From: Bradyrhizobium sp. Gha
GTDB lineage: Bacteria > Pseudomonadota > Alphaproteobacteria > Rhizobiales > Xanthobacteraceae
DNA: 64,000 nucleotides
Reading direction: 5' to 3'
Assembly (NCBI RefSeq): GCF_900113735.1
Contig: NZ_FOQM01000001.1
Coordinates: forward strand, 496,001-560,000
How positions within the stretch are numbered: position 1 is the first letter of the stretch; each line of letters opens with the position of its first letter. This document shows, piece after piece, positions 1-64,000 of the stretch. Under the pieces are notes generated by a model. It was not told the origin of the DNA, did not search any database, and worked only from the letters and a program-made list of their open reading frames with translations. Made by a program: the position numbers and the translations under genes.

Positions 1-304
1 TGTTTTCAGCGATCGACATCAGCGGGATCAGCGCCAGCTCCTGGTGGATGATGATGATGCCGAGCGCCTCGGAATCGTTGATGTCGCGGAAGCGGCGCTC
101 CTCGCCCTCGAAGACGATGGTCCCCTCGTAGCTGCCTGCGGGGTAGACCCCGCTCAGCACCTTCATCAAGGTCGATTTGCCGGCACCGTTCTCGCCGACC
201 AGGGCGTGGATCTGGCCAGCCTCGACCGAGAAGTTGACGTCGCGCAGCGCCTGCACACCGGCAAAGCTCTTGCTGACGTTGCGCATCTCCAGCATGGCGG
301 TCAT
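1..304 (-). CDS. gguA: Multiple-sugar ABC transporter ATP-binding protein, GguA-like (partial, 3' end outside window)
   Basis: The first 101 codons of a sugar ABC ATPase are read leftward and run off the window edge. The start ATG at 304 opens [20 protein letters not shown], the usual N-terminus of the RbsA/XylG/MmsA class. A Walker A motif GENGAGKST lies at residues 37-45 and a Q-loop segment (HQELALIP) sits near the truncated end. It follows a ChvE-type binding protein by about 160 bp on the same strand, matching the known chvE-gguA-gguB order, so it should energise uptake of several monosaccharides at the inner membrane. The gap contains a palindromic repeat. The family is certain; the GguA name rests mainly on the ChvE neighbour. 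Confidence 0.88.
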
Positions 305-330
305 TGTTTTCGTCCCGTCTATTCAATTCA

Positions 331-455
331 CCTCTCCCCGGTTGCGGGGAGAGGTCGCGGCCGAAGGTACGGGTGAGGCGCAGGCCCCGCGAGAGCGGCT
401 GTCACCCCCTTGGAGAGCCCCTCACCCTAACCCCTCCCCGCACGCGGGGAGAGGG
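331..455. repeat. Intergenic palindromic repeat between chvE and gguA
   Basis: Two hairpins lie close together. At 331-354, CCTCTCCCCG and CGGGGAGAGG pair around a GTTG loop. At 419-455, a CCCTCACCC lead-in is followed by CCCCTCCCCG/CGGGGAGAGG arms. The same CTCACCC...CCCCGC...GCGGGGAGAG vocabulary recurs at 61529-61667 and, in degenerate form, at 21880-21926, so this is a dispersed element and not a gene-specific attenuator. Being inside an operon it could still affect downstream expression. Confidence 0.75.
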
Positions 456-464
456 AAGAAAGTC

Positions 465-1541
465 TTACTGGAACTGCGACTTCTTGTAGTAGCCGCTCTC
501 GACCAGGACCTTCTCCCAATTGTCCTTGTACACCACGACCGGCTTCAGGAGATAGGACGGAACGGTCTTGGCGCCGTTCTCGTAGGTCTTGGTGTCGTTT
601 ACCGTGACCTGCTTGCCGGCGAGCGCGGCGTCGACCATGTCGGCGGTCACCTTGGCGAGATCGCGGGTGTCCTTGAAGATGGTCGAGTACTGATCGCCGC
701 GCAGCATCGCCTTGATCGAGGGCACTTCGGCGTCCTGACCCGAGATGATCGGCATTGGCTGATCGGCGCTGCCGTAGCCGACGCCCTTCAGGGAGGAGAT
801 GATACCGATCGAGAGGCCGTCATAGGGCGACAGCACCGCGTTGACCTTCTTGTTGCCGTAGTAGGCGCTGAGCAGGTTGTCCATGCGGGCCTGGGCGGTG
901 GCGCCGTCCCAACGCAAGGTCGCGACCTTGTCCATGCCCATCTGGCCGGAGACGACGACGAGCTTCTTGCTGTCGATCAGGGGCTGAAGCACCGACATCG
1001 CGCCGTTGTAGAAGAAAAAGGCGTTGTTGTCGTCGGGCGAGCCGCCGAACAGTTCGATGTTGAACGGACCTTCCTTGCCGTCCTTCAGGCCGAGCCCCTT
1101 CACGATCGATTCCGCCTGGAGCACGCCGACCTGGAAGTTGTCGAAGGTCGCATAGTAATCGACGTTCGGCGTACCGCGGATCAGGCGGTCATAGGCGATG
1201 ACCGTGATGCCCTTGGCCTTGGCCTGCTTGAGCACGTCCGACAGCGTGGTGCCATCGATCGCGGCGATCACCAGCGCCTTGGCTCCCTTGGTCACCATGT
1301 TCTCGACCTGCGAGAGCTGGTTCGGAATGTCGTCTTCGGCGTATTGCAGGTCGGTGTTGTAGCCGCGCTCCTTCAGCACCTTCACCATGTTGTCGCCGTC
1401 TGCGATCCAGCGCGCGGATGATTTCGTCGGCATGGCGATGCCGACAGTTGCCTTGTCCTGCGCGGAGGCGGTGAGGCCCGAGGCCATGGTTGCGGCGCCG
1501 GCCAGCACCATCGCGAGAAACGTCGTCTTCAATTTCAACAT
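465..1541 (-). CDS. chvE: ChvE-type multiple monosaccharide-binding periplasmic protein
   Basis: A 358-residue periplasmic binding protein that captures aldoses for the GguAB importer. In Agrobacterium, ChvE also presents sugars to the VirA sensor. An N-terminal signal peptide ends near ASAQ (about residue 28). The mature start [20 protein letters not shown], the segment [46 protein letters not shown] and the C-terminal [20 protein letters not shown] are what I recall of ChvE from rhizobia and agrobacteria. GGGAG lies 6 bp before the ATG at 1541. It sits 75 bp downstream of the SMP-30 gene, probably in the same long transcript, so expression is likely tied to the upstream sugar genes. Confidence 0.93.
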
Positions 1542-1616
1542 GCTTCACTCCCTTTGGGTGTCAGACTGTTTGTTGGGTTTAGTCCAGTACGCAGGTAGAG
1601 GTCGGTTTCGGATCTC

Positions 1617-2498
1617 CTATGCAAGCTTGACGTCGGGCTCCGCGCGACCGTGCGCGGAGGCTTGTAGCACAAAAGTGGAGCCGGCCAGCGAATCGGCGGC
1701 GCGCGCCTCCGCATCCATATCCTGCCAGGCAGACGTGACGAGCAGGCGCGACAGATCCGGACCGACGAAAGCGGGACAGCTCGCCTGCCTGGCCGGCACA
1801 CGCAGCGAGCGCAGGCGCTCGCCTTGCGGAGAATAGACGTCGACGCGGCCTGCGCCCCAGCAGGCGTTCCAGATCTGCCCGTCGGCATCGCACACCGAGC
1901 CGTCGAGCCCCCCGACGCCGGTGTGGCGCAGCAATACCTCCGGCTCGCCGCGCGGCAGCCCCGTGTCGGGATTGAGCGGCACGGCATAGAGCACGGCGCG
2001 GGCAGTGTCGGCGAAATAGCCGGTCGCGCCATCCGGCGAAAAGCAAATCGAGTTCGGAATGCTGATGCCCGGAAACAGCGTCGAGATCTTGCCGCGGTGG
2101 AGCGCGTAGATCGCCCCCGCCCCCCGCTCGGCCTTGCGCCCCATGGTGCCGATCCAGAACGTGCCGGATTGGTGCACGCGGCCATCATTGGAGCGCGTGG
2201 TGGGATCATCCGCTTCGAGCGGACAGAACAGTGTCATCGCGCCATCGGCCACGTTACGGACGTAACAACCATCCTCTGCAACGACCAGCTGCCGTGCCGC
2301 ATCGATCCGCCCCAGCGCGCTCGCCATCCGGCCGAGGGCATGGATTCGGATCTCACCGCGGCCAAGATGCGCCTCGAACAGCTTCCCCTCGCGAATGTCG
2401 AACCACCAGGCCGTGTCGGTGGTCACGTCGTAGGTTGGCCCCTCGCCAAGATGGCAGGGATGATCCGAAAGAACGGATGTCGGCACCTCGTCCATCAT
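1617..2498 (-). CDS. SMP-30/gluconolactonase/LRE family sugar lactonase
   Basis: A 293-residue beta-propeller hydrolase expected to open the aldonolactone made by the neighbouring sugar 1-dehydrogenase, giving the free aldonate in the cytoplasm. Metal-site motifs of the family are present: the N-terminal Glu in HLGEGPTYD, Asn in SIPNSICFSPDG and Asp in GVGGLDGSVCDADG. The start ATG at 2498 is preceded by GGTGAGG and overlaps the galM stop as ATGA, which excludes a longer upstream reading. L-arabinolactonase or galactonolactonase activity fits the context; the exact sugar cannot be read from sequence. Confidence 0.88.
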   Translation of the reverse strand: MMDEVPTSVLSDHPCHLGEGPTYDVTTDTAWWFDIREGKLFEAHLGRGEIRIHALGRMASALGRIDAARQLVVAEDGCYVRNVADGAMTLFCPLEADDPTTRSNDGRVHQSGTFWIGTMGRKAERGAGAIYALHRGKISTLFPGISIPNSICFSPDGATGYFADTARAVLYAVPLNPDTGLPRGEPEVLLRHTGVGGLDGSVCDADGQIWNACWGAGRVDVYSPQGERLRSLRVPARQASCPAFVGPDLSRLLVTSAWQDMDAEARAADSLAGSTFVLQASAHGRAEPDVKLA

Positions 2499-3571
2499 GG
2501 CGACCTCACCGCAAAGCGATAAACGGTGTGATGGTGATAGACCTCGCCGGGATCGAGGCGAGGGCTCGGAAAGTCCGGCCGGTTCGGCGAGTTGGGCCAT
2601 ATATGCGGCTCCAGACACAACGCGTCCGATTGGCGGATCAGCTTGCCGCCCTTGCCCGAGATCGAGCCGTCGAGATAGTTGCCGGAATAGACTTGCAAGC
2701 CGGGCTGGTTGGTGAACAGCTCCATGATCCGCCCCGAGCGCGGGGCCTCCAGCCGGGCTGCGAGCGCGAGCTTGCCGTCGCGCGCGAGGCAATAAGTGTG
2801 GTCGTAGCCCTTGCCGTGGTGCAATTGCTGATCGCTCTCGCGGATGCGAGCGCCGACGGCGTGAGCGTGTCGGAAGTCAAACGGTGTGCCAGCCACCTCA
2901 CGGGGCGGTTCCGGCAACGGAATGGCAGTGGGGTCAATGGCCAGGAAATGCTCGGCCGCGACCGTCAGTTTATGATCGAGCGCAGACGTGCCTGACGTGG
3001 CGCCTTCCAGATTGAAGAAGCTGTGGTTGGTCAGGTTCACGATGGTGGGCCGATCGGTCCTTGCCTCCATCGTCAGCGACAGCTCTGTCGGGCCGGTGAC
3101 GCGATAGGTCAGGCGCACGTCGAGCTTGCCGGGATAATTCTCCTCGCCATGCGGGCTCGTATAGGTCAGCGTGACCGCAGGGTTAGCGCCGTCGTCGATC
3201 TCGGCAACGTCCCAGAGCTTGCGGTCGAAGCCGTCGAGGCCGCCATGCAGCGCATTCGGACCGTTATTGATTGCAAGCTGGAAGGTCTCGCCATCGAGCG
3301 AGAATTGCCCGTCGGCGATGCGGTTGGCATAGCGGCCGACGGTCGCGCCAAAGAACTTCCGCTCGGCGAGATAGCCGGCAAAGGCGTCATGACCGAGCAC
3401 GACATCGTCGTAGCCGCCTTTGGCGTCCGGCGCGACCAGCGCCTGGATCACCGCGCCGTGGGTGATGATGCGGACCTCAAACCCGCCCTCCCCGCGCAGC
3501 ACGATACGCTCGACATTGCGCCCGTCCGGCAGCGTTCCGAACACGTCCTTTGCAATTTTCGCACCAACCAT
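2495..3571 (-). CDS. galM: Aldose 1-epimerase (galactose mutarotase)
   Basis: A 358-residue mutarotase that interconverts alpha and beta anomers of an aldose, supplying the anomer oxidised by the adjacent 1-dehydrogenase. GalM hallmarks are seen: GATVGRYANRIADGQFSLDG, the substrate-binding NNGPNALHGG, the catalytic His region NLTNHSFFNLEG and a C-terminal LEPHIWPNSPNRPDFPS. Length matches the family. It lies 3 bp after the dehydrogenase gene and overlaps the lactonase start by 4 bp, indicating translational coupling. No signal peptide is present, so it is cytoplasmic. Confidence 0.92.
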   Translation of the reverse strand: MVGAKIAKDVFGTLPDGRNVERIVLRGEGGFEVRIITHGAVIQALVAPDAKGGYDDVVLGHDAFAGYLAERKFFGATVGRYANRIADGQFSLDGETFQLAINNGPNALHGGLDGFDRKLWDVAEIDDGANPAVTLTYTSPHGEENYPGKLDVRLTYRVTGPTELSLTMEARTDRPTIVNLTNHSFFNLEGATSGTSALDHKLTVAAEHFLAIDPTAIPLPEPPREVAGTPFDFRHAHAVGARIRESDQQLHHGKGYDHTYCLARDGKLALAARLEAPRSGRIMELFTNQPGLQVYSGNYLDGSISGKGGKLIRQSDALCLEPHIWPNSPNRPDFPSPRLDPGEVYHHHTVYRFAVRSP

Positions 3572-3574
3572 TGC

Positions 3575-4501
3575 CTAGTCCACGAACGGTTCGACGATAT
3601 TGCGCTTGCCGAGCAGGAAAGAGTCGGCGACGAGACGAAGCGGTGCCAGATCGACATCGCTCGCGCCTGATACCGCGAGCTTGATGAAGTGCCGGTAGAG
3701 TTCTCGATATTCCTCATCGGGCGCGTCGGCAACAACATTGCCGTCGACCGCCATGATCCTGCCACCGCGGGACAAGGTCATCCGGCCCTGGTCGGTTTCC
3801 GCGACGATATCCCAGCTCTGCGGCCCGGTCTGGCGGAAATCGAATTCAGCCGTGATCGGCAGGCCGCTGATGTCGGTCAGCGTCAGATTGGCGGCAATCG
3901 GCGACTGGCAATTGGCCGGAAAGGCTAGCTCGGCCGCGGTGACGAACACCGGCTTTGGCAGGATGCGGGTCAGGATCGAGAGCGCGTTGATGCCGGGGTC
4001 GAACACGCCGAGCCCGCCGGGCTCCCAAATCCAGGTCTGGCCGGGATGCCAGACGCGGACGTCTTCCTTCCAATTGATGTGCACCGAGTTGATCCGACGC
4101 GTAGCCAGCCATTCGCGGGCCGGCTCGACCGCCGGCGCATGGCGCGAATGCCAGGTCGCAAACAAAGTGCGCTTTGCATCCGCCGCCATTGCGGTCAACG
4201 GATCAAGTTCGGCCACGCCGATGCCGGGCGGCTTCTCCAGCATGACATGTTTGCCGGCCGCGAGCGCTGCAGCAGCCTGGGCGCGTCGCACCTGAGGCGG
4301 TGTGCAGAGCGACACCGCATCGATCTCCGGACCCTTTTCCAGCAGTTCCTCGATCGTCGCAAAATGCGGCAGGCCCGGTAGCGAGGCGTTGCGGCTGGCA
4401 ACGGCGGCAAGCGTCGCGCCAGGTGTCGCAGCGATAGCGCCGACATGCTGGTCGCGGGCGATTTTACCGAATCCGACGATGGCGATACGAAGGGCTGTCA
4501 C
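3575..4501 (-). CDS. L-arabinose/D-galactose 1-dehydrogenase, Gfo/Idh/MocA family (AraA-like)
   Basis: A 308-residue NAD(P)-dependent oxidoreductase predicted to oxidise L-arabinose and/or D-galactose at C1 to the lactone. The N-terminal Rossmann motif is VGFGKIARDQHVGAI. The segments VSLCTPPQVRRAQ, AGKHVMLEKPPG, WKEDVRVWHPGQTWIWEPGG and GVFDPGINALSI strongly recall Azospirillum AraA, including the EKP motif of the family. Start is GTG at 4501, giving a GTGA overlap with the regulator stop. A much longer open frame upstream is non-coding, because it runs through the gntR gene in another frame. Mutarotase, lactonase and two sugar importers follow or precede it in one operon. Confidence 0.88.
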   Translation of the reverse strand: MTALRIAIVGFGKIARDQHVGAIAATPGATLAAVASRNASLPGLPHFATIEELLEKGPEIDAVSLCTPPQVRRAQAAAALAAGKHVMLEKPPGIGVAELDPLTAMAADAKRTLFATWHSRHAPAVEPAREWLATRRINSVHINWKEDVRVWHPGQTWIWEPGGLGVFDPGINALSILTRILPKPVFVTAAELAFPANCQSPIAANLTLTDISGLPITAEFDFRQTGPQSWDIVAETDQGRMTLSRGGRIMAVDGNVVADAPDEEYRELYRHFIKLAVSGASDVDLAPLRLVADSFLLGKRNIVEPFVD

Positions 4502-5265
4502 GAATTGTCTCCAGGTTCTGCAGGTGCCGCCGGAGCTGTTTCGGCCGCCATCCCCTTGTGCCGGCGCATGCCGTTGTGAATGACGAAGGCCATGGCCTCG
4601 GCCGCCCCGTCCGCATCCCCGGCTGCAATCGTATCGACGATCTTCTGGTGCCAGATCAAGGCGATCTCGCGGTCTTCCGAACCGGCCGGTGCACTGAGCA
4701 TGAAAGCCGTACGTAACGCAGCCTCGATCACGTGACCGATCGAACGCATGAACGGATTGCCGGACGCTCGCGCGACCGCAAGATGCAGGGCGAGATCGGC
4801 TTCGGCAAAGCCGACTGATTCCGACGTCTCCTGCCGCATGCAATCCATGCTGCGCTGAAGCTCGGCGATGTCGTCTTCGGAACGACGCTTGGCCGCAAGC
4901 GCCGCGGCGCGCGGCTCGACCGCAAGACGTATCTCGGCGAGATCGTTGAGAAAGTGTCTGTCGATGCCGGCGTCGAGATGCCAGGCCAGCACGTCGGCGT
5001 CGAACATGTTCCAGGCCGCGCGCCCGCGCACGACCGTACCGACCCGCGCCTTGGTGGTTAAAAGCCCCTTGGCGACCAGCGTCTTCACGCTCTCGCGCAA
5101 CACCGGCCGCGACACGCCGAACATTGCCGTCAGCTCGGCATCGCCCGGAAGCCGCACCCCTTCCGCATAGCGGCCGGCGATGATGTCGACGCCGATCGAG
5201 CGGGCCACCTCCGCATGGTTCGAATGGGCCCGCCGTGTCGGGATGACGACGATACGCGAGGTCAT
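4498..5265 (-). CDS. GntR family regulator, FadR/FCD subfamily, sugar operon
   Basis: A 255-residue regulator with an N-terminal winged helix (about residues 20-85, including RLPGDAELTAMFGVSRPVLRESVKTL) and a C-terminal FCD ligand domain with the typical helical metal-site residues (DLALHLAVARASGNPFM, IWHQKIVDTI). It lies inside the sugar operon, overlapping the permease stop as ATGA at its start (5265) and the dehydrogenase GTG at its end. It is therefore co-transcribed with the genes it probably controls. A perfect TAGTCA-N7-TGACTA inverted repeat upstream of the first operon gene (9963-9981) is the best candidate operator; its ligand is likely a pathway sugar acid. Confidence 0.9.
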   Translation of the reverse strand: MTSRIVVIPTRRAHSNHAEVARSIGVDIIAGRYAEGVRLPGDAELTAMFGVSRPVLRESVKTLVAKGLLTTKARVGTVVRGRAAWNMFDADVLAWHLDAGIDRHFLNDLAEIRLAVEPRAAALAAKRRSEDDIAELQRSMDCMRQETSESVGFAEADLALHLAVARASGNPFMRSIGHVIEAALRTAFMLSAPAGSEDREIALIWHQKIVDTIAAGDADGAAEAMAFVIHNGMRRHKGMAAETAPAAPAEPGDNS

Positions 5266-6242
5266 GGGGCGGCTCCCGCGCGGTTCGACACCGGCCGGCG
5301 CGCCAGCGCGACCAGCCCCTGCTGAAGTGCGATGAACGCGAACAGCAGGATGCCGGTCGCGATCTTCGTCCACCAACTCGACAGCGTGCCGTCAAAATTG
5401 ATGTAGGTCTGGATCATGCCCTGGATCAGCACGCCGAGGAAGGTGCCGATCACCGAGCCCTGCCCACCCGTGAGCAGCGTGCCGCCGATGACCACGGCCG
5501 CGATGCTATCGAGCTCGACACCGACGGCGGAGAGCGAATAGCCAGCGCTGGTGTAGAAGGAAAACACGATGCCGGCGATGCCCGCCAGCAGGCTCGAGAG
5601 CATGTAGATCTTCACCGTCATTTTGCCAACCGCAACCCCCATCAGGCTTGCGGTGGCCCGGCCGCCGCCAAGCGCATAGACATTGGCGCCGAACCGGGTG
5701 AGACGCAGCAGCAGAATGCCGCCGATCACGATCACGAGCATGATGATCGCTATCGCCGTCAGCCGCCCACCACCGGGCATGTGCAGCGCAAAATCCGACA
5801 CGGTCGAATAGACCGGCGCGGTGATCGGCACCGATTCTGTCGAAAGCAGAAAACTCGCGCCGCGCGCCAGAAACATCCCGGCCAGCGTCACAATGAACGG
5901 CGGCAGATCAAATACGTGGATGATGGCGCCCATCGCAGCGCCAAAGGCCGCCGAGAGCACGAGGATGGCGACAAACGCGACCAGCGGCGGCATGCCCCAG
6001 CGCTCGATCGCAAGCGCGACGAACACGGTGGTGAAGCCAATCACGGAGCCGACCGAGAGATCGATACCACCGGAGATGATGACGAAGGTCATACCGGTCG
6101 CGACGATGCCGAGAAAGGCGTTGTCGGTGAGAAGATTGCCGACGACGCGGGTCGAGGCGATGTTGGGAAACTGCAGGGCGCAGGCTGCGAAGCCGGCGAC
6201 CAGCACGATGGCCGTGATCAGGACGGGCGGCAGGCCTTTCAT
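5262..6242 (-). CDS. yjfF: Sugar ABC transporter permease, YjfF-like
   Basis: A 326-residue inner-membrane permease of the RbsC/AraH (BPD_transp_2) family with about 8-10 hydrophobic segments and the family motif GMTFVIISGGIDLSVGSVIG. It should pair with the YtfT-like permease to form the membrane channel of the importer energised by the downstream-numbered ATPase. Start ATG 6242 overlaps the previous stop as ATGA. Two non-identical permeases in one operon is the YtfQ-YtfR-YtfT-YjfF (galactofuranose-type) arrangement, and this is the second one, hence the YjfF call. Confidence 0.85.
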   Translation of the reverse strand: MKGLPPVLITAIVLVAGFAACALQFPNIASTRVVGNLLTDNAFLGIVATGMTFVIISGGIDLSVGSVIGFTTVFVALAIERWGMPPLVAFVAILVLSAAFGAAMGAIIHVFDLPPFIVTLAGMFLARGASFLLSTESVPITAPVYSTVSDFALHMPGGGRLTAIAIIMLVIVIGGILLLRLTRFGANVYALGGGRATASLMGVAVGKMTVKIYMLSSLLAGIAGIVFSFYTSAGYSLSAVGVELDSIAAVVIGGTLLTGGQGSVIGTFLGVLIQGMIQTYINFDGTLSSWWTKIATGILLFAFIALQQGLVALARRPVSNRAGAAP

Positions 6243-7231
6243 GGTTTCGTCCCCCGCAGCCGCGCCATGATGCCGGAAAAGCCCGACAGCTTCGGCGATT
6301 GCAGCAGCAGCACCGCGAGCACCACCACGGCCTTGACCAGCAGGTTGAACTCCGGTGGATAGCCCGATAGCAGAATACCGGTGTTCATGGTTTGGATGAT
6401 CAGCGCGCCCAACACTGCCAGGATCAGGCTGAAGCGCCCGCCGAACAGCGAGGTGCCGCCGATCACGACTGCCAGAATGGCGTCGAGCTCGAGCCACAGG
6501 CCGGCATTGTTGGCATCCGCGCCCATGATGTCGGCCGCGGCGATCACGCCGGCGAGCGCGGCACAGACGCTGCACCAGACATAGACCGCCAAGATCATCG
6601 CGCGCGTGCCGACACCGGCAAGCTCGCTTGCGCGGGCGTTGCCACCAGTCGCCTCGATCAGGAGACCGAGCGCGGAGCCACGTACGATGGCGCCGGTGAG
6701 GATCAACATTCCGACCGCAATCGTGATCGGAACCGGCACGCCGAGAATGGCACCGTTGCCGAGCCAGACCAGGTCCGGCGACGAGAAGGTCACAATCCGC
6801 CCTTCTGTGATGAGCTGGGCGATGCCGCGCCCCGCCACCATCAGGATCAGCGTCGCCACGATCGGCTGCATGCCAAGGACCGCGACAAGAAAACCGTTCC
6901 AGAGGCCGCAGAGGATGCCGATACCGAGCGCCGCGGCCAGCACCACCGGCAAGCCGTGGCTGTCGGCAAGGCTCGCAGCGACTGCACCGGAGATCGCCAT
7001 CACCGCGCCGACGGAAAGATCGATGCCGCGCGTCGCAATCACCAGCACCATACCGAGCGAGAGCAACGCCACCGGCGTGCCTCGGTTAAGCACGTCGATC
7101 AGGCTACCGAACAGACGGCCGTCCTGGAGGCGCAGGTCGAAGAATTGCGGCGACACCAGGCGGTCGACCGCGAGGATGACGATCAAGGCCAGGATCTGGG
7201 CAAGGCCGCGGCGCGGCAACAGCGCTGTCAT
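6239..7231 (-). CDS. ytfT: Sugar ABC transporter permease, YtfT-like
   Basis: A 330-residue RbsC-family permease with multiple membrane segments and the motif GMVLVIATRGIDLSVGAVMA in the first third. It overlaps the ATPase stop (7228-7231) and the YjfF-like start (6239-6242) by 4 bp each, so the three are translationally coupled. Together with YtfQ and YtfR homologues it forms an importer whose E. coli counterpart takes up galactofuranose and other furanoses. In this context L-arabinose or D-galactose furanose forms are plausible substrates. Confidence 0.86.
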   Translation of the reverse strand: MTALLPRRGLAQILALIVILAVDRLVSPQFFDLRLQDGRLFGSLIDVLNRGTPVALLSLGMVLVIATRGIDLSVGAVMAISGAVAASLADSHGLPVVLAAALGIGILCGLWNGFLVAVLGMQPIVATLILMVAGRGIAQLITEGRIVTFSSPDLVWLGNGAILGVPVPITIAVGMLILTGAIVRGSALGLLIEATGGNARASELAGVGTRAMILAVYVWCSVCAALAGVIAAADIMGADANNAGLWLELDAILAVVIGGTSLFGGRFSLILAVLGALIIQTMNTGILLSGYPPEFNLLVKAVVVLAVLLLQSPKLSGFSGIMARLRGTKP

Positions 7232-8769
7232 GCCCGCGCCTCTTGCATCGCGGCGCCATCGGCGGCGATCGCCGCAAGAATGTTGGTGACGTCGATTGCC
7301 TCGCCCGAGAGCTCCTCGACATGGGCGCGGTCGCGCAGCACGACCACGCGGTCGGAATAAGTCACGATTTCATCCAGCTCGGAGGAGATCACAAGCAGCG
7401 CCAGCCCGTCGTCGCAGAGTTCGCGGATCAGGCGGATGATCTCGGCATGCGCGCCGACATCGATACCGCGGGTGGGTTCGTCCAGCACGAGCAGCCGCGG
7501 CGAAGTCGCGAGCCAACGCGCCAGCAGAACCTTCTGTTGATTGCCGCCGGAGAGCAGGCCCACCGGACGCTCGGGATCGGGCGGACGGATGTCGAGCATC
7601 TTCACGTAGCGACGTGCAATCTCGTCCTGCTCGCGACGGGATAGTGGCCGATGCAGGCCGCGTTTGGCCTGAAGCGCGAGTACGATATTCTCGCGCACGG
7701 TGAGCTCGGCGACAATGCCGTCGGTCTTGCGTTCCTCCGGGCAATAGCCAAAGCCGTGGCGCACGCCGTCGCGCGGCGACTGAAGGCGCACGGGGACGCC
7801 CTCAACCCTCGCCTGCCCACCGTCAGCGCGCTCGGCACCGAACACCAACCGCGCCGTCTCGGTCCGACCCGATCCGAGGAGCCCGGCGAGGCCGACGACC
7901 TCACCATGGCGCAGCTCGAGATTGAAGGGGGCGACATAGCCGGCCTTGCCGTAATTGTCGAACCGCGCGCAGACCTCGCGCACCTTATGCTCGCCGGCGG
8001 CAGCCCGTGCGTTGGTAGTCTCGGCGAGCTCCCGGCCGAGCATCATCTGGATCAGCTCGAGCCGTGGCAGCGATGCGATCTCGCGCTCGCCGACCAGGCG
8101 GCCATTGCGCAAGACGGTAATGCGATCGGATATCTCGTAGACCTGATCGAGGAAATGGCTGACGAAGACGATGCCGATGCCGCGCTTGGCCAACTGTCGC
8201 ATGATGCGGAAGAGGATCTCGACCTCGTGGCGGTCGAGGCTCGCCGTCGGCTCGTCCAAAATCAGCACGCGTGCGGAGAGATCGACCGCACGCGCGATCG
8301 CAGTGACGTGCTGTATGGCCACCGAATAATCGCCGAGCGATGCCGCGACGTCGATATCCAGGCCGAACTCGGTGAGCAGCGCTTTGGCGCGACGGCGCAT
8401 CTCGCCTTCGCGCACGACGCCGAAGCGCATCGGCTGGCGGTCGAGAAACAGGTTCTGTGCCACCGAAAGGTTTGGAAGCAGATTGACTTCCTGGTAGACG
8501 GTGGCAATGCCGGCCTGCACCGCCGCCTTGGCCGAACGCGGCGCGACCTCTTCACCGCCCAGCCTGACAACACCGGCATCGCGCGGGAACACGCCGGTAA
8601 CGACCTTGATCAGCGTGGATTTGCCCGCACCGTTCTCGCCGAGCAGTGCATGGATCTCGCCGGCGCGAACCGTGAAGTCGACCTCCTGCAACGCGCGCAC
8701 CGCGCCAAAGCTCTTGCTGATCCCGCGCACCTCCAGGAGGGGCGGAGCAGGATCAAGGCTGTTCTCCAT
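7228..8769 (-). CDS. ytfR: Sugar ABC transporter ATP-binding protein, YtfR-like (two ABC domains)
   Basis: A 513-residue duplicated ABC ATPase. The N-terminal domain has Walker [10 protein letters not shown] at residues 44-52 and Walker B LILDEPTASLD. The second domain carries the degenerate GLLGSGRTE P-loop typical of RbsA/AraG proteins, the signature LSGGNQQKVLLARWL and LLVLDEPTRGIDVG. It powers uptake with the YtfT/YjfF permeases. The start is ATG 8769, with GGGAG about 7 bp upstream. A 117-bp gap containing a strong hairpin separates it from the binding-protein gene, which would allow more binding protein than ATPase to be made. Confidence 0.92.
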   Translation of the reverse strand: MENSLDPAPPLLEVRGISKSFGAVRALQEVDFTVRAGEIHALLGENGAGKSTLIKVVTGVFPRDAGVVRLGGEEVAPRSAKAAVQAGIATVYQEVNLLPNLSVAQNLFLDRQPMRFGVVREGEMRRRAKALLTEFGLDIDVAASLGDYSVAIQHVTAIARAVDLSARVLILDEPTASLDRHEVEILFRIMRQLAKRGIGIVFVSHFLDQVYEISDRITVLRNGRLVGEREIASLPRLELIQMMLGRELAETTNARAAAGEHKVREVCARFDNYGKAGYVAPFNLELRHGEVVGLAGLLGSGRTETARLVFGAERADGGQARVEGVPVRLQSPRDGVRHGFGYCPEERKTDGIVAELTVRENIVLALQAKRGLHRPLSRREQDEIARRYVKMLDIRPPDPERPVGLLSGGNQQKVLLARWLATSPRLLVLDEPTRGIDVGAHAEIIRLIRELCDDGLALLVISSELDEIVTYSDRVVVLRDRAHVEELSGEAIDVTNILAAIAADGAAMQEARA

Positions 8770-8847
8770 AACGACGTCACTCCCACCGGCGCCCGCTTAT
8801 GCTGCGGACACCCAGCCTATTCGCTCGCGCAACGATTGCGAAGGGGG

Positions 8848-8876
8848 TTGCCGGACCACAGGGCGTGGTCCGGCAA
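8848..8876 (-). terminator. Intercistronic hairpin between binding-protein and ATPase genes
   Basis: Perfect 12-bp arms TTGCCGGACCAC and GTGGTCCGGCAA flank a 5-base loop. There is no T-run on the minus strand, so it is more likely an mRNA-stabilising or attenuating hairpin than a full terminator. In many sugar ABC operons such a structure protects the binding-protein part of the message. Confidence 0.7.
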
Positions 8877-8886
8877 GACGCCCGCC

Positions 8887-9852
8887 TCAGTAACCGAGGC
8901 CCTTCTTGCTGTCGTATTCCTTCTGCGGATTGTCGGTTGCGGTGAGCAGCCTGGATTCGGTCTGGATCCACTTCGGCGGAACGGTACCCTTCTCCTTGAA
9001 CGCCGCAACGGCATCGAAGGCCGGACCCGCCATGTTCGGCGTCAGCTCGACCGTCGCATTGGCCTCGCCGGCCACCATCGCCTTGAAGATGTCAGGCACT
9101 GCATCGATCGACACCGTGAGGATGTCCTTGCCCGGCTTGAGACCGGCTTCCTTCATCGCCTGGATCGCGCCAACCATCATGTCGTCGTTGTGGGCGTAGA
9201 CCGCGCAGATGTTCTTGCCGCCGCCTTCGGCCTTGATGAAGCTCTCCATGACTTCCTTGCCCTTGGCGCGGGTGAAGTCACCGGTCTGGCTGCGCACGAT
9301 TTTCAGGTTGGCGTGCTTGGCGATGGCAGTGTCAAAGCCCTTCTTGCGGTTAGCCGCGACGCTCGCGCCGACCGTGCCCTGCAATTCGACGATGTTGCAG
9401 GCCTTGTCGCCGACGGTCTTGGCCAGCCAGTCGCCGGCGACCTCGCCTTCGTGCACGCTGTCCGAGGTGACGGCGGTGAGATAGAGGTCCTTGCCCGACG
9501 GGTCGATGTCCCGGTCGAGCAGCACGACCGGGATCTTGGCTTCCTTGGCTTCCTTCAGCACCGCATCCCAACCCGTCGCGACGACCGGCGCCAGGAAGAT
9601 CGCATCGACGTTCTGCGCGATGAAGGAGCGGATCGCCTTGATCTGGTTCTCCTGCTTCTGCTGCGCGTCGGCGATCTTGAGGTTGACCTTGCGCTTGGTC
9701 GCCTCCTGCTTGGTGACCGACGTCTCCGCTGCGCGCCAGCCGGATTCCGATCCGATCTGAGAGAAGCCGACAGTCAGCTCGGCGGCATTGGCCGGCAGCG
9801 AGAGCAGCAACGCGGCCGTGGCGCTGGCCGCAAAAAGGGCTTTGAGGGTCAT
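8887..9852 (-). CDS. ytfQ: Sugar ABC transporter substrate-binding protein, YtfQ-like
   Basis: A 321-residue periplasmic binding protein. The signal peptide ends around residue 23 (SLPANA), followed by ELTVGFSQIGSESGWRAAET, the recognisable YtfQ/galactofuranose-binding start. RSFIAQNVDAIFLAPVVATGW, VVLLDRDIDPSG and YAHNDDMMVGAIQAMKEAG are peripla_BP_4 family features. It is the first gene of the long minus-strand operon, with GGGAG about 10 bp upstream of ATG 9852 and the palindromic operator candidate 111-129 bp upstream. The conserved YtfQ N-terminus supports a furanose-type sugar ligand. Confidence 0.9.
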   Translation of the reverse strand: MTLKALFAASATAALLLSLPANAAELTVGFSQIGSESGWRAAETSVTKQEATKRKVNLKIADAQQKQENQIKAIRSFIAQNVDAIFLAPVVATGWDAVLKEAKEAKIPVVLLDRDIDPSGKDLYLTAVTSDSVHEGEVAGDWLAKTVGDKACNIVELQGTVGASVAANRKKGFDTAIAKHANLKIVRSQTGDFTRAKGKEVMESFIKAEGGGKNICAVYAHNDDMMVGAIQAMKEAGLKPGKDILTVSIDAVPDIFKAMVAGEANATVELTPNMAGPAFDAVAAFKEKGTVPPKWIQTESRLLTATDNPQKEYDSKKGLGY

Positions 9853-9962
9853 CAGGCGTATCTCCCAAAAATGTTATCCGAGGCACCACTCGGTAATATG
9901 GCACCCTCGGGCCGGCCCATTCGGCGGCGGAAGGCACCATTTCACGGAAGTTCGCTGCTGTA

Positions 9963-9981
9963 TAGTCATATTATTTGACTA
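9963..9981. promoter_or_regulatory. Candidate GntR operator, TAGTCA-N7-TGACTA
   Basis: A perfect 6-bp inverted repeat with a 7-base AT-only spacer lies in the only conspicuously AT-rich patch upstream of ytfQ. The arms and spacing resemble FadR-subfamily GntR operators, and the operon encodes such a regulator at 4498-5265. Binding by that protein is inference. Confidence 0.6.
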
Positions 9982-10102
9982 TTGAGACGAATGATGTGGA
10001 GACAGGGAGGGTACGCACAAATACACGCTTAGCAGGAATTTTCCTGATAATGCAACGCGAAGATGAAGATGATATTTGTGCGGTCCAGCCACTCGGCAAA
10101 CG

Positions 10103-10133
10103 CGTTATGTCCCGGACAAGCCCGGGCATAACG
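10103..10133 (-). terminator. Possible terminator or REP hairpin after the FAH-family gene
   Basis: CGTTATG and CATAACG arms enclose a CCCGG...CCCGGG inner stem around ACAAG. It lies 56 bp past the stop codon of the minus-strand FAH-family gene. There is no clear T-tract, and similar CCCGGGC...GTCCGGGA hairpins are dispersed in rhizobial genomes, so it could be a repeat that also acts as a terminator. Confidence 0.45.
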
Positions 10134-10188
10134 CCCTCACAAAAGGAAGGGCGCGCAGTCTGCAGCCGCGAGAGGCAGAGGCGAGGCG

Positions 10189-11361
10189 CTAGATCAGTTT
10201 CCGCTGCGCCAAATTCTTCATCAGGGCGCCGATGCCGAAGGTCCACGGCTCGCACTCGTCGCTGGTGCGCATGCGATTGACGAGCTTGCCGAGCTGGGGG
10301 GCAGCAATGGTGACGATGTCGTCGCGCTTATGGGTGAACCCCTGCCCCGGCGCATCGCGATCCTTCACGGGCGCGAACATGGTGCCCAGGAACAGCACGA
10401 ACCCATCGGGATATTGGTGCACCTTGCCGATGGTCTGCGCGACGAGGTCGGTCGGATCGCGGCTTATCTTGCTGATCGAGGAATGGCCGTCGAGAACGAA
10501 GCCGTCCGTGCCCTTCACGTTCAGGCTGATGTCGAGCTTGCGCGCATCATCCAGCGTGAAGCCGTCATCGAACAGGCGCAGCAGCGGACCGATCGAGCAC
10601 GACGCATTGTTATCCTTGGCCTTCGACAACAGCAGCGCCGAGCGGCCTTCGAAGTCTCGCAAATTCACGTCGTTGCCAAGCGCCGCGCCGACGATGTTGC
10701 CGCGGCTCGATACGAACAGCACCAGCTCCGGCTCCGGATTGTTCCAGGTCGACTTCGGATGCAGGCCGGCATCCATGCCGGTGCCGACCGAGGACAAGGT
10801 CGGCGCCTTCGTGAACACTTCGGCATCGGGGCCGATGCCGACTTCGAGATACTGGCTCCAGGCGTTCTGATCGATCAGCACCTGCTTCAGGTGCATCGCC
10901 TGGTCCGAGCCCGGCCTGAGTTTTGAAAGGTCATCACCGATCAACCGCGTAACCTCTTTGCGGATCGCTTCGGCCGAGGCCGGATTGCCCTTTGCCCGCT
11001 CCTCGATCACGCGCTCGAGCATTGAGATCGCGAAGGTGACGCCGGCAGCTTTCAACGTCTGGAGATCGACCGGCGCGAGCAGCCAGGGCTTCCTGGGATC
11101 ACGGCCATCCGGCGCAGTGTTGGCGACGATCGCCTCGAGATCGCCGATGCGCTCGCCCTTGGTCGTGGCGAGCGCCTTGGCCGGATTGTCCTCTTCACAG
11201 AGCGCGCTGATGGTCGGAAACGTCGCAGTGACGTCGAAGACGCCATCGCCGCGCACGGCGACAACGGCCGGACCGTTCGCCTGCGGCAGCCAGACCCGAC
11301 CGACCAGCGTTCCCTTCGTTCCATCCTCGGGGAGAAGATCTGCAACCGTCAAAATGGTCAT
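10189..11361 (-). CDS. FAH-family protein, probable 2-keto-3-deoxy-sugar-acid dehydratase (AraD1/XylX-like)
   Basis: A 390-residue protein with a C-terminal fumarylacetoacetate-hydrolase fold; typical motifs are VGIGPDAEVFTKAPTLSSVG, NNPEPELVLFVSSRG, GAALGNDVNLRDFEGRSALL and FLGTMFAPVKDRD. The long N-terminal domain (TLVGRVWLPQANGPAVVAVR) is found in the FAH subgroup that includes L-2-keto-3-deoxyarabonate and D-xylonate pathway dehydratases of about 390 residues. Its position just upstream of an aldose 1-dehydrogenase/lactonase operon supports that role over aromatic-ring catabolism. Start ATG 11361 follows GAGGACG; a longer reading from 11430 lacks such a site. The specific reaction is inferred from context. 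Confidence 0.75.
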   Translation of the reverse strand: MTILTVADLLPEDGTKGTLVGRVWLPQANGPAVVAVRGDGVFDVTATFPTISALCEEDNPAKALATTKGERIGDLEAIVANTAPDGRDPRKPWLLAPVDLQTLKAAGVTFAISMLERVIEERAKGNPASAEAIRKEVTRLIGDDLSKLRPGSDQAMHLKQVLIDQNAWSQYLEVGIGPDAEVFTKAPTLSSVGTGMDAGLHPKSTWNNPEPELVLFVSSRGNIVGAALGNDVNLRDFEGRSALLLSKAKDNNASCSIGPLLRLFDDGFTLDDARKLDISLNVKGTDGFVLDGHSSISKISRDPTDLVAQTIGKVHQYPDGFVLFLGTMFAPVKDRDAPGQGFTHKRDDIVTIAAPQLGKLVNRMRTSDECEPWTFGIGALMKNLAQRKLI

Positions 11362-11474
11362 GGCCGGCGTCCTCGCTGTTCTTGGATCGGCCGCGTTCGA
11401 ATGGCGGCCGATCACATTGGCGAAGACCAATAAACGTCTGGCATGGGAAGTCCAGAGCGGCAGGATGCCCGCTG

Positions 11475-12452
11475 CTATGCGCCTGCGCGTGCCTTCCGGG
11501 CGGCAATCTGCTGCAACGCCCAGCGCGCGTTCTTGCGGACATCGGGATCGGCATCGTCGGCGATGACGGCCAAAAATGCCTCACCGTCGGGATGGGCGAT
11601 CTCGCCGAGCGCGGCGGCCGCTTCCTTCCGCAGATTCGCCTGATCGTGGTTGATGCAATTGCCGATCGGGCGCACCGCGCGCTCGATTTTCATCTTGCCG
11701 AGGCTGCGGATCGCCTTCAACCGCACCTGCCAGTAGTCGTCGGAGAGTGAGCTCACGAGCGGGTCGGCGGCAAGCGAGCCGTTGACGTTGAGGCCGAGCG
11801 TCTCCGCGGCCATTTCGCGGACCATCCAATCGCTGTCCTTCAGCGCACGCGTGATAGTCTCGGCTGCGGGCTTCATCTGCGAAAATGCCAGCGCGCTAAC
11901 CGCGGCGCGGCGGACATGCGCGTCGGGATCGTTGATCAGCGCGGTCAGCGCGGGGATGGATTCCTCCAGCTTGAGGAAACCGATCACGCCGATCGCCTGC
12001 ACGCGCACCGCGGCATCGGAATCCTGCAGCGCCTCCAGCGCCGGCTTCAGCGTATCCTTGCAGCGCAGCTCCTTCAGCGCACGCAGCGCCCCCATGCGAA
12101 CGAAGGCATGGGCATGCTTGACCAGCGGCAGGATGACATTGGCGCAAGCGGGATCCTTGAACTCGGCCATGCTGTCGGCCGCCGCCGCCGCCACGATCCG
12201 TTCCGGATCGACCAGCAGCTTGACCAGCGCACTTGCGGCTTCCGGCCCGTCGAACTCACCGAGCGCCATCGCCACCTGCTGGCGCACGCCGGCGTCGGGA
12301 TCGGCGACCATCTTGGTGAGATGGACCACGGCTGCGGGATCGCCGGAATGGCCGAGCGCGATGATGGCGACGCGGCGTTCGGCGGGATCTGCCGCCTGAA
12401 GCCGCTCGTCGGCGTCTTCGAGATCGTCGTAGGATTCGAACGGGCTCGACAT
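11475..12452 (-). CDS. HEAT-repeat domain protein in the AprA-like redox cluster
   Basis: A 325-residue all-helical repeat protein. From about residue 20 to the end it consists of roughly 30-residue HEAT repeats of the PBS-lyase/EZ-heat type, with recurring D-P-D-A-x-V-R-x-x-A-A-x-A-L-G units (DPDAGVRQQVAMALGEFD, DPDAHVRRAAVSALAF, DPDVRKNARWALQQIA). Such proteins are scaffolds or assembly factors, and no catalytic motif is visible. It starts 2 bp after the ferredoxin stop and belongs to the same operon as the AprA-like flavoprotein, so I infer a role in assembling or docking that complex. The start is MSSPFES at 12452. Confidence 0.88.
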   Translation of the reverse strand: MSSPFESYDDLEDADERLQAADPAERRVAIIALGHSGDPAAVVHLTKMVADPDAGVRQQVAMALGEFDGPEAASALVKLLVDPERIVAAAAADSMAEFKDPACANVILPLVKHAHAFVRMGALRALKELRCKDTLKPALEALQDSDAAVRVQAIGVIGFLKLEESIPALTALINDPDAHVRRAAVSALAFSQMKPAAETITRALKDSDWMVREMAAETLGLNVNGSLAADPLVSSLSDDYWQVRLKAIRSLGKMKIERAVRPIGNCINHDQANLRKEAAAALGEIAHPDGEAFLAVIADDADPDVRKNARWALQQIAARKARAGA

Positions 12453-12454
12453 GA

Positions 12455-12688
12455 TCACCTCAACAGATAGGGAATATTGACGGTGACGGCACCGGTCGGG
12501 CAATCGGCCTCGCAGGGCATGCAGTACCAGCACTCGTCATAGGCCATGTAGGCCTTGCCGGTCATATCGCTGATGCGCAGCACGTCGAGCGGACAGACGT
12601 CGACGCACACGGTGCAGCCCTTGTCGGCAATGCATTTGGCGTCGTCGACGACGACCGGAACCGATGTCTGATGGGACGCGAGAGGCAT
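12455..12688 (-). CDS. Small ferredoxin with two [4Fe-4S] clusters (AprB-like partner)
   Basis: A 77-residue ferredoxin with two cysteine sets: CIADKGCTVCVDVCP (Cys-x5-Cys-x2-Cys-x3-Cys-Pro) and CWYCMPCEADCP (Cys-x2-Cys-x2-Cys-x3-Cys-Pro). This spacing resembles the N-terminal electron-transfer part of adenylylsulfate reductase beta subunits more than bacterial 2x[4Fe-4S] ferredoxins. It sits directly downstream of the AprA-like flavoprotein gene (31 bp) and 2 bp before the HEAT gene, so it is probably the dedicated electron carrier of that flavoenzyme. Confidence 0.9.
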   Translation of the reverse strand: MPLASHQTSVPVVVDDAKCIADKGCTVCVDVCPLDVLRISDMTGKAYMAYDECWYCMPCEADCPTGAVTVNIPYLLR

Positions 12689-12719
12689 ATCATGTCTCCT
12701 GTTGCTATCGTGCGGTGGA

Positions 12720-14462
12720 TCAGGCGGTGGCGCGAATGCGCTGCTTGTCGTAGAGGTCCTTCTCGTCGTCGGCGATCGGCACGACGTAGGGCTCTACGGC
12801 ACGCTTCTGGCTGGTCATCTTGCCGTTCTGCTTGCTGAGCAGCGTGTGGCAGAACCAGTTCGCGTTGTCCTTCTCCGGAAAATCGGTGCGCCAGTGGTAG
12901 AGGCCCCAGCGGCTCTCTTCACGGTACAACGAGGCATGCACCGCCATGTCGGCGCAATCCATGATCGACTGTACTTCGAGGGCACGGAGCAACTCGTGCG
13001 CGTTGCGCGCGATCATATGCTCCTGCATGTCCTGCCGGGCTTCGGCGAGGCGACGCATGCCGAGCTCGTACTTGCGCGTGACCTTCGGCGGCTGGAGATA
13101 GTCGTTGACCAAACGGCGGGTCTTGTACTCGACCTGGTTCGGTGGGATGCCGTCCTCGCGCTTGGTCGGTGCCATCACGCGATCTCGTTCCCTGGCCACG
13201 TCCTGCGCATCGAACTCCGCGAAGTCATGGTTCTCGGCAAATTCCATGGCGTCGATGCCGGCGACCGAGCCGTTGGTAAAGGCGCCCAGCATGTAATTGT
13301 GGGGCACGCTCGCCATGTCGCCAGCGGCGTAAAGGCCCGGCACGGTGGTGCGGGCATTGTCGTCGACGAACACGCCGGAGGCGCTGTGGCCGGAGCAGAA
13401 GCCGATCTCGGAGATGTGCATCTCGATCGAGTCGTTGCGGTAGTCGACGCCACGCCCCTGCTGGAACAGCCCGCGCGTGGGACGCTCGACCTTGTGCAGC
13501 GTGGATTCGATCTCCGAGATGGTGTCGGGGTGGAGGTGCTTGAGCTGGAGGAACACGGGGCCCTTGCCTGACAGCAGTTCGTTGTAGAATTCCAGCATCA
13601 TCTGGCCCGACCAATAGTCGCATTCGATGAAGCGCGAGCCTTCGTTGTTGGCCGTGAAGGCGCCGAAGGGACCGGCGACATAAGCGCACGCCGGGCCATT
13701 GTAGTCCTTGATCAGCGGATTGATCTGGTAGCATTCGAGGTTCGCGAGCGCGGCCCCGGCGTGATAGGCCATGGAATAGCCGTCGCCGGAATTGGCGGCG
13801 TTCTCGTAGGTGCCGAACATGTAGCCGGAGGTCGGCAGGCCCAGGCGGCCGGCGGCGCCCATGCAGAGGATCACGGCCTTGGCCTTGATCACCAGGATCT
13901 CGGCGGTGCGGGTGTTGACGGAGATTGCGCCGGCGATGCGGCCGTCGGACGATTTCAGCAGCCGCGTCGCCATGTAGCGATTGGAGATCAGAATGCGGGC
14001 GCGGCGGAGTTGGCGGTACAGCGCCTTCTTCACGGTCTCGCCGTTCGGCATCGGCAGAACATAGGTGCCGATGTGGTGCACCTTCTTGACGGCGTAGTCG
14101 CCATTCTCGTTCTTCAGGAAACGAATACCGAAACTATCGAGCTCTTCGATGATGCTGTAGCAGTTTTGCGCGTATTTGTAGACCGCCTTCTGGTCGACGA
14201 TGCCGTCGTTGGCAATGGTGATTTCCTTGGTGTACTGCTCCGGCGTCGCGTAGCCGGGGATGACGGCGTTGTTCAGTCCGTCCATGCCCATCGAAATCGC
14301 GCCGGAGCGCTTGACGTTGGCCTTTTCGAGCAGGACGACATTGGCCTTCGGGTTCTTCAGCTTCGCCTTCAGCGCCGCCATCGGGCCGGCCGTGCCGCCG
14401 CCGATCACGAGCACGTCGCAAGAAACCTCCGAAAGCCCATCGACGATCTGATCTAGTGCCAT
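12720..14462 (-). CDS. AprA-like FAD flavoprotein (fumarate reductase/succinate dehydrogenase flavoprotein superfamily)
   Basis: A 580-residue cytoplasmic flavoprotein. The N-terminal FAD motif is CDVLVIGGGTAGPMAALKAK, followed by RSGAISMGMDGLNN. The mid-region has the substrate-side block (FGTYENAANSGDGYSMAYHAG, INPLIKDYNGPACAYV) and a second FAD motif GLYAAGDMASVPHNYMLGA. The C-terminal helical domain ends WGLYHWRTDFPEKDNANWFC. The layout matches AprA/FrdA-type proteins, and the adjacent two-cluster ferredoxin recalls AprBA. No sulfate-activating or Dsr genes are nearby, so a dissimilatory APS reductase role is unlikely. Start ATG 14462 has AGGAGC upstream; a longer reading from 14501 does not. 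Substrate unknown. Confidence 0.85.
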   Translation of the reverse strand: MALDQIVDGLSEVSCDVLVIGGGTAGPMAALKAKLKNPKANVVLLEKANVKRSGAISMGMDGLNNAVIPGYATPEQYTKEITIANDGIVDQKAVYKYAQNCYSIIEELDSFGIRFLKNENGDYAVKKVHHIGTYVLPMPNGETVKKALYRQLRRARILISNRYMATRLLKSSDGRIAGAISVNTRTAEILVIKAKAVILCMGAAGRLGLPTSGYMFGTYENAANSGDGYSMAYHAGAALANLECYQINPLIKDYNGPACAYVAGPFGAFTANNEGSRFIECDYWSGQMMLEFYNELLSGKGPVFLQLKHLHPDTISEIESTLHKVERPTRGLFQQGRGVDYRNDSIEMHISEIGFCSGHSASGVFVDDNARTTVPGLYAAGDMASVPHNYMLGAFTNGSVAGIDAMEFAENHDFAEFDAQDVARERDRVMAPTKREDGIPPNQVEYKTRRLVNDYLQPPKVTRKYELGMRRLAEARQDMQEHMIARNAHELLRALEVQSIMDCADMAVHASLYREESRWGLYHWRTDFPEKDNANWFCHTLLSKQNGKMTSQKRAVEPYVVPIADDEKDLYDKQRIRATA

Positions 14463-14523
14463 CACTTGCTCCTGGTTCGCCGATAGCCGGCGCCTTTGCA
14501 TCAGATTTGTTCAGGTGGCGTCC

Positions 14524-14544
14524 CGCCGATAGCAATTAGTTGTC
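14524..14544 (-). promoter_or_regulatory. Shared element upstream of the AprA-like gene (ACAACTAATTGC)
   Basis: Read toward the gene, the core is ACAACTAATTGC followed by TATCGGCG, about 62-82 bp before the start codon. A near copy in the same orientation relative to its gene lies before the DUF971 gene, and a third before the binding-protein gene. The element is AT-rich in a GC-rich background. It may bind the cluster's Crp/Fnr regulator or be part of the promoter. Confidence 0.55.
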
Positions 14545-14563
14545 GCCGGGCCGCGATTTGCGC

Positions 14564-15337
14564 TCAGCGCTCGACAAAAGCCTTCTCGATGACGAAATGG
14601 CCGGGCTGGCTGTGGTTGCCCTCGACAAAGCCGCGCGCTGAAAACATCGCGGGCAGTTCCTCCAGCATCGCCGGGCTGCCGCACAGCATGATGCGGTCGG
14701 TCTCGATATCCAGGCCCGATAGGCCGATGTCGTCGAACAGCTGGCTGGAAGCGATCAAATCGGTGATGCGACCGCGATTCCTGAACGGTTCGCGGGTGAC
14801 AGTCGGATAGTAGACGAGTTTGTCGCGGATCAGCGGCCCGAAGAACTCGTGGTTGCGCAGACCATCGACCAGGTGCTCGCCATAAGCGAGCTCGGAGACT
14901 TGGCGGCAGCCGTGAGCGAGCACGATTGTCTCGTAATTCTCGTAGACATCGGGGTCCTTGATCAGGCTCGCGAACGGCGCGAGTCCCGTGCCGGTCGAGA
15001 GCAGGAACAGGCGTTTGCCTGGAAGGAGGTTACCGGTGATCAGCGTGCCTGTCGCCTTGCGTCCGACCAGAATGATGTCGCCTTCCCTGATCTTTTGCAG
15101 GCGGGAGGTCAACGGACCGTCCTGCACCTTGATCGAGAAGAATTCGAGCGCTTCCTCGTGATTGGCGCTCGCCATGCTGTAGGCGCGCATCATGGGCTTG
15201 CCCTCCACCTCCAGCCCGATCATCGCGAACTGGCCGTTCTGAAAGCGGAAGCCGGGATCGCGCGTCGCGGTGAAGCTGAACAGGGACTCGGTCCAGTGCC
15301 TGACCGACAGAACCGTTTCCTTCTGAAATGCGCTCAT
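14564..15337 (-). CDS. Ferredoxin--NADP+ reductase, bacterial FPR type
   Basis: A 257-residue FAD protein that exchanges electrons between NADP(H) and ferredoxin. The FAD-binding motif is MMRAYSMAS (RxYS class), preceded by the hydrophobic strand FQNGQFAMIGL. The NADP-binding half has LLSTGTGLAPFASLI and MLCGSPAMLEEL, and the C-terminus FVIEKAFVER is the usual FPR ending. The length matches the family exactly. Start ATG 15337 follows AGGAGAG. It lies upstream of the AprA-like flavoprotein and ferredoxin on the same strand, giving a complete NADPH-ferredoxin-flavoprotein chain. Confidence 0.92.
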   Translation of the reverse strand: MSAFQKETVLSVRHWTESLFSFTATRDPGFRFQNGQFAMIGLEVEGKPMMRAYSMASANHEEALEFFSIKVQDGPLTSRLQKIREGDIILVGRKATGTLITGNLLPGKRLFLLSTGTGLAPFASLIKDPDVYENYETIVLAHGCRQVSELAYGEHLVDGLRNHEFFGPLIRDKLVYYPTVTREPFRNRGRITDLIASSQLFDDIGLSGLDIETDRIMLCGSPAMLEELPAMFSARGFVEGNHSQPGHFVIEKAFVER

Positions 15338-15481
15338 GGTCTCTCCTCTCAATGACGCACAAAGTTTCGGAGAGAGCGGAACCCGGCAATTCGGAAGTGA
15401 AATTCCCGGTGGATTAGTTTCACATTTCGTGGGCGATGATCGAAGCGGAGGCACACCGCCGTGTCGATGCACACTTGCGAC

Positions 15482-15502
15482 GGCAATTAGTTGCTATCCG
15501 CG
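15482..15502 (+). promoter_or_regulatory. Shared element upstream of the DUF971 gene (GCAATTAGTTGC)
   Basis: The near-palindrome GCAATTAGTTGC followed by TATCCGCG lies 40-60 bp before the DUF971 start and in the divergent region facing the ferredoxin reductase gene. It matches the element before the AprA-like gene in core and in downstream bases when both are read toward their genes. Confidence 0.55.
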
Positions 15503-15541
15503 CGCGTCGACGACCGCCTATGGAGGAGCCGGAGGTTCGTC

Positions 15542-15844
15542 ATGACCATGACCCTGGTGGCACCGACGGTGACCGGCTACGAAGCAAGCACCGATTTGGC
15601 GACACTTCTCGTGCGGACCACCGAGGGCAAAACGCTCAGCGTTCTTGCCGAGCGGCTCCGTTTATCCTGCAGGTGCGCCCACTGCACCCGCGCGCGCTTC
15701 GACGAGCGCTTTCCCGAACGGTTTCCGGGAATTGCCATCACCGAGATCGGCGATCTCGGCTATGGGCTCAACATCTCGTTCTCGGACGGGCATAACAGGG
15801 GGATTTACCCAAAGCCGTATCTGCTGAGTTTGGCGGGGCCGTAG
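15542..15844 (+). CDS. DUF971 (gamma-butyrobetaine hydroxylase-like N-terminal) domain protein
   Basis: A 100-residue protein consisting almost entirely of the DUF971/GBBH-like_N domain: LRLSCRCAHCTRARFDERF, then VGxYAL-type ITEIGDLGYGLNISFSDGH and IYPKPYLLSL. The Cys-Cys pair in CRCAHC corresponds to the CPCAxC metal-binding motif of the family, though the usual Pro is replaced. Stand-alone members are linked to Fe-S or metal handling, for example near Mrp/ApbC. GGAGG lies 7 bp before ATG 15542. It is divergent from the ferredoxin reductase and probably belongs to the same functional module. Confidence 0.85.
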   Translation: MTMTLVAPTVTGYEASTDLATLLVRTTEGKTLSVLAERLRLSCRCAHCTRARFDERFPERFPGIAITEIGDLGYGLNISFSDGHNRGIYPKPYLLSLAGP

Positions 15845-15870
15845 GGCTCGATCTCCCCTCGCACTCCGCT

Positions 15871-15969
15871 GTCATTCCCCGCGAAAGCGGGGAATCCAGT
15901 ACGCCGGGCCCATCCGCATCCCATTGCTGTCTCTGGAATACTGGATCGCCCGCTTTCGCGGGCGATGAC
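15871..15969. repeat. GTCATTCC...GATGAC intergenic repeat
   Basis: A mosaic inverted element with outer GTCATTCCCCGCGAAAGCGG and CCGCTTTCGCGGGCGATGAC arms and an inner CCAGTA/TACTGG pair. The same architecture recurs at 39764-39862, 60248-60325 and 62695-62773. It lies between the DUF971 and Crp/Fnr genes. Confidence 0.75.
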
Positions 15970-16044
15970 ACCGGTGTTAGTGGCTGCCATCTGGCACGGA
16001 CATTGCTCCTCTTTGGAACGACTTGAACGTTCCGGAGACAGACG

Positions 16045-16818
16045 ATGTTGCAGGCGGCGAGTGCGGTTCGCGGGACTGTTCCCCCGGCAGTCCGGCCTGC
16101 GGGCAGCTCCTCGCTGCTGCTGACCGAGAACCAGCAATGGATCGGTGGGCCACCACCTCTGATGGACAAGCTCTCACCGCGCGAGCGGGAGCTGGTGCTG
16201 AAGCAGGGCCGGCGAAAGGTGCTTAACCGCGGCCAGACTCTGTTCAGCCAGGGCGGCAAGCATGACGGTATCTGGCTCATCGAAAGTGGCCGCATCCGCG
16301 TGTTCTACAGCTCCCCGCTCGGGCGCGAGATCACGCTGGCCTACTGGCACGCCGGGAATTTCGTCGGCGGCCCCGAGGTGTTCGAGGGCACCGTCCATCA
16401 ATGGTCCGGCGTCGCGTCCAGCAATTGCAGCGTGGTGCACCTGCCCGGAAAGGAACTGCGGTCCCTTGCTGCAGAGATCCCAAACCTTGCGATCGGTCTG
16501 ATCGAAGGCCTCACCTTCAAGGGCAAGTGCTATTCGGCACTGGCGCAGATGCTGGGAACGCGCTCGATTACGCAGCGCCTTGCACATTTGTTGCTGCACC
16601 TCGTCGAGCTCTATGGCGTGGAGGATGCCGATGGCCGGGTGATCGCGGCTGCATTCACCCATGCCGACATCGCCCACATGGTCGGCGCCACCAGGCAATG
16701 GGTCACGATCAGCCTGAAGCGGATGCAGGAGAAGGGAATCGTCGTGACCAAGCGGTCCCAGATCGTGGTCTGTCGGACAGACGTACTGGACGAGATGCGC
16801 GGCCACGCATCCGACTGA
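16045..16818 (+). CDS. Crp/Fnr family transcriptional regulator
   Basis: A 257-residue regulator with an N-terminal cyclic-nucleotide-type beta-roll (about residues 60-150: ESGRIRVFYSSPLGREITLAYWHAGNFVGG) and a C-terminal Crp helix-turn-helix (FTHADIAHMVGATRQWVTISLKRMQEKGIV). No N-terminal cluster of cysteines is present, so it is not an oxygen-sensing Fnr. The recognition helix ATRQWVTISLKRM resembles that of CysR/NtcA-like members. GGAG lies about 8 bp before ATG 16045. Flanked by cluster genes on both sides, it is the obvious candidate regulator of the redox/ABC module. Confidence 0.9.
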   Translation: MLQAASAVRGTVPPAVRPAGSSSLLLTENQQWIGGPPPLMDKLSPRERELVLKQGRRKVLNRGQTLFSQGGKHDGIWLIESGRIRVFYSSPLGREITLAYWHAGNFVGGPEVFEGTVHQWSGVASSNCSVVHLPGKELRSLAAEIPNLAIGLIEGLTFKGKCYSALAQMLGTRSITQRLAHLLLHLVELYGVEDADGRVIAAAFTHADIAHMVGATRQWVTISLKRMQEKGIVVTKRSQIVVCRTDVLDEMRGHASD

Positions 16819-16901
16819 ACGAGTTTGCCGGCAAGATCACTGCACAGGCAAGCGGCTTTATAGTGCAGGACTGCTCAAGGAGTATGCAATCAGCTTTTCC
16901 C

Positions 16902-16922
16902 GGCAACTAATCGACTGCGGTC
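16902..16922 (+). promoter_or_regulatory. Shared element upstream of the ABC binding-protein gene (GCAACTAATCGA)
   Basis: The core GGCAACTAATCGACTGC lies 78-98 bp before the chosen start of the binding-protein gene. It matches the two other copies in the module over CAACTAAT-Y-G. It is the most degenerate of the three. Confidence 0.45.
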
Positions 16923-16999
16923 AACATTCCGGATTTGCCCTGTCCACGCCCTCCCCCAATCATGGCAACCACAGCACATCCAACCTGATGAGGATGAGA

Positions 17000-18421
17000 A
17001 TGGTCCGCCATCTTCCCACGCTCTCGATCGCGATGTCGGTGACGTCGCTGGCGCTTCTCATTGCGCAGCCGGCCACGGCGGAAACCGTCACGCTCGGTAT
17101 CGGAACACAGGACACAACGACCAACACGGTGACCGCAGGCGTCGTCATCCGGCGGCTTCATCTTTTGGAAAAATACCTGCCTAAGGACGGCAAATACGCG
17201 AACATCAAGTTCGAGCTGGAGTGGCAGAATTTCACGTCAGGTCCGCCCGTCACCAACGCGATGATGGCGAACAAGCTGCAGATCGGCATGATGGGCGACT
17301 ACCCGCTGATCGTGAACGGCTTCACTTTCGACAGCAATCCCGAGAGCAAGAGCCGGCTGATCGGCATCGCGGCCTACAGCCTCTCCGGCTCCGGCAATGG
17401 CATCGTCGTCCACAAGGACTCGCCGTACTACGATCTGGCCGATCTCAAGGGCAAGCTGGTCAGCGTGCCCTTCGGCTCCGCCGCGCACGGCATGGTGCTG
17501 AAGGCGATGCAGGACCGCGGCTATTCCTCGGATTTCTTCCAGCTCGTGAGCCAGAGCCCTGAAGTCGGCTCAACCAATCTCCAGGAAAAAAAGATCGACG
17601 CGCATGCCGACTTCGTTCCCTTCGCCGAATTGCTGCCGTTCCGCGGCTTTGCGCGCAAGATTTTTGACGGCGTCGAGACCAATCTGCCGACCTTCCACGG
17701 CATCGTCGTTCGTACCGACTTCGCCGAAAAGTACCCCGAAGTCGTCGTGGCCTACATGAAGGCGCTGATCGCCGCCAATCAATGGCTACGCGACGATCCC
17801 AAGGTTGCATCTGAAAAAATCCAGGAATGGACCGGCATCAACAAGGAGGTCGTCTACATCTTCTTGGGCCCGAGTGGCAACATGACCACCGATCCCACGG
17901 TCAAGCCGGCGCTGGTCGATGCGGCCGCCACCGACGTCAAGGTGCTGCAAAACCTCGGACGCATGAAGGAGTTCGATCCGAAGAAATGGGTCGACGACAG
18001 CTACATCCGCAAGGCCTATGCCGAGATGAAGCTCGACTATGACGCGCAGCTTGGCAGCACCAAGAACTACGAAATCTCGGGCGAAGACGCTTTCTGCAAG
18101 AAGCCGATCACCGATCCGCGCAAGGCCGGTGAAGTCTGGGTGGATGAGGCCGGCATCATGCCGTTCTCATCCGCCGCCTGCACCTTGGGGGCCTATGCCG
18201 ACTTCAAGGCAAAGGGCAAGAAGATCAACGTCGCCTACGTCTTCGACACCACCCGCGGCATCAAGCTGTTCGCCGACCAGGCCTTCTTCGCGGTCGGCAA
18301 TGGCGAGGTCGCGCCGTTCCTGCTGAAGACGGACGCGGAGGCCTACGCCGCCAAGATCAGCGGCAAGGTGCTCGGTTTCGACGATGCGGTGAAGGCGGCA
18401 GTCGGCGGAGGCAAGACGTGA
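17000..18421 (+). CDS. SsuA/NrtA-like ABC substrate-binding protein with C-terminal NosL-like domain
   Basis: A 473-residue exported protein. The signal peptide ends near PATAE (residue 25). Residues about 30-340 form a NMT1/SsuA-type binding fold (TSGPPVTNAMMANKLQIGMMGDYPL, LVSVPFGSAAHGMVLKAM). The remaining 110 residues are extra for this family and read like NosL: an isolated Cys (DAFCKKPITDP), MPFSSAACTLGAYADF, VAYVFDTTRGIKLFADQAFFAVG and LLKTDAEAYAAKISGKVLGFDDAV. NosL proteins bind Cu(I). The permease GTG overlaps its stop. ATG 17000 has AGG 6 bp upstream; in-frame ATGs at 16988 and 16994 lack a ribosome-binding site. Ligand unknown, probably an oxyanion or sulfonate. Confidence 0.85.
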   Translation: MVRHLPTLSIAMSVTSLALLIAQPATAETVTLGIGTQDTTTNTVTAGVVIRRLHLLEKYLPKDGKYANIKFELEWQNFTSGPPVTNAMMANKLQIGMMGDYPLIVNGFTFDSNPESKSRLIGIAAYSLSGSGNGIVVHKDSPYYDLADLKGKLVSVPFGSAAHGMVLKAMQDRGYSSDFFQLVSQSPEVGSTNLQEKKIDAHADFVPFAELLPFRGFARKIFDGVETNLPTFHGIVVRTDFAEKYPEVVVAYMKALIAANQWLRDDPKVASEKIQEWTGINKEVVYIFLGPSGNMTTDPTVKPALVDAAATDVKVLQNLGRMKEFDPKKWVDDSYIRKAYAEMKLDYDAQLGSTKNYEISGEDAFCKKPITDPRKAGEVWVDEAGIMPFSSAACTLGAYADFKAKGKKINVAYVFDTTRGIKLFADQAFFAVGNGEVAPFLLKTDAEAYAAKISGKVLGFDDAVKAAVGGGKT

Positions 18422-19329
18422 GCAGTCCCGCCCTCGTCAGACATCCTGAGGACAGCAACATGCCGGCAGCGATTGCCGAGGCGGAGCGCGTGCCCGCCGT
18501 CACGCCCCCGGTGGCTCCGCCCTCCTTCGGCACGCTCGCGCTGCGCTGGTACCGGCTGAACCAGGGCCGGCTCCGCGCGACCGCGATCGGCATCATTTCG
18601 CTGCTTGCGTTCCTGCTGGTCTGGCACCTGCTCACGACCTATCGCGTCGTGTTCTTCGTGCGCTTCACCAATGTGCCCTCGCCGGTCGCAGTCTATGGGA
18701 GTTTCACCAAGGCGATCCACGATCCCAAATTCCTGATGCACATCGTGCTGAGCTGCCGGCGCATCCTCGTCGGCTTCTCCCTCGCGGCCATCGTCGGCGT
18801 GCCGCTCGGCCTGATCATGGGTCGATTCAAGCTGGTCCACGAGGTCATCTTCCCGGTCGCGGAAGTGCTGCGGCCGATTCCGGCAATTGCCTGGGTGCCG
18901 ATGGCGATCATGCTGTGGCCGACCAACGAGCAGAGCATCGTCTTCATCACCTTCCTCGGCTCGTTCTTCCCGATCCTGGTCAACACGCTGCACGGCATGA
19001 CGCTGGTCGATCCCGTGCTGGTGCGCGCGGCTCAATGTCTCGGCGCACGCGAACGCGCGATTTTCCGCGAGGTGTATTTTCCGGCGTCGTTGCCGCACAT
19101 CTTCACTGGTCTCACCGTGGGTATGGGCGTCGCCTGGGTGTCGCTGATCGCCGCCGAGATGATCTCCGGCCAGTACGGCATCGGCTACTTCACCTGGGAG
19201 GCCTATTCGCTGGTCCAGTATGCCGACATCGCACTCGGCATGATCGCGATCGGCGTGCTTGGTCTCGGATCGAGCCTCTTGATCAGGGGCGCGGGACATC
19301 TGGTGATGCCGTGGAGGTCGACGAGATGA
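18418..19329 (+). CDS. ABC transporter permease, SsuC/TauC/NrtB-like
   Basis: A 303-residue inner-membrane permease of the nitrate/sulfonate/taurine class, with six or so membrane segments and the cytoplasmic EAA loop LVRAAQCLGARERAIFREVYFPASLPHIFTGL. Start is GTG at 18418, overlapping the binding-protein stop as GTGA; an internal ATG lies 14 codons later. The stop overlaps the ATPase start as ATGA. It forms the membrane channel of the importer whose binding protein carries the NosL-like tail. Confidence 0.9.
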   Translation: MSSPALVRHPEDSNMPAAIAEAERVPAVTPPVAPPSFGTLALRWYRLNQGRLRATAIGIISLLAFLLVWHLLTTYRVVFFVRFTNVPSPVAVYGSFTKAIHDPKFLMHIVLSCRRILVGFSLAAIVGVPLGLIMGRFKLVHEVIFPVAEVLRPIPAIAWVPMAIMLWPTNEQSIVFITFLGSFFPILVNTLHGMTLVDPVLVRAAQCLGARERAIFREVYFPASLPHIFTGLTVGMGVAWVSLIAAEMISGQYGIGYFTWEAYSLVQYADIALGMIAIGVLGLGSSLLIRGAGHLVMPWRSTR

Positions 19330-20198
19330 GCGAGATGCTTGCGAGCGAACCGAAAGGCCACATCGAGGTCAAGAATTTTTCTCTCAGTTACGACAGCATC
19401 GAGGGGCCCGTCCAGGCCGTCACGGACACGCAGATCCATGTGAAGCCCGGCGAGTTCGTCTCGATCGTCGGTCCCTCCGGGTGCGGAAAGTCGACCCTGC
19501 TCAACGCGGTCGCCGGCTTCCTCAAGCCCACCACGGGTATTGTCACGGTCGATGGCGAGCGCGTGAACGGCCCGAGCGCCGAGCGCGGCATGGTGTTCCA
19601 GCAATATTCGCTGTTTCCCTGGAAGACGGTGCGGGAGAATGTCGAATTCGGCCTGAAGATGCGCGGCATGCCTCGCTCGCAGCGCGAGCGTGCCGCGCGC
19701 ACCCTGCTCGGGCTTGCCGGGCTCGAAGCCTTCGAAAAGCACTATCCGGAAAAGCTCTCCGGCGGCATGAAGCAGCGCGTCGGCATCGTCCGCGCGCTCG
19801 CGACCGGCCCGAAAGTGCTGCTGCTGGACGAGCCCTTCGGGGCGCTCGACGCGCAGACGCGCGTCATCATGCAGCAGATCCTCACCAACATGTGGCAGCG
19901 ACTGAAGATCTCGGTGCTGTTCGTCACCCACGACATCGATGAAGCGATCTTCCTGTCCGACCGCGTCTACTGCATGACCGCCCGCCCCGGCTCGATCAAG
20001 GCGGAGATCCCGATTCCGCTGGAGCGGCCGCGGCAGCAGTCGATGATGATGTCGTCTGAATTTCTGGCGCTGCGTCGCGGGCTGATGTCATTGATTCGCG
20101 AGGAGAGCCTGAAAGCGATGGGTGGCGAGATCAACGACATGGGCATGCAGGGGCTGAACATAGAGCTGCACGGCCATTCGCTGGCGGATGTGATTTAG
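19326..20198 (+). CDS. ABC transporter ATP-binding protein, SsuB/TauB/NrtD-like
   Basis: A 290-residue ATPase with Walker A GPSGCGKST, Q-loop VFQQYSLFPWKTV, signature LSGGMKQRVGIVRAL, Walker B VLLLDEPFGALD and H-loop FVTHDIDEAIFLSDRV. The ATG at 19326 overlaps the permease stop. The GxxQQxSLFPW variant is usual for nitrate/sulfonate/taurine importers. A longer upstream reading is spurious because it overlaps the permease gene in another frame. Confidence 0.92.
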   Translation: MSEMLASEPKGHIEVKNFSLSYDSIEGPVQAVTDTQIHVKPGEFVSIVGPSGCGKSTLLNAVAGFLKPTTGIVTVDGERVNGPSAERGMVFQQYSLFPWKTVRENVEFGLKMRGMPRSQRERAARTLLGLAGLEAFEKHYPEKLSGGMKQRVGIVRALATGPKVLLLDEPFGALDAQTRVIMQQILTNMWQRLKISVLFVTHDIDEAIFLSDRVYCMTARPGSIKAEIPIPLERPRQQSMMMSSEFLALRRGLMSLIREESLKAMGGEINDMGMQGLNIELHGHSLADVI

Positions 20199-20247
20199 CT
20201 TACCCGCCCTGCTTGCAGGGAGAGCGAGTGCACGCGCTTCGCGTCCC

Positions 20248-21306
20248 TTACTTGAACCAATGCACCAGCGCGATGCTGACGCCGAGCAGCAGCATCAGCG
20301 ACAGCGTCACCGCCGCGGTCACTCTGCCTCCAACATTGGCGAGCACGCGAACGTCAACCCCAAGGCCCAGCGCCGCCATCGATACCACCGTGAGGAAGCT
20401 CGTGATCTTCGTCACGGGACCAACCACCGTGCCCGGGACAATCTCGAGCGACCGCAACGTCGCCAGGGCGAGGAAGCCGAGGATGAACCAGGGCACCAGG
20501 CGGAAGAAGCCGACATTGGTCTTCTTGGCGCCGGTCTGCCAGCGCGAGGCGATCAGCGAGAGACCGACGACCACGGGTCCCAGCATCAGCACACGCATCA
20601 GCTTGACCAGCGTGCCGATCTGCGTGGATATCAGCCCCGCCGGCACCGTCGCCGCGAGCACCTGCGGCACGGCATAGACAGTCAGCCCTGCGAGGATGCC
20701 GTATTGCGTGGCGGTGAGTTGCAACAGCGGAATCAACAACGGCAGGCCCAGCACCATCATCACGCCGAGAATGGCGGTGAAGGAGATCGAGGATGCGATC
20801 TCGTCGCTGTTGGCGCCGATAATCGGCGCGACTGCCGCAATCGCGGAATTGCCACAGATGGAGTTGCCGCAAGCGATCAAGATCGACAGTCGCGTGGAGA
20901 GGCCCAGCAGGCGGCTGAGGCCGAAGGAGACGGAGAGCGCGATCACGACGACAGCTGCGATCGATGCCAGAAGCGCAATGCCCGAGGCCGCAATCGCGGC
21001 AAAGCTGATGGAGGCGCCCAGCAGCATGACCGCGACTTCGAGCAGCTGCTTGGCGCTGAAGGCGATGCCGGCCTGCCAGCGCGGCGCCGGCTTCCAGAAA
21101 CTGCGCAAGGCCATCCCCAGCAGGATCGCCATGACCAGCGCCTCGACGTAAGGATGTTCGAACACGCCGAGTTCTGCCCGTTCCAGAAGAGCCGAGACGC
21201 CGGCAACCGCGATGCACAGGAGAATGCCGGGAATCAGCGCGACGACACGGCCAAAAGCTGTGGTCGGCTTGGCGCCGGCTGGGCTGGATGCTTGATTCTG
21301 CGACAC
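20248..21306 (-). CDS. YeiH/UPF0324 family membrane protein, putative sulfate/sulfite exporter
   Basis: A 352-residue integral membrane protein with about ten hydrophobic segments. The diagnostic YeiH motif ACGNSICGNSAIAAVAPIIGA is present, followed by ILGVMMVLGLPLLIP. Members of this family (COG2855) include TauZ-type candidates for exporting sulfite or sulfate formed from sulfonate degradation. It converges on the SsuABC-like operon with a 49-bp gap. That neighbourhood is the main reason to suspect that the redox module releases an inorganic sulfur anion; the substrate is not proven. Confidence 0.85.
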   Translation of the reverse strand: MSQNQASSPAGAKPTTAFGRVVALIPGILLCIAVAGVSALLERAELGVFEHPYVEALVMAILLGMALRSFWKPAPRWQAGIAFSAKQLLEVAVMLLGASISFAAIAASGIALLASIAAVVVIALSVSFGLSRLLGLSTRLSILIACGNSICGNSAIAAVAPIIGANSDEIASSISFTAILGVMMVLGLPLLIPLLQLTATQYGILAGLTVYAVPQVLAATVPAGLISTQIGTLVKLMRVLMLGPVVVGLSLIASRWQTGAKKTNVGFFRLVPWFILGFLALATLRSLEIVPGTVVGPVTKITSFLTVVSMAALGLGVDVRVLANVGGRVTAAVTLSLMLLLGVSIALVHWFK

Positions 21307-21417
21307 AAATCTCTCCCAGAGGAGAAAGATTTATACGCAGGGCGCTCGCGTTGGGGAATAAGTTTTCGGCATATCAGGGCCGAGGGAAGTCGTATTCTCA
21401 ACCCGGAATAATCGGGC

Positions 21418-21636
21418 TCAGAACAGCAGGTTCTTGGCCAGGGAAGCCACGTGGCTGAAGCTGTCGTAGACGCCCGGCTGGAAGAACGCCGCGCGCGCGA
21501 GCACGATGCCTGCCACCAGGGTCCAGAACACGCCCGTGCCGGCCCGCAGCAGCAGCTTTGATGTGCGCGACTGTGGCTGGGTGTCCGTTGCGGACACCAG
21601 CTGCTCGCCGAAGGGCTCAAATCCAGTGCGTTCCAT
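21418..21636 (-). CDS. Small single-pass membrane protein of unknown function
   Basis: A 72-residue ORF with one hydrophobic helix (LLLRAGTGVFWTLVAGIVLA, about residues 27-46) between a polar N-terminus and an amphipathic tail. I do not recognise a named family. ATG 21636 was chosen; a TTG 9 bp upstream is possible and the ribosome-binding site is weak. It stands alone between yeiH and a repeat. Confidence 0.5.
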   Translation of the reverse strand: MERTGFEPFGEQLVSATDTQPQSRTSKLLLRAGTGVFWTLVAGIVLARAAFFQPGVYDSFSHVASLAKNLLF

Positions 21637-21879
21637 CGCCGTCAATCCATCAAATGCTGGTTGAATGTCGTCGTTTCGGGCCTAAACGGCAATGGAAGCG
21701 ATTGGCGTTTTTGTCCTCCCGAGGGGAAAGTCCTTCCGTGGAACGGTGCTGTGACAATAGTTTTCTTCTTCCGCCCAATTCGGGCACCGAAGCGCCGCCG
21801 GATGCCCGCCGGTTCGCGAAGCGAAGCCGCGTGAGGAGTATCTATCCTTACGAGCAGTGTTGCGAGTGGAAGAGATACC

Positions 21880-21926
21880 CCTCATCCGGCGCTTCGCGCC
21901 ACCTCCTCCCGCAACCGGAGAAGGGA
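21880..21926. repeat. Degenerate CCCTCATCC-type palindromic repeat
   Basis: The segment CCCTCATCCGGCGCTTCGCG plus a CTCCCGCAACCGGAGAAGG hairpin resembles the repeat at 331-455. It lies immediately downstream of the alanine dehydrogenase stop and may also end its transcript. Confidence 0.6.
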
Positions 21927-21932
21927 AGTAAG

Positions 21933-23048
21933 TTACGCCGCCAGCCCACCACCGACGGGCGCGAATTCCAGCCCGAGGCTTTCCGCCACCGCCTTGTTGG
22001 TGATGCGCCCGCGATGCACATTCAGCCCGTTGCGTAAGTGCGGGTTCTCCAACACGGCGGCAAAGCCCTTGTTGGCCAGCATCAGCCCGAACGGCAGCGT
22101 CGCATTGTTCAACGCCTGGCTCGACGTGACCGGCACCGCGCCCGGCATGTTGGCGACGCAATAATGCACGACGCCGTCGATCTCGTAAGTCGGCTCCGCG
22201 TGCGTGGTCGCATGCGAGGTCTCGAAACAGCCGCCCTGGTCGATCGCGACATCGACCAGCACGGCGCCCGGCCGCATCGATTTCAGCATCGCACGCGTAA
22301 CGAGCTTTGGCGCGCTCGCGCCCGGCACCAGCACCGCGCCGATCACGACGTCGGCCGCGAACACCTCCTCCTCGACGGACTCGATGGTCGAGAAGCGCGT
22401 GCGCACGCGTCCGGCAAAGAGATCATCGAGCTCGCGCAACCGCGGAATCGAGCGATCAATCACAGAGACCTCCGCGCCAAGGCCCGCGGCCATGCGCGCG
22501 GCCTGCGTTCCCACCACGCCGCCACCCAGCACGATGACGCGCGCGGGCTGCACGCCGGGCACGCCGCCAAGCAGCAGGCCGCGACCGCCGGCCGATCGCT
22601 TGAGCGCGGCGCCAGCGGCCTCGATGGCGAGGCGGCCGGCGACTTCGCTCATCGGCGCAAGCAGGGGAAGGTGACCGGCCACGTCAGTGACGGTCTCATA
22701 AGCGATCGCAGTACAGCCGGACGCAAGCAAACCCCTGGCCTGATCAGGGTCCGGCGCGAGATGGAGATAAGTAAAAAGGATCTGGTTTTCGCGGAGCTGG
22801 CCCCATTCGCTCTTCTGCGGCTCCTTCACCTTCACGATCATGTCTGAGCTGGCGAAGATGTCGCTCGCACTCGCAGCAATGGAAGCCCCTGCCCGTTTGT
22901 AGACCTCGTCGGAGGCGCCAATACCGCTGCCGGCGGCAGTCTCAACCGTCACCTCGTGCCCGGCCGCGACATATTCGCGGACAGCGCCCGGGGTGAGCCC
23001 GACGCGATATTCCTGGACCTTGATCTCCTTGGGCACACCGATGCGCAT
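21933..23048 (-). CDS. ald: Alanine dehydrogenase
   Basis: A 371-residue NAD-dependent enzyme that deaminates L-alanine to pyruvate and ammonium, or the reverse. Family signatures: [20 protein letters not shown] at the N-terminus with the substrate Arg/Lys region, [11 protein letters not shown], the catalytic His/Asp areas ([28 protein letters not shown]) and the Rossmann motif [17 protein letters not shown]. Start ATG 23048 has AAGGAGC upstream. It is divergent from an Lrp/AsnC regulator 55 bp away, the usual AldR arrangement. In rhizobia this enzyme affects alanine output of bacteroids. Confidence 0.95.
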
Positions 23049-23103
23049 CCTGGGCTCCTTTCGATTCACCCGATGATCGTAACGACGTCGCGGGTTTGGT
23101 TTC

Positions 23104-23661
23104 GTGCAAATATCCGCTAGCTTCGACCTCTCCGCGCCGGTTGTGAGCGCGCAAACGCCCTTTCACGCTGGAAACGAAACCTTGGCCCTCGACCGGAAAG
23201 ACCTCGCAATCCTCGCGGAACTCACCGCCAATGCACGAGCCAGTCATACGGAGCTCGCCAACAAGATCGGCCTGTCGAGCACGGCGCTCGCGCGGCGGCA
23301 GAAGGCGCTGGAGGACGAAGGCTACATCCAGGCCTATCAGGCGGCGCTCGATCTGGCGCAGTTCGGGCTCACCACGACGGTGCTGGTGCGCATCGCGCTG
23401 GAGAGCCAGAGCGACGAGGCGCTGCAAGCGTTCGAGGCGGAGGTGGTGAAATGCCCCTCGGTCGTGCGCTGCTTCCTGATGTCGGGCACCGACGACTACA
23501 TTCTGATCGTGCTCGCTCGCGACATCCAGGATTTCGAGCGCATTCACCGCACCGAGTTGTCACGCCTGCCGCGCGTGGCGCGTGTGCAATCGAGCTTCGC
23601 GCTGCGCGAGGTCGTCAATCGCGCGGTGCCGACCGTGGTATTCGGCGAAGCGAAGCGTTAA
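23104..23661 (+). CDS. aldR: Lrp/AsnC family regulator, likely AldR
   Basis: A 185-residue regulator with an AsnC winged helix (LDRKDLAILAELTANARASH, LANKIGLSSTALARRQKALEDEGYI) and a C-terminal RAM ligand domain (LVRIALESQSDEALQAFEAEV, VVRCFLMSGTDDYILIVLARD). It is divergent from ald, so alanine-responsive control of ald is expected. The GTG at 23104 gives an N-terminal tail of about 28 residues; TTG at 23182 would give the more usual compact start, so the 5' end is uncertain. The symbol is based on context. Confidence 0.85.
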   Translation: MQISASFDLSAPVVSAQTPFHAGNETLALDRKDLAILAELTANARASHTELANKIGLSSTALARRQKALEDEGYIQAYQAALDLAQFGLTTTVLVRIALESQSDEALQAFEAEVVKCPSVVRCFLMSGTDDYILIVLARDIQDFERIHRTELSRLPRVARVQSSFALREVVNRAVPTVVFGEAKR

Positions 23662-23806
23662 CGGTTTTCGCCGCGAGTTGCCGTCATTCCTGCAAGGAAC
23701 CTAGCGGGCGGTTGTCCGTTTGACGGCATTGGTCAACGGAGGCACCGCGCCTCCGCGTCAGTGCGGCTGACATTCTCGGATTGGCCGCCTTCGCAGGGAG
23801 CAGGAC

Positions 23807-24298
23807 ATGGGCGATGCCACGCATGACATTCCCGAACGCACGCCAGTTCACGTTATCGTCAATGGTGTCAGCCACACGCTCGATCTCGCGCCATGGACCA
23901 CGCTGCTGGATGCGCTGCGGGACCATCTCGCGCTGACGGGCACGAAGAAGGGCTGCGATCATGGTCAATGCGGCGCATGCACCGTGCTGATCGAGGGCCG
24001 CCGGGTCAATTCGTGCCTGACGCTCGCGGTCATGACGGATGGCGCCGAGGTCACGACCATCGAAGGTCTGGCCAAGGATGGCACGCTTCACCCAGTGCAA
24101 CAGGCCTTCATCGACCACGACGCCTTTCAGTGCGGCTACTGCACCCCCGGACAGATCTGTTCGGCGGCCGGATTACTCGCGGAGGGCCGAGCTCGCGATG
24201 CCGACGAGATCAGGGAACTGATGAGCGGAAATCTCTGCCGCTGCGGCGCCTACCCCAACATCGTGGCTGCGATCCAGCAGGCAATGAGCCGCTCATGA
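23807..24298 (+). CDS. Molybdenum hydroxylase [2Fe-2S] subunit, PaoA/YagT-like
   Basis: A 163-residue small subunit of a xanthine-oxidase-family aldehyde oxidoreductase. The plant-type [2Fe-2S] motif is GCDHGQCGACTVLIEGRRVNSC, and the second cluster is carried by FQCGYCTPGQ and GNLCRCGAYPN. E. coli PaoA has a Tat leader, but here only a short polar N-terminus (MGDATHDIPERT) precedes the fold, so the complex is predicted to stay in the cytoplasm. It overlaps the FAD subunit start as ATGA. Confidence 0.92.
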   Translation: MGDATHDIPERTPVHVIVNGVSHTLDLAPWTTLLDALRDHLALTGTKKGCDHGQCGACTVLIEGRRVNSCLTLAVMTDGAEVTTIEGLAKDGTLHPVQQAFIDHDAFQCGYCTPGQICSAAGLLAEGRARDADEIRELMSGNLCRCGAYPNIVAAIQQAMSRS

Positions 24299-25311
24299 AC
24301 AATTTCCAATATTCCCGTGCCAGCAACGTCGCAGACGCTATCCAGCTGCTTGCCGCCGATCCCGATGCGAAGCTGATCGCCGGCGGCACCAATCTGATCG
24401 ACCTGATGAAGGAGAACGTCGAGCGGCCCTCGCGGCTGGTTGACATCTCCCGACTGCCGCTCCGCGACATCGAACAAACAGCCGACGGGGGCTTACGCAT
24501 CGGCGCCCTCGTGCCGAATTCAGACCTCGCCTATCATCCGCAAATCGAGCAACGCTATCCGTTGCTTGCCAGCGCCATTCTGGCCGGCGCTTCCGCGCAA
24601 TTGCGCAACATGGCTTCCGTCGGCGGCAATCTGATGCAGCGAACACGTTGCGCTTATTTCTACGACACGGCGACGCCCTGCAACAAACGAAGTCCCGGGA
24701 CCGGCTGCTCGGCCATCGACGGCCTCAACCGCAATCATGCGATCCTCGGCACGAGCAGTTCCTGCATCGCCACCAACCCGTCCGATATGAGCGTTGCACT
24801 GGCCGCACTCGACGCGCGCGTGCACATCGCCAGCCGCTCCGGCGAGCGTGCCGTTGCATTGATTGATTTTCATCGGCTTCCGGGCGACAGGCCCCACATC
24901 GACACAAATCTCGGCAGCGGTGAGATCATCACCGCGATCGAGCTGCCGCCGCGCGGCTTTGCCCAAAACTACAGCTATCTGAAGATCCGTGACCGGCTCT
25001 CCTATGCGTTCGCCTTGGTCGCGGTTGCGGCCGCACTCGACCTGGAGGGCAATGTGATCGGTGAAGCGCGCCTGACACTCGGCGGTGTGGCCCACAAGCC
25101 CTGGCGCAGCCTTGAGGCCGAAGCGGCGTTACGTGGCCAGGCGGCGACGCCGGATCATTTCGGACGCGCAGCCGATCTACTGCTCCAGGGGGCAGCGGCT
25201 CGTGCGCATAACGGCTTCAAGATCGAACTCGCACGCCGTGCCGTCGTGCGCACGCTGATGCAGGCCGCCCGCGCCACGCCGCAATCACAAGCCCACAAGA
25301 AGATCGCATGA
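24295..25311 (+). CDS. Molybdenum hydroxylase FAD subunit, PaoB/YagS-like
   Basis: A 338-residue FAD-binding subunit. The flavin motif is KLIAGGTNLIDLMKENVE. The segment RTRCAYFYDTATPCNKRSPG, followed by GCSAIDGLNRNHAILG and SSCIATNPSD, has the extra cysteines that in PaoB hold a [4Fe-4S] cluster, which distinguishes it from CoxM and XdhB. ATG 24295 overlaps the small-subunit stop. Electrons from the Mo subunit pass through this subunit to an unknown acceptor. Confidence 0.92.
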   Translation: MNNFQYSRASNVADAIQLLAADPDAKLIAGGTNLIDLMKENVERPSRLVDISRLPLRDIEQTADGGLRIGALVPNSDLAYHPQIEQRYPLLASAILAGASAQLRNMASVGGNLMQRTRCAYFYDTATPCNKRSPGTGCSAIDGLNRNHAILGTSSSCIATNPSDMSVALAALDARVHIASRSGERAVALIDFHRLPGDRPHIDTNLGSGEIITAIELPPRGFAQNYSYLKIRDRLSYAFALVAVAAALDLEGNVIGEARLTLGGVAHKPWRSLEAEAALRGQAATPDHFGRAADLLLQGAAARAHNGFKIELARRAVVRTLMQAARATPQSQAHKKIA

Positions 25312-25318
25312 GGGACCG

Positions 25319-27523
25319 ATGAACGCCTATGTCGGAACACCAACGTCCCGCGTCGACGGCCGCGCCAAAGTCACCGGTGCTGCCCAATATGCCGGCGAAT
25401 TCCAGGCCGCCGGGCTGCTCCATGGCTTCGTCGTCACCGCCACCATTGCGCGCGGGCGCATCGTTCGCCTCGACGCAAGCGAAGCGTTGCGGGTGAAAGG
25501 CGTGGTCGACGTGCTTACGCACGCCAACCGCCCGCCGCTCGCCGACGATGACGATGCCTGGAAGGACGAGGTGGCGCCGGAGAAGGGCTCGCCTTTCCGC
25601 CCGCTCTATGACGACGTGATCCGATTCAATGGCCAGCCAGTCGCCCTGGTCGTCGCGGAGAATTGGGAGACCGCGAAGTTCGCCGCAACGCTCGTGCGGA
25701 TCGACTATGAGCAAGACGGCTTTGCGACCGACCTCGACGCCAAGCGCGGCCATGCCATCGAGTTGGACAAGCCACACAAGCCACGCGGTGATGCCGAAAC
25801 GGCTCTCAACGGCGCGGCCGTACGCCACGAGGCGGACTATGTCATTCCGACCGAGCATCATAACCCGATGGAGCTGTACGCGACCACGACGGTCTGGGAA
25901 GGTGGCAACAGGCTCACGGTCTACGACAAGACGCAAGGCGTCCAGAACGTTCACAAGTATCTGTGCAGCGTGTTCGGCAAGAAGCCGGAGGACATCCGCG
26001 TGGTCTCGCCCTATGTCGGCGGCGCGTTTGGGTCCGGCCTGCGGCCGCAACACCAGGTCGTTCTGGCAACGCTTGCCGCGCTCGCGCTGGAGCGGTCCGT
26101 CCGCGTCGTGCTGACGCGGCATCAGATGTACGGGCTCGGCTATCGCCCGATGACGATCGAGCATGTCGCGCTGGGTGCAAGCGCTGACGGCAAGCTCGAT
26201 GCCGTCGTGCACGAGGCGATCGCCGTGACCTCACGTCACGAGGATTTTGCACGTAACGACACCGGCTGGGCAGAGCAACTCTACAGGAGCCCGAACAGTC
26301 TCTTGTCCCACAAGCTTGTCCACCTCGATGTCTCGACGCCGTGCGACATGCGCGCGCCGGGCGCCGCCTCCGGCGTCTGCGCGCTCGAATGCGCCATGGA
26401 CGAGCTCGCCGTCGCCCTCAAGCTCGATCCGATCGAGTTGCGGCTGAAATCCTACTCGGAGCGCGACCAGGGCGAGGATTTGCCCTACACCAGCAAGCAG
26501 TTGCGCGAATGCTACGCCCGGGGCGCGGAATCGTTCGGCTGGAACCGGCGCAATCCTGCCCCAGGCTCGATGCGGGATGGCAAGGAGCTGGTCGGTTGGG
26601 GTATGGCGACTGGCGTCTGGGAGGCGCTCCAAATGCCGGTCGCTGTCCGGATCGTGCTGACGGCCAATGGCCACGCCGAGGTTTCCTGCGCGGCCTCAGA
26701 CATCGGAACTGGTACATACACCATCGTGGCGCAAGTGGCCGCCGATGCGCTGGGGCTGCCGATCGAGACCATCGACGTGAAGCTCGCCGACTCGACCTTT
26801 CCGCAAGCGCCCGTCGAGGGCGGCTCCTGGATGGCGGCATCGAGCGCGCACGCGGTCCTCGCGGCCGCCGAGGACATTCGCCAAGAGCTCGCGCGCCTCG
26901 CCAAGGCGATGCCCGGCTCGCCCGTCGGAAGCGTCGACATACCCGACCTCGTTCTTGTCGATGGCATGATCGCCAACGGCAATGACAAGAGCCGTGCCGT
27001 CTCGATCGCCGACGTGATGCGCCACAGCCGGCTCGAGCGGGTCGAGAAGCAAAAGCTCAATCAGTTCGCGGAAGACAAGTCGCACGCTCGCAACACGCAC
27101 TCGGCGGTTTTCGCAGAGGTCAAGATCGACGAAGAGCTCGGCGTCATCCGTGTCACACGGATCGTAAGCGCCGTCGCAGCCGGACGGATCCTGAACACCA
27201 AGACGGGCCGCAGCCAGATCATGGGCGGCGTGGTCTGGGGAATCGGGATGGCCCTGCACGAGGAGACGGTCATGGATCACCGCTTCGGCCGGATCATGAA
27301 CGCTGATATCGCCGAATACCACATCCCCGTGAACGCCGACGTTCACGACATCGAAATCATCTTCGTCGACGAACCCGATCACCGAATCAACAGGCTGGGT
27401 GTCAAGGGCCTAGGGGAAATCGGCATCGTCGGGGTGCCGGCGGCAATCGCGAATGCGGTCTACCATGCCACCGGAAAGCGCATCCGGCGGTTTCCGATCA
27501 CGGTGGACAAACTGCTGGACTGA
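25319..27523 (+). CDS. Molybdenum hydroxylase large (Mo-pterin) subunit, PaoC/YagR-like
   Basis: A 734-residue catalytic subunit with the aldehyde oxidase/xanthine dehydrogenase a/b hammerhead domain at about residues 15-125 and the molybdopterin domain after it. Cofactor contacts include VGGAFGSG and VEGGSWMAASSAHAV, and the catalytic Glu sits in VKGLGEIGIVGVPAAIANAV near the C-terminus. It starts 7 bp after the FAD-subunit stop. The subunit set fits aldehyde oxidation, aromatic aldehydes in the E. coli enzyme; no XdhC/MocA maturation gene is next to it. Confidence 0.93.
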   Translation: MNAYVGTPTSRVDGRAKVTGAAQYAGEFQAAGLLHGFVVTATIARGRIVRLDASEALRVKGVVDVLTHANRPPLADDDDAWKDEVAPEKGSPFRPLYDDVIRFNGQPVALVVAENWETAKFAATLVRIDYEQDGFATDLDAKRGHAIELDKPHKPRGDAETALNGAAVRHEADYVIPTEHHNPMELYATTTVWEGGNRLTVYDKTQGVQNVHKYLCSVFGKKPEDIRVVSPYVGGAFGSGLRPQHQVVLATLAALALERSVRVVLTRHQMYGLGYRPMTIEHVALGASADGKLDAVVHEAIAVTSRHEDFARNDTGWAEQLYRSPNSLLSHKLVHLDVSTPCDMRAPGAASGVCALECAMDELAVALKLDPIELRLKSYSERDQGEDLPYTSKQLRECYARGAESFGWNRRNPAPGSMRDGKELVGWGMATGVWEALQMPVAVRIVLTANGHAEVSCAASDIGTGTYTIVAQVAADALGLPIETIDVKLADSTFPQAPVEGGSWMAASSAHAVLAAAEDIRQELARLAKAMPGSPVGSVDIPDLVLVDGMIANGNDKSRAVSIADVMRHSRLERVEKQKLNQFAEDKSHARNTHSAVFAEVKIDEELGVIRVTRIVSAVAAGRILNTKTGRSQIMGGVVWGIGMALHEETVMDHRFGRIMNADIAEYHIPVNADVHDIEIIFVDEPDHRINRLGVKGLGEIGIVGVPAAIANAVYHATGKRIRRFPITVDKLLD

Positions 27524-27726
27524 GGGCGCCTGTCGAGATGTTGCGAATCTCCACGAACTCCGATCGCCGACCGTCCCCCTTCGAGGCTCGCGAATGGCGC
27601 GCCTTGAGCGCCACCGCTCGCCCCCAAGACGACGGATCGACGTGAGGCGCGGCCAGCCCCGCTCATGTCATCCAACTGTCATCGAATGTGCCGAGACCTG
27701 TCCGTCTCGCTCATTCGGGACATGCC

Positions 27727-29264
27727 ATGGACTATTTCAAGCGCTTCAACTTCCTGTTCGCCGCACCCGTGTTCGACGCCGACGATCTCGAGGGCATCCG
27801 CTTCAACCAGATCATCGAGGAGATCCAGCGCTCCGGCTTCGAAGTGGTCCGGGCCCGCAAGCTGGAGGACGCCGAAATCGCGGTGCAAACCGATGCCGCG
27901 ATCGGCTGCACAATGCCGAGATGATCCTGAAGCGCATCGGCCATCTCTGCGAATACATCCTGTTCGACGAAGCGTGGGCTGGCTTCATGAAATTCCACCC
28001 TCTCTATGCCGGCCGCTTCGCCATGGGCCTGACCAACCTTCCCCCCGAGGCGCCGGGTATCATCGCGACCCAATCGACCCACAAGCAGCTCGCGAGCTTC
28101 TCACAGGCCTCGCAGATCCACATCAAGGACCGCCACATCCGCGGCCAGAAGCGGCGCGTCGAGCACCGCCGTTTCAACGAAAGCTTCATGCAGCACGCAT
28201 CGACCTCGCCGTTCTATCCCCTCTTCGCGTCGCTCGATGTCGGTGCGCAGATGATGAAGGGCCGCTCCGGCGAGGTGCTGTGGGACGACACGATTCGTCT
28301 CGGCATCGAGCTCCGCAAAAAGATCCGGGCCATGCGCCGGGAGTTCGAGGAGAAGGAGCAGAACGCCGACCGGCGCTGGTTCTTCGAACCTTTCGTTCCG
28401 GATCGCATCTCCATCCCCGACGTCAGCCGCCCCGGCGCCGCGCACAACGTCGCCTGGGAAACTCTGTCGACCGACGAGCTCGCCACCAATCCCCTGCTCT
28501 GGCAGCTTTCGCCCGACGGCAATTGGCACGGCTTTCCCGATCTCGTGGAAGGCTTTGCCATGACCGATCCGAACAAGCTGACGCTGCTCACGCCCGGCTT
28601 CGACCGCGCCACCGGCGCCTATGCCGAGCACGGCATCCCAGCCCCGGTCGTCGCGCAATATCTGCGCGAAAACCGCATCGTGCCCGAAAAGAACGACCTC
28701 AACTCGCTGCTCTTCCTGCTCACCCCCGGCGTGGAGGCGAGCAAGGCCGGAACGCTGATCTCCGGGCTCGTCGCGTTCAAGAGGCTGCACGATGACAATG
28801 CCCTGCTGGCGGATGCAATCCCGGAATTTTATCAGCGGCGGCAGGCGCGCTATGCAGGTGCGCGACTGCGCGATCTCTGCGGCGAGATGCACCGCTTCTT
28901 CCGCTCAGCCGATGTCAGCGCACTCCAGGCGCGGCAGTTCAAGCCCGAGCAGATGCCCGAGATCGCCATGTCGCCACGCGATGCGGCGCGCTATCTGTTC
29001 AGGAACGACGTCGACTATCTGCCGATCGAGACGATTGAGGGCCGCATCGCCACCACGCCCTTCGTGGTCTATCCGCCAGGGATCGCCACCATCGTGCCCG
29101 GCGAGCGGCTGACGGAGCGGGCCAAGCCCATGGTTGACTATCTCAAGATGTTCGAGACCTGCTTCAACAGGTTTCCCGGCTTCGATGTGGAAATCCAGGG
29201 CGTCTACAAGGAGGTGGATGCGCGCGGTCGCATCGGGCTCTATACTTATGTCGTTGCCGAGTAG
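27727..29264 (+). pseudogene. Orn/Lys/Arg decarboxylase, internal deletion plus frameshift
   Basis: The N-terminal wing domain starts at ATG 27727 (MDYFKRFNFLFAAPVFDADD) and reads to DAAIGC at about 27909, then hits a stop (27922-27924). The rest of the gene resumes in another frame at NAEMILKRIGHLCEYILFDE (about 27910) and continues through the PLP-lysine motif ATQSTHKQLASF to the normal C-terminus at 29264. Some 61 plus 450 residues remain, against roughly 750-790 in intact acid-inducible-type decarboxylases. About 250-280 residues of the linker and PLP domain have thus been lost in one out-of-frame deletion. A 450-residue remnant could in principle be translated, but it lacks half the cofactor domain. 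Confidence 0.85.
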
Positions 29265-29270
29265 GTGCCG

Positions 29271-29873
29271 ATGAACCAAACAGCGAGTCCACGCTCCGAG
29301 GACGAGCCGGTCCTGGTCCGGCCGTCACGCGAGAGCGATGTCGAGGCGATGCTGGCAATCTATCGTCATCACGTCCGCAATGGCGTGCCGCGCGACGTCG
29401 AAGGAACCGGCGCGCCGGAGCCGGACGACCTGCACGACCGGCGTAAGAATCTGAAACAGACCCGCCTGCCCCATCTGGTCGCGACCTGGCGCGGCGATGT
29501 TGTCGGCTATGCCTATGCGGTGCTGTTTCGGAAGCGCCCGGCCTACCGCTACACCGCCAAGCACTCGATCTACGTCCACCACGAGCATCTCGGCTGCGGC
29601 GTCGGACGGCTGCTGCTCCAGGAGTTGATCGACGCCTGTGCGGCCGCCGGCTTCCGCCAGATGATCGGCTATATCGACGCCGACAATGCGCCGTCGCTGG
29701 CGCTACACGAAAAGTTCGGATTTGCGCGCGTCGGCCTACTCTGCGGCGTGGCCTACCGGCACGGCCACTGGTCGGACACGGCCATGGTGCAGCGCTCGCT
29801 GGGCGCCGGCGGCGCCGCCATCGCTCACGGCTCCCGGCCGCTAAACCTCACGAAGGAAAGTCAGCCGGTCTGA
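29271..29873 (+). CDS. GNAT family N-acetyltransferase, phosphinothricin acetyltransferase-like
   Basis: A 200-residue GNAT enzyme. It opens with VRPSRESDVEAMLAIYRHHV, the PAT-type N-terminus. The acetyl-CoA loop is HEHLGCGVGRLLLQELIDAC, followed by MIGYIDADNAPSLALHEKFGFARVG. PAT-like enzymes acetylate small amines such as methionine sulfone or phosphinothricin, but the substrate here is open. ATG 29271 was preferred over an in-frame GTG two codons earlier. It starts 6 bp after the broken decarboxylase and may have shared its transcript. Confidence 0.88.
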   Translation: MNQTASPRSEDEPVLVRPSRESDVEAMLAIYRHHVRNGVPRDVEGTGAPEPDDLHDRRKNLKQTRLPHLVATWRGDVVGYAYAVLFRKRPAYRYTAKHSIYVHHEHLGCGVGRLLLQELIDACAAAGFRQMIGYIDADNAPSLALHEKFGFARVGLLCGVAYRHGHWSDTAMVQRSLGAGGAAIAHGSRPLNLTKESQPV

Positions 29874-30060
29874 CCTGGATGCGGTCGGCGTGCAGGGACC
29901 AGTGATGCAACGCCTGGTCCTTGCAAAACCTCGCCTTCGCCCGCTCCCTGGCTTCGTCCTCGTCGGCGGCGTCGATCTCGAGTGCACCCTGGCAAACTTC
30001 GATCTGCCGACCGTACTGACCAAGCACGTCCTTCATGAACTTGACGACGTAAGTGGACAT
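29848..30060 (-). CDS. Conserved hypothetical protein, 70 residues
   Basis: A small soluble protein beginning MSTYVVKFMKDVLGQYGRQI and rich in acidic/basic residues (EIDAADEDEARERAKARFC). I do not recognise a named family, but codon pattern and an excellent ribosome-binding site (GGGAGGT 3-9 bp upstream of ATG 30060) argue that it is real. Its 3' end overlaps the 3' end of the convergent acetyltransferase by 26 bp. Confidence 0.72.
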   Translation of the reverse strand: MSTYVVKFMKDVLGQYGRQIEVCQGALEIDAADEDEARERAKARFCKDQALHHWSLHADRIQVRPADFPS

Positions 30061-30235
30061 GGGACCTCCCTGCTGCCCCGACGGCACTCTAATCCCATTT
30101 AGACCGAATGAGGGAAGGAGATTTTGAGGTGGATCAGAAAGCCTGGAGCAAGGTTCCCGCAGCCCAAGCTCACGCCACCGGCAAAATCCGCCGATTTCTG
30201 CTTTTATCCTTCTCGCCAAGGATCGAAAAGCGCCG

Positions 30236-31285
30236 CTACCCGGGCGTGACACCAAACGCCCGCCTGAAGCGCTCGGCATAAACCGGCCAGACCTCGGGAT
30301 TGATGATGCGCGGCGGGCGCTTGCCGTCGAGCGTCTCCAGCACCTGCTCGGCGGCGATGCGGCCCATGTTCTGGCGCGCCTCGATGGTGACGCCCGCGGT
30401 GTGTGGGCTCGCCAGCACGTTGTCGAACTGCAGCAGCGGATGCTCCGGCGGCGGCGGCTCCTTGGACCAGACGTCGAGGCCGGCACCCGCGATCCGCTTG
30501 TCGCGCAGCGCCCCAAGCAGCGCGTCCTCGTCGTGGATGAAACCGCGCGCGGTCGTGATGAAATAGGCATGCGGCTGCATCAGGCCGAATTCGCGCACGC
30601 TGATCATGTTGCGGCTGCCCTTGTTCAGCGGGCAGGAGATCGAGACGAAGTCGGCGCGGCGCAGCAGCTCGTCGAGTTCGACCTTCTCACCGCCACGCTC
30701 GGCCATCACCTCCTTCGAGAGATAGGGATCGTAAGCCAGCACCTTCATGCCGAGCAGACCCTTGCACAACGCCGCGATGCGGCGGCCGACATTGCCGAGG
30801 CCAATGATGCCGACGATCTTGTGCTCGACCTCGTTACCGATAAGCTCATTGCGGTTGACGTTGGATTCTCTGCGCAGCTTGCGATCTGACTGGATGATGC
30901 GCTTGGACAGCGTCAGCATCATCGCCAGCGCGTGCTCGGCCACGGAATGCGCGTTGCCACCGGACTGGTTGACGACCAGCACGCCCGCATCCGTGCAGGC
31001 CTCGACGTCGACGGGATCAAAGCCCGCGCCATTGCTGGAGACCAGCAGCAGGTTCGGCGTGCGCTTCAGGAACGTGGCGTCGACGTGGAAATGCGGCGCC
31101 AGCTCGTCGCGGGCAGCGCCAATCTGGTAGACATGCGCCGCGCTCAGGGTCGGGGCGTAGAACTCTTCAGGACTGTCGTTCTCGATGCGGTCGAGCCGGA
31201 CGTCGGGCCGCGCCTTCAGGATGTCGATATAAACGGGGCTGGCAAGGTATTTGACGTAAAAAACGCGCTTGCTGTTGGCTGACAT
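30236..31285 (-). CDS. D-isomer-specific 2-hydroxyacid dehydrogenase (SerA/PdxB-like)
   Basis: A 349-residue NAD-dependent dehydrogenase. The nucleotide motif is IVGIIGLGNVGRRIAALCKG, with FVSISCPLNKGSRNMISVRE, the catalytic Arg in TARGFIHDEDALLGAL, and the catalytic His in LASPHTAGVTIEARQNMG. Length and motifs fit phosphoglycerate or hydroxypyruvate/glyoxylate reductase-like enzymes. GGAAGGG precedes ATG 31285. It is divergent from a ComDE-like TPP pair and close to the glyoxylate operon, so a 2-oxo/2-hydroxyacid role is likely; the substrate is not determined. Confidence 0.88.
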   Translation of the reverse strand: MSANSKRVFYVKYLASPVYIDILKARPDVRLDRIENDSPEEFYAPTLSAAHVYQIGAARDELAPHFHVDATFLKRTPNLLLVSSNGAGFDPVDVEACTDAGVLVVNQSGGNAHSVAEHALAMMLTLSKRIIQSDRKLRRESNVNRNELIGNEVEHKIVGIIGLGNVGRRIAALCKGLLGMKVLAYDPYLSKEVMAERGGEKVELDELLRRADFVSISCPLNKGSRNMISVREFGLMQPHAYFITTARGFIHDEDALLGALRDKRIAGAGLDVWSKEPPPPEHPLLQFDNVLASPHTAGVTIEARQNMGRIAAEQVLETLDGKRPPRIINPEVWPVYAERFRRAFGVTPG

Positions 31286-31527
31286 CAGGACCCTTCCGGC
31301 TCTCTCATGGAGACCCGCAAGGTCAGCGCAATGCGCGCCCCGTTCCCGCGTTCTCTCCGCTTTCTCATTGCCCCGCTTATGACATGGCGGTGCCGGCTAT
31401 GGCAGGCCGTCTGGCGCAGATCACGGTGCCGGCGCGGACATGTTGACAATCCCGCCCGCTCTCCGTCAAGTTCGGCGGGTCGCTGCGCCAAACAAGAAGA
31501 AGCATGCGTGGCTGAAGGGAGAGCGCG

Positions 31528-32094
31528 ATGGCGATTGCGGAACAGCAGACCTCGTCCCAAGCGACGCAGGCGCCCGGCGGCAGAAGTTGGCATGGCATCG
31601 TCCTGGAAACCCTGAAGCGGAACGAGATCAGCCTCATCCCCTATGTGCCCGATCGCGTGCTGACGCCGCTGATCAAGAATTTGCACGCCGATCCCTTCTT
31701 CACGACCTTTGCCACCGCCCGCGAGGAAGAGGCTGTGGGCATCGTGTCCGGCGCCTGGATGGGCGGACGCCGCGGCGCGGTGCTGATGCAGACCTCGGGC
31801 TTTGCGACGCTCGCCAATACGCTCGCCTCGCTCGCGGTGCCTTACCAGATCCCCCTGATCATGTTCGTCTCCGAGCGCGGCACGCTCGGCGAATTCAATT
31901 ACGGCCAGTCGTTGGTCTGCCGTACCATGCGTCCGGTGCTGGATTCGCTGGCGCTGGAGCATCACACGATCACCCGGTTCGACGAGCTCGAATTCATCGC
32001 GGACCGCTCGATCAAGCAGGCCGTCACCACGCAGGCGCCGGTGGCGCTGATCCTCAGTCCGCTGCTCACCGGCGGCAAGGTTTTCGACAAGTGA
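31528..32094 (+). CDS. TPP-dependent decarboxylase alpha subunit, sulfopyruvate decarboxylase (ComD)-like
   Basis: A 188-residue protein equal to the N-terminal pyrimidine-binding domain of TPP enzymes (ATAREEEAVGIVSGAWMGGR, where the Glu matches the TPP-activating Glu, then VLMQTSGFATLANTLASLAV). Split PYR and PP domains in two small genes are typical of sulfopyruvate decarboxylase ComDE and phosphonopyruvate decarboxylase relatives. AAGGGAG precedes ATG 31528. Its stop overlaps the partner GTG. Decarboxylation of a 2-oxoacid bearing an anionic C3 group is the best guess. Confidence 0.8.
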   Translation: MAIAEQQTSSQATQAPGGRSWHGIVLETLKRNEISLIPYVPDRVLTPLIKNLHADPFFTTFATAREEEAVGIVSGAWMGGRRGAVLMQTSGFATLANTLASLAVPYQIPLIMFVSERGTLGEFNYGQSLVCRTMRPVLDSLALEHHTITRFDELEFIADRSIKQAVTTQAPVALILSPLLTGGKVFDK

Positions 32095-32699
32095 GCCCGG
32101 TCATGACCACGCGCAACACCAAGGTGATGAACCGCTTCGATGTGACCTCGCGCCTGATCGCGAAACTCAAGCGCGAGGAAGCGGTGATCGGCGGCATCGG
32201 CAACACCAATTTCGATCTCTGGGCTGCCGGCCACCGCCCGCAGAATTTTTACATGCTGGGCAGCATGGGCCTCGCCTTCCCGATCGCACTTGGCGTAGCA
32301 CTGGCGCAGCCCGAACGCCGCGTGTTCGCGCTGGAAGGCGACGGCTCGCTGCTGATGCAGCTCGGCGCACTCTCGACCATCGCAGCCTTGAAGCCGAAGA
32401 ACCTCATCATGATCGTGATGGACAACGGCATCTACCAGATCACCGGTGCGCAGCCGACGCCGGCCGCAGGCGTTGCCGATCTGGTCGCAATCGCCTCGGG
32501 CTCGGGACTCACCAACAGCGCCTGGGCTGCGGACGAGGAGGATTTCGAGCGGCTCGTCGACGAGGCCATGGCGGCCGACGGGCCAAGCCTGATCGCACTG
32601 CGCATCGACGACAAGCCTGGCGTCGGCACCACCCGCCGGGATCCAGTGCAGATTCGGGAGCGCTTCATGCACGGTCTTGGCGTGCGCGAGCCGCTTTAG
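32091..32699 (+). CDS. TPP-dependent decarboxylase beta subunit, sulfopyruvate decarboxylase (ComE)-like
   Basis: A 202-residue protein equal to the TPP pyrophosphate-binding domain. MLGSMGLAFPIALGVALAQP and the GDG...N motif (ALEGDGSLLMQLG, then VMDNGIYQITG) bind the Mg-diphosphate. It forms the holoenzyme with the upstream small subunit. Start is taken as GTG 32091 (GTGA overlap); ATG 32103 is an alternative. No sulfolactate or CoM genes are nearby, so the substrate could differ from sulfopyruvate. Confidence 0.8.
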   Translation: MSPVMTTRNTKVMNRFDVTSRLIAKLKREEAVIGGIGNTNFDLWAAGHRPQNFYMLGSMGLAFPIALGVALAQPERRVFALEGDGSLLMQLGALSTIAALKPKNLIMIVMDNGIYQITGAQPTPAAGVADLVAIASGSGLTNSAWAADEEDFERLVDEAMAADGPSLIALRIDDKPGVGTTRRDPVQIRERFMHGLGVREPL

Positions 32700-32720
32700 A
32701 CCTTCATCGTCGACGACAAG

Positions 32721-32743
32721 CCCCGCGGAGCATCTCCGCGGGG
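32721..32743. terminator. Bidirectional hairpin between convergent genes
   Basis: Perfect 10-bp arms CCCCGCGGAG and CTCCGCGGGG flank a CAT loop, between the ends of the ComE-like gene (+) and the DUF1236 gene (-). The tail is only moderately T-rich, so efficiency is uncertain. Confidence 0.7.
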
Positions 32744-32773
32744 CCTCTAATTCCCAATTACCTAGCTTGCCGG

Positions 32774-33157
32774 TCAGTCGATGATCTTGACGACCCGGCG
32801 CGTGCGCGGCTCGACGATCACGCGGCGATCGTTCACGACCGCATAGCGATACTGGGTGTAATTCGGCACCGGGCGCAACACCACGGTATCAGGCAGCGGT
32901 TCGCCGACCACGACGCGCTCGTGCACCACGACGGAATCGTCGCGCGGGATGCCGCCAAGAATCGCATTCGGAATTTCAAGGCCGGCGCCGACGGCCGCAC
33001 CGACAGTGCCGCCGACCATCGCGCCAACCGGGCCGCCGATGTCGCCGCCCGCACGTGCGCCGTTCGCTGCGCCTTCGGCGGTCGTCGACTGAGCAAAGGC
33101 TGCACTCGACGCCAGCAGCGACGCGGCAGCCAACGAAATCGCAAAACGGGTTTTCAT
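32774..33157 (-). CDS. DUF1236 family exported protein
   Basis: A 127-residue secreted protein. The signal peptide MKTRFAISLAAASLLASSAA ends at about FAQ (residue 22). A glycine-rich segment (GGPVGAMVGGTVGAAVGAGL) resembling a glycine zipper follows, and the C-terminal DUF1236 signature is RYAVVNDRRVIVEPRTRRVV. The family is abundant in Bradyrhizobium and of unknown function, probably periplasmic. The start at 33157 puts the signal peptide first; longer upstream readings lack one. Confidence 0.85.
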   Translation of the reverse strand: MKTRFAISLAAASLLASSAAFAQSTTAEGAANGARAGGDIGGPVGAMVGGTVGAAVGAGLEIPNAILGGIPRDDSVVVHERVVVGEPLPDTVVLRPVPNYTQYRYAVVNDRRVIVEPRTRRVVKIID

Positions 33158-33271
33158 GTCCTGATGTCTCCAGTGATTGTTATGCGCCATCAACCGCGGG
33201 ACCGGATCATTGTTCCGGTTCCCGCATGATGAAACGCACGACAACACTGGCGACTGTTACGGTGTAACAGT

Positions 33272-34159
33272 TCAGGACGCAGCGATCTCGTGACCTGCCA
33301 TCAGTTCCAGGGCACGTACCATCGCCGAATGATCCCAGCCCTTGCCGCCATGCGCGGTGCAGGACGAGAACAATTGCTGCGCCACTGCCGTGCTCGGCAG
33401 CGACAAGCCCAGCGCACGCGCGCTTTCGAGCGCGAGATTGAGATCCTTTTGGTGCAGTTCGATGCGGAAACCGGGTTCGAAATTGCGCTTCACCATGCGC
33501 TCGCCATGCACTTCGAGGATCCGCGACGAGGCGAAGCCGCCCATCAGCGCCTTGCGTACCAGCGCGGGATTGGCGCCAGCCTTGGACGCAAACAGCAGCG
33601 CCTCGCTCACCGCCTCGATCGTCAGCGCCACGATGATCTGGTTGGCGACCTTCGTGGTCTGACCGTCGCCATTGGCGCCGACGTGGGTGACGTTCTTGCC
33701 CATCTTGTCGAAAACAGGCCTCATGGTGCCAAAGGCCCGCACGGGACCGCCGACCATGATGGTGAGGCTCGCCGCCTTGGCGCCGACCTCGCCGCCCGAC
33801 ACCGGCGCATCGAGATAGTCCGCGCCGAGCGCCTCGATCTTCTTCGCGAACTCCTTGGTCGCCAGCGGCGAGATCGAGCTCATGTCGACCACGATCTTGC
33901 CCTTGGAGATGCCGGCCGCGACGCCGTCCTTGCCGAACAGCACGGCTTCGACATGCGGCGTATCCGGCACCATGATGATGACGGCATCCGCCTCCTCCGC
34001 GACCTCCTTGGCCGATTTGCACGCGATGCCGCCGGCGGCGATCAGATCCGGCGCGACAGGCGCGACGTCATGCAGGAGAACGCGATGGCCAGCGGCCAGA
34101 AGATGGCCGGCCATCGGCCGTCCCATGGTGCCAAGTCCGATGAAGCCGATGTCGATCAT
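33272..34159 (-). CDS. glxR: 2-hydroxy-3-oxopropionate (tartronate semialdehyde) reductase
   Basis: A 295-residue beta-hydroxyacid dehydrogenase. The N-terminal motif is IGFIGLGTMGRPMAGHLLAA, the substrate loop DAPVSGGEVGAKAASLTIMV, and the catalytic Lys lies in GDGQTTKVANQIIVALTIEA. It reduces tartronate semialdehyde to glycerate, the last step of the glyoxylate (glycerate) pathway. It is third in the gcl-hyi-glxR operon with an 11-bp gap from hyi, which fixes the assignment over other HIBADH-family members. Confidence 0.93.
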   Translation of the reverse strand: MIDIGFIGLGTMGRPMAGHLLAAGHRVLLHDVAPVAPDLIAAGGIACKSAKEVAEEADAVIIMVPDTPHVEAVLFGKDGVAAGISKGKIVVDMSSISPLATKEFAKKIEALGADYLDAPVSGGEVGAKAASLTIMVGGPVRAFGTMRPVFDKMGKNVTHVGANGDGQTTKVANQIIVALTIEAVSEALLFASKAGANPALVRKALMGGFASSRILEVHGERMVKRNFEPGFRIELHQKDLNLALESARALGLSLPSTAVAQQLFSSCTAHGGKGWDHSAMVRALELMAGHEIAAS

Positions 34160-34170
34160 GTCAGATGTCC

Positions 34171-34956
34171 TCAGGTCTCGAAGGTCTGCGCCGCGTGCCA
34201 GGACAAGCCTTCCAGCGTCGTGGTGCGCGGCTTGTATTCGCAGCCGATCCAGCCGCGATAGCCAATCGCGTCGAGATGGCGGAACAGGAAGGGATAATTG
34301 ATCTCGCCGGTGCCCGGTTCATGCCGGCCCGGATTGTCGGCGAGCTGGATGTGCGCGATCTCCGGCAGATATTTCTGCATGGTGCGGGCGAGATCACCCT
34401 CCATGACCTGCATGTGGTAGATGTCGTACTGGACGAACAGATTGCTCGACCGCACCTCGGAGATCAGCTGCACCGCCTGCCCGGTGCCGTTGAGAAAGAA
34501 GCCGGGAATGTCGAGCGTATTGATCGGCTCGACCAGCAGCTTGATGTTCTCGCGCGCCAGCGTCGAGGCCGCGAAACGCAGGTTTCCAACCAGCGTTTCC
34601 TGAAGCTCGCGCGGATCGGCATCCGCAGGCGCGATGCCGACGAGGCAGTTGAGCTGGTCGCAATCGAGCGCCTTGGCATAGTCGATGGCGCGGAAAACGC
34701 CTTCGCGGAATTCGGCAGCGCGATCGGGCATGATCGCGATGCCACGCTCGCCGGCGCCCCAATTTCCGGCGGGCAGATTGTGTAGAACTTGCGTCAACCC
34801 GTGGGCTTCGAGCTGCTCGCGCAACAGCGCCTTGTCGAAATCGTAAGGGAAGAGGTATTCAACCCCGGCAAAGCCTGCCGCCTTGGCCGCAGCGAAGCGG
34901 TCGATGAACGGCATCTCGTTGAACAGCATGGTCAGGTTGGCGGCGAATTTCGGCAT
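34171..34956 (-). CDS. hyi: Hydroxypyruvate isomerase
   Basis: A 261-residue AP-endonuclease-2/TIM-barrel isomerase interconverting hydroxypyruvate and tartronate semialdehyde. It begins MPKFAANLTMLFNEMPFIDR, the typical Hyi start, with metal-ligand Glu/His/Asp in VEPINTLDIPGFFLNGT, FVQYDIYHMQVMEGDL and IQLADNPGRHEPGTGEINYP. It lies between gcl and glxR with 11-bp gaps on both sides, so it is co-transcribed in the glyoxylate operon. Confidence 0.94.
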   Translation of the reverse strand: MPKFAANLTMLFNEMPFIDRFAAAKAAGFAGVEYLFPYDFDKALLREQLEAHGLTQVLHNLPAGNWGAGERGIAIMPDRAAEFREGVFRAIDYAKALDCDQLNCLVGIAPADADPRELQETLVGNLRFAASTLARENIKLLVEPINTLDIPGFFLNGTGQAVQLISEVRSSNLFVQYDIYHMQVMEGDLARTMQKYLPEIAHIQLADNPGRHEPGTGEINYPFLFRHLDAIGYRGWIGCEYKPRTTTLEGLSWHAAQTFET

Positions 34957-34967
34957 GATGCACTCCC

Positions 34968-36752
<1,785 letters not shown>

Positions 36753-36806
36753 ATCGGACCTCGCTCGGTTTAAGTCAGCGAGCAAGATCATCGGGTGCGT
36801 GGAAGC

Positions 36807-36857
36807 CGATCTCAACGAGATCGATTTTATTTTCCACGATGCGGCAGCCGCGGAAAA
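36807..36857. promoter_or_regulatory. Candidate operators upstream of gcl
   Basis: Two inverted repeats lie 55-105 bp before gcl: CGATCTC-AAC-GAGATCG at 36807-36823, and TTTTCC...GGAAAA arms at 36830-36835 and 36852-36857 flanking a GC-rich core. They fall in an AT-rich patch with TTTTATTTTCC. IclR-type regulators control gcl in other bacteria, and one is encoded 2 kb away; assignment to it is speculative. Confidence 0.45.
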
Positions 36858-36904
36858 ACCGCGGCAGTCTCAAGCAGTTAGATCGATAAATACGTGAAAG
36901 AAGA

Positions 36905-38707
36905 TCATTCGAACAGCGGCGCCAGCTCCATCTGCGGCACCAACACGAGGCCCTTGTCGGTAATGCGAATTTCCGGAATCACCGATAGCGGAATCAGATT
37001 GAAGCCCATGTAGGGGATGGTGCAACCCGCCTCCGCCCATTCCTTCTTCAACACCTTGACTTCCTCGGCCACCTCGGTGACGCGCTTGTCGGATAAGAGG
37101 CCGGCGATGGGGAGCGGGACCAGCGCCCTCACCTTGCCATCAGCGACGACGCAGACGCCACCCTGCTGCTCTTTAATCGCCGAGATCGCTAGCTGCATGT
37201 CGGATTCGTTGGTGCCGGCGACGATGATATTGTGGCTGTCATGCCCAACGCTGGAAGCGACCGCGCCGCGCTTCAGGCCAAAATCCTTCAGCAAGCCATA
37301 AGCAACGTTGCCGGCCGACTTGCCGTGCCGTTCGACCACCGTGACGAAGCACATTCCGTAACGCGCAAACAGCGACGGCCAGTCCTTCGCGGGCTCGATC
37401 GCGACTTTCTCGTGAATCAGCGTGATGCCCGGCAGCGCGGTCTTGATCGCATTGACGGTGCAGGCCTTTGCCGGCATTTCCGGCGTCAGCTTCAGCTTGT
37501 CCGGCAGCTTGACGGTGGCGTAGGCCGCCTTGGGATATTGATAGCGCTGCGACAGCGCTCCGTCGAGAAGCGGCGTAATCTTGCCGTGCTCGACCACGGG
37601 CTCACCGCCATACCAGGTGCAATGCGGCTTGAGCTGATCGTCCATCAGCACGAGATCGGCACGGCGGCCGCCGCCGAGCCCGCCGATGTCGCCGTCCATG
37701 TTGAAACGCGTGGCGCCGTGCAGCGAGCCCAGCGACCAGGCCTGCTCCGGCGACATCCCCGCCTTCACGGCCTCGCGCACCACCCAGTCGAGGCCGAACA
37801 GCAGCAGATCGTCGGCATCGCGGTCGTCGGTGCAAACAGCAGTCCGCTTGTGCGATGCCCCAAGCTCGGTGATCGTCCGGATCGCCTGCGGCAACGAATG
37901 CCACGGCGTGGTCGGTGGTCCGCCGCGCAAAAACACCCAGACGCCGGCGTCGAGCAGATCGTCGGCAATGTCGCGGTCGATCGCTTCATGGGTGTCGGTG
38001 ACACCGGAGGCTGCGTAGGCCGCGACGAATTCGCGGCCGTAGACATGGCCGGACACTGGCCGCCCGCGCTTCAAGGCCGCCGCGAGGATAGCGTGGCTGC
38101 GCTCGTCGCCCATAGTCACGGGGACGAAATCCATCTTCTCGCCGAGGGCGACAGCTTCAGGCCAGCGATCGAACAGGCCGGCGATCTTGTCGGGCGTGAG
38201 GTCCCCGCCGGCGGTCTCGAGCTCCGCCGAGGTCGCCGGCACCGTGCTCGGCACCGTCAAGAAGATCGAAAGCGGCGCCTCGCGAGCGTCCTCCAGCATC
38301 GCCTCGACGCCGGCAACGTCCATGACGTTACCGATCTCGTGGCTATCGCAGAAAATCGTGGTGGTGCCGTTCAGCAGCGCGGCCTCGGCGTAGGCGCAGG
38401 CCGTCACCATCGACGATTCGATGTGGATGTGCGGATCGACCAATCCCGGCGCGATGATGCCACCGGCGGCGTCATACAGCGGCACGTCGTTCCACGCCTT
38501 CTTGGCCGTCCCTGACGGCTTCACCGCGGCGATGCGGCCGCCTGATATCCAGACCTCCCGGCCCGGGTGGATCCGCTCCGAATAGGTCGAGAGCACCCGC
38601 GCGCCCGTGATGACAAGGTCGGGCGCGATACGCGCGGAGGCGACATCGGCAAGGCGCCGTGTCATCGTATGCAGTGGCGCGACGGCAAACCGGGTGAGTT
38701 TGGTCAT
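36905..38707 (-). CDS. ade: Adenine deaminase
   Basis: A 600-residue metal-dependent amidohydrolase converting adenine to hypoxanthine and ammonia. Metal-site motifs are [20 protein letters not shown] and [20 protein letters not shown]; the C-terminal domain with [20 protein letters not shown] is characteristic of the Ade family and separates it from other amidohydrolases. Start ATG 38707 has GAGGG upstream. It lies directly upstream of gcl on the same strand, 152 bp apart, consistent with a purine-to-glyoxylate salvage theme. Confidence 0.93.
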
Positions 38708-38901
38708 TAGAACCCTCGCGTGGCTTTACGCCCCACGATGGTTACGCGCTGCGCCACAGCGGGCAAGCTCAAATATAGCAGCACGCCTGCTTAAGCCGTA
38801 GGCGGCGAACCGCCGGCTGTCCCCGGCCTCGCAGATCTGCGCGGGTTCCGCCTCTCGGCCGTGGTGCAGCGGGGTGCTTGACCCAAATCCGCTCCCTTAG
38901 C

Positions 38902-39741
38902 TCACCCCTGTTTCATCGCTGGCACGACGCCGCCGAGCGCCGCCGTGAGCTCCGCCGCGACCTCCCGCACCACGCGGCCGATCTCCGGCAGCCGCGCGTC
39001 GGTGATGCGGCTGGTCATCCCGGACACCGAGATTGCGGCGAGCGGCTCAGCGAGCGCACTATAGACGACGGCGGCGACGCAACGCAGACCGATCTCCGCC
39101 TCCTCGTCGTCAATCGCAAATCCCTGTTTGCGAACCGTTGCGAGCTCCTTGAACAGATCGCCCGGTCGCACGATGGATTTTTCTGTCAACCTTGGCATGC
39201 CGTGATGGCGAATGACGGCGCTGACGTCCTCGTCGGAATAGGTCGCGAGCACCGCCTTGCCGACGCCCGATGTCACCATCGCGACACGGCCGCCGACCTT
39301 GGTCAGCGAGCGCATGATCTCGCGGCTCTCCATGCGGGTCAGCACGATGATGAACTCGTCGTCGACCACAGCGAGATTGGCGGTCTCGCGGGTGAGATCG
39401 CGCAGCTTTCGCAAATAGGGAATCGCCTGCGCGCTAAAATTGCGCCGCCGCGCAAAGCTTGCGCCCACGGTAAAGCTGCGCACGCCGACATGCCATTTGG
39501 ATTCGACGCGGTCGAACTGCACGAAGCGGCGGCTTTCCAGCGTCGCCAGCAGGCGATGCACCGTCGAGGCCGACAGGCCGGTGCGGACGGCGAGATCGCT
39601 GAGGCGATAGCCTTCGTCGTCCTCAGCCAGCGTCTCCAAGATCGACAGCGCGCGGTCGACGGATTGCACGCCGCCGTCCCGGTCGGCCTCGGATGCCGAT
39701 CGTGGCTCGATGGATTTACGCCGGATCACGTTCTTGCCCAT
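38902..39741 (-). CDS. IclR family transcriptional regulator
   Basis: A 279-residue regulator with an N-terminal IclR winged helix (VQSVDRALSILETLAEDDEG, LAVRTGLSASTVHRLLATLE) and a C-terminal effector domain (GVGKAVLATYSDEDVSAVI, GLRCVAAVVYSALAEPLAAI). I place the start at ATG 39741 (MGKNVIRRKS) because GCAGGT lies 6 bp upstream; the in-frame ATG at 39768 is itself part of an intergenic repeat arm. It may regulate ade or the gcl operon; no operator evidence ties it to either. Confidence 0.86.
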   Translation of the reverse strand: MGKNVIRRKSIEPRSASEADRDGGVQSVDRALSILETLAEDDEGYRLSDLAVRTGLSASTVHRLLATLESRRFVQFDRVESKWHVGVRSFTVGASFARRRNFSAQAIPYLRKLRDLTRETANLAVVDDEFIIVLTRMESREIMRSLTKVGGRVAMVTSGVGKAVLATYSDEDVSAVIRHHGMPRLTEKSIVRPGDLFKELATVRKQGFAIDDEEAEIGLRCVAAVVYSALAEPLAAISVSGMTSRITDARLPEIGRVVREVAAELTAALGGVVPAMKQG

Positions 39742-39763
39742 CGCGACCTGCCGCTTGGTTGGC

Positions 39764-39862
39764 GTCATTCCGGGGCGCGCATGAGCGCGAACGGTGGTGC
39801 GCAGTTGCGCACCTGAGAATCTCGAGATCCCGGGTCGACGCTTCGCGACGCCCCGGGATGAC
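39764..39862. repeat. GTCATTCCGGGG...CCCCGGGATGAC intergenic repeat
   Basis: A long imperfect inverted element whose outer arms are GTCATTCCGGGGCG and CGCCCCGGGATGAC, with an inner GAATCTCGAGATCCCGGGTC segment shared with the repeat at 62695-62773. It fills the gap between the IclR and acyl-CoA synthetase genes. Confidence 0.75.
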
Positions 39863-39875
39863 GGGAGAGTTTAGC

Positions 39876-42005
39876 TCAGAGCAGGCCCGCGCCGCGGGCC
39901 CATTTGTACTTGGCACCGAGCACTTCGACCGGAAGCTCGGTCGAGTAAGCATAGGCCGGGATGCCGTTCTGGTAGAGATATTCGGCGGCTTCCTCGACCT
40001 CGACGTCGCCGGCGAGCGAGGCGACGATCGGCTTCACGAAGCCCTTGGCCTCCATCTCCTTCTTCACCTCGACCATGTTGCGGGCGAACACCATCGGCGG
40101 CGTGACGATGGTGTGCCAGTAGCCAAGGATCAGCGAGTGGATGCGCTCGTCCGACAGACCGAGCTTCACCGTGTTGACATAGGTGATCGGCGGCTCGCCG
40201 CCGGTGATATCCACAGGATTTCCAGCAGCGCCAAACGGCGGGATGAACTTGCGGAAGGCCGCATCGAGATCCGGCGGCATCGACATCAGCGACAGGCCGT
40301 TGTCGACGCAGGAATCCGACAGCAGCACGCCCGAGCCACCGGCACCGGTGATGATCAGCACGTTCTCGCCCTTCGGCGTCGGCAGCACCGGCACGCCGCG
40401 GGCAAATTCGAGCAGCTGACGCAAGCTGCGCGCACGGATCACGCCCGATTGCGCCAGCACGTCCTCATAGATCTTGTCGTTACCCGCCAGCGCGCCGGTG
40501 TGCGACGAGGCCGCCTTCGCGCCCGCCGAGGTGCGGCCGGCCTTGAGCACGACGACCGGCTTCTTCTTGGAGACGCGCTTGGCGGCTTCCGCAAAGGCGC
40601 GGCCGTCCTTGAGGTCTTCGCAGTGCTGCGCGATCAGGTTGGTGTTCGGATCCTGCTCGAAGAAGGCGAGCAGATCGTCCTCGTCGATATCGGACTTGTT
40701 GCCGAGGCCGACGATCGCCGACACACCCATTTTCGCCGAGCGCGAAAAACCGATGATGGCCATGCCGATGCCGCCCGACTGCGACGAAAGCGCTGCGTGC
40801 CCTTTGACGTCGTACGCCGTGCAGAAGGTCGCGCACAGATTCGCCGGCGTATAATAGAAGCCGTAAATGTTCGGCCCCATCAGGCGGATGTCGTACTTCT
40901 TGCCGACCTCGACGATCTCGGCCTGGAGTTCCGGCGCGCCGGCCTCCGCGAAGCCCGACGGGATCAGTACCGCGCCCGGGATTTTCTTCTCACCGCATTC
41001 GGTAAGCGCCGCCGCCACGAGCTTGGCGGGGATTGCGAACACCGCAGTGTCGATCACGCCAGGCACGTCCTTGACGCTCTTGTACGCCTTGTAGCCGAGG
41101 ATCTCGGACGCCTTGGGGTGGATCGGATAAATCTCGCCCTTGTAGCCGCCGTTGATGAGGTTCTTCATCACGGAGTTGCCGATCTTGCCGTCCTCAGCGG
41201 AGGCGCCGACCACGGCGACCGCCTTCGGCTGCATGATGCGGCTCATGGCTGCGACAATCTCTTCGGTCGGACGCGGCTTCGGCTTCGGCACATAGGCGAA
41301 GTCGACGACGATGCGCACGTCGGCCGCGATCGCGTCCTTCGCGGTGGCGAAAACAGGGTTGAGGTCGAGCTCGACGATCTCAGGGAAATCGGTGACAAGT
41401 TGCGAGACCTTGACGATGACGTCGGCAAGCGCCGTGCGGTTCACCGGCTCGCCGCCGCGCACGCCCTTCAAAATTTCGTGTGCCTGGATGCCATCGAGCA
41501 TCGACAGCGCGTCCTCCTTCGTCGCGGGCGCCAGGCGGAAGGTGATGTCCTTGAGCACTTCAACCAGCACGCCGCCGAGGCCGAAGGCGACCAGCTTGCC
41601 AAACGAGCCGTCGGTGATCGAACCGACGATGACCTCGGTGCCGCCCGCCAACATCTGCTGCACCTGGATGCCCTCGATCTTGGCGTCCGCCTTGTACTTC
41701 TTGGCGTTGCCAAGAATGGTCTCGTAGGCCTTCTCGGCATCCTGTGCCGTCTTGACGCCGACGATGACGCCGCCGGCCTCGGTCTTGTGGAGAATGTCCG
41801 GCGAGACGATCTTCATGACGACCGGGAAGCCCATCGAGGACGCCATCTGGCCCGCCTCGCCCGCCGATTTCGCCACGCCCTCCTTCGGCACCGGAATGCC
41901 ATAGGCGTCGCAGACGACCTTGCCTTCCGGCGCGGTCAGGCTGGTGCGGTTGTCGGCCTTGACCTGGTCAAGGACCTTGCGGACGACGTCTTTGGAATTG
42001 GACAT
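39876..42005 (-). CDS. NDP-forming acyl-CoA synthetase (acetate--CoA ligase family), oxalate locus
   Basis: A 709-residue fused acyl-CoA synthetase. Residues 1-235 form an ATP-grasp half (VVMKIVSPDILHKTEAGGVI, VELDLNPVFA). Residues from about 240 form the CoA-binding Rossmann half (AVAVVGASAEDGKIGNSVMK), followed by ligase domains with the phospho-His motif ASSHTGALAG. The common GPNxLG loop reads GPNIYG. It is divergent from the GntR regulator, and both promoters carry the 17-bp oxalate-locus element, so it probably activates oxalate, formate or another locus intermediate to its CoA ester. GGGAG precedes ATG 42005. Confidence 0.88.
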   Translation of the reverse strand: MSNSKDVVRKVLDQVKADNRTSLTAPEGKVVCDAYGIPVPKEGVAKSAGEAGQMASSMGFPVVMKIVSPDILHKTEAGGVIVGVKTAQDAEKAYETILGNAKKYKADAKIEGIQVQQMLAGGTEVIVGSITDGSFGKLVAFGLGGVLVEVLKDITFRLAPATKEDALSMLDGIQAHEILKGVRGGEPVNRTALADVIVKVSQLVTDFPEIVELDLNPVFATAKDAIAADVRIVVDFAYVPKPKPRPTEEIVAAMSRIMQPKAVAVVGASAEDGKIGNSVMKNLINGGYKGEIYPIHPKASEILGYKAYKSVKDVPGVIDTAVFAIPAKLVAAALTECGEKKIPGAVLIPSGFAEAGAPELQAEIVEVGKKYDIRLMGPNIYGFYYTPANLCATFCTAYDVKGHAALSSQSGGIGMAIIGFSRSAKMGVSAIVGLGNKSDIDEDDLLAFFEQDPNTNLIAQHCEDLKDGRAFAEAAKRVSKKKPVVVLKAGRTSAGAKAASSHTGALAGNDKIYEDVLAQSGVIRARSLRQLLEFARGVPVLPTPKGENVLIITGAGGSGVLLSDSCVDNGLSLMSMPPDLDAAFRKFIPPFGAAGNPVDITGGEPPITYVNTVKLGLSDERIHSLILGYWHTIVTPPMVFARNMVEVKKEMEAKGFVKPIVASLAGDVEVEEAAEYLYQNGIPAYAYSTELPVEVLGAKYKWARGAGLL

Positions 42006-42157
42006 GAGCTTCTCCCTTGACCTTCACTTCTTGCTTGGCAAAGCGCGCGTAACGCGGCTGCCGTTATCTGCCGTCGACGCGCTCTGTTCCCTCCAGCGGA
42101 ACGGAACGGCGAAATGCCTTGATTAATCGCCAGCCCTGGACCAAAAACGGCTAGCGA

Positions 42158-42174
42158 TGGCATTTGGTATGCCA
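42158..42174. promoter_or_regulatory. Oxalate-locus 17-bp operator, copy 1 (TGGCATTTGGTATGCCA)
   Basis: TGGCAT-TT-GGTATGCCA is nearly palindromic and differs from copy 2 at one base. It lies 153 bp before the acyl-CoA synthetase start and overlaps the region where a -10 would fall for that gene. FadR/VanR-type GntR proteins bind TGGTATACCA-like sites, and such a protein is encoded next door. Confidence 0.7.
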
Positions 42175-42238
42175 GAAGCCAACTTGTCAAGTCACAGCAC
42201 CCTCCAGAACGCCGCAAAAAATAGCCGGCTTGACATTC

Positions 42239-42255
42239 TGGCATGTGGTATGCCA
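42239..42255. promoter_or_regulatory. Oxalate-locus 17-bp operator, copy 2 (TGGCATGTGGTATGCCA)
   Basis: It is placed 9 bp after the start of a TTGACA hexamer and 57 bp before the gntR GTG, between the expected -35 and transcription start. This is a repression geometry and suggests autoregulation. Confidence 0.7.
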
Positions 42256-42311
42256 AAAACTTTCCTGCAAATATTCCTGTAAAAGACGACTCCCACTGGA
42301 GGAGAATCGTC

Positions 42312-43043
42312 GTGTCACTGCAGAAAACAACCAAGGCGTTGCCGAACATGGCCGAGGCAGACATCGCAATCGTTCGTATTGCCCCGGAGAGCAGCTTCAA
42401 GAACAAGGCGTATGACGCCTTGAAGGAAGCCATCCTCAGGATGGACATCTACTCGACGCCCGAACCGGTGATGCTGGACGAGCGCGCACTGTCCGAACGC
42501 CTGGGCGTCAGCCGTACCCCGATCCGCGAAGCCATCGCGATGCTGGAGCAGGACGGTTTCGTGAAGACCGTGCCGCGCCGCGGCATCATGGTGGTACGAA
42601 GGACCAAGAGCGAGATCGTCGACATGATCCGCGCCTGGGCGGCGTTGGAGAGCATGGCGGCGCGCCTCATCACCACCACCGCTCGCAAGAAGGACATCTC
42701 GGCGCTGCGCGACTTCTTCAAGGACTTCGGCAAGGACCGCCTGCCCGAGGACCACGTCGAGGAATATTCGCGCGCCAACATCGCCTTCCACCAGTCGCTG
42801 ATCTCGTTGTCGGAATCCCCTGTTCTTGTCGATCTCACCAACGACCTGCTGCTGCACGTGCGCGGGTATCGCCAGCTGACCATCGGCCGCAAGGACCGCA
42901 TCGCGGTGTCGCTGCCCGAGCATCTTGCCATGATCGAGGCGCTGGAAGCGCGCGACACCGAACTCGCCGAGAAGCGCGCCCGCGACCACACCCTTGGGCT
43001 TGCCGCTTACGTCGAAGAGCACGGTCAGGAACTGTTCACGTAA
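42312..43043 (+). CDS. GntR family regulator (FadR/FCD) of the oxalate locus
   Basis: A 243-residue regulator with an N-terminal winged helix (SFKNKAYDALKEAILRMDIY, LSERLGVSRTPIREAIAMLE) and an FCD domain (MIRAWAALESMAARLI, IAFHQSLISLSESPVLVDLT, LPEHLAMIEALEARD). GTG 42312 has GGAGG about 9 bp upstream, and the preceding in-frame ATG lies inside the operator, so GTG is the start. It is followed within 75 bp by oxc. I infer that it binds the 17-bp elements in this window and senses oxalate, oxalyl-CoA or formyl-CoA. Confidence 0.9.
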   Translation: MSLQKTTKALPNMAEADIAIVRIAPESSFKNKAYDALKEAILRMDIYSTPEPVMLDERALSERLGVSRTPIREAIAMLEQDGFVKTVPRRGIMVVRRTKSEIVDMIRAWAALESMAARLITTTARKKDISALRDFFKDFGKDRLPEDHVEEYSRANIAFHQSLISLSESPVLVDLTNDLLLHVRGYRQLTIGRKDRIAVSLPEHLAMIEALEARDTELAEKRARDHTLGLAAYVEEHGQELFT

Positions 43044-43118
43044 CTCTTCACCTAGCAAACATTCACCAGAAGGGCGAAGCACTCGCCCCGCTATCCTGAC
43101 ACCAGGGAGACAAGGCCC

Positions 43119-44852
43119 ATGCTGAACACCGCGACCAAGTCCGAAGCACCGGGCACCGAGCAGGAACTGACGGATGGCTTTCATCTCGTCATCGACGCGC
43201 TCAAGCTGAACGGCATCAACACCATCTACAATGTGCCGGGCATCCCGATCACCGATTTGGGCCGCATGGCGCAGGCTGCGGGCATTCGCGTGATTTCCTT
43301 CCGTCACGAGCAGAACGCCGGCTACGCCGCAGGCATCGCCGGCTATCTCACCAAGAAGCCCGGCGTCTGCCTCACGGTGTCAGCGCCCGGCTTCCTCAAC
43401 GGTCTCACCGCGCTCGCCCACGCCACCACCAACTGCTACCCGATGATCCTGGTCTCGGGCTCTTCCGAGCGCGAAATCGTCGACCTCCAGCAGGGCGACT
43501 ATGAAGAGATGGACCAGCTCGCGATTGCAAAGCCGCTGTGCAAGGCGGCCTATCGCGTGCTGCACGCCCAAGACATCGGCATCGCTTTTGCCCGCGCGAT
43601 CCGCGCCGCGGTTTCGGGCCGTCCGGGCGGCGTCTATCTCGATCTGCCGGCAAAATTGTTCGGCCAGGTGATGAGCGCCGATGCCGGCCAGAAGTCGCTG
43701 GTCAAGGTGATCGACGCGGCGCCGGCGCAGATTCCCTCGCCCGCTTCGGTCAAGCGCGCGCTTGATGTTCTGAAGAACGCGAAGCGTCCGCTCATCATCC
43801 TCGGCAAGGGCGCGGCCTATGCGCAGGCCGATGAAGAGATCAGGAGCTTCGTCGAAAAGAGCGGCGTGCCGTTCCTCCCGATGAGCATGGCCAAAGGCCT
43901 CCTGCCCGACACGCATCCGCAATGCGCCGGCGCTGCGCGCTCGACGGTGCTGAAGGATTCCGACGTCGTCATGCTGATCGGCGCGCGGTTGAACTGGCTG
44001 CTCTCGCACGGCAAGGGCAAGAGCTGGGGAGAAGCTCCGAAGAAGTTCATCCAGGTCGACATCGAGCCGAAGGAAATGGACTCCAACGTCGAGATCGTCG
44101 CGCCCGTCGTCGGCGACATCGGTTCGGTGGTCTCCGCCTTCAATCAGGCAATCGCCTCGGGCTGGACGGCGCCGCCCGCCGAATGGACGAAGGCGATCGC
44201 GACCAAGCGCGACGAGAACGTCGCCAAGATGGCGCCGAAGCTCATGAACAACAAATCGCCGATGGACTATCACGGCGCGCTCGGCGTTCTGAAGAACGTG
44301 ATCAAGGATCATCCCGAAGCGATCCTCGTCAACGAAGGCGCCAACACGCTCGACCTCGCCCGCGGCGTCATCGACATGTACCGCCCGCGCAAGCGTCTCG
44401 ACGTCGGCACCTGGGGCGTCATGGGCATCGGCATGGGCCAGGCGATTGCGGCTGCGCTCGAGACCGGCCATCCCGTGCTGGCGGTTGAAGGCGACTCGGC
44501 CTTCGGCTTCTCCGGCATGGAGGTCGAGACGATCTGCCGCTACAACCTTCCGATCTGCGTCGTCATCTTCAACAATGACGGCATCTACCGCGGCACCGAC
44601 GTCAACGGTGCCAACGCCGATCCGGCAACGACGGTGTTCGTCAAGGGCGCGCGTTACGACAAGATGATGGAAGCCTTCGGCGGCGTCGGCGTGAATGCGA
44701 CCTCACCGGACGAGCTCAAGCGCGCCGTGGTCGAGGCGATGGCGTCACGCAAGCCGACGCTGATCAACGCGGTGATCGATCCGGCCGCGGGTTCCGAGAG
44801 CGGCCGCATCGGCAACCTCAATCCGCAGAGCGTTCTGCAGAAGAAGAAGTAA
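43119..44852 (+). CDS. oxc: Oxalyl-CoA decarboxylase
   Basis: A 577-residue TPP enzyme converting oxalyl-CoA to formyl-CoA and CO2. The TPP-activating Glu lies in [40 protein letters not shown] and the C-terminal [40 protein letters not shown] and [14 protein letters not shown] are diagnostic of Oxc. Length matches the Oxalobacter enzyme family. AGGGAGA precedes ATG 43119. It is followed by frc, completing the CoA cycle of oxalate breakdown. Confidence 0.96.
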
Positions 44853-44915
44853 GTCCTCCCCTTCAACCCTTATTCCCTGTGGTTTGCAGGGGTAGACAGA
44901 GTACGGAGCAACATC

Positions 44916-46193
44916 ATGACCAAGGCGCTCAAGGGCGTTCGCATTCTCGACTTCACCCACGTCCAGTCAGGGCCGACCTGCACGCAGCTGCTGGCATGGT
45001 TCGGCGCCGACGTGATCAAGGTGGAACGCCCGGGCGTGGGTGACATCACCCGCGGCCAGCTGCAGGACATCCCGAACGTGGACAGCCTGTATTTCACCAT
45101 GCTCAACCACAACAAGCGCTCGATCACGCTCGACACCAAGAACCCCAAGGGCAAGGAAGTCCTGACCGAGCTGATCAAGAAGTGCGACGTGCTGGTCGAG
45201 AATTTCGGCCCCGGCGTGCTCGACCGCATGGGCTTCCCCTGGGAGAAGATCCAGGCGATCAACCCGAAGATGATCGTCGCGTCGATCAAGGGCTTCGGCC
45301 CGGGACCGTACGAAGACTGCAAGGTCTATGAGAACGTCGCGCAATGCACCGGCGGCGCCGCCTCGACCACCGGCTTCCGCGATGGCCTTCCGCTCGTCAC
45401 CGGCGCGCAGATCGGCGACAGCGGCACCGGCCTGCATCTGGCGCTCGGCATCGTCACCGCGCTCTATCAGCGTACGCATTCGGGCAAGGGCCAGCGCGTC
45501 ACGGCTGCGATGCAGGATGGCGTGCTCAACCTCGCCCGCGTCAAGCTGCGCGACCAGCAGCGCCTCGCCCACGGCCCGCTCAAGGAGTACAGCCAGTTCG
45601 GCGAAGGCATTCCGTTCGGCGATGCCGTGCCGCGCGCCGGCAATGACTCCGGCGGCGGCCAGCCCGGCCGCATCCTGAAGTGCAAGGGCTGGGAGACCGA
45701 TCCCAACGCCTACATTTACTTCATCACCCAGGCGCCGGTCTGGGAAAAGATCTGCGACGTGATCGGCGAGCCGACCTGGAAGACCGATCCGAATTATGCC
45801 AAGCCGGCGGCGCGCCTGCCGCGCCTGAACGAGATCTTCGCCCGCATCGAACAGTGGACGATGACGAAGACGAAGTTCGAGGCGATGGAGATCCTCAACA
45901 AGGACGACATTCCGTGCGGCCCGATTCTGTCGATGAAGGAGATCGCCGAGGACCAGTCGCTGCGCGCGACCGGCACCGTGGTCGAGGTCGATCACCCCAC
46001 CCGCGGCAAGTACATCTCCGTCGGCAACCCGATCAAGCTGTCGGATAGCCCGGCCGAGGTCACCCGCTCTCCGCTGCTCGGCGAGCACACCGACGAGATC
46101 CTGCGCAGCGTGCTCGGCTTCAGCGACCACCAGGTCGCCGACATCCACAAGTCCGGCGCACTCGACCCGCCGCAGAAGCAGGCTGCCGAGTAA
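44916..46193 (+). CDS. frc: Formyl-CoA transferase
   Basis: A 425-residue class III CoA-transferase that moves CoA from formyl-CoA to oxalate, releasing formate. It begins [20 protein letters not shown], with [17 protein letters not shown], the catalytic Asp in [18 protein letters not shown] and the glycine-rich loop [20 protein letters not shown], which resembles the mobile tetraglycine loop of Frc. The start is 63 bp after oxc. A strong rho-independent terminator follows the stop by 25 bp, so oxc-frc is one unit. Confidence 0.96.
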
Positions 46194-46217
46194 AGCGGCG
46201 CCGCTTCGGCCAAGACG

Positions 46218-46248
46218 AAAGGGCCGCCTTCCGGGCGGCCCTTTTTTT
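46218..46248 (+). terminator. Rho-independent terminator after frc
   Basis: A GGGCCGCC/GGGCGGCCC stem with a TTCC loop is followed by seven T residues. This textbook intrinsic terminator sits 25 bp past the frc stop. Confidence 0.92.
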
Positions 46249-46499
46249 GCGTGCGATGAGACCGTCCGAGCACGGGCTCAAACCGAAACCCGAAAACAAC
46301 CCCATGCACAGTAGCCCCCGCGCCAAGCACAGATTCGCATTTTTCGAATCTTTCGTTGACGCGTCGGGCAAAACAGGGGCATTATGCCGTCACTCGAAAA
46401 GGCTGATGTCCGCCTTCGTCCTGCTTACAAACTGGACGTGCTCGGCGTGAAGAACCTCTGCCTTGGGGAAGGTGTTTCCGAGGCTGCTCGCCCCACCCT
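46249..46499. other. Gene-poor 250-bp junction between oxalate genes and the RarD block
   Basis: No clear gene. A short reading from ATG 46384 (MPSLEKADVRLRPAYKLDVL) looks protein-like for about 40 codons before running into the convergent RarD gene, so it may be the 5' remnant of a truncated gene. AT-richer patches (CGCATTTTTCGAATCTTTCG near 46338) contrast with the flanks. Confidence 0.35.
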
Positions 46500-47393
46500 T
46501 CAGGATCGGTGCGCCCTCGCCTCCACCTTCGCTTCCCGAGGCCACAGACTTTCGGCCGAGTACAACATGAGCGCTATCCAGATCGCACCATAGCCGATGA
46601 GCTGCACACGACCGAACGGCTCACCATAAGCAAATACGCCGAGGAGCAGCTGCAGCGTAGGCGTTATGTATTGCATGATCCCCAGTGTTGACAGCGGGAT
46701 GCGGCGTGCTCCCGCCGCGAACAACAACAATGGTACTGCCGTCACGGGACCGGCTCCGGCCAGCAGCAGCTGCATGCCGGCATGCGCGCTGCCGAAATGG
46801 CTGTCGCCGTGCGCTGCGAGCCACAACAAATAGAAAAACGCGGCGGGAAAGAGCAGCGTGATTTCCAATGCCAGCCCATCGAGGGGACCGAGTTTCGCGG
46901 TCTTGCGCAACAGGCCATATGCACCGAACGTCACCCCGAGCACGAGGCTGATCCATGGCAGTGCGCTATTTTCCCACGTCAGCCATAGAACGCCCCCTAC
47001 TGCGAACGCGATTGCCCCCCATTGCAGAGGCCGCAGACGCTCGTGCAAGAACGCAAACCCGAATAGCACGCTGACGAGTGGATTGATGAAGTATCCAAGG
47101 CTCGCCTCGACGATGCGGCCGCTGTTGACCGCCCAGATATATAAGCCCCAATTCGCAGACAGCAGCCCAGCGCACGCTCCGAAACGCACCAAATTGCCTG
47201 GCTCGCGAAGCGCGGTGACGAGCCAACGAACGTCGCGTCGTATCGCAAGCGCAACGGCTACGAAGATGAGCGACCATACCATCCGGTGCGCAAGCACTTC
47301 GAGAGGTGGGACGACCTTCAGCAACCTGAAATAGAAGGGAAAAAGCCCCCAAATCGTGAAGGCGATCAGCGCGTAAAGAAATCCCAAATTCAT
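46500..47393 (-). CDS. rarD: EamA family transporter RarD
   Basis: A 297-residue integral membrane protein of the DMT superfamily, about ten helices. It begins MNLGFLYALIAFTIWGLFPF and has the RarD-type VLAHRMVWSL and NWGLYIWAVNSGRIVEASLGYFINPLVSVL motifs. RarD proteins are putative exporters or importers of unknown small molecules (first noted in a chloramphenicol phenotype). Start ATG 47393 gives the expected length; the ribosome-binding site is weak. It begins a three-gene minus-strand block whose base composition looks less GC-rich than the neighbours. Confidence 0.88.
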   Translation of the reverse strand: MNLGFLYALIAFTIWGLFPFYFRLLKVVPPLEVLAHRMVWSLIFVAVALAIRRDVRWLVTALREPGNLVRFGACAGLLSANWGLYIWAVNSGRIVEASLGYFINPLVSVLFGFAFLHERLRPLQWGAIAFAVGGVLWLTWENSALPWISLVLGVTFGAYGLLRKTAKLGPLDGLALEITLLFPAAFFYLLWLAAHGDSHFGSAHAGMQLLLAGAGPVTAVPLLLFAAGARRIPLSTLGIMQYITPTLQLLLGVFAYGEPFGRVQLIGYGAIWIALMLYSAESLWPREAKVEARAHRS

Positions 47394-47448
47394 TGTACCC
47401 GACTGCGAGATTGACGACCTGCTGCCGAGGCGCTCCCCGGACCGCAGA

Positions 47449-48282
47449 TCAGACCGGCGGGTCCCATTGCGGTGCGTACTCCGGACTAACGACCCGCCGG
47501 TTCTTCGGCAAGGTAGCAATCAATGCACGATCCTCATCGTCGAGTTGCACGTTGAAGGACGCCAGGTTGCTTGACTGGTTTTTCCGGCTGCTGGCTTTGG
47601 GAATCGCGGCAACGTTCGGTTGATCGAGCAGCCATTTGAGGGCCACCTGGGTCGGAAGCACCCCGTGCTTCTCAGCGATGCGAACAAGCTCCGGTATTTC
47701 GTGCGCTTTGTTGCGCATGAGTGGACTATAGGCGGTCAATGCCATTTCATGTTCACGAGCGAATTGAAGCAAGTTTCTCTGGCCCAATGTGACGTGATAC
47801 TCGACCTGGATGGCGGCCAAGGGAGCGCCCATCCCCTCAACAACCTGGCGCAGCAATGGCAGGGGGAAGTTTGCCACGCCGATGTTGCGCGCGCGCCCCT
47901 GCTCTTTGAACGAGACCAGCGTCTCGATCGAGCGCGCCAGGTCGCAACCTTTTCCCGGCCAGTGAATCAGAAACAGATCTACGTACTCGCTCTGCAACGC
48001 ACGGAGCGTGTTGTCAAAGGACTGACGCATGTCGTCTGGGGCCAACTTGTCCCACCAGACCTTGCTTGTCACATGGATCTTTTCGCGCGGCACGTCGGTT
48101 TCGACGAGCGCTCGGCCCACCGCATCTTCGTTTTGGTAGGCCGCCGCAGTATCCACGTGACGGTATCCAACCTCGAGCGCCTGAAGCACGGCTCGGGTGC
48201 ACTCTTCGCCGACCATTGGCCACGTCCCCAAGCCGAGTTTCGGCATGTTCAGCTGGCGGGATTTGATGACAGTATTGTTCAT
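47449..48282 (-). CDS. Aldo/keto reductase
   Basis: A 277-residue NADPH-dependent oxidoreductase of the AKR superfamily. Signatures are GYRHVDTAAAYQNEDAVGRA (catalytic Asp and Tyr), HVTSKVWWDKLAPDDM (catalytic Lys), LFLIHWPG (catalytic His) and the C-terminal IPKASSRKNQSSNLASF NADPH-binding segment. It resembles the 2,5-diketo-D-gluconate reductase subgroup. It lies 56 bp upstream of rarD and 28 bp downstream of the flavoprotein gene on the same strand. No substrate is assignable. Confidence 0.9.
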   Translation of the reverse strand: MNNTVIKSRQLNMPKLGLGTWPMVGEECTRAVLQALEVGYRHVDTAAAYQNEDAVGRALVETDVPREKIHVTSKVWWDKLAPDDMRQSFDNTLRALQSEYVDLFLIHWPGKGCDLARSIETLVSFKEQGRARNIGVANFPLPLLRQVVEGMGAPLAAIQVEYHVTLGQRNLLQFAREHEMALTAYSPLMRNKAHEIPELVRIAEKHGVLPTQVALKWLLDQPNVAAIPKASSRKNQSSNLASFNVQLDDEDRALIATLPKNRRVVSPEYAPQWDPPV

Positions 48283-48310
48283 GGTTCGTCTTTCCACTTG
48301 GCGATCGAAA

Positions 48311-50065
48311 TCAAACTGGGCTGTCGGCAGCCGCTTTTTCCTTGGCCGCGAAGAAATCGCCCTGCGGCGCCAGATTTCTGCGGGCAAGCACGAGCCCCGC
48401 GAGGTATCCGAACGTCATTGCCGGCCCCAGAGTTATGCCGCCGCTCGGATAAAAGCCGCCCATCATGCTGGCGCTGTCGTTACCTACCGCATACAGGCCG
48501 GGAATAGCGCAATTGTTCTCATCGAGCACCCGCGCGTCGATGTCGGTCGCCAACCCCGCGAACGTGCCAAGACTCCCGGGCAACAGTTTGACTGCGTAAA
48601 ACGGACTCTTTTCGATCGGGGCGAGACAGGGATTCGGCTGATGTTCGGCATCTCCCTGCGCGCGGTTATAGACTGTAGAGCCTTTGTTGAATTGGGGATC
48701 AGTGCCTTCCTTGGCATGCGTGTTGTAGCTTTCCACGGTGTTCTTCAACGCTTGCGCGTCGATGTGGCATTTCATCGCCAGTTCACTCAAGCTCGCGGCC
48801 TGCACGAGATATCCCGAGCGCCGATATGGGCCTACAGGAAAGGGAAATGGCTTGGAGAAGCCGAGGCCGTAGCGTCGCTGGAAACGATGATCGCAGATCA
48901 GCCAGGCGCACACCTCTTCGCCGGATGGCGTGCTTGCCAGCAGCGCGGAGATAAAGTCTCGATATGACGCGGCTTCGTTGACAAAACGCCTGCCAGCGCG
49001 CGTCACCGCAATCACGCCGGGCTTTGCACGGTCGATCAGGTGTGGAAAGACGATATCCGCGCCCCCGCGCTGAGGAACCAGCGAAACGGGCGCCCACGCG
49101 GCAGGCGCGTCAAGTGTATTGTTGAAGCGCCCCCCGACGGACTCCCCAAGACGGATGCCGTCTCCGGTATTTGTGCGTGGCGCCGCAGACCAATGGTCGA
49201 GACCAGAGGGTGTATAGGCAAACGTCCGCGCCCTTCTTTCCACGTCGTATGGATAGCCACCACAGGCAAGCACGACGCCGCGCGTCGCACGCACCTCATG
49301 CCTGGTACCGGCGATGTCAACAATTGCCCCCGTCACGCGGCGATCATTCCTCAGCAAGGCAACAGCGCGGGCACGAGTGCGCAAGTCGACTTCGCGGTTG
49401 ACCGCCGATTTCAGCAGGCGGGCGACTAGCGCGTTGCCATTGACGAGGTGCATCGAACGTCCGTACCAGAGCTTATGCCAAGCAAATGCAAGCAGCCGGC
49501 GAGCTACGTAGAGCGCGGACTTGATCGAGCGCGTCGCTCGATAAAAATGTGTGATGTCTTGCCCCGCCGCAATCCCCATGCCCTTGATCGTAATGACCGA
49601 TAGGGGTTCGCGTAGCTTGTGGAGCAATGGGCCAAGTTCGCGCGCGTCGAATGGCATGGCACAAACCGACCGCCCCCCTGTCGCGGCACCAGGTGTCGGG
49701 TGGAAATCCGGAATATTGCCTTCGACGAAGCGCACTGAGGTGTGACGCTCGAAGAAATCAACCATTTCGGGGCCACGTTCAAGCAGCGCGGTTGCCTTAG
49801 CGGCATCGAACTGTGTTCCTAATTCACTTTTCAGGTACGTAAGTGGCGCATCAATCTCTTCCCGGATGCCTGCGCGCGTCGCCAGCGGATTGCGAGGAAT
49901 CCACATCCAGCCTCCCGACCACGCGCTCGTTCCGCCGAACACATCTTCCTTCTCCATCACCATCACACGCAGGCCATGCGTTGCGGCCGTTACCGCCGCC
50001 GACAAGCCGCCCGCGCCGGAGCCAAGCACCAGCACGTCACATTCGAGTATTCGTTCATGGTTCAT
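48311..50065 (-). CDS. FAD-dependent oxidoreductase, 3-ketosteroid delta1-dehydrogenase (KstD)-like
   Basis: A 584-residue flavoprotein of the FrdA/KstD superfamily. FAD-binding starts at CDVLVLGSGAGGLSAAVTAA, followed by the KstD-type FGGTSAWSGGWMWIPRN and GRSVCAMPFD. The C-terminus has GLYAVGNDSASMMGGFYPSG and GPAMTFGYLAG, also typical of KstD enzymes. ATG 50065 was chosen; an in-frame GTG at 50074 is possible. Steroid substrates are not implied, since many family members dehydrogenate other cyclic ketones and no steroid genes are nearby. Confidence 0.85.
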   Translation of the reverse strand: MNHERILECDVLVLGSGAGGLSAAVTAATHGLRVMVMEKEDVFGGTSAWSGGWMWIPRNPLATRAGIREEIDAPLTYLKSELGTQFDAAKATALLERGPEMVDFFERHTSVRFVEGNIPDFHPTPGAATGGRSVCAMPFDARELGPLLHKLREPLSVITIKGMGIAAGQDITHFYRATRSIKSALYVARRLLAFAWHKLWYGRSMHLVNGNALVARLLKSAVNREVDLRTRARAVALLRNDRRVTGAIVDIAGTRHEVRATRGVVLACGGYPYDVERRARTFAYTPSGLDHWSAAPRTNTGDGIRLGESVGGRFNNTLDAPAAWAPVSLVPQRGGADIVFPHLIDRAKPGVIAVTRAGRRFVNEAASYRDFISALLASTPSGEEVCAWLICDHRFQRRYGLGFSKPFPFPVGPYRRSGYLVQAASLSELAMKCHIDAQALKNTVESYNTHAKEGTDPQFNKGSTVYNRAQGDAEHQPNPCLAPIEKSPFYAVKLLPGSLGTFAGLATDIDARVLDENNCAIPGLYAVGNDSASMMGGFYPSGGITLGPAMTFGYLAGLVLARRNLAPQGDFFAAKEKAAADSPV

Positions 50066-50220
50066 GTGTTGCACTCTTTACCGCCAGAGCCTCTGCATGG
50101 CAGAGGTCCGCAGATGCTCGTCGATGTCGGGGTGTACGCTTGATCTGTATCGGCTCGACGTCGGTTCGATTGCGATTGCAGACGCAGCAACATGAATGAG
50201 CTCAGCACCGAGTGTTTGCA

Positions 50221-51063
50221 CTACCGTCTTGCAGCATCGAACTTTTTGGAGACTCGATCGTCTTCCAAATGAAACCTGGTTTCACCTATTGCTCGGCGAG
50301 CATGTTCATGAAATCCGATCTTCGACACGGAGGCGTCGTTGGGTATCTCGAGAGCGTATACGATGTCGTCCGGTAAGCAGGCGAGGATACGCTTGATGTC
50401 TATTCCTCCTTCACCGGGAACAAGCCTTTCGCACCGTGCCGCATAGATCACCCCTTCGGGATCAGGCGGATGATGCGCCGGAGCGTCGCAAACGTGAACC
50501 CACTTGAACCATTCGGGCGGGAGCGCCCTTAGAAGCTCCAGGCTCGAGCAAGAACGGGCGAAGTGCAGCGTGTCGAGCAAGATGCTGGCGTTGGGACGAT
50601 TGGCCTCGCGTACGATATGAGCGGCATCGGCGAGACCCGGCGTCTCCGTCCACGACACAAACTCGAGACTGACATTCAGATTGAGCGGCTTGGCCATCTC
50701 GCATAAGGACCCAAAGCGGTCGATCGCGCGATTCTTTTCGGGATCCGGCAACTGGGCGAGGATGTGCCGAGCTCCGAGTTCGGCACCGGCTTCGAGAAAC
50801 TCTCGATAGTGCAGATGATCACGTGGAGGATCCATGCGGGCCGCCTCAATGTCCCACACCTCCAACCCGGAATTTGCGAGGCTCGCCTTTGTTTCCCTCA
50901 TGAGCTTCGGATCATTCAGCAGATCGTACAAAGGTTCGTTGGGTGTCGTCCGGTTGAGCCGCAGGCCCACATATTGATAACCGGCATCGCTTGCCGCCTC
51001 GATCAACTGGGGTGGAGCGAGTCCCAAGGCCGTCAGGTGTGCGAGTGAATAGGGATTGCTCAT
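50221..51063 (-). CDS. Sugar phosphate isomerase/epimerase family TIM-barrel protein
   Basis: A 280-residue AP-endonuclease-2-like barrel with family metal-site features: NVSLEFVSWTETPGLADAAH, ASILLDTLHFARS and FKWVHVCDAPAHHPPD with a late VYALEIPNDA. GGGGGAGGAC lies just before ATG 51063. Members include sugar epimerases, inosose dehydratases and keto-sugar isomerases. It is the first recognisable gene of the 46.5-51.1 kb minus-strand block and probably works with the KstD-like and AKR enzymes on a shared, unidentified substrate. Confidence 0.86.
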   Translation of the reverse strand: MSNPYSLAHLTALGLAPPQLIEAASDAGYQYVGLRLNRTTPNEPLYDLLNDPKLMRETKASLANSGLEVWDIEAARMDPPRDHLHYREFLEAGAELGARHILAQLPDPEKNRAIDRFGSLCEMAKPLNLNVSLEFVSWTETPGLADAAHIVREANRPNASILLDTLHFARSCSSLELLRALPPEWFKWVHVCDAPAHHPPDPEGVIYAARCERLVPGEGGIDIKRILACLPDDIVYALEIPNDASVSKIGFHEHARRAIGETRFHLEDDRVSKKFDAARR

Positions 51064-51770
51064 GGTGTCCTCCCCCCGCGCACCGCTTGACCACGTAGGC
51101 CTTGCTCAGTCATCTGCAAATCAGGCGGGACAATCGCGGGACCGTCCATCGTGACGCGCGTCTCCGTCGTCTGCACCGGAGTTCGGAATTGCTGTCGCGG
51201 GAGGCGATGCGATTGGAGATTGTTCGCGATCGTGACCCGGGCGACCGAGGGCTGCTCGCTTCTGGAGAGTGCCGGAAACATCCGCGCCAAACCGTTCGGT
51301 CCGCAATAGTTCTGCGAAAGGATGAACTCACGAGGCGCCAGCAGATCGCGGATCATCCGATGACCCGGAGGGACTCAGAAACACAACCCAAAGGTGCAAC
51401 GATCCCATCAGCCGAAAACCAGCGGCAACGAGAGTTGGGATCACGGGTAAGTATGGTCATGCCGCGGCTTCCCACATTTTGATGGCCCATCGGCTCACTT
51501 TGACGGCGAACTCATCAGCCCGTCGTGCGCCCTGCGTCGGCTGTCAGCGCCTTCTTCACGGGCGAGGCGCGACATTCGCCGAGATTTCCTGAAGATGTCG
51601 GGCGTTCCACATCAAGCGCATTCAGCAAAAGCCACATGCATTTCTCTCGGCTGCTTCTTTGGTTCAGTGCCCAATGCTGCTTCACGCTTTCTTACCTCTG
51701 GTACTACCGCTCTATAGCGAGCACGGCTGGCGCACTGCAACCTTTACTTGCTTATATGTGACATGCAATT
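51064..51770. other. Intergenic region, about 700 bp, no convincing gene
   Basis: No intact gene recognised. An open frame on the minus strand (51060-51356) ends in an ATGA overlap with the isomerase start but has no family features, no ribosome-binding site and poor codon character. The promoter of the isomerase block should lie here. The stretch 51480-51770 is comparatively AT-rich and looks non-coding. Confidence 0.5.
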
Positions 51771-51779
51771 TTGAAGAGT

Positions 51780-52080
51780 GTCAATGTAAATAACCGGCGC
51801 TATTGCGGGCCGCGTGCGGGCTGCTTTGCCGGACCATCAGAGCTGGAAAGGGATTTTGACTGCGGCGAGATTTCCGATCCGGCGCTGCGCGGCCGTGGAA
51901 CATCGTCGGCATCTCCCTCTTCATCGACATGCATGCGGCCGGCGCAAACAAGTAGCCGGGCGGATCTACAATGCGGATGATGGCAAGACCTACGCGAGCA
52001 CGGTGACCCTGCTGCCCTCAGGCAATCTCAACGTCCAGGGCGGCATGGGAACGCCGCATGGGAACGTTGTGTGCAGGTGA
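51780..52080 (+). pseudogene. DUF2147 protein gene, multiply frameshifted
   Basis: Pieces of a DUF2147 exported protein appear in successive frames: DPALRGR at about 51877-51897, then NIVGISLFIDMHAAGANK starting at 51899 in a different frame and ended by a TAG, then GRIYNADDGKTYASTVTLLP and SGNLNVQG in a third reading up to the stop at 52080. In intact members these segments are continuous, with a Trp where the TAG now stands. At least two indels and a nonsense change are therefore present. A terminator follows 44 bp downstream. Confidence 0.75.
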
Positions 52081-52123
52081 AGATCGGACGCGATAAGCCG
52101 CAGATCGGCCGGGCGACAACAGC

Positions 52124-52150
52124 AGCCGCCGGTTCCGGCGGCTCTTTTTT
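52124..52150 (+). terminator. Rho-independent terminator after the DUF2147 remnant
   Basis: An AGCCGCC/GGCGGCT stem with a short GGTTCC loop is followed by six T residues. It is correctly placed for the decayed upstream gene. Confidence 0.88.
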
Positions 52151-52251
52151 CTGCAATGCTTTGTCGGATCGAGAGCCTCTCCTTCGTCCTCGGTTATGAA
52201 GGGGCAACAGACGATCATGTCGAGCCCATCAGTGTATAAGGAATGACAAAC

Positions 52252-52695
52252 ATGCCCGGCACCGTGCGCCTGCACCGCGTTCTCGCAACCAGCCCGGAAA
52301 AGGTCTACCGCGCCTTCGTGGAGGCGGATGCACTCGCGAAATGGCTTCCGCCCAACGGCTTCACCTGCACCGTGCATCATCTCGAGCCGAAGGTCGGGGG
52401 CACGTTCAAGATGTCCTTCCGGAACTTCACCACGGGCAACGGCCATTCGTTCGGCGGCGAATATCTCGAGCTCGTCCCCGGCCAGCGCCTGCGCTACACG
52501 GACAGATTCGACGACCCCGACCTGCCTGGCGTGATCGAGGTGACCGTGATCCTGAAGAAGGTCTTGGTCGGCACCGAAGTCGATATCACGCAGGCCGGCC
52601 TGCCCGACGCCATTCCAGTGGAGGCCTGCTATCTCGGCTGGCAGGAATCGCTGCGCAACCTTGCCAAGCTCGTCGAGCCCGAGATCAATCAGTAG
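52252..52695 (+). CDS. SRPBCC/AHA1 (START-like) domain protein
   Basis: A 147-residue protein of the activator-of-Hsp90-homologue-1-like SRPBCC fold: RVLATSPEKVYRAFVEADAL, AKWLPPNGFTCTVHHLEPKV, GGTFKMSFRNF and a C-terminal GWQESLRNLAKLVEPEI helix. These small proteins bind hydrophobic ligands; many are co-regulated with ArsR repressors, but none is adjacent here. ATG 52252 has AAGGA 9 bp upstream; an ATG 9 bp earlier overlaps that site and is less likely. Confidence 0.88.
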   Translation: MPGTVRLHRVLATSPEKVYRAFVEADALAKWLPPNGFTCTVHHLEPKVGGTFKMSFRNFTTGNGHSFGGEYLELVPGQRLRYTDRFDDPDLPGVIEVTVILKKVLVGTEVDITQAGLPDAIPVEACYLGWQESLRNLAKLVEPEINQ

Positions 52696-52779
52696 CTCGT
52701 AGCCGGGTCGCGCGGTCGGATGCGATCCGAATGAAAGCCGCGGGTCGATCTGTTCGATCGGATGCGCGCATCTGCCCAC

Positions 52780-52915
52780 GTCGTCGTTGCGAGCCAACGG
52801 GTCCGCGCGAAGCGCCGCCCGATGACGGGCTCCGCGAAGCAATCCAGAATCCCTCCGCGGTGGCAGCCTGGATTGCCTCGTCGCATGAGCTCCTCGCAAT
52901 CACGGAAAGCGAGGA
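52780..52915. repeat. CGTCGTTGCGAG...GCAATCCAGAATCCC intergenic repeat
   Basis: A mosaic element with AATCCAGAATCC/GGATTG partners and GCGAAGC units, ending in CTCGCAATCACGG. It resembles the element at 60248-60325 (GTCATTGCG ... GAAGCAATGCAGAGTCCGTC). It fills the gap between the SRPBCC and Hsp70-like genes. Confidence 0.6.
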
Positions 52916-52969
52916 GCCCTCCGCGAGACTAACTCGCACCGGGTCTGCGGCGACTGATCGCAACGACTG

Positions 52970-54301
52970 TTATGCACCCGCCCTCGACTTCAGCCCACCA
53001 TCCGCGGTCCAGCGATCCGGTTCGGCACTGTGTCCGATCAGCGCCAGGCCGTACGCGATCGATTCGAACTGGTCGCCCGACATCAGCCGCTCGTTGCCGA
53101 ACCGGTCGGCGAACAGTTTTCGCACCGCCGGCACGAAGGAGGTGCCGCCGGTCAAGAACACCTTCTCCACCTCGCGCGCGGTGATGCGGGCTTCGCCCAG
53201 CACCTTGTCGACGGTAGCCCCCAGCCGCGCGATGTCGTCGGCAATCCAGCTATCGAATTTCTTCCGGGTGATGGCGGAGCCGATATCGACGCCGCCGCCC
53301 TTGAAGCGGAAATCCACCTCGTCTTTGGCCGACAGCGCGACCTTGGCGTCTGACACCGCGCGGTACAGCGAGAAGCCGAGGTCGAGGTCGACGATGGTGA
53401 TGAAATGCTCCAGCTGTTCAGGCTTCACCGCCGTGCGCGCAAGCTCCCTGAGCTCGCGCAAATCGCCGTTGCTCTTCATCAGCGCGAGCTGATGCCAGCG
53501 TGCGAGGTTGGTGTAGTGGCTGTTCGGGATCGGCAGCACCTTGTCGAACGAGCGGAAGCTCGAACCCTTGCCGAGCCGCGGCGAGACCACGTGGTCGACG
53601 ATGCGATAATCGAACGTGTCGCCCGCAATCCCGATGCCGGCGTGTCCCAGCGGCTCGGCGCGCAAATGGCCGCCGGCGCGCGAGAACCGCATCACCGAGA
53701 AATCGCTGGTGCCGCCGCCGAAATCCGCAACCAGCACGGTGGCGTCGCGCTCGAGGCGCCGGGCGAAGGAGAACGCCGCGCCGACGGGCTCGTAAACATA
53801 GCGGGCGTGACCGGCGCCCAAGCGCTCGAACGCGGCGCGGTAGCGCTGCATGGCGAGGTCGTCGTCGGGATTGCCGCCGGCAAAGCGCACGGGACGGCCG
53901 ACGGTGATGTTGGCTGCCTCGAATCCGAACCTGTCGCCGCCATGGCGCGCCAGCGTGCGCAGGAATGCCGCCAGAATGTCCTCGAACTTGAAGCGCTGCC
54001 GGAACACCTGCGTGGTGTTGAAGCTCGAGCTTGCCGCAAAGGTCTTGAACGACTGCAGGAAGCGATAGACGTGGCGCCCCTCGAGAAACTGCTCGATCGC
54101 CCACGGTCCGCCTTCGGCCTGGGCGCCGGCGCCCGGCCGGTCCTCCCAGAAGCAGAGTGCCGAGACGTAAGTGCTGTGGCGTTGTCCGCCGTGGTCAAAC
54201 CTGAGGGCCTCGACCCGCCGATCGTCGGCGGCAAGCGCGACGACGGTGTTGCTGGTCCCAAAATCGATGCCGATCGAGACGGCGGGCGAGGCGCTCGACA
54301 T
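52970..54301 (-). CDS. Hsp70 family protein, YegD-like
   Basis: A 443-residue actin-fold ATPase. The phosphate-1 motif is SIGIDFGTSNTVVALAADD, the phosphate-2 motif VADFGGGTSDFSVMRF and the adenosine motif VFLTGGTSFVPAVRKLFADR. It lacks the DnaK substrate-binding domain, matching YegD (about 450 residues), whose client is unknown. It is a stand-alone gene, flanked by a repeat and by a short AT-richer upstream region. Confidence 0.9.
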   Translation of the reverse strand: MSSASPAVSIGIDFGTSNTVVALAADDRRVEALRFDHGGQRHSTYVSALCFWEDRPGAGAQAEGGPWAIEQFLEGRHVYRFLQSFKTFAASSSFNTTQVFRQRFKFEDILAAFLRTLARHGGDRFGFEAANITVGRPVRFAGGNPDDDLAMQRYRAAFERLGAGHARYVYEPVGAAFSFARRLERDATVLVADFGGGTSDFSVMRFSRAGGHLRAEPLGHAGIGIAGDTFDYRIVDHVVSPRLGKGSSFRSFDKVLPIPNSHYTNLARWHQLALMKSNGDLRELRELARTAVKPEQLEHFITIVDLDLGFSLYRAVSDAKVALSAKDEVDFRFKGGGVDIGSAITRKKFDSWIADDIARLGATVDKVLGEARITAREVEKVFLTGGTSFVPAVRKLFADRFGNERLMSGDQFESIAYGLALIGHSAEPDRWTADGGLKSRAGA

Positions 54302-54599
54302 GAACCACTCTGACTGATGACGGGGAAAGGGGGCGAAGCACTAACCGTTTTGCACTGCGGTGCCAAGAGCCTGACAAGACCCCGTCCGAGCAGCCCGAAC
54401 CTGCGTGTTGCGCAGTTCTGAGGCGGAAAAGGCGATGTTTCCGGACCCGGACGGTGCGCTTTGATGATGAAGCGCCATGCTGCAATGCGGCAATTCACAT
54501 GCTGCTATGCAAGGCCGCGTATGGACACTGGCATCTGGCATACATAAAAAATTTCGAGATAGGACAGCACTCATGACTGTCTTAGAATAGGGAATTCCG
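54302..54599. other. Intergenic region, 298 bp, upstream of hsp70-like and small ORF
   Basis: No gene recognised. It serves as a divergent promoter region. A degenerate relative of the oxalate-locus operator (TGGCATCTGGCATACAT) is seen at 54529-54545, followed by an AT-rich TAAAAAATTT stretch. Confidence 0.5.
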
Positions 54600-54737
54600 A
54601 TGTCCAAGACCGCTTTCGTCGCCCTTGCACCCTCCGCCTCGTTGTTCGCCCGCTTCATGGCGGCCGTCGACCGCTTCCTGATGGCTAGCGCCGAGATTTC
54701 CAACCACAATGGCGATCTCCCCCGTTTCGGCCTGTAA
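54600..54737 (+). CDS. 45-residue hypothetical protein
   Basis: A short ORF beginning MSKTAFVALAPSASLFARFM and ending NGDLPRFGL. The amphipathic middle (MAAVDRFLMASAEISN) and the small size resemble compact rhizobial proteins of unknown function. GGAAT precedes the ATG, so the ribosome-binding site is weak. Codon usage fits the GC-rich neighbours. It lies 55 bp after a degenerate operator-like site. No function can be assigned. Confidence 0.5.
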   Translation: MSKTAFVALAPSASLFARFMAAVDRFLMASAEISNHNGDLPRFGL

Positions 54738-55111
54738 GCGCGGGGGCCAGGATCGATTTATTCGTAGTCTGTTCCGCCGCGAGATCCATGTGCTCATCCT
54801 CGCGGCTGCCGGCGCTCGTGGCATTCAAGCGCTGGCGCAAGATGGTGGCGGCGCGATCAACATCCGGCCTCGCTCTCATCTCGCCCATCGCGCCCGCCTC
54901 ATGGCCCGGCGTTTCACCCTCCCAAATATACCCCGATACCCGGAAACCCGGAGAATCTGCACTTTTCTTGAGCTTGCGCCTGAGATAGGGCTTGCATTCT
55001 GGAATATGGTATACCAAGCTCCTCGCGGCGCTTGCACCATAAGCCACAATATTTGCGACACCCGCCATATGGCGGCGCCGTCGTGACAGACAGGCGCTTG
55101 GGAGGTTGTTG
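54738..55111. other. Intergenic region, 374 bp, oxlT promoter region
   Basis: No gene recognised. The right part carries the oxalate-locus 17-bp element (55000-55016) preceded by CTTGCATTC, and near 55059-55075 the palindromic CGCCATATGGCGGCG; GGAGG for oxlT lies at 55101-55105. Confidence 0.6.
55000..55016. promoter_or_regulatory. Oxalate-locus 17-bp operator, copy 3 (TGGAATATGGTATACCA)
   Basis: It contains the perfect palindrome TGGTATACCA. It is preceded by CTTGCATTC, matching the CTTGACATTC in front of copy 2, and lies 96 bp before the oxlT start. This links the antiporter to the GntR regulator 13 kb away. Confidence 0.7.
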
Positions 55112-56446
55112 ATGACTTCAGGCACGGATGGCGCCGTCACGGCCGCGCCTCTTCGCACAGGTTTCCGTTGGCTCCAACTCGTGATGGGCATCGTCTGCAT
55201 GGCGATGATCGCCAACCTGCAATATGGCTGGACGCTGTTCGTCGATCCGATCGACGCCAAGTACCATTGGGGTCGCGCCGCGATCCAGCTCGCCTTCACC
55301 ATCTTCGTCGTCACCGAGACCTGGCTGGTGCCGGTCGAGGCCTGGTTCGTCGACAAATACGGTCCGCGCATCGTCATCATGTTCGGCGGCGTGATGATCG
55401 CGCTGTCCTGGGTGCTCAACTCCTACGCTGACTCGCTTCCCCTGCTCTACGCCGCGGCCGTTGTCGGCGGCATGGGCGCGGGCGCGGTGTACGGCACCTG
55501 CGTCGGCAACGCGCTGAAATGGTTTCCCGATCGCCGCGGTCTTGCCGCCGGTGCGACTGCGGCCGGCTTCGGCGCGGGCGCGGCGCTCACAGTGGTGCCG
55601 ATCGCGACCATGATCGCATCTTCAGGCTATCAGCACGCCTTCCTCACCTTCGGCATCGGCCAGGGCGTAATCGTGTTCGTGCTCGCCTTCTTCATCCAGC
55701 CGCCGCGGATCTCGATCCCGCCGAAGAAGAAGAAGCTCAATCTGCCGCAGACCCAGATCGACTTCACCCCGCCGCAGGTGCTGCGCGCGCCCATTTTCTG
55801 GGTGATGTACCTCGTCTTCGTGATGGTCGCCTCGGGCGGTCTGATGACCGCGGCACAGATCGCGCCAATCGCGCATGACTTCAAGATCGCCAACACGCCG
55901 GTTTCGCTCGCCGGCTTCGAGATGGCGGCCCTGACCTTCGCGATCTCACTCGACCGTATCTTCGACGGCTTCGGTCGCCCGTTCTTCGGCTTCGTGTCCG
56001 ACACGATCGGTCGCGAGAACACCATGTTCATCGCGTTCGGCACCGCCGCCTTGATGCTGCTGACGCTGTCGGCCTACGGTCACGTCCCGCTCGTGTTCGT
56101 GCTCGCGACGGCGGTCTATTTCGGCGTGTTCGGCGAGATCTACTCGCTGTTCCCCGCCACCTCGGGCGACACCTTCGGCTCGAAATACGCGACCACCAAC
56201 AACGGCATGCTCTACACCGCGAAGGGCACCGCCTCCCTTCTGGTGCCGCTCGCGAGCGTGATCTCGACCGCCTATGGCTGGAAGGCCGTGTTCGTGGTGG
56301 CCGTGGCGCTGAATGCGACGGCCGCGCTGATGGCCCTGCTCGTGATCAAGCCGATGCGCCGTTCGTTCATCCTGGGCAAGGAGGCCGAGAGCGCAACTCC
56401 CGCAACCGCCAATGCCGACACCCGTGCCAAGACCGGGACGGCGTGA
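55112..56446 (+). CDS. oxlT: MFS oxalate/formate antiporter, OxlT-like
   Basis: A 444-residue major facilitator with about twelve membrane helices. WLQLVMGIVCMAMIANLQYG and WTLFVDPIDAKYHWGRAAIQ at the N-terminus, VDKYGPRIVIMFGGVMIALS, GAGAVYGTCVGNALKWFPDR and the central Arg-containing FVSDTIGRENTMF loop match OxlT-type transporters, which exchange external oxalate for internal formate. GGAGG lies 6 bp before ATG 55112. The upstream operator copy and the distal oxc-frc genes support the oxalate role. A short charged C-terminal tail is predicted in the cytoplasm. Confidence 0.9.
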   Translation: MTSGTDGAVTAAPLRTGFRWLQLVMGIVCMAMIANLQYGWTLFVDPIDAKYHWGRAAIQLAFTIFVVTETWLVPVEAWFVDKYGPRIVIMFGGVMIALSWVLNSYADSLPLLYAAAVVGGMGAGAVYGTCVGNALKWFPDRRGLAAGATAAGFGAGAALTVVPIATMIASSGYQHAFLTFGIGQGVIVFVLAFFIQPPRISIPPKKKKLNLPQTQIDFTPPQVLRAPIFWVMYLVFVMVASGGLMTAAQIAPIAHDFKIANTPVSLAGFEMAALTFAISLDRIFDGFGRPFFGFVSDTIGRENTMFIAFGTAALMLLTLSAYGHVPLVFVLATAVYFGVFGEIYSLFPATSGDTFGSKYATTNNGMLYTAKGTASLLVPLASVISTAYGWKAVFVVAVALNATAALMALLVIKPMRRSFILGKEAESATPATANADTRAKTGTA

Positions 56447-56584
56447 GCCGCCACGCTTTCAAGTTGGTCAAAGGGGCGCAGCGATGCGCCCCTTTTTCTT
56501 TGCCGCACCTTTCTGCAGCGACGACAAACGTCAGCATCCCTGCCGCAAGATTTTTCGGATGAACCAAATCCAACGCTTGACGAT

Positions 56585-56601
56585 TGGCATTATGTATACC
56601 A
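56585..56601. promoter_or_regulatory. Oxalate-locus 17-bp operator, copy 4 (TGGCATTATGTATACCA)
   Basis: It follows a CTTGACG hexamer region by 8 bp and lies 35 bp before the CBS-protein start, so it would overlap the core promoter. Its right half TGTATACCA matches copy 3 and its left half TGGCAT matches copies 1 and 2. Confidence 0.65.
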
Positions 56602-56635
56602 CACTTCCTGCGACGTTCACCCCAGGGAGGTTGCC

Positions 56636-57061
56636 ATGCTGGTCGGAGACATTCTGCGCAAGAAGACGCCGCGCGTTGTCACGGTGCGAATGAACGAAAC
56701 GGTGGGTATTGCCGCCAAGCTGATGCGGGCCAACAACATCAGCGCGCTGGTGGTGAAGGACGTGGTCCGCTCGGAAGGCAACACCGCGGTCGGCATGTTC
56801 ACCGAGCGCGACGTGGTGCGTGCGGTTGCCGAGCACGGCGCCAATGCAGTCAACGTGAAGGTCTCGCAGCTCGTGTCGGTGCAGCAGCTCGTCTCCTGCA
56901 CCTCCTCCGACACGATCGAGCATGTCCGGCATCTGATGAATCGGAATCACATCCGGCACCTGCCCGTGATCGACGACTACAGCCTCGTCTCCGTCATCAG
57001 CATGCGCGACATCGCGGCTGCCGTCGACGAGGCGACCAACAGCACGCCGCAAGCCGCCTAA
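56636..57061 (+). CDS. CBS domain-pair protein
   Basis: A 141-residue stand-alone Bateman module: CBS1 at about residues 8-65 (VVTVRMNETVGIAAKLMRAN, GMFTERDVVRAV) and CBS2 at about 75-130 (SCTSSDTIEHVRHLMNRNHI, RHLPVIDDYSLVSVISMRDI). Such proteins bind adenosyl nucleotides and modulate partners. GGGAGG lies 6 bp before ATG 56636. Its own copy of the oxalate-locus operator suggests induction with oxlT and the CoA enzymes; a partner is not evident. Confidence 0.9.
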   Translation: MLVGDILRKKTPRVVTVRMNETVGIAAKLMRANNISALVVKDVVRSEGNTAVGMFTERDVVRAVAEHGANAVNVKVSQLVSVQQLVSCTSSDTIEHVRHLMNRNHIRHLPVIDDYSLVSVISMRDIAAAVDEATNSTPQAA

Positions 57062-57162
57062 AGCGGCCACGCCTCTTCCCTGCGATTGCCTGGCCGGCTC
57101 GGACACATCCGGGCCGGACCGGATCTCTCGTCGCCAAATTCCGCTACCCCCGCGAGGATTTC

Positions 57163-58182
57163 ATGAAGATCTGCATCTACGGCGCCGGCGCGATCGGCGG
57201 ATATCTCGGCGTGCAGCTGGCGCGCGCAGGCGCCGACGTCAGCCTGGTCGCGCGCGGCGCGCACCTCGCCGCCATGCGCGAGCGCGGCCTGACGCTGCGC
57301 GCCGGCGAGGAGACGCACACCGTCCATCCCCGCTGCACCGACAACGCGGCCGAGCTCGGCGTGCAGGACTACGTCATCGTCACGCTGAAGGCGCATTCGA
57401 TCACCGGCGTGATCGAGAAGATGGCGCCGCTGCTCGGGCCCCACACCCGCATCGTCACCGCCGTCAACGGCATTCCCTATTGGTATTTCTACAAGCATGG
57501 CGGCGACTACGAGAACTCGACGCTGGAGAGCATCGATCCCGGCGGGCGGCAATGGCGCGAGTTGGGGGCCGAACGCGCCATCGGCTGCATCGTCTATCCC
57601 GCCACCGAGATCGAGGCGCCCGGCGTGATCCGCCACGTCTACGGCACCAATTTCCCGCTCGGCGAGCCCTCCGGCGAGATCACCTCGGACGTGCAGCGCC
57701 TCGCCGACCTGTTCGTCGCGGCCGGCCTGAAGGCACCGGTGCTCGACCGCATCCGCGACGAAATCTGGCTCAAGCTCTGGGGCAATGTCTGCTTCAACCC
57801 GATCAGCGCGCTCACCCATGCAACGCTCGACGTGATCTGCACCGATCCGTCCACGCGGGCGCTGTCGCGGGCAATCATGCTGGAGACGCAAGCCATCGCC
57901 GAAACCTTCGGCATCAAGTTCCGCGTCGACGTCGAGCGCCGCATCGAGGGCGCCCGCAAGGTCGGCGCGCACAAGACCTCGATGCTGCAGGATCTCGAGC
58001 GCGGCCGTCCGATGGAGATCGACCCTCTCGTCACCGTGGTGCAGGAGATGGGCCGGTTGACCAAAATCCCCACCCCGGCGCTGGATTCCGTGCTGGCGAT
58101 GGTGACCCAGCGTGCCCGTATCGCCGGGCTCTATGACGGCGTCTCCGCGCGGTCCGATCCTCGCGCGCTGGCGGTGGCGTGA
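57163..58182 (+). CDS. 2-dehydropantoate 2-reductase family protein, candidate oxalyl-CoA reductase (PanE2-like)
   Basis: A 339-residue NADP-dependent ketopantoate-reductase-fold enzyme. The Rossmann motif is MKICIYGAGAIGGYLGVQLA, with the catalytic Lys region TLKAHSITGVIEKMAPLLG, the KLWGNVCFNPISALTHATLD block and a late HKTSMLQDLERGRPMEID. A biosynthetic PanE is possible, but the position behind oxlT and a CBS gene with oxalate-type operators recalls Methylobacterium PanE2, reported to reduce oxalyl-CoA to glyoxylate. GAGGATT precedes ATG 57163. The following FAH-family gene overlaps its stop. Confidence 0.85.
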   Translation: MKICIYGAGAIGGYLGVQLARAGADVSLVARGAHLAAMRERGLTLRAGEETHTVHPRCTDNAAELGVQDYVIVTLKAHSITGVIEKMAPLLGPHTRIVTAVNGIPYWYFYKHGGDYENSTLESIDPGGRQWRELGAERAIGCIVYPATEIEAPGVIRHVYGTNFPLGEPSGEITSDVQRLADLFVAAGLKAPVLDRIRDEIWLKLWGNVCFNPISALTHATLDVICTDPSTRALSRAIMLETQAIAETFGIKFRVDVERRIEGARKVGAHKTSMLQDLERGRPMEIDPLVTVVQEMGRLTKIPTPALDSVLAMVTQRARIAGLYDGVSARSDPRALAVA

Positions 58183-58967
58183 TGAGCACCGAGACGAAAA
58201 AATGGCTGCGCTTCCGCCACGCCGGCACCACCGGCTTCGGCACGCTGACCGCATCTGAAATCAGCGTGCATGAGGGCGAGATGTTCGGCCGCAACGCCGC
58301 GACCGGCAGGACTCTCGCGCTGCCCGAGGTCGAGCTGCTCGCACCTTGCGCTCCGAGCAAGATCGTCGCGCTCTGGAATAATTTTCACGCGCTCGCCGCC
58401 AAGCTGAACCAGCCCGAGCCACCGGAGCCGCTCTATCTGCTCAAGGCCACCACCACCATCACGACGCCGGGTGCCGTGATCCGCCGTCCCTCCTACTACG
58501 AGGGCAAGACCACCTATGAGGGCGAGCTCGGCATCGTCATCGGCAAGACCTGCGCGCGCGTCTCGCCCGACGAAGCTGACGGCTTCATCTTCGGCTACAC
58601 CTGCGTCAACGACATTACCGCCAACGACATCCTGACCAGCGATCCCAGCTTCCCGCAATGGGCCCGCGCCAAGGGCATCGACGATTACGGCCCGTTCGGC
58701 CCCGTGATCTCGACCGGCCTCGATCCGGCCAAGCTCACCGTTCGCACCATCCTCAATGGCGCGGAACGGCAGAATTATCCGATCTCCGACATGATCTTCA
58801 GCGCGCAAGCCCTCGTCAGCAAGATCTCCCACGACATGACCCTGCTCCCCGGCGACCTCATCGCCGTCGGCACCTCGGTCGGCGTCGGCGTCATGAAGGA
58901 GCCGGTGAACATTGTGACCGTCGCGATCGACGGCATCGGCGAACTCACGAACGAGTTCAGGTTGTAG
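58182..58967 (+). CDS. Fumarylacetoacetate hydrolase family protein
   Basis: A 261-residue FAH-fold protein of the 2-hydroxyhepta-2,4-diene-dioate isomerase/acylpyruvase type. Metal ligands appear in TYEGELGIVIGKTCARVSPD (Glu-x-Glu) and GYTCVNDITANDI, with KGIDDYGPFGPVISTGLDP and the final LLPGDLIAVGTSVGVGVMKE. It starts with ATG overlapping the PanE-like stop, so both are one transcript and probably one pathway. Hydrolysis or decarboxylation of a small 2-oxo diacid is plausible; it is unlike the longer FAH protein at 10.2 kb. Confidence 0.88.
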   Translation: MSTETKKWLRFRHAGTTGFGTLTASEISVHEGEMFGRNAATGRTLALPEVELLAPCAPSKIVALWNNFHALAAKLNQPEPPEPLYLLKATTTITTPGAVIRRPSYYEGKTTYEGELGIVIGKTCARVSPDEADGFIFGYTCVNDITANDILTSDPSFPQWARAKGIDDYGPFGPVISTGLDPAKLTVRTILNGAERQNYPISDMIFSAQALVSKISHDMTLLPGDLIAVGTSVGVGVMKEPVNIVTVAIDGIGELTNEFRL

Positions 58968-59308
58968 TTGCACGGGCGGTGTTCCGTCAGCCTGACGCTG
59001 CCTCATGTGCCCACGCAGCGTTGGTCAATCGACCTTCCCTCCGATCCCGATCCCACGCCCGGCTTCTCGCCGTGGCGCGTTGCCAGCGACGGATCGCAGT
59101 CGAAGATCGAGATGCATTTTCGGCTGAGCGCCGACCGCTGAAGCGCGACGCGCGCCGAAACATTCCGACACACTTCACATCTGCGCGCGCCGATCAATGC
59201 CGCCAACTTGTCGCAGGGATGCCGCACTGTGGACGCATTCGGCAGCCCTTTTGTCAGGCGTGTCTGGGGGCACGGCCCAGCCGTGTTTGGACCAAACCTT
59301 CTAGGGGT
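58968..59308. other. Intergenic region, 341 bp
   Basis: No gene, repeat or clear promoter recognised. The stretch is mosaic and slightly lower in GC than the genes around it. The promoter of the small exported protein gene should lie at its right end. Confidence 0.5.
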
Positions 59309-59512
59309 ATGACTGTGAAGAAGATTGTAATTGTTCTGGGTGCGACGCTTGCTCTGGTGACGGCTGCAAACGCTGCGGATCTGCCGCGCCGCCAGCCCGT
59401 GCCGGTCTATCCGGCCGAGCAGGCCCCGATCGGCAAGATGCCAATCGGCAAGAGCCCCGTTGGCAAGGCTCCGATCGGCAAGGCGCCCGCCCCGGTCGCC
59501 GCGCGCTACTGA
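59309..59512 (+). CDS. Small exported protein with PIGK/PVGK tandem repeats
   Basis: A 67-residue protein with a signal peptide of about 22 residues (hydrophobic IVIVLGATLALVTAANA), then a short Pro-rich mature chain. The tail has five-residue units PIGKM, PIGKS, PVGKA, PIGKA in tandem, giving evenly spaced lysines. AGGGG lies 4 bp before the ATG. I recognise no named family; the basic repeat could interact with cell-surface anionic polymers. It may be co-transcribed with the next exported protein. Confidence 0.72.
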   Translation: MTVKKIVIVLGATLALVTAANAADLPRRQPVPVYPAEQAPIGKMPIGKSPVGKAPIGKAPAPVAARY

Positions 59513-59569
59513 GGCGCCGCAAACGACGCGCAGGATCTGCGCAGGCGGCCGACAGTCGAGGGGCTCAAC

Positions 59570-60223
59570 GTGACGAACAAACCTGATCGATCGGGATCCT
59601 GCATCCTTGCGGGCCTCGCGCTTGCGACCATGCTCGCATGCATGATGTCCTCTGTCTCGGCTCACCAAACGAACAAGCGCATGGCCGATGATGCCAGTGC
59701 GCTTGTCACGACCGACACCGCGGCGCGCTCCTCACCGCAAGGGGCGCGGCGCTCGCTCCCGCGCACGGAGAAAGGCCCCTATTACGTCGACTTCCGCGCG
59801 CGCACGGCGGCGAGCTGGGGACATGCCTTCGTCTGGTACGGCAAGACCAGCGAGCGCGCCGTCGAGGTTGCCGGCCTCACGCCGGCCGGTGACACCTGGA
59901 CTTACGTGCTCGGCTACTTCACCTGGGTGCCGTCGGAGACCGGCGCAAGCTACGGCGATCTCGATCCCGACTATCTGACCGCGAGCTATCGCGTGTATCT
60001 CAACGAGGCCGATGCCAAGCGGGTGTTCGCCTATATCGAGAAGCTGAAAGCGAGCTCTCCGGTCTGGAACGCAGAGACCACCAACTGCACGGGCTTCATC
60101 GGCGATATCGCCGAGTATATGGGATTGAAAGTCCCCAATCGCTGGCAGCGCCCGGAAAACTTCGTCAACAGCCTGAAAGAGATGAACGGCGGCCGGCAGA
60201 TGGTGCGTTTGTCGGCGGAGTAG
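59570..60223 (+). CDS. Exported protein of unknown function with His and Cys motifs
   Basis: A 217-residue protein starting with GTG 59570. A signal peptide (hydrophobic ILAGLALATMLACMM, cleavage near VSA, residue 30) precedes the mature domain. Conserved-looking blocks are YYVDFRARTAASWGHAFVWYG and AETTNCTGFIGDIAEYMGL; a His-Cys pair in such GHAF and NCTGF contexts is reminiscent of papain-like or DUF4105-type periplasmic hydrolases, but this is a weak analogy. No ribosome-binding site is obvious. Confidence 0.7.
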   Translation: MTNKPDRSGSCILAGLALATMLACMMSSVSAHQTNKRMADDASALVTTDTAARSSPQGARRSLPRTEKGPYYVDFRARTAASWGHAFVWYGKTSERAVEVAGLTPAGDTWTYVLGYFTWVPSETGASYGDLDPDYLTASYRVYLNEADAKRVFAYIEKLKASSPVWNAETTNCTGFIGDIAEYMGLKVPNRWQRPENFVNSLKEMNGGRQMVRLSAE

Positions 60224-60247
60224 CCCGCCAGACTCGCCACCGCCGCC

Positions 60248-60325
60248 GTCATTGCGGGCATAGCGAAGCAATGCAGAGTCCGTCCGCGGAAACAGCCGGG
60301 ATTGCTTCGCTACGCTCGCAATGAC
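60248..60325. repeat. GTCATTGCGGG...GCTCGCAATGAC intergenic repeat
   Basis: Outer arms GTCATTGCG and CGCAATGAC enclose GCGAAGCAAT/ATTGCTTCGC partners and a CCGTCCGCGGAAACAGCCGG core. It belongs to the same dispersed family as the repeat at 52780-52915. Confidence 0.75.
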
Positions 60326-60389
60326 GGTGTTGATGCAGCGGCGCGCTCCAATTGTCCGCCTCGCGGAATCACTCCCACCGCCCGCATGA

Positions 60390-61484
<1,095 letters not shown>

Positions 61485-61528
61485 TCATTAAGGTGATTTG
61501 ACCGCGGAGCTCGCTACGCCGAGGGTCT

Positions 61529-61667
61529 ACTCCCTCGCCCCGCTTGCGGGGAGAGGGTTGGGGTGAGGGGGAGTCTCCGCGAGGGCGGCAGCAGTTGGAC
61601 TCGCGGAGAGTCCCCCTCACCCGCCGCGCGTTCCGCGCGTCGGCCTCTCCCCGCAAGCGGGGCGAGG
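61529..61667. repeat. Long CCCTCGCCCCGC...GCGGGGCGAGG inverted repeat
   Basis: An inverted element of about 139 bp: CTCGCCCCGCTTGCGGGGAG and AGTCTCCGCGAG on the left are mirrored by CTCGCGGAGAGT and CTCCCCGCAAGCGGGGCGAG on the right around a GGCGGCAGCAGTTGGA centre. It is the most complete copy in this window of the family also seen at 331-455. Confidence 0.85.
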
Positions 61668-61717
61668 CGAACGACATCGAACTTCATCTACAAACGCAAT
61701 TCAGGTCGAGGTAACGC

Positions 61718-62686
61718 ATGAAGGCTTATGTCTATGGTCCTGAAGGCGCTCGGATTTCCGACGTCGCTCAACCAAAGCCTGAGGGCACGCAGGTGCTCGT
61801 CAAGGTCCGCACCTGTGGTCTCAATCGCGCCGACACCGGCATGCGCAAGGGCCACGCGCACGGTGCGGCCGGCGGCGCCGGCACCGTGCTTGGCATGGAA
61901 TGGGCCGGCGAAGTTGCCGAGCTCGGACCGGACGCGAAGGGCTTGGAGATCGGCGATCGCATCATGGGTTCGGGCGGCGCGGCGTTCGCGGAGTATACGC
62001 TCGCCGACCACGGCCGGTTGTTCCACGTGCCCTCCAGCATGAATTTCGAGGAGGCCGCGACCCTGCCCGTCGGGCTCACGACCATGCACAACGCCGTCGT
62101 CACAGTCGGCGGCGTGCAGCCCGGCCAGACCGTGTTGATCCAGGGCGCCAGCTCCGGCGTCGGCCTGATGGCGATGCAAATTGCCAAACTCAAGGGCGCC
62201 AGGCTCGTGATCGGCTCCTCGACCGATGCCTATCGCCGCGGACGGCTGAAGGAATATGGCGCCGACCTCGCAATCGACTCCTCCGACCCCAAATGGGTCG
62301 ACGAGGTGCTGAAGGCGACCGGCGGCGAAGGCGTCGACCTCATCGTCGACCAGGTCTCAGGCCAGGTCGCCAACCAGAACCTCGCCGCGGCGAAGGTGCT
62401 CGGCCGCATCGTCAATGTCGGCCGGCTCGGCGGCACCCATGCCGATTTCAACTTCGACCTGCATGCGGCTCGCCGCATCAGCTATATCGGCGTCACCTTC
62501 CGCACCCGCAGCCTCGAGGAAGTCCGCGCGATCTTCGACGCGGTCAGGAAGGACATCTGGGGCGCGGTGGAATCGCGAAAACTCCAGCTGCCGATCGACA
62601 AGGTCTATCCGTTCTCCGACATCGACAAGGCGTTCGAGCACATGGAGGCGAACAAGCATCTGGGGAAGATCGTGGTGACGCTCTAG
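61718..62686 (+). CDS. Zinc-binding-type alcohol dehydrogenase/quinone oxidoreductase (MDR family)
   Basis: A 322-residue MDR-superfamily enzyme. The GroES-like half is MKAYVYGPEGARISDVAQPK and MEWAGEVAELGPDAKGLEIG. The NADPH Rossmann half has LIQGASSGVGLMAMQIAKLK, and GIAxK-type late segments end LPIDKVYPFSDIDKAFEHME. Structural and catalytic zinc cysteine clusters are absent, so it is of the zeta-crystallin/QOR class and should reduce quinones or enones with NADPH. It stands alone between two repeats. Confidence 0.88.
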   Translation: MKAYVYGPEGARISDVAQPKPEGTQVLVKVRTCGLNRADTGMRKGHAHGAAGGAGTVLGMEWAGEVAELGPDAKGLEIGDRIMGSGGAAFAEYTLADHGRLFHVPSSMNFEEAATLPVGLTTMHNAVVTVGGVQPGQTVLIQGASSGVGLMAMQIAKLKGARLVIGSSTDAYRRGRLKEYGADLAIDSSDPKWVDEVLKATGGEGVDLIVDQVSGQVANQNLAAAKVLGRIVNVGRLGGTHADFNFDLHAARRISYIGVTFRTRSLEEVRAIFDAVRKDIWGAVESRKLQLPIDKVYPFSDIDKAFEHMEANKHLGKIVVTL

Positions 62687-62694
62687 CGACCACC

Positions 62695-62773
62695 GTCATT
62701 CCGGGGCGCCCGAAAGGACGAACCCGGAATCTCGAGATTCCGGGTTCGATGCTTCGCATCGTCCCGGAATGAC
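62695..62773. repeat. GTCATTCCGGGGCG...GTCCCGGAATGAC intergenic repeat
   Basis: Outer arms GTCATTCCGGG and CCCGGAATGAC surround the inner palindrome GAACCCGGAATC/GATTCCGGGTTC around TCGA. Same family as the element at 39764-39862. Confidence 0.85.
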
Positions 62774-62861
62774 AGTGCCTGCTTCGCTCCTGCAACTCAC
62801 TCGCGACTACGTCTGTGGATCATCGCTTGATGTTCGCGAATGCCCTGCTAAATCCCCCGCC

Positions 62862-64000
62862 ATGAGCGGACAACACGACAAGACATCGGTCGCGGCCATT
62901 TCGATCCTGGCCAGCGGCGGCATGGCGGCGGCCAAATTCATCGTCGGCATCGCGATCGGATCGCTGGCGCTGGTCTCGGAGGCGCTGCACTCCTCGATCG
63001 ACCTGGTCGCGACCATCATCACCTGGGCGGTGGTGCGGGTCTCCGACAAGCCGGCCGACGACGAGCACCATTACGGCCACGGCAAGCTCGAGAGCATTTC
63101 GGCGCTGGGCGTCACCGCGTTGCTTTACGTGCTCGCCGGCGGCATTCTGGTCCAGTCCTACAGCCATCTGCGCGAGGGAACCCCGCCGCCGACGATTTCG
63201 GCCGTGCCGTTCGTCGTGCTCGTCGTCGATATCCTCGTCAATCTTTGGCGCGCCCGTGCCCTGCACCGCGCCGCCCGGGCGACGAGGAGCGAAGCGCTCG
63301 CTGCGGACGCGCTGCACTTTGCGTCAGACGTGATGGGCTCATGTGCCGTGATCGTGGGTCTGATTCTCGCAGCCTTCGGCTTCTGGTGGGGTGACGCTGC
63401 GGCAGCTGCCGCCGTGGCCGTGATGATCGCGGGCCTCGGCCTGCGCATGGCAAGCTCCACGGTGCACACGCTGGTCGACCGCGCGCCGGAAGGTGCACTG
63501 GAAAAAGCCACGGCGGCGATCCGCAGTGTGCCCGGCGTGATCGACGTCGAGCGGCTGCGCGTGCGCATGGTCGGGGCGACCACCTTCATCGACAGCATCG
63601 TCAAGGTGCCCAGGACCTACCCGATCGACCGCGTCGAGAACATCAAGCGCAACGCCGAGGCCGCCCTCAGCAAGGCGTTCGGCGATGCCGACCTCTCCTT
63701 CGCGGCCGTCCCCGTTGCCCGCGACAACGAGACCGTGCGCGACCGCATCATGGTGATCGCGCGCAATTCGGCCCTCGCCATCCACCACGTCACGGTGCAC
63801 GATCTCGGCACCAAGCTGATCGTCAGCATCGACCTCGAAGTCGACGCCGAGATGCGGCTCGACGCCGCCCATGACGTCGCCAACATGCTGGAACGTAACA
63901 TCCAGGAAGAGTTCGGTGCGGACGTCGAGGTCGACGTCCATATCGAGCCGCTGGAACCGGAACTGCCGTTCGGCGTCGACGTTGCGCCTGACAGGGTGCA
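62862..64000 (+). CDS. Cation diffusion facilitator (CDF) family transporter (partial, 3' end outside window)
   Basis: At least 379 codons from ATG 62862, open to the window edge. It is a divalent-metal/proton antiporter with six predicted helices in residues 10-210. Transport-site motifs are SEALHSSIDLVAT in the second helix region and ADALHFASDVMGS in the fifth, with a His-rich HHYGHGK loop. A cytoplasmic ferredoxin-like regulatory domain follows (VPGVIDVERLRVRMVGATTF) and an apparent second such region (VHDLGTKLIVSIDLEVDAEM). The extended C-terminus recalls FieF/MamM-type exporters of Fe, Zn or Mn. It is preceded by a repeat, so it is its own unit. Confidence 0.9.
   Translation, partial: MSGQHDKTSVAAISILASGGMAAAKFIVGIAIGSLALVSEALHSSIDLVATIITWAVVRVSDKPADDEHHYGHGKLESISALGVTALLYVLAGGILVQSYSHLREGTPPPTISAVPFVVLVVDILVNLWRARALHRAARATRSEALAADALHFASDVMGSCAVIVGLILAAFGFWWGDAAAAAAVAVMIAGLGLRMASSTVHTLVDRAPEGALEKATAAIRSVPGVIDVERLRVRMVGATTFIDSIVKVPRTYPIDRVENIKRNAEAALSKAFGDADLSFAAVPVARDNETVRDRIMVIARNSALAIHHVTVHDLGTKLIVSIDLEVDAEMRLDAAHDVANMLERNIQEEFGADVEVDVHIEPLEPELPFGVDVAPDRV

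Follow-up and report, generated by a model that had tools for sequence, protein, structure and literature searches.

At nt 11475–21306 of the stretch of Bradyrhizobium sp. Gha DNA under analysis (64,000 nt, hereafter the window) lies a locus of redox and transport genes. The locus is real, and the eight genes named in the initial annotation are all present as open frames with family matches (Table 1), start codons having been chosen by alignment of homologues. Its core consists of an AprA-like flavoprotein, a 77-aa AprB-like ferredoxin and a HEAT-repeat protein, accompanied by a DUF971 protein and an SsuA/TauA-type ABC importer. The further statement that no sulfate-activation, Dsr, Ssu or Tau enzyme is encoded was examined for Ssu: when the 64-kb window was searched by tblastn with SsuD, AsfA and AsfB, SsuD had no match, and AsfA and AsfB matched only the module's own flavoprotein (24.8% identity) and ferredoxin, respectively.

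Table 1. Genes of the locus, with positions in the window and family matches.
Feature	Position (nt)	Strand	Family match
HEAT-repeat protein	11475–12452	-	PF13646, 9.4e-60
Two-cluster ferredoxin, 77 aa	12455–12688	-	PF12838, 6.1e-9
AprA-like FAD flavoprotein	12720–14462	-	NF006131, 1060.9 bits
Ferredoxin-NADP reductase	14564–15337	-	PF00175/PF00970; best model PRK10926, 135.4 bits (below cut-off 390)
DUF971/GBBH-like_N protein	15542–15844	+	PF06155, 1.2e-12
Crp-family regulator	16045–16818	+	PF00027, PF13545
SsuA-type substrate-binding protein	16988–18421	+	TIGR01728, 122.1 bits, 2.5e-35 (below cut-off 163.5)
ABC permease	18418–19329	+	PF00528
ABC ATPase	19326–20198	+	PF00005
YeiH-type exporter	20248–21306	-	PF03601, 232.4 bits; TIGR00698, 149.5 bits (below cut-off 232.6)

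The flavoprotein passes NF006131 (PRK08275), whose cut-off is 587 bits, and shows no signal peptide by eye. Assignment to AprA (TIGR02061, 158.9 bits against a cut-off of 641.75), aspartate oxidase (nadB, 129.9 against 452.75), fumarate reductase (fum_red_Fp, 125.4 against 932.7) or succinate dehydrogenase (sdhA_forward, 124.6 against 727.35) was rejected. The closest PDB match is the PAPS reductase alpha subunit 8a8o_A (1.8e-62, query residues 3–539), and the solved relatives are led by PAPS reductase and APS reductase, both sulfite-releasing, with dehydrogenases also among the fold kin. In the tree, 27 family members form their own group (support 93/96, not starred), while eight AprA sequences and 8a8o form one starred group (100/100) holding none of the 27; the family stands apart from APS reductase, the M. 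thermolithotrophicus PAPS reductase and the AsfA-like proteins, and nests in no family of known reaction among those included.

Four signature motifs were found in all 108 flavoproteins aligned, and every one retains the equivalents of APS reductase Asn74 and His398. In contrast, the Arg265 equivalent is Leu (PL[IM]KD) and the APS-binding loop (E141/Q145 region) is replaced by VH[HR]xGxYVLPMPxG, again in 108/108. Arg265 is catalytic in APS reductase, Glu141 takes part in APS binding, and His398 has a role in that enzyme as well. Gln145 is named for the same enzyme in the excerpted text of PMC10322725. As the Asn and His equivalents are kept and the loop and Arg equivalent changed, the flavoprotein may have retained sulfo-chemistry and lost the nucleotide site; it is probably the catalytic subunit of the predicted complex.

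PDB matches of the ferredoxin are led by polyferredoxins (MvhB 9sw6_G, 1.4e-9) and include AprB (3gyx_B, 1.5e-7; 1jnr_B, 6.1e-5) and the PAPS reductase beta subunit (8a8o_C, 1.5e-4). The Trp motif CWxCxxCxxxCP occurs in 104 of 105 ferredoxins, the exception (L058) being disrupted. The two-cluster ferredoxin originally annotated is present, but its product looks like an AprB-type beta subunit, which it probably is, rather than a free carrier. The HEAT protein, fused to the flavoprotein in Tsukamurella in the architecture of NF010374, is probably a third subunit or assembly partner, and the DUF971 protein, replaced at three cyanobacterial loci by an annotated Mrp/NBP35 ATPase near the HEAT gene, probably a helper in Fe-S assembly. 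The ferredoxin-NADP reductase is found at 62 of the 80 related loci, but in only 11 of 37 representatives, and may be an optional electron supplier rather than a constant part of the module; because of this inconstancy the complete chain from NADPH to the flavoprotein, as first proposed, is not supported as a fixed feature and can only be inferred. The Crp-family regulator lacks an Fnr-type N-terminal Cys cluster, as read off its sequence.

According to its predicted model (pLDDT 84.5), the binding protein has a fold closest to sulfonate binders, TauA (6ssy) being the best match in one search and SsuA (3ksx) in another, with Z 26.5 over 285 aligned residues (3.0 Å, 21% identity). The same list holds SsuA-fold binders of nitrate, bicarbonate, pyrimidines and PQQ, those of nitrate and bicarbonate within about 2 Z units. 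Identity with the curated SsuABC/TauABC systems was rejected, the scores against TIGR01728 (Table 1) and the TauA, SsuC, TauC and taurine ATPase models all falling below their cut-offs; the SAO organometal system was rejected as well, SaoP (149.7 against 295) and SaoA (263 against 360) being the highest-scoring models of the ABC parts although below cut-off. The binding protein carries an extra, weakly NosL-like C-terminal domain of about 100 residues, whose match misses the Pfam cut-off in the protein encoded here and reaches E 0.001 in 4 of 17 members. NosL binds metal via Cys residues that are unconserved in our alignment, and the domain was not accepted as NosL. As for export, a YeiH or TauE gene accompanies 8 of 37 representatives and none of 40 control windows (Fisher p 0.0018); the YeiH-type exporter, of predicted sulfite/sulfate type, would be an accessory to the module.

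The same genes recur, in varied order and orientation, in Alpha-, Beta- and Gammaproteobacteria, Acidithiobacillus, cyanobacteria and actinobacteria. Of the 67 related loci for which 19 kb or more of sequence was available, 64 have all five core partners near the flavoprotein, and the 40 control windows contained no module partner except the generic ATPase (14/40). Across the 80 related loci, the HEAT protein is present at 79, the ferredoxin at 77, the binding protein and the ATPase at 75 each, the permease at 74, the DUF971 protein at 74 (26/37 representatives) and the Crp regulator at 70 (19/37). YeiH is found at 39, mostly in Bradyrhizobium; it also occurs, differently arranged, in cyanobacteria, Chelativorans, Mesorhizobium and Labrenzia. 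No importer was found near the flavoprotein in two representatives (L013 and L119), and permease and ATPase are absent from the Nostoc and Rhodomicrobium stretches examined. The two checks proposed with the initial annotation, conserved synteny and tree placement, did not refute it, co-occurrence being strongly conserved, and its account of the genes and their conservation was largely right.

Sulfonate genes flank several loci, although sulfur-related neighbours occur at a minority. SsuD lies beside three Hyphomicrobium copies and matches at 3 of the 80 loci; a Sinorhizobium copy adjoins SfnB, SsuD, a TauD/TfdA dioxygenase and a sulfonate ABC system, and a Cupriavidus copy an NtaA/DmoA monooxygenase and an SsuA-type ABC system. 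The window's own genome has a remnant second importer within an organosulfur island, among sulfonate and O-acetylhomoserine sulfhydrylase genes, as well as SsuD and two AsfAB-like pairs elsewhere. Other neighbours do not follow from an organosulfur role, namely SCO, PCuAC and cytochrome c genes (8/37 representatives; cytochrome c4-like and SCO genes adjoin eight alphaproteobacterial copies), amidases in Methylocystis, Nostoc and Tardiphaga (with similar frames, by eye, in Afipia) and nitrile hydratase alpha in Chelativorans. An allophanate hydrolase gene lies near the M. radiotolerans copy.

Our leading, still tentative, reading is that of a mobile organosulfur-use module coupling uptake of an organosulfonate-like compound to flavin-dependent sulfite release. 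The binding protein and ABC transporter would import an organosulfonate or similar sulfo-compound; in the cytoplasm, a complex of flavoprotein, AprB-like beta subunit and HEAT third subunit, its clusters loaded with the aid of DUF971 or Mrp, would receive electrons through two iron-sulfur clusters and a Trp relay, and the flavoprotein would free sulfite by way of a flavin-sulfite adduct, in the manner of APS reductase acting on APS. The sulfite could then be assimilated, or exported, as sulfite or sulfate, by YeiH or TauE. This is supported by the cross-phylum linkage in varied gene orders with controls near zero, by the sulfite-releasing solved relatives, by the kept Asn, His and Trp motif, by the sulfonate-binder fold, by the exporter enrichment, by the SsuD, SfnB, TauD/TfdA and NtaA/DmoA neighbours at some copies, by the remnant importer and by the parallel with asfRABC. 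It is weakened by the presence of sulfur neighbours at only a minority of loci, by the nitrate, bicarbonate, pyrimidine and PQQ binders in the same fold list, by Leu in place of Arg265, by the loci lacking importer parts, by the neighbours left unaccounted for and by the low confidence of the flavoprotein fold prediction (pLDDT 46), on which no active-site model could rest. The proposal of organosulfur in and inorganic anion out gained support from the binding-protein fold, the recurrence of YeiH/TauE, the sulfonate and sulfone neighbours and the remnant importer, the pathway itself being one we infer; between the reductive and oxidative cleavage it allowed, the data support no choice. A bolder form, in which the complex is an oxygen-independent reductive desulfonase applying APS-reductase-derived flavin-sulfite chemistry to a C-S (or N-S, S-S) bond of the imported compound, a route distinct from those of monooxygenases, dioxygenases and glycyl-radical enzymes and one borne both chromosomally and on plasmids in three or more bacterial phyla, we consider rather unlikely.

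Alternatively, flavoprotein and ferredoxin may cut no C-S bond themselves and feed an SsuD-type flavin monooxygenase encoded elsewhere, the role proposed for AsfAB. asfRABC has like parts, and the function ascribed to it is electron transfer in C-S bond oxygenation (PMC4267179, excerpted text), and both the SsuD and AsfAB-like pairs of the own genome and the Hyphomicrobium neighbours fit; such a supply role is nevertheless unlikely, as the flavoprotein falls in a different tree group from the probable C. metallidurans AsfA, to which it is 24.8% identical, keeps the Asn and His missing from three aligned AsfA-like proteins, and has SsuD at so few loci. The complex could also run oxidatively on sulfite or an organic substrate, reducing ferredoxin and NADP, given that dissimilatory APS reductase is reversible (PMC10322725, excerpted text), that dehydrogenases are among the fold kin and that cytochrome c4-like and SCO genes lie near. 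We regard this as improbable: cytochrome and SCO look periplasmic from signal-like N termini (by eye), unlike the flavoprotein, and no sulfate adenylyltransferase was seen among the annotated genes of the relatives' stretches.

Import of a copper- or metal-bound thiol compound reduced by the enzyme would suit the NosL-like domain, the SCO1 and PCuAC neighbours and the SaoA/SaoP scores. It is quite improbable, however, as NosL matches and SCO/PCuAC neighbours are confined to few members, the Cys residues are unconserved, the sulfite exporters are left unexplained, and the SaoA score is unspecific, since SaoA is also the best-scoring model for the ATPase next to the probable asf pair of CH34. 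Use of a nitrile, amide or cyanate as nitrogen source, with sulfur incidental, would account for the amidases, allophanate hydrolase and nitrile hydratase; we deem it very improbable, for these neighbours vary between genomes and the recurring exporters are of sulfite/sulfate type. Least probable is an assimilatory APS or PAPS reductase in place of CysH: the best PDB match is indeed an assimilatory AprAB-type enzyme, but the APS-site residues and Arg265 are replaced, the importer would be superfluous, and a sub-threshold CysH-type match (161.1 bits against a cut-off of 235.3) lies in another part of the genome.

The organosulfur module thus outlined would be a mobile one, found in many unrelated bacteria and probably importing sulfur-containing organics and stripping their sulfur. 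Sulfonates are said to make up 30–70% of soil organic sulfur and their bacterial release is described as oxygenolytic (PMC4267179, excerpted text); if our reading is correct, an AprAB-like mobile module that brings along a sulfonate-type importer would fill in a missing route of sulfur mobilisation, common in Bradyrhizobium and present in cyanobacteria, and would offer a direct test of the re-use of APS-reductase chemistry, with sulfo-chemistry residues kept and the nucleotide site replaced. The label "undescribed" stands in that no account of the module was found in the literature searched, a search only partly aimed at it, but NCBI models already exist for the flavoprotein (NF006131) and for its HEAT fusion (NF010374, PRK13800), and asfRABC is built along similar lines. 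The flavoprotein encoded here scores above the cut-off of the former, and the Tsukamurella fusion has the architecture of the latter. Both models bear only the generic name "fumarate reductase/succinate dehydrogenase flavoprotein subunit" and assign neither a function nor a module; under our reading, a curated family whose name is probably misleading would gain a function.

With AprAB the module shares an FAD alpha subunit, a two-[4Fe-4S] partner with the CWxC Trp motif and the Asn74 and His398 equivalents, but it differs in tree group, in the Arg265 equivalent and APS loop, in a ferredoxin lacking the long C-terminal tail of AprB (chains of 150–166 aa) and in its HEAT, DUF971 and importer partners. 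The M. thermolithotrophicus PAPS reductase, the best solved flavoprotein match, retains the Arg and clusters with AprA rather than with the module family. It is an AprAB-type assimilatory enzyme, and the excerpted text of PMC10322725 mentions no importer. asfRABC, required for aromatic sulfonate use (PMC4267179, excerpted text), likewise combines a reductase/flavoprotein, a small ferredoxin, an SsuA-like binding protein and ABC genes, with a LysR regulator, as the module has a neighbouring ferredoxin, SsuA-like binding protein and ABC transporter; its flavoprotein, in the probable CH34 copy, is only 24.8% identical and the AsfA-like proteins aligned lack the Asn and His. The own-genome AsfA-like proteins are 66% and 45% identical to the probable CH34 AsfA and form a separate pair in the tree, and no HEAT or DUF971 match lies within the 190 kb of CH34 examined. 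The CH34 pair is presumably Rmet_4334/5, in a genome record that is unannotated. Compared with SsuABC/TauABC, all three importer parts stay below the curated sulfonate and taurine cut-offs and the C-terminal domain is extra, whereas the binding-protein fold is shared.

The gene set that the initial annotation had described around an AprA-like flavoprotein was found again in Bradyrhizobium sp. Gha (8.25 Mb, 95 contigs; window G000:C54:496001-560000), with coordinates refined from open frames and family matches. On the minus strand, the ferredoxin-NADP reductase (FNR) gene is followed after 101 bases by the flavoprotein gene, 31 bases separate the flavoprotein end from the ferredoxin start, and the ferredoxin and HEAT genes almost abut. 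Divergently, on the plus strand, lie the genes for the DUF971 protein and the Crp-type regulator, followed by those for the binding protein, permease and ATPase of the importer, whose frames overlap one another at their ends; the YeiH exporter gene is convergent with the ATPase gene. No operator common to several promoters was retrieved by a palindrome scan of six intergenic stretches, which contained only a pair of REP-like hairpins and a few short single palindromes. The two hairpins, CCCCGCGAAAGCGGGG and GCCCGCTTTCGCGGGC, are both located in the gap between the DUF971 and Crp-type genes. A gene for an FAA-hydrolase-domain protein adjoins the HEAT gene; many Bradyrhizobium loci retain it at this place, and it was seen in none of the other genera of the compared loci; its product is probably a mere neighbour.

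Positions of features in the window and in related loci
Feature	Sequence	Position	Strand
FAA-hydrolase-domain protein gene	window	10189-11430	
Ferredoxin/HEAT gene boundary	window	12455/12452	minus
Flavoprotein end/ferredoxin start	window	12720/12688	minus
REP-like hairpin pair	window	15874-15966	
Disrupted ferredoxin frame	Bradyrhizobium hereditatis, L058	near 11.7 kb	
Nitrile hydratase alpha gene	Chelativorans, L080	6461-7120	
LysR-type regulator gene	Pseudanabaena, L134	11661-13661	
Flavoprotein-ferredoxin pair and SsuA-type ABC genes	C. metallidurans CH34 megaplasmid, L198	3389-9862	
Incomplete importer half	own-genome contig C75, L199	7077-10253	
Two consecutive AsfAB-like pairs	own-genome contig C75, L199	13906-18246	

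The flavoprotein scored 1060.9 against NF006131, the only model above its cut-off among the 25 models listed out of 47 matched. Lower scores were obtained with the HEAT-fused sister NF010374 (799.7, under its cut-off of 1196), the adenylyl-sulfate reductase model (281.6 against 557), SdhA/FrdA (≈167) and NadB (130). NF006131 is sparse, being present in 4/289 genomes of the class and, within the phylum, in 21/398 genomes and 10/212 genera (own genome always counted), and in none of 14 control genomes; the phylum-level search retrieved it in six further genomes of the own genus, three listed genomes being without it.

A scan of GTDB genomes returned at least 594 stretches, at least 556 of them encoding a flavoprotein relative; among the matches listed, the closest named relatives were from Bradyrhizobium (98% identical). 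In the best 80 of these at least 556 loci, most of them from Bradyrhizobium and close kin, and counting only the flanks available for each locus, the flavoprotein was accompanied by ferredoxin (77/80), HEAT (79/80), DUF971 (74/80), binding protein (75/80), permease (74/80), ATPase (75/80), Crp-type regulator (70/80) and FNR (62/80), and by YeiH (39/80), SsuD (3/80) and a TauE-like protein (1/80). All five core partners were found in 64 of the 67 loci of this set with at least 19 kb of sequence, and in 16 of the 19 such loci not classed as Bradyrhizobium, thus bearing out the proposed co-occurrence of flavoprotein, ferredoxin and HEAT genes across genomes. The three misses are two Hyphomicrobium loci with no adjoining ferredoxin, and a Rhodomicrobium locus. 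Outside Bradyrhizobium and close kin, gene order and strand are variable: the importer can be placed upstream as well as downstream, in either relative orientation. Mere common descent of a single stretch therefore does not explain the linkage. That the module is real and conserved is near certain. In Hyphomicrobium L075, L076 and L079, flavoprotein and HEAT genes lie close together with an ssu-type set including SsuD upstream, and no ferredoxin was found beside them.

Thirty-seven representatives, one locus per genus-like group, were compared with 40 control windows of 20 kb by using the same tblastn queries and threshold. Short contigs were left out (L070, L071, L072, L082 and L088 among others), as were further loci of a genus already represented, including L065 (with YeiH), L063 (with a TauE-like match), L059, L061 and L062 (with a second YeiH type), L099 and L135. 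Control positions, chosen by the authors and not at random, were on contigs of ten module-bearing genomes, with ten windows in the own genome and four in a single other genome of the same order. Representatives contained ferredoxin (36), HEAT (36), binding protein (34), permease (32), ATPase (34), DUF971 (26), GntR (21), Crp-type regulator (19), FNR (11), FdxA (10), YeiH (7), TauE (3) and SsuD (2), while no partner matched in the control windows except the ATPase, in 14/40. The binding protein was not found in L094, whose stretch stops at annotated ABC genes, L013 and L119. The 25/37 matches of the LysR query (LYSR_cy) are not a count of LysR genes, because the C-terminal half of this query matches the binding protein. 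YeiH or TauE occurred in 8/37 representatives versus 0/40 control windows (Fisher p 0.0018, only a guide since windows and representatives were author-chosen); outside this count, L059, L061, L062 and L065 carry a different YeiH (≈30% identical to that of the window) inside the module, in the DUF971/FNR gap. SCO, PCuAC and cytochrome c4-like proteins were each matched in 8/37 representatives. An extended module with SCO1, the PCuAC copper chaperone and the cytochrome c4-like protein was observed in L073, L078, L080, L083, L084, L085, L087 and L091, together with a ≈230-aa protein without Pfam match (L080 copies tested) and, in seven of the eight, a TlpA-like thioredoxin.

The module is also carried by plasmids. 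A protein search of 72,556 plasmid records at E 1e-60 gave 51 matches, from Alpha-, Beta- and Gammaproteobacteria, Acidithiobacillus, cyanobacteria (Nostoc, Leptolyngbya, Pseudanabaena) and actinobacteria (Tsukamurella, Nonomuraea). At E 1e-22 there were 57, the additions being three partial members of the family (64-80% identical) and another three relatives at ≈26%; between the family (at least 54% identical) and the latter, no relative was found in the 72,556 records. The ferredoxin query alone retrieved 48 plasmid records, all within the 51 of the flavoprotein. Gene order is GntR/UTRA-flavoprotein-ferredoxin-binding protein-permease-ATPase-HEAT-DUF971 in Acinetobacter and Paraburkholderia; in Leptolyngbya and Pseudanabaena the core is joined by an Mrp/NBP35 ATPase together with exporters of both types, TauE and YeiH; Tsukamurella has a flavoprotein-HEAT fusion of 2682 bases, and in Nostoc five other genes stand between the flavoprotein and the ferredoxin and HEAT genes.

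Among solved structures, the flavoprotein is closest to M. thermolithotrophicus PAPS reductase (MtPAPSR, alpha subunit, 8a8o; 1.8e-62) and to APS reductase. In a 40-row tree, 27 family members formed one group (93/96, not starred), eight AprA and 8a8o another (100/100), and four own-genome paralogues stood apart as two pairs. Since support is low for the fork uniting the family with AprA (85/42) and some of the branches are long, the claim is limited to the flavoprotein being not nested, in agreement with the initial annotation, in any family of known reaction in the tree. In the alignment, it keeps the equivalents of Asn74 and of the active-site His (His398) of APS reductase. The equivalent of Arg265, an Arg retained in MtPAPSR and in the aligned AprA rows, is Leu, and the Glu141/Gln145 stretch is swapped for VH[HR]xGxYVLPMPxG. 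The four residue patterns were present in 108/108 family proteins above 500 aa from the retrieved loci, a set with many closely related proteins. Invariant residues include His129, His359, Asn64 and Leu250, counted from the Met codon at 14462. For MtPAPSR, PMC10322725 proposes that FAD N5 attacks the sulfur and that a FAD-sulfite intermediate forms. We infer from these residues that the flavoprotein would have retained the sulfo-chemistry and lost the nucleotide handle. An assimilatory PAPS reductase ranks low, with the Arg265 equivalent and the Glu141/Gln145 stretch replaced and a CysH-type match elsewhere in the own genome. Structure prediction of the flavoprotein gave no usable model (pLDDT 46.3).

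The ferredoxin motif CWxCxxCxxxCP was found in 104/105 ferredoxins and contains the Trp corresponding to MtPAPSR Trp42, proposed as a relay between cluster and FAD (PMC10322725). The only exception, from B. hereditatis, has a disrupted frame and is the sole one of the 105 without the second cluster motif. The best PDB matches of the ferredoxin are polyferredoxins, with AprB lower in the list, so that the term AprB-like depends on motif and partner besides score.

The binding-protein model (pLDDT 84.5) had its best fold matches in TauA and SsuA, its C-terminal domain being barely covered. The nearest runners-up bind bicarbonate or nitrate (within ≈2 Z units), and proteins that bind pyrimidines or PQQ come within ≈5; the modelled fold thus suggests a sulfonate without proving it. 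The extra C-terminal domain is weakly NosL-like in 4/17 members. The idea that a copper-binding NosL domain would point to the substrate was dropped, since Pfam NosL matched no more than these 4/17 binding proteins and the cysteines are not conserved. Beside the Pseudanabaena module, a 666-aa LysR-type regulator is homologous to the binding protein in its C-terminal half (residues 327-664, 4.8e-59); it is a likely ligand-sensing fusion and may respond to the same ligand. In Chelativorans, a nitrile hydratase alpha gene (PF02979, 5.3e-86) adjoins YeiH and FNR; thiocyanate or nitrile use was set aside, the gene being matched in 1/37 representatives.

Sulfur genes beside some copies of the module include SsuD and sulfonate ABC genes (three Hyphomicrobium loci), SfnB, SsuD, a TauD/TfdA dioxygenase and sulfonate ABC genes (Sinorhizobium chiapasense), an NtaA/DmoA monooxygenase and SsuA-type ABC genes (Cupriavidus), and O-acetylhomoserine sulfhydrylase and YeeE/YedE (Nostoc). 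Contig C75 of the own genome carries a second, incomplete importer half, with permease, ATPase and parts of both the Crp-type regulator and the binding protein, at 73-82% identity to the Afipia version (L092). It lies in an organosulfur island, flanked on one side by an SsuA-type binding protein and an NtaA/DmoA-type monooxygenase, and on the other by O-acetylhomoserine sulfhydrylase, a MetQ-like protein and two AsfAB-like pairs. In this remnant, regulator and binding protein abut and both are without N-terminal parts, as if a deletion had taken out the divergent promoter region. The own genome also encodes, elsewhere, SsuD (631 bits) and the CysH-type match, so the module is neither the sole sulfonate route nor a needed replacement of CysH. 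The module probably serves organosulfur use; that the flavoprotein itself would release sulfite falls slightly short of an even chance, and a reductive release from a sulfonate without oxygen appears rather unlikely.

Searches of an open-access library listed no paper whose title and abstract describe the module; the accessible text of the Gordonia paper PMC7661421 has no mention of fumarate reductase or ferredoxin, and speaks neither for nor against this reading. The known system with a like set of parts is the arylsulfonate cluster asfRABC, in which, according to PMC4267179, insertions in asfA abolish the use of aromatic sulfonates and leave that of aliphatic ones unaffected. On the CH34 megaplasmid, a flavoprotein-ferredoxin pair adjoining SsuA-type ABC genes is probably Rmet_4334/5, the AsfA/AsfB of C. 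metallidurans in PMC2864759; the record is without annotation and another superfamily flavoprotein is nearby (L195). This probable AsfA is 66% and 45% identical to two C75 paralogues, and the 119-aa protein separating the two C75 pairs had no NCBIfam match at E 1e-15. Membership of the window flavoprotein in AsfA was rejected, as it shares 24.8% identity with the probable AsfA of CH34, which is without the Asn and His; the module is thus not asf. By analogy, AsfAB would be both the precedent for sulfonate use and the source of the main rival reading, an electron supply to an oxygenase. The module is a widespread functional unit under a generic database name, with a testable prediction and a parallel in asf.
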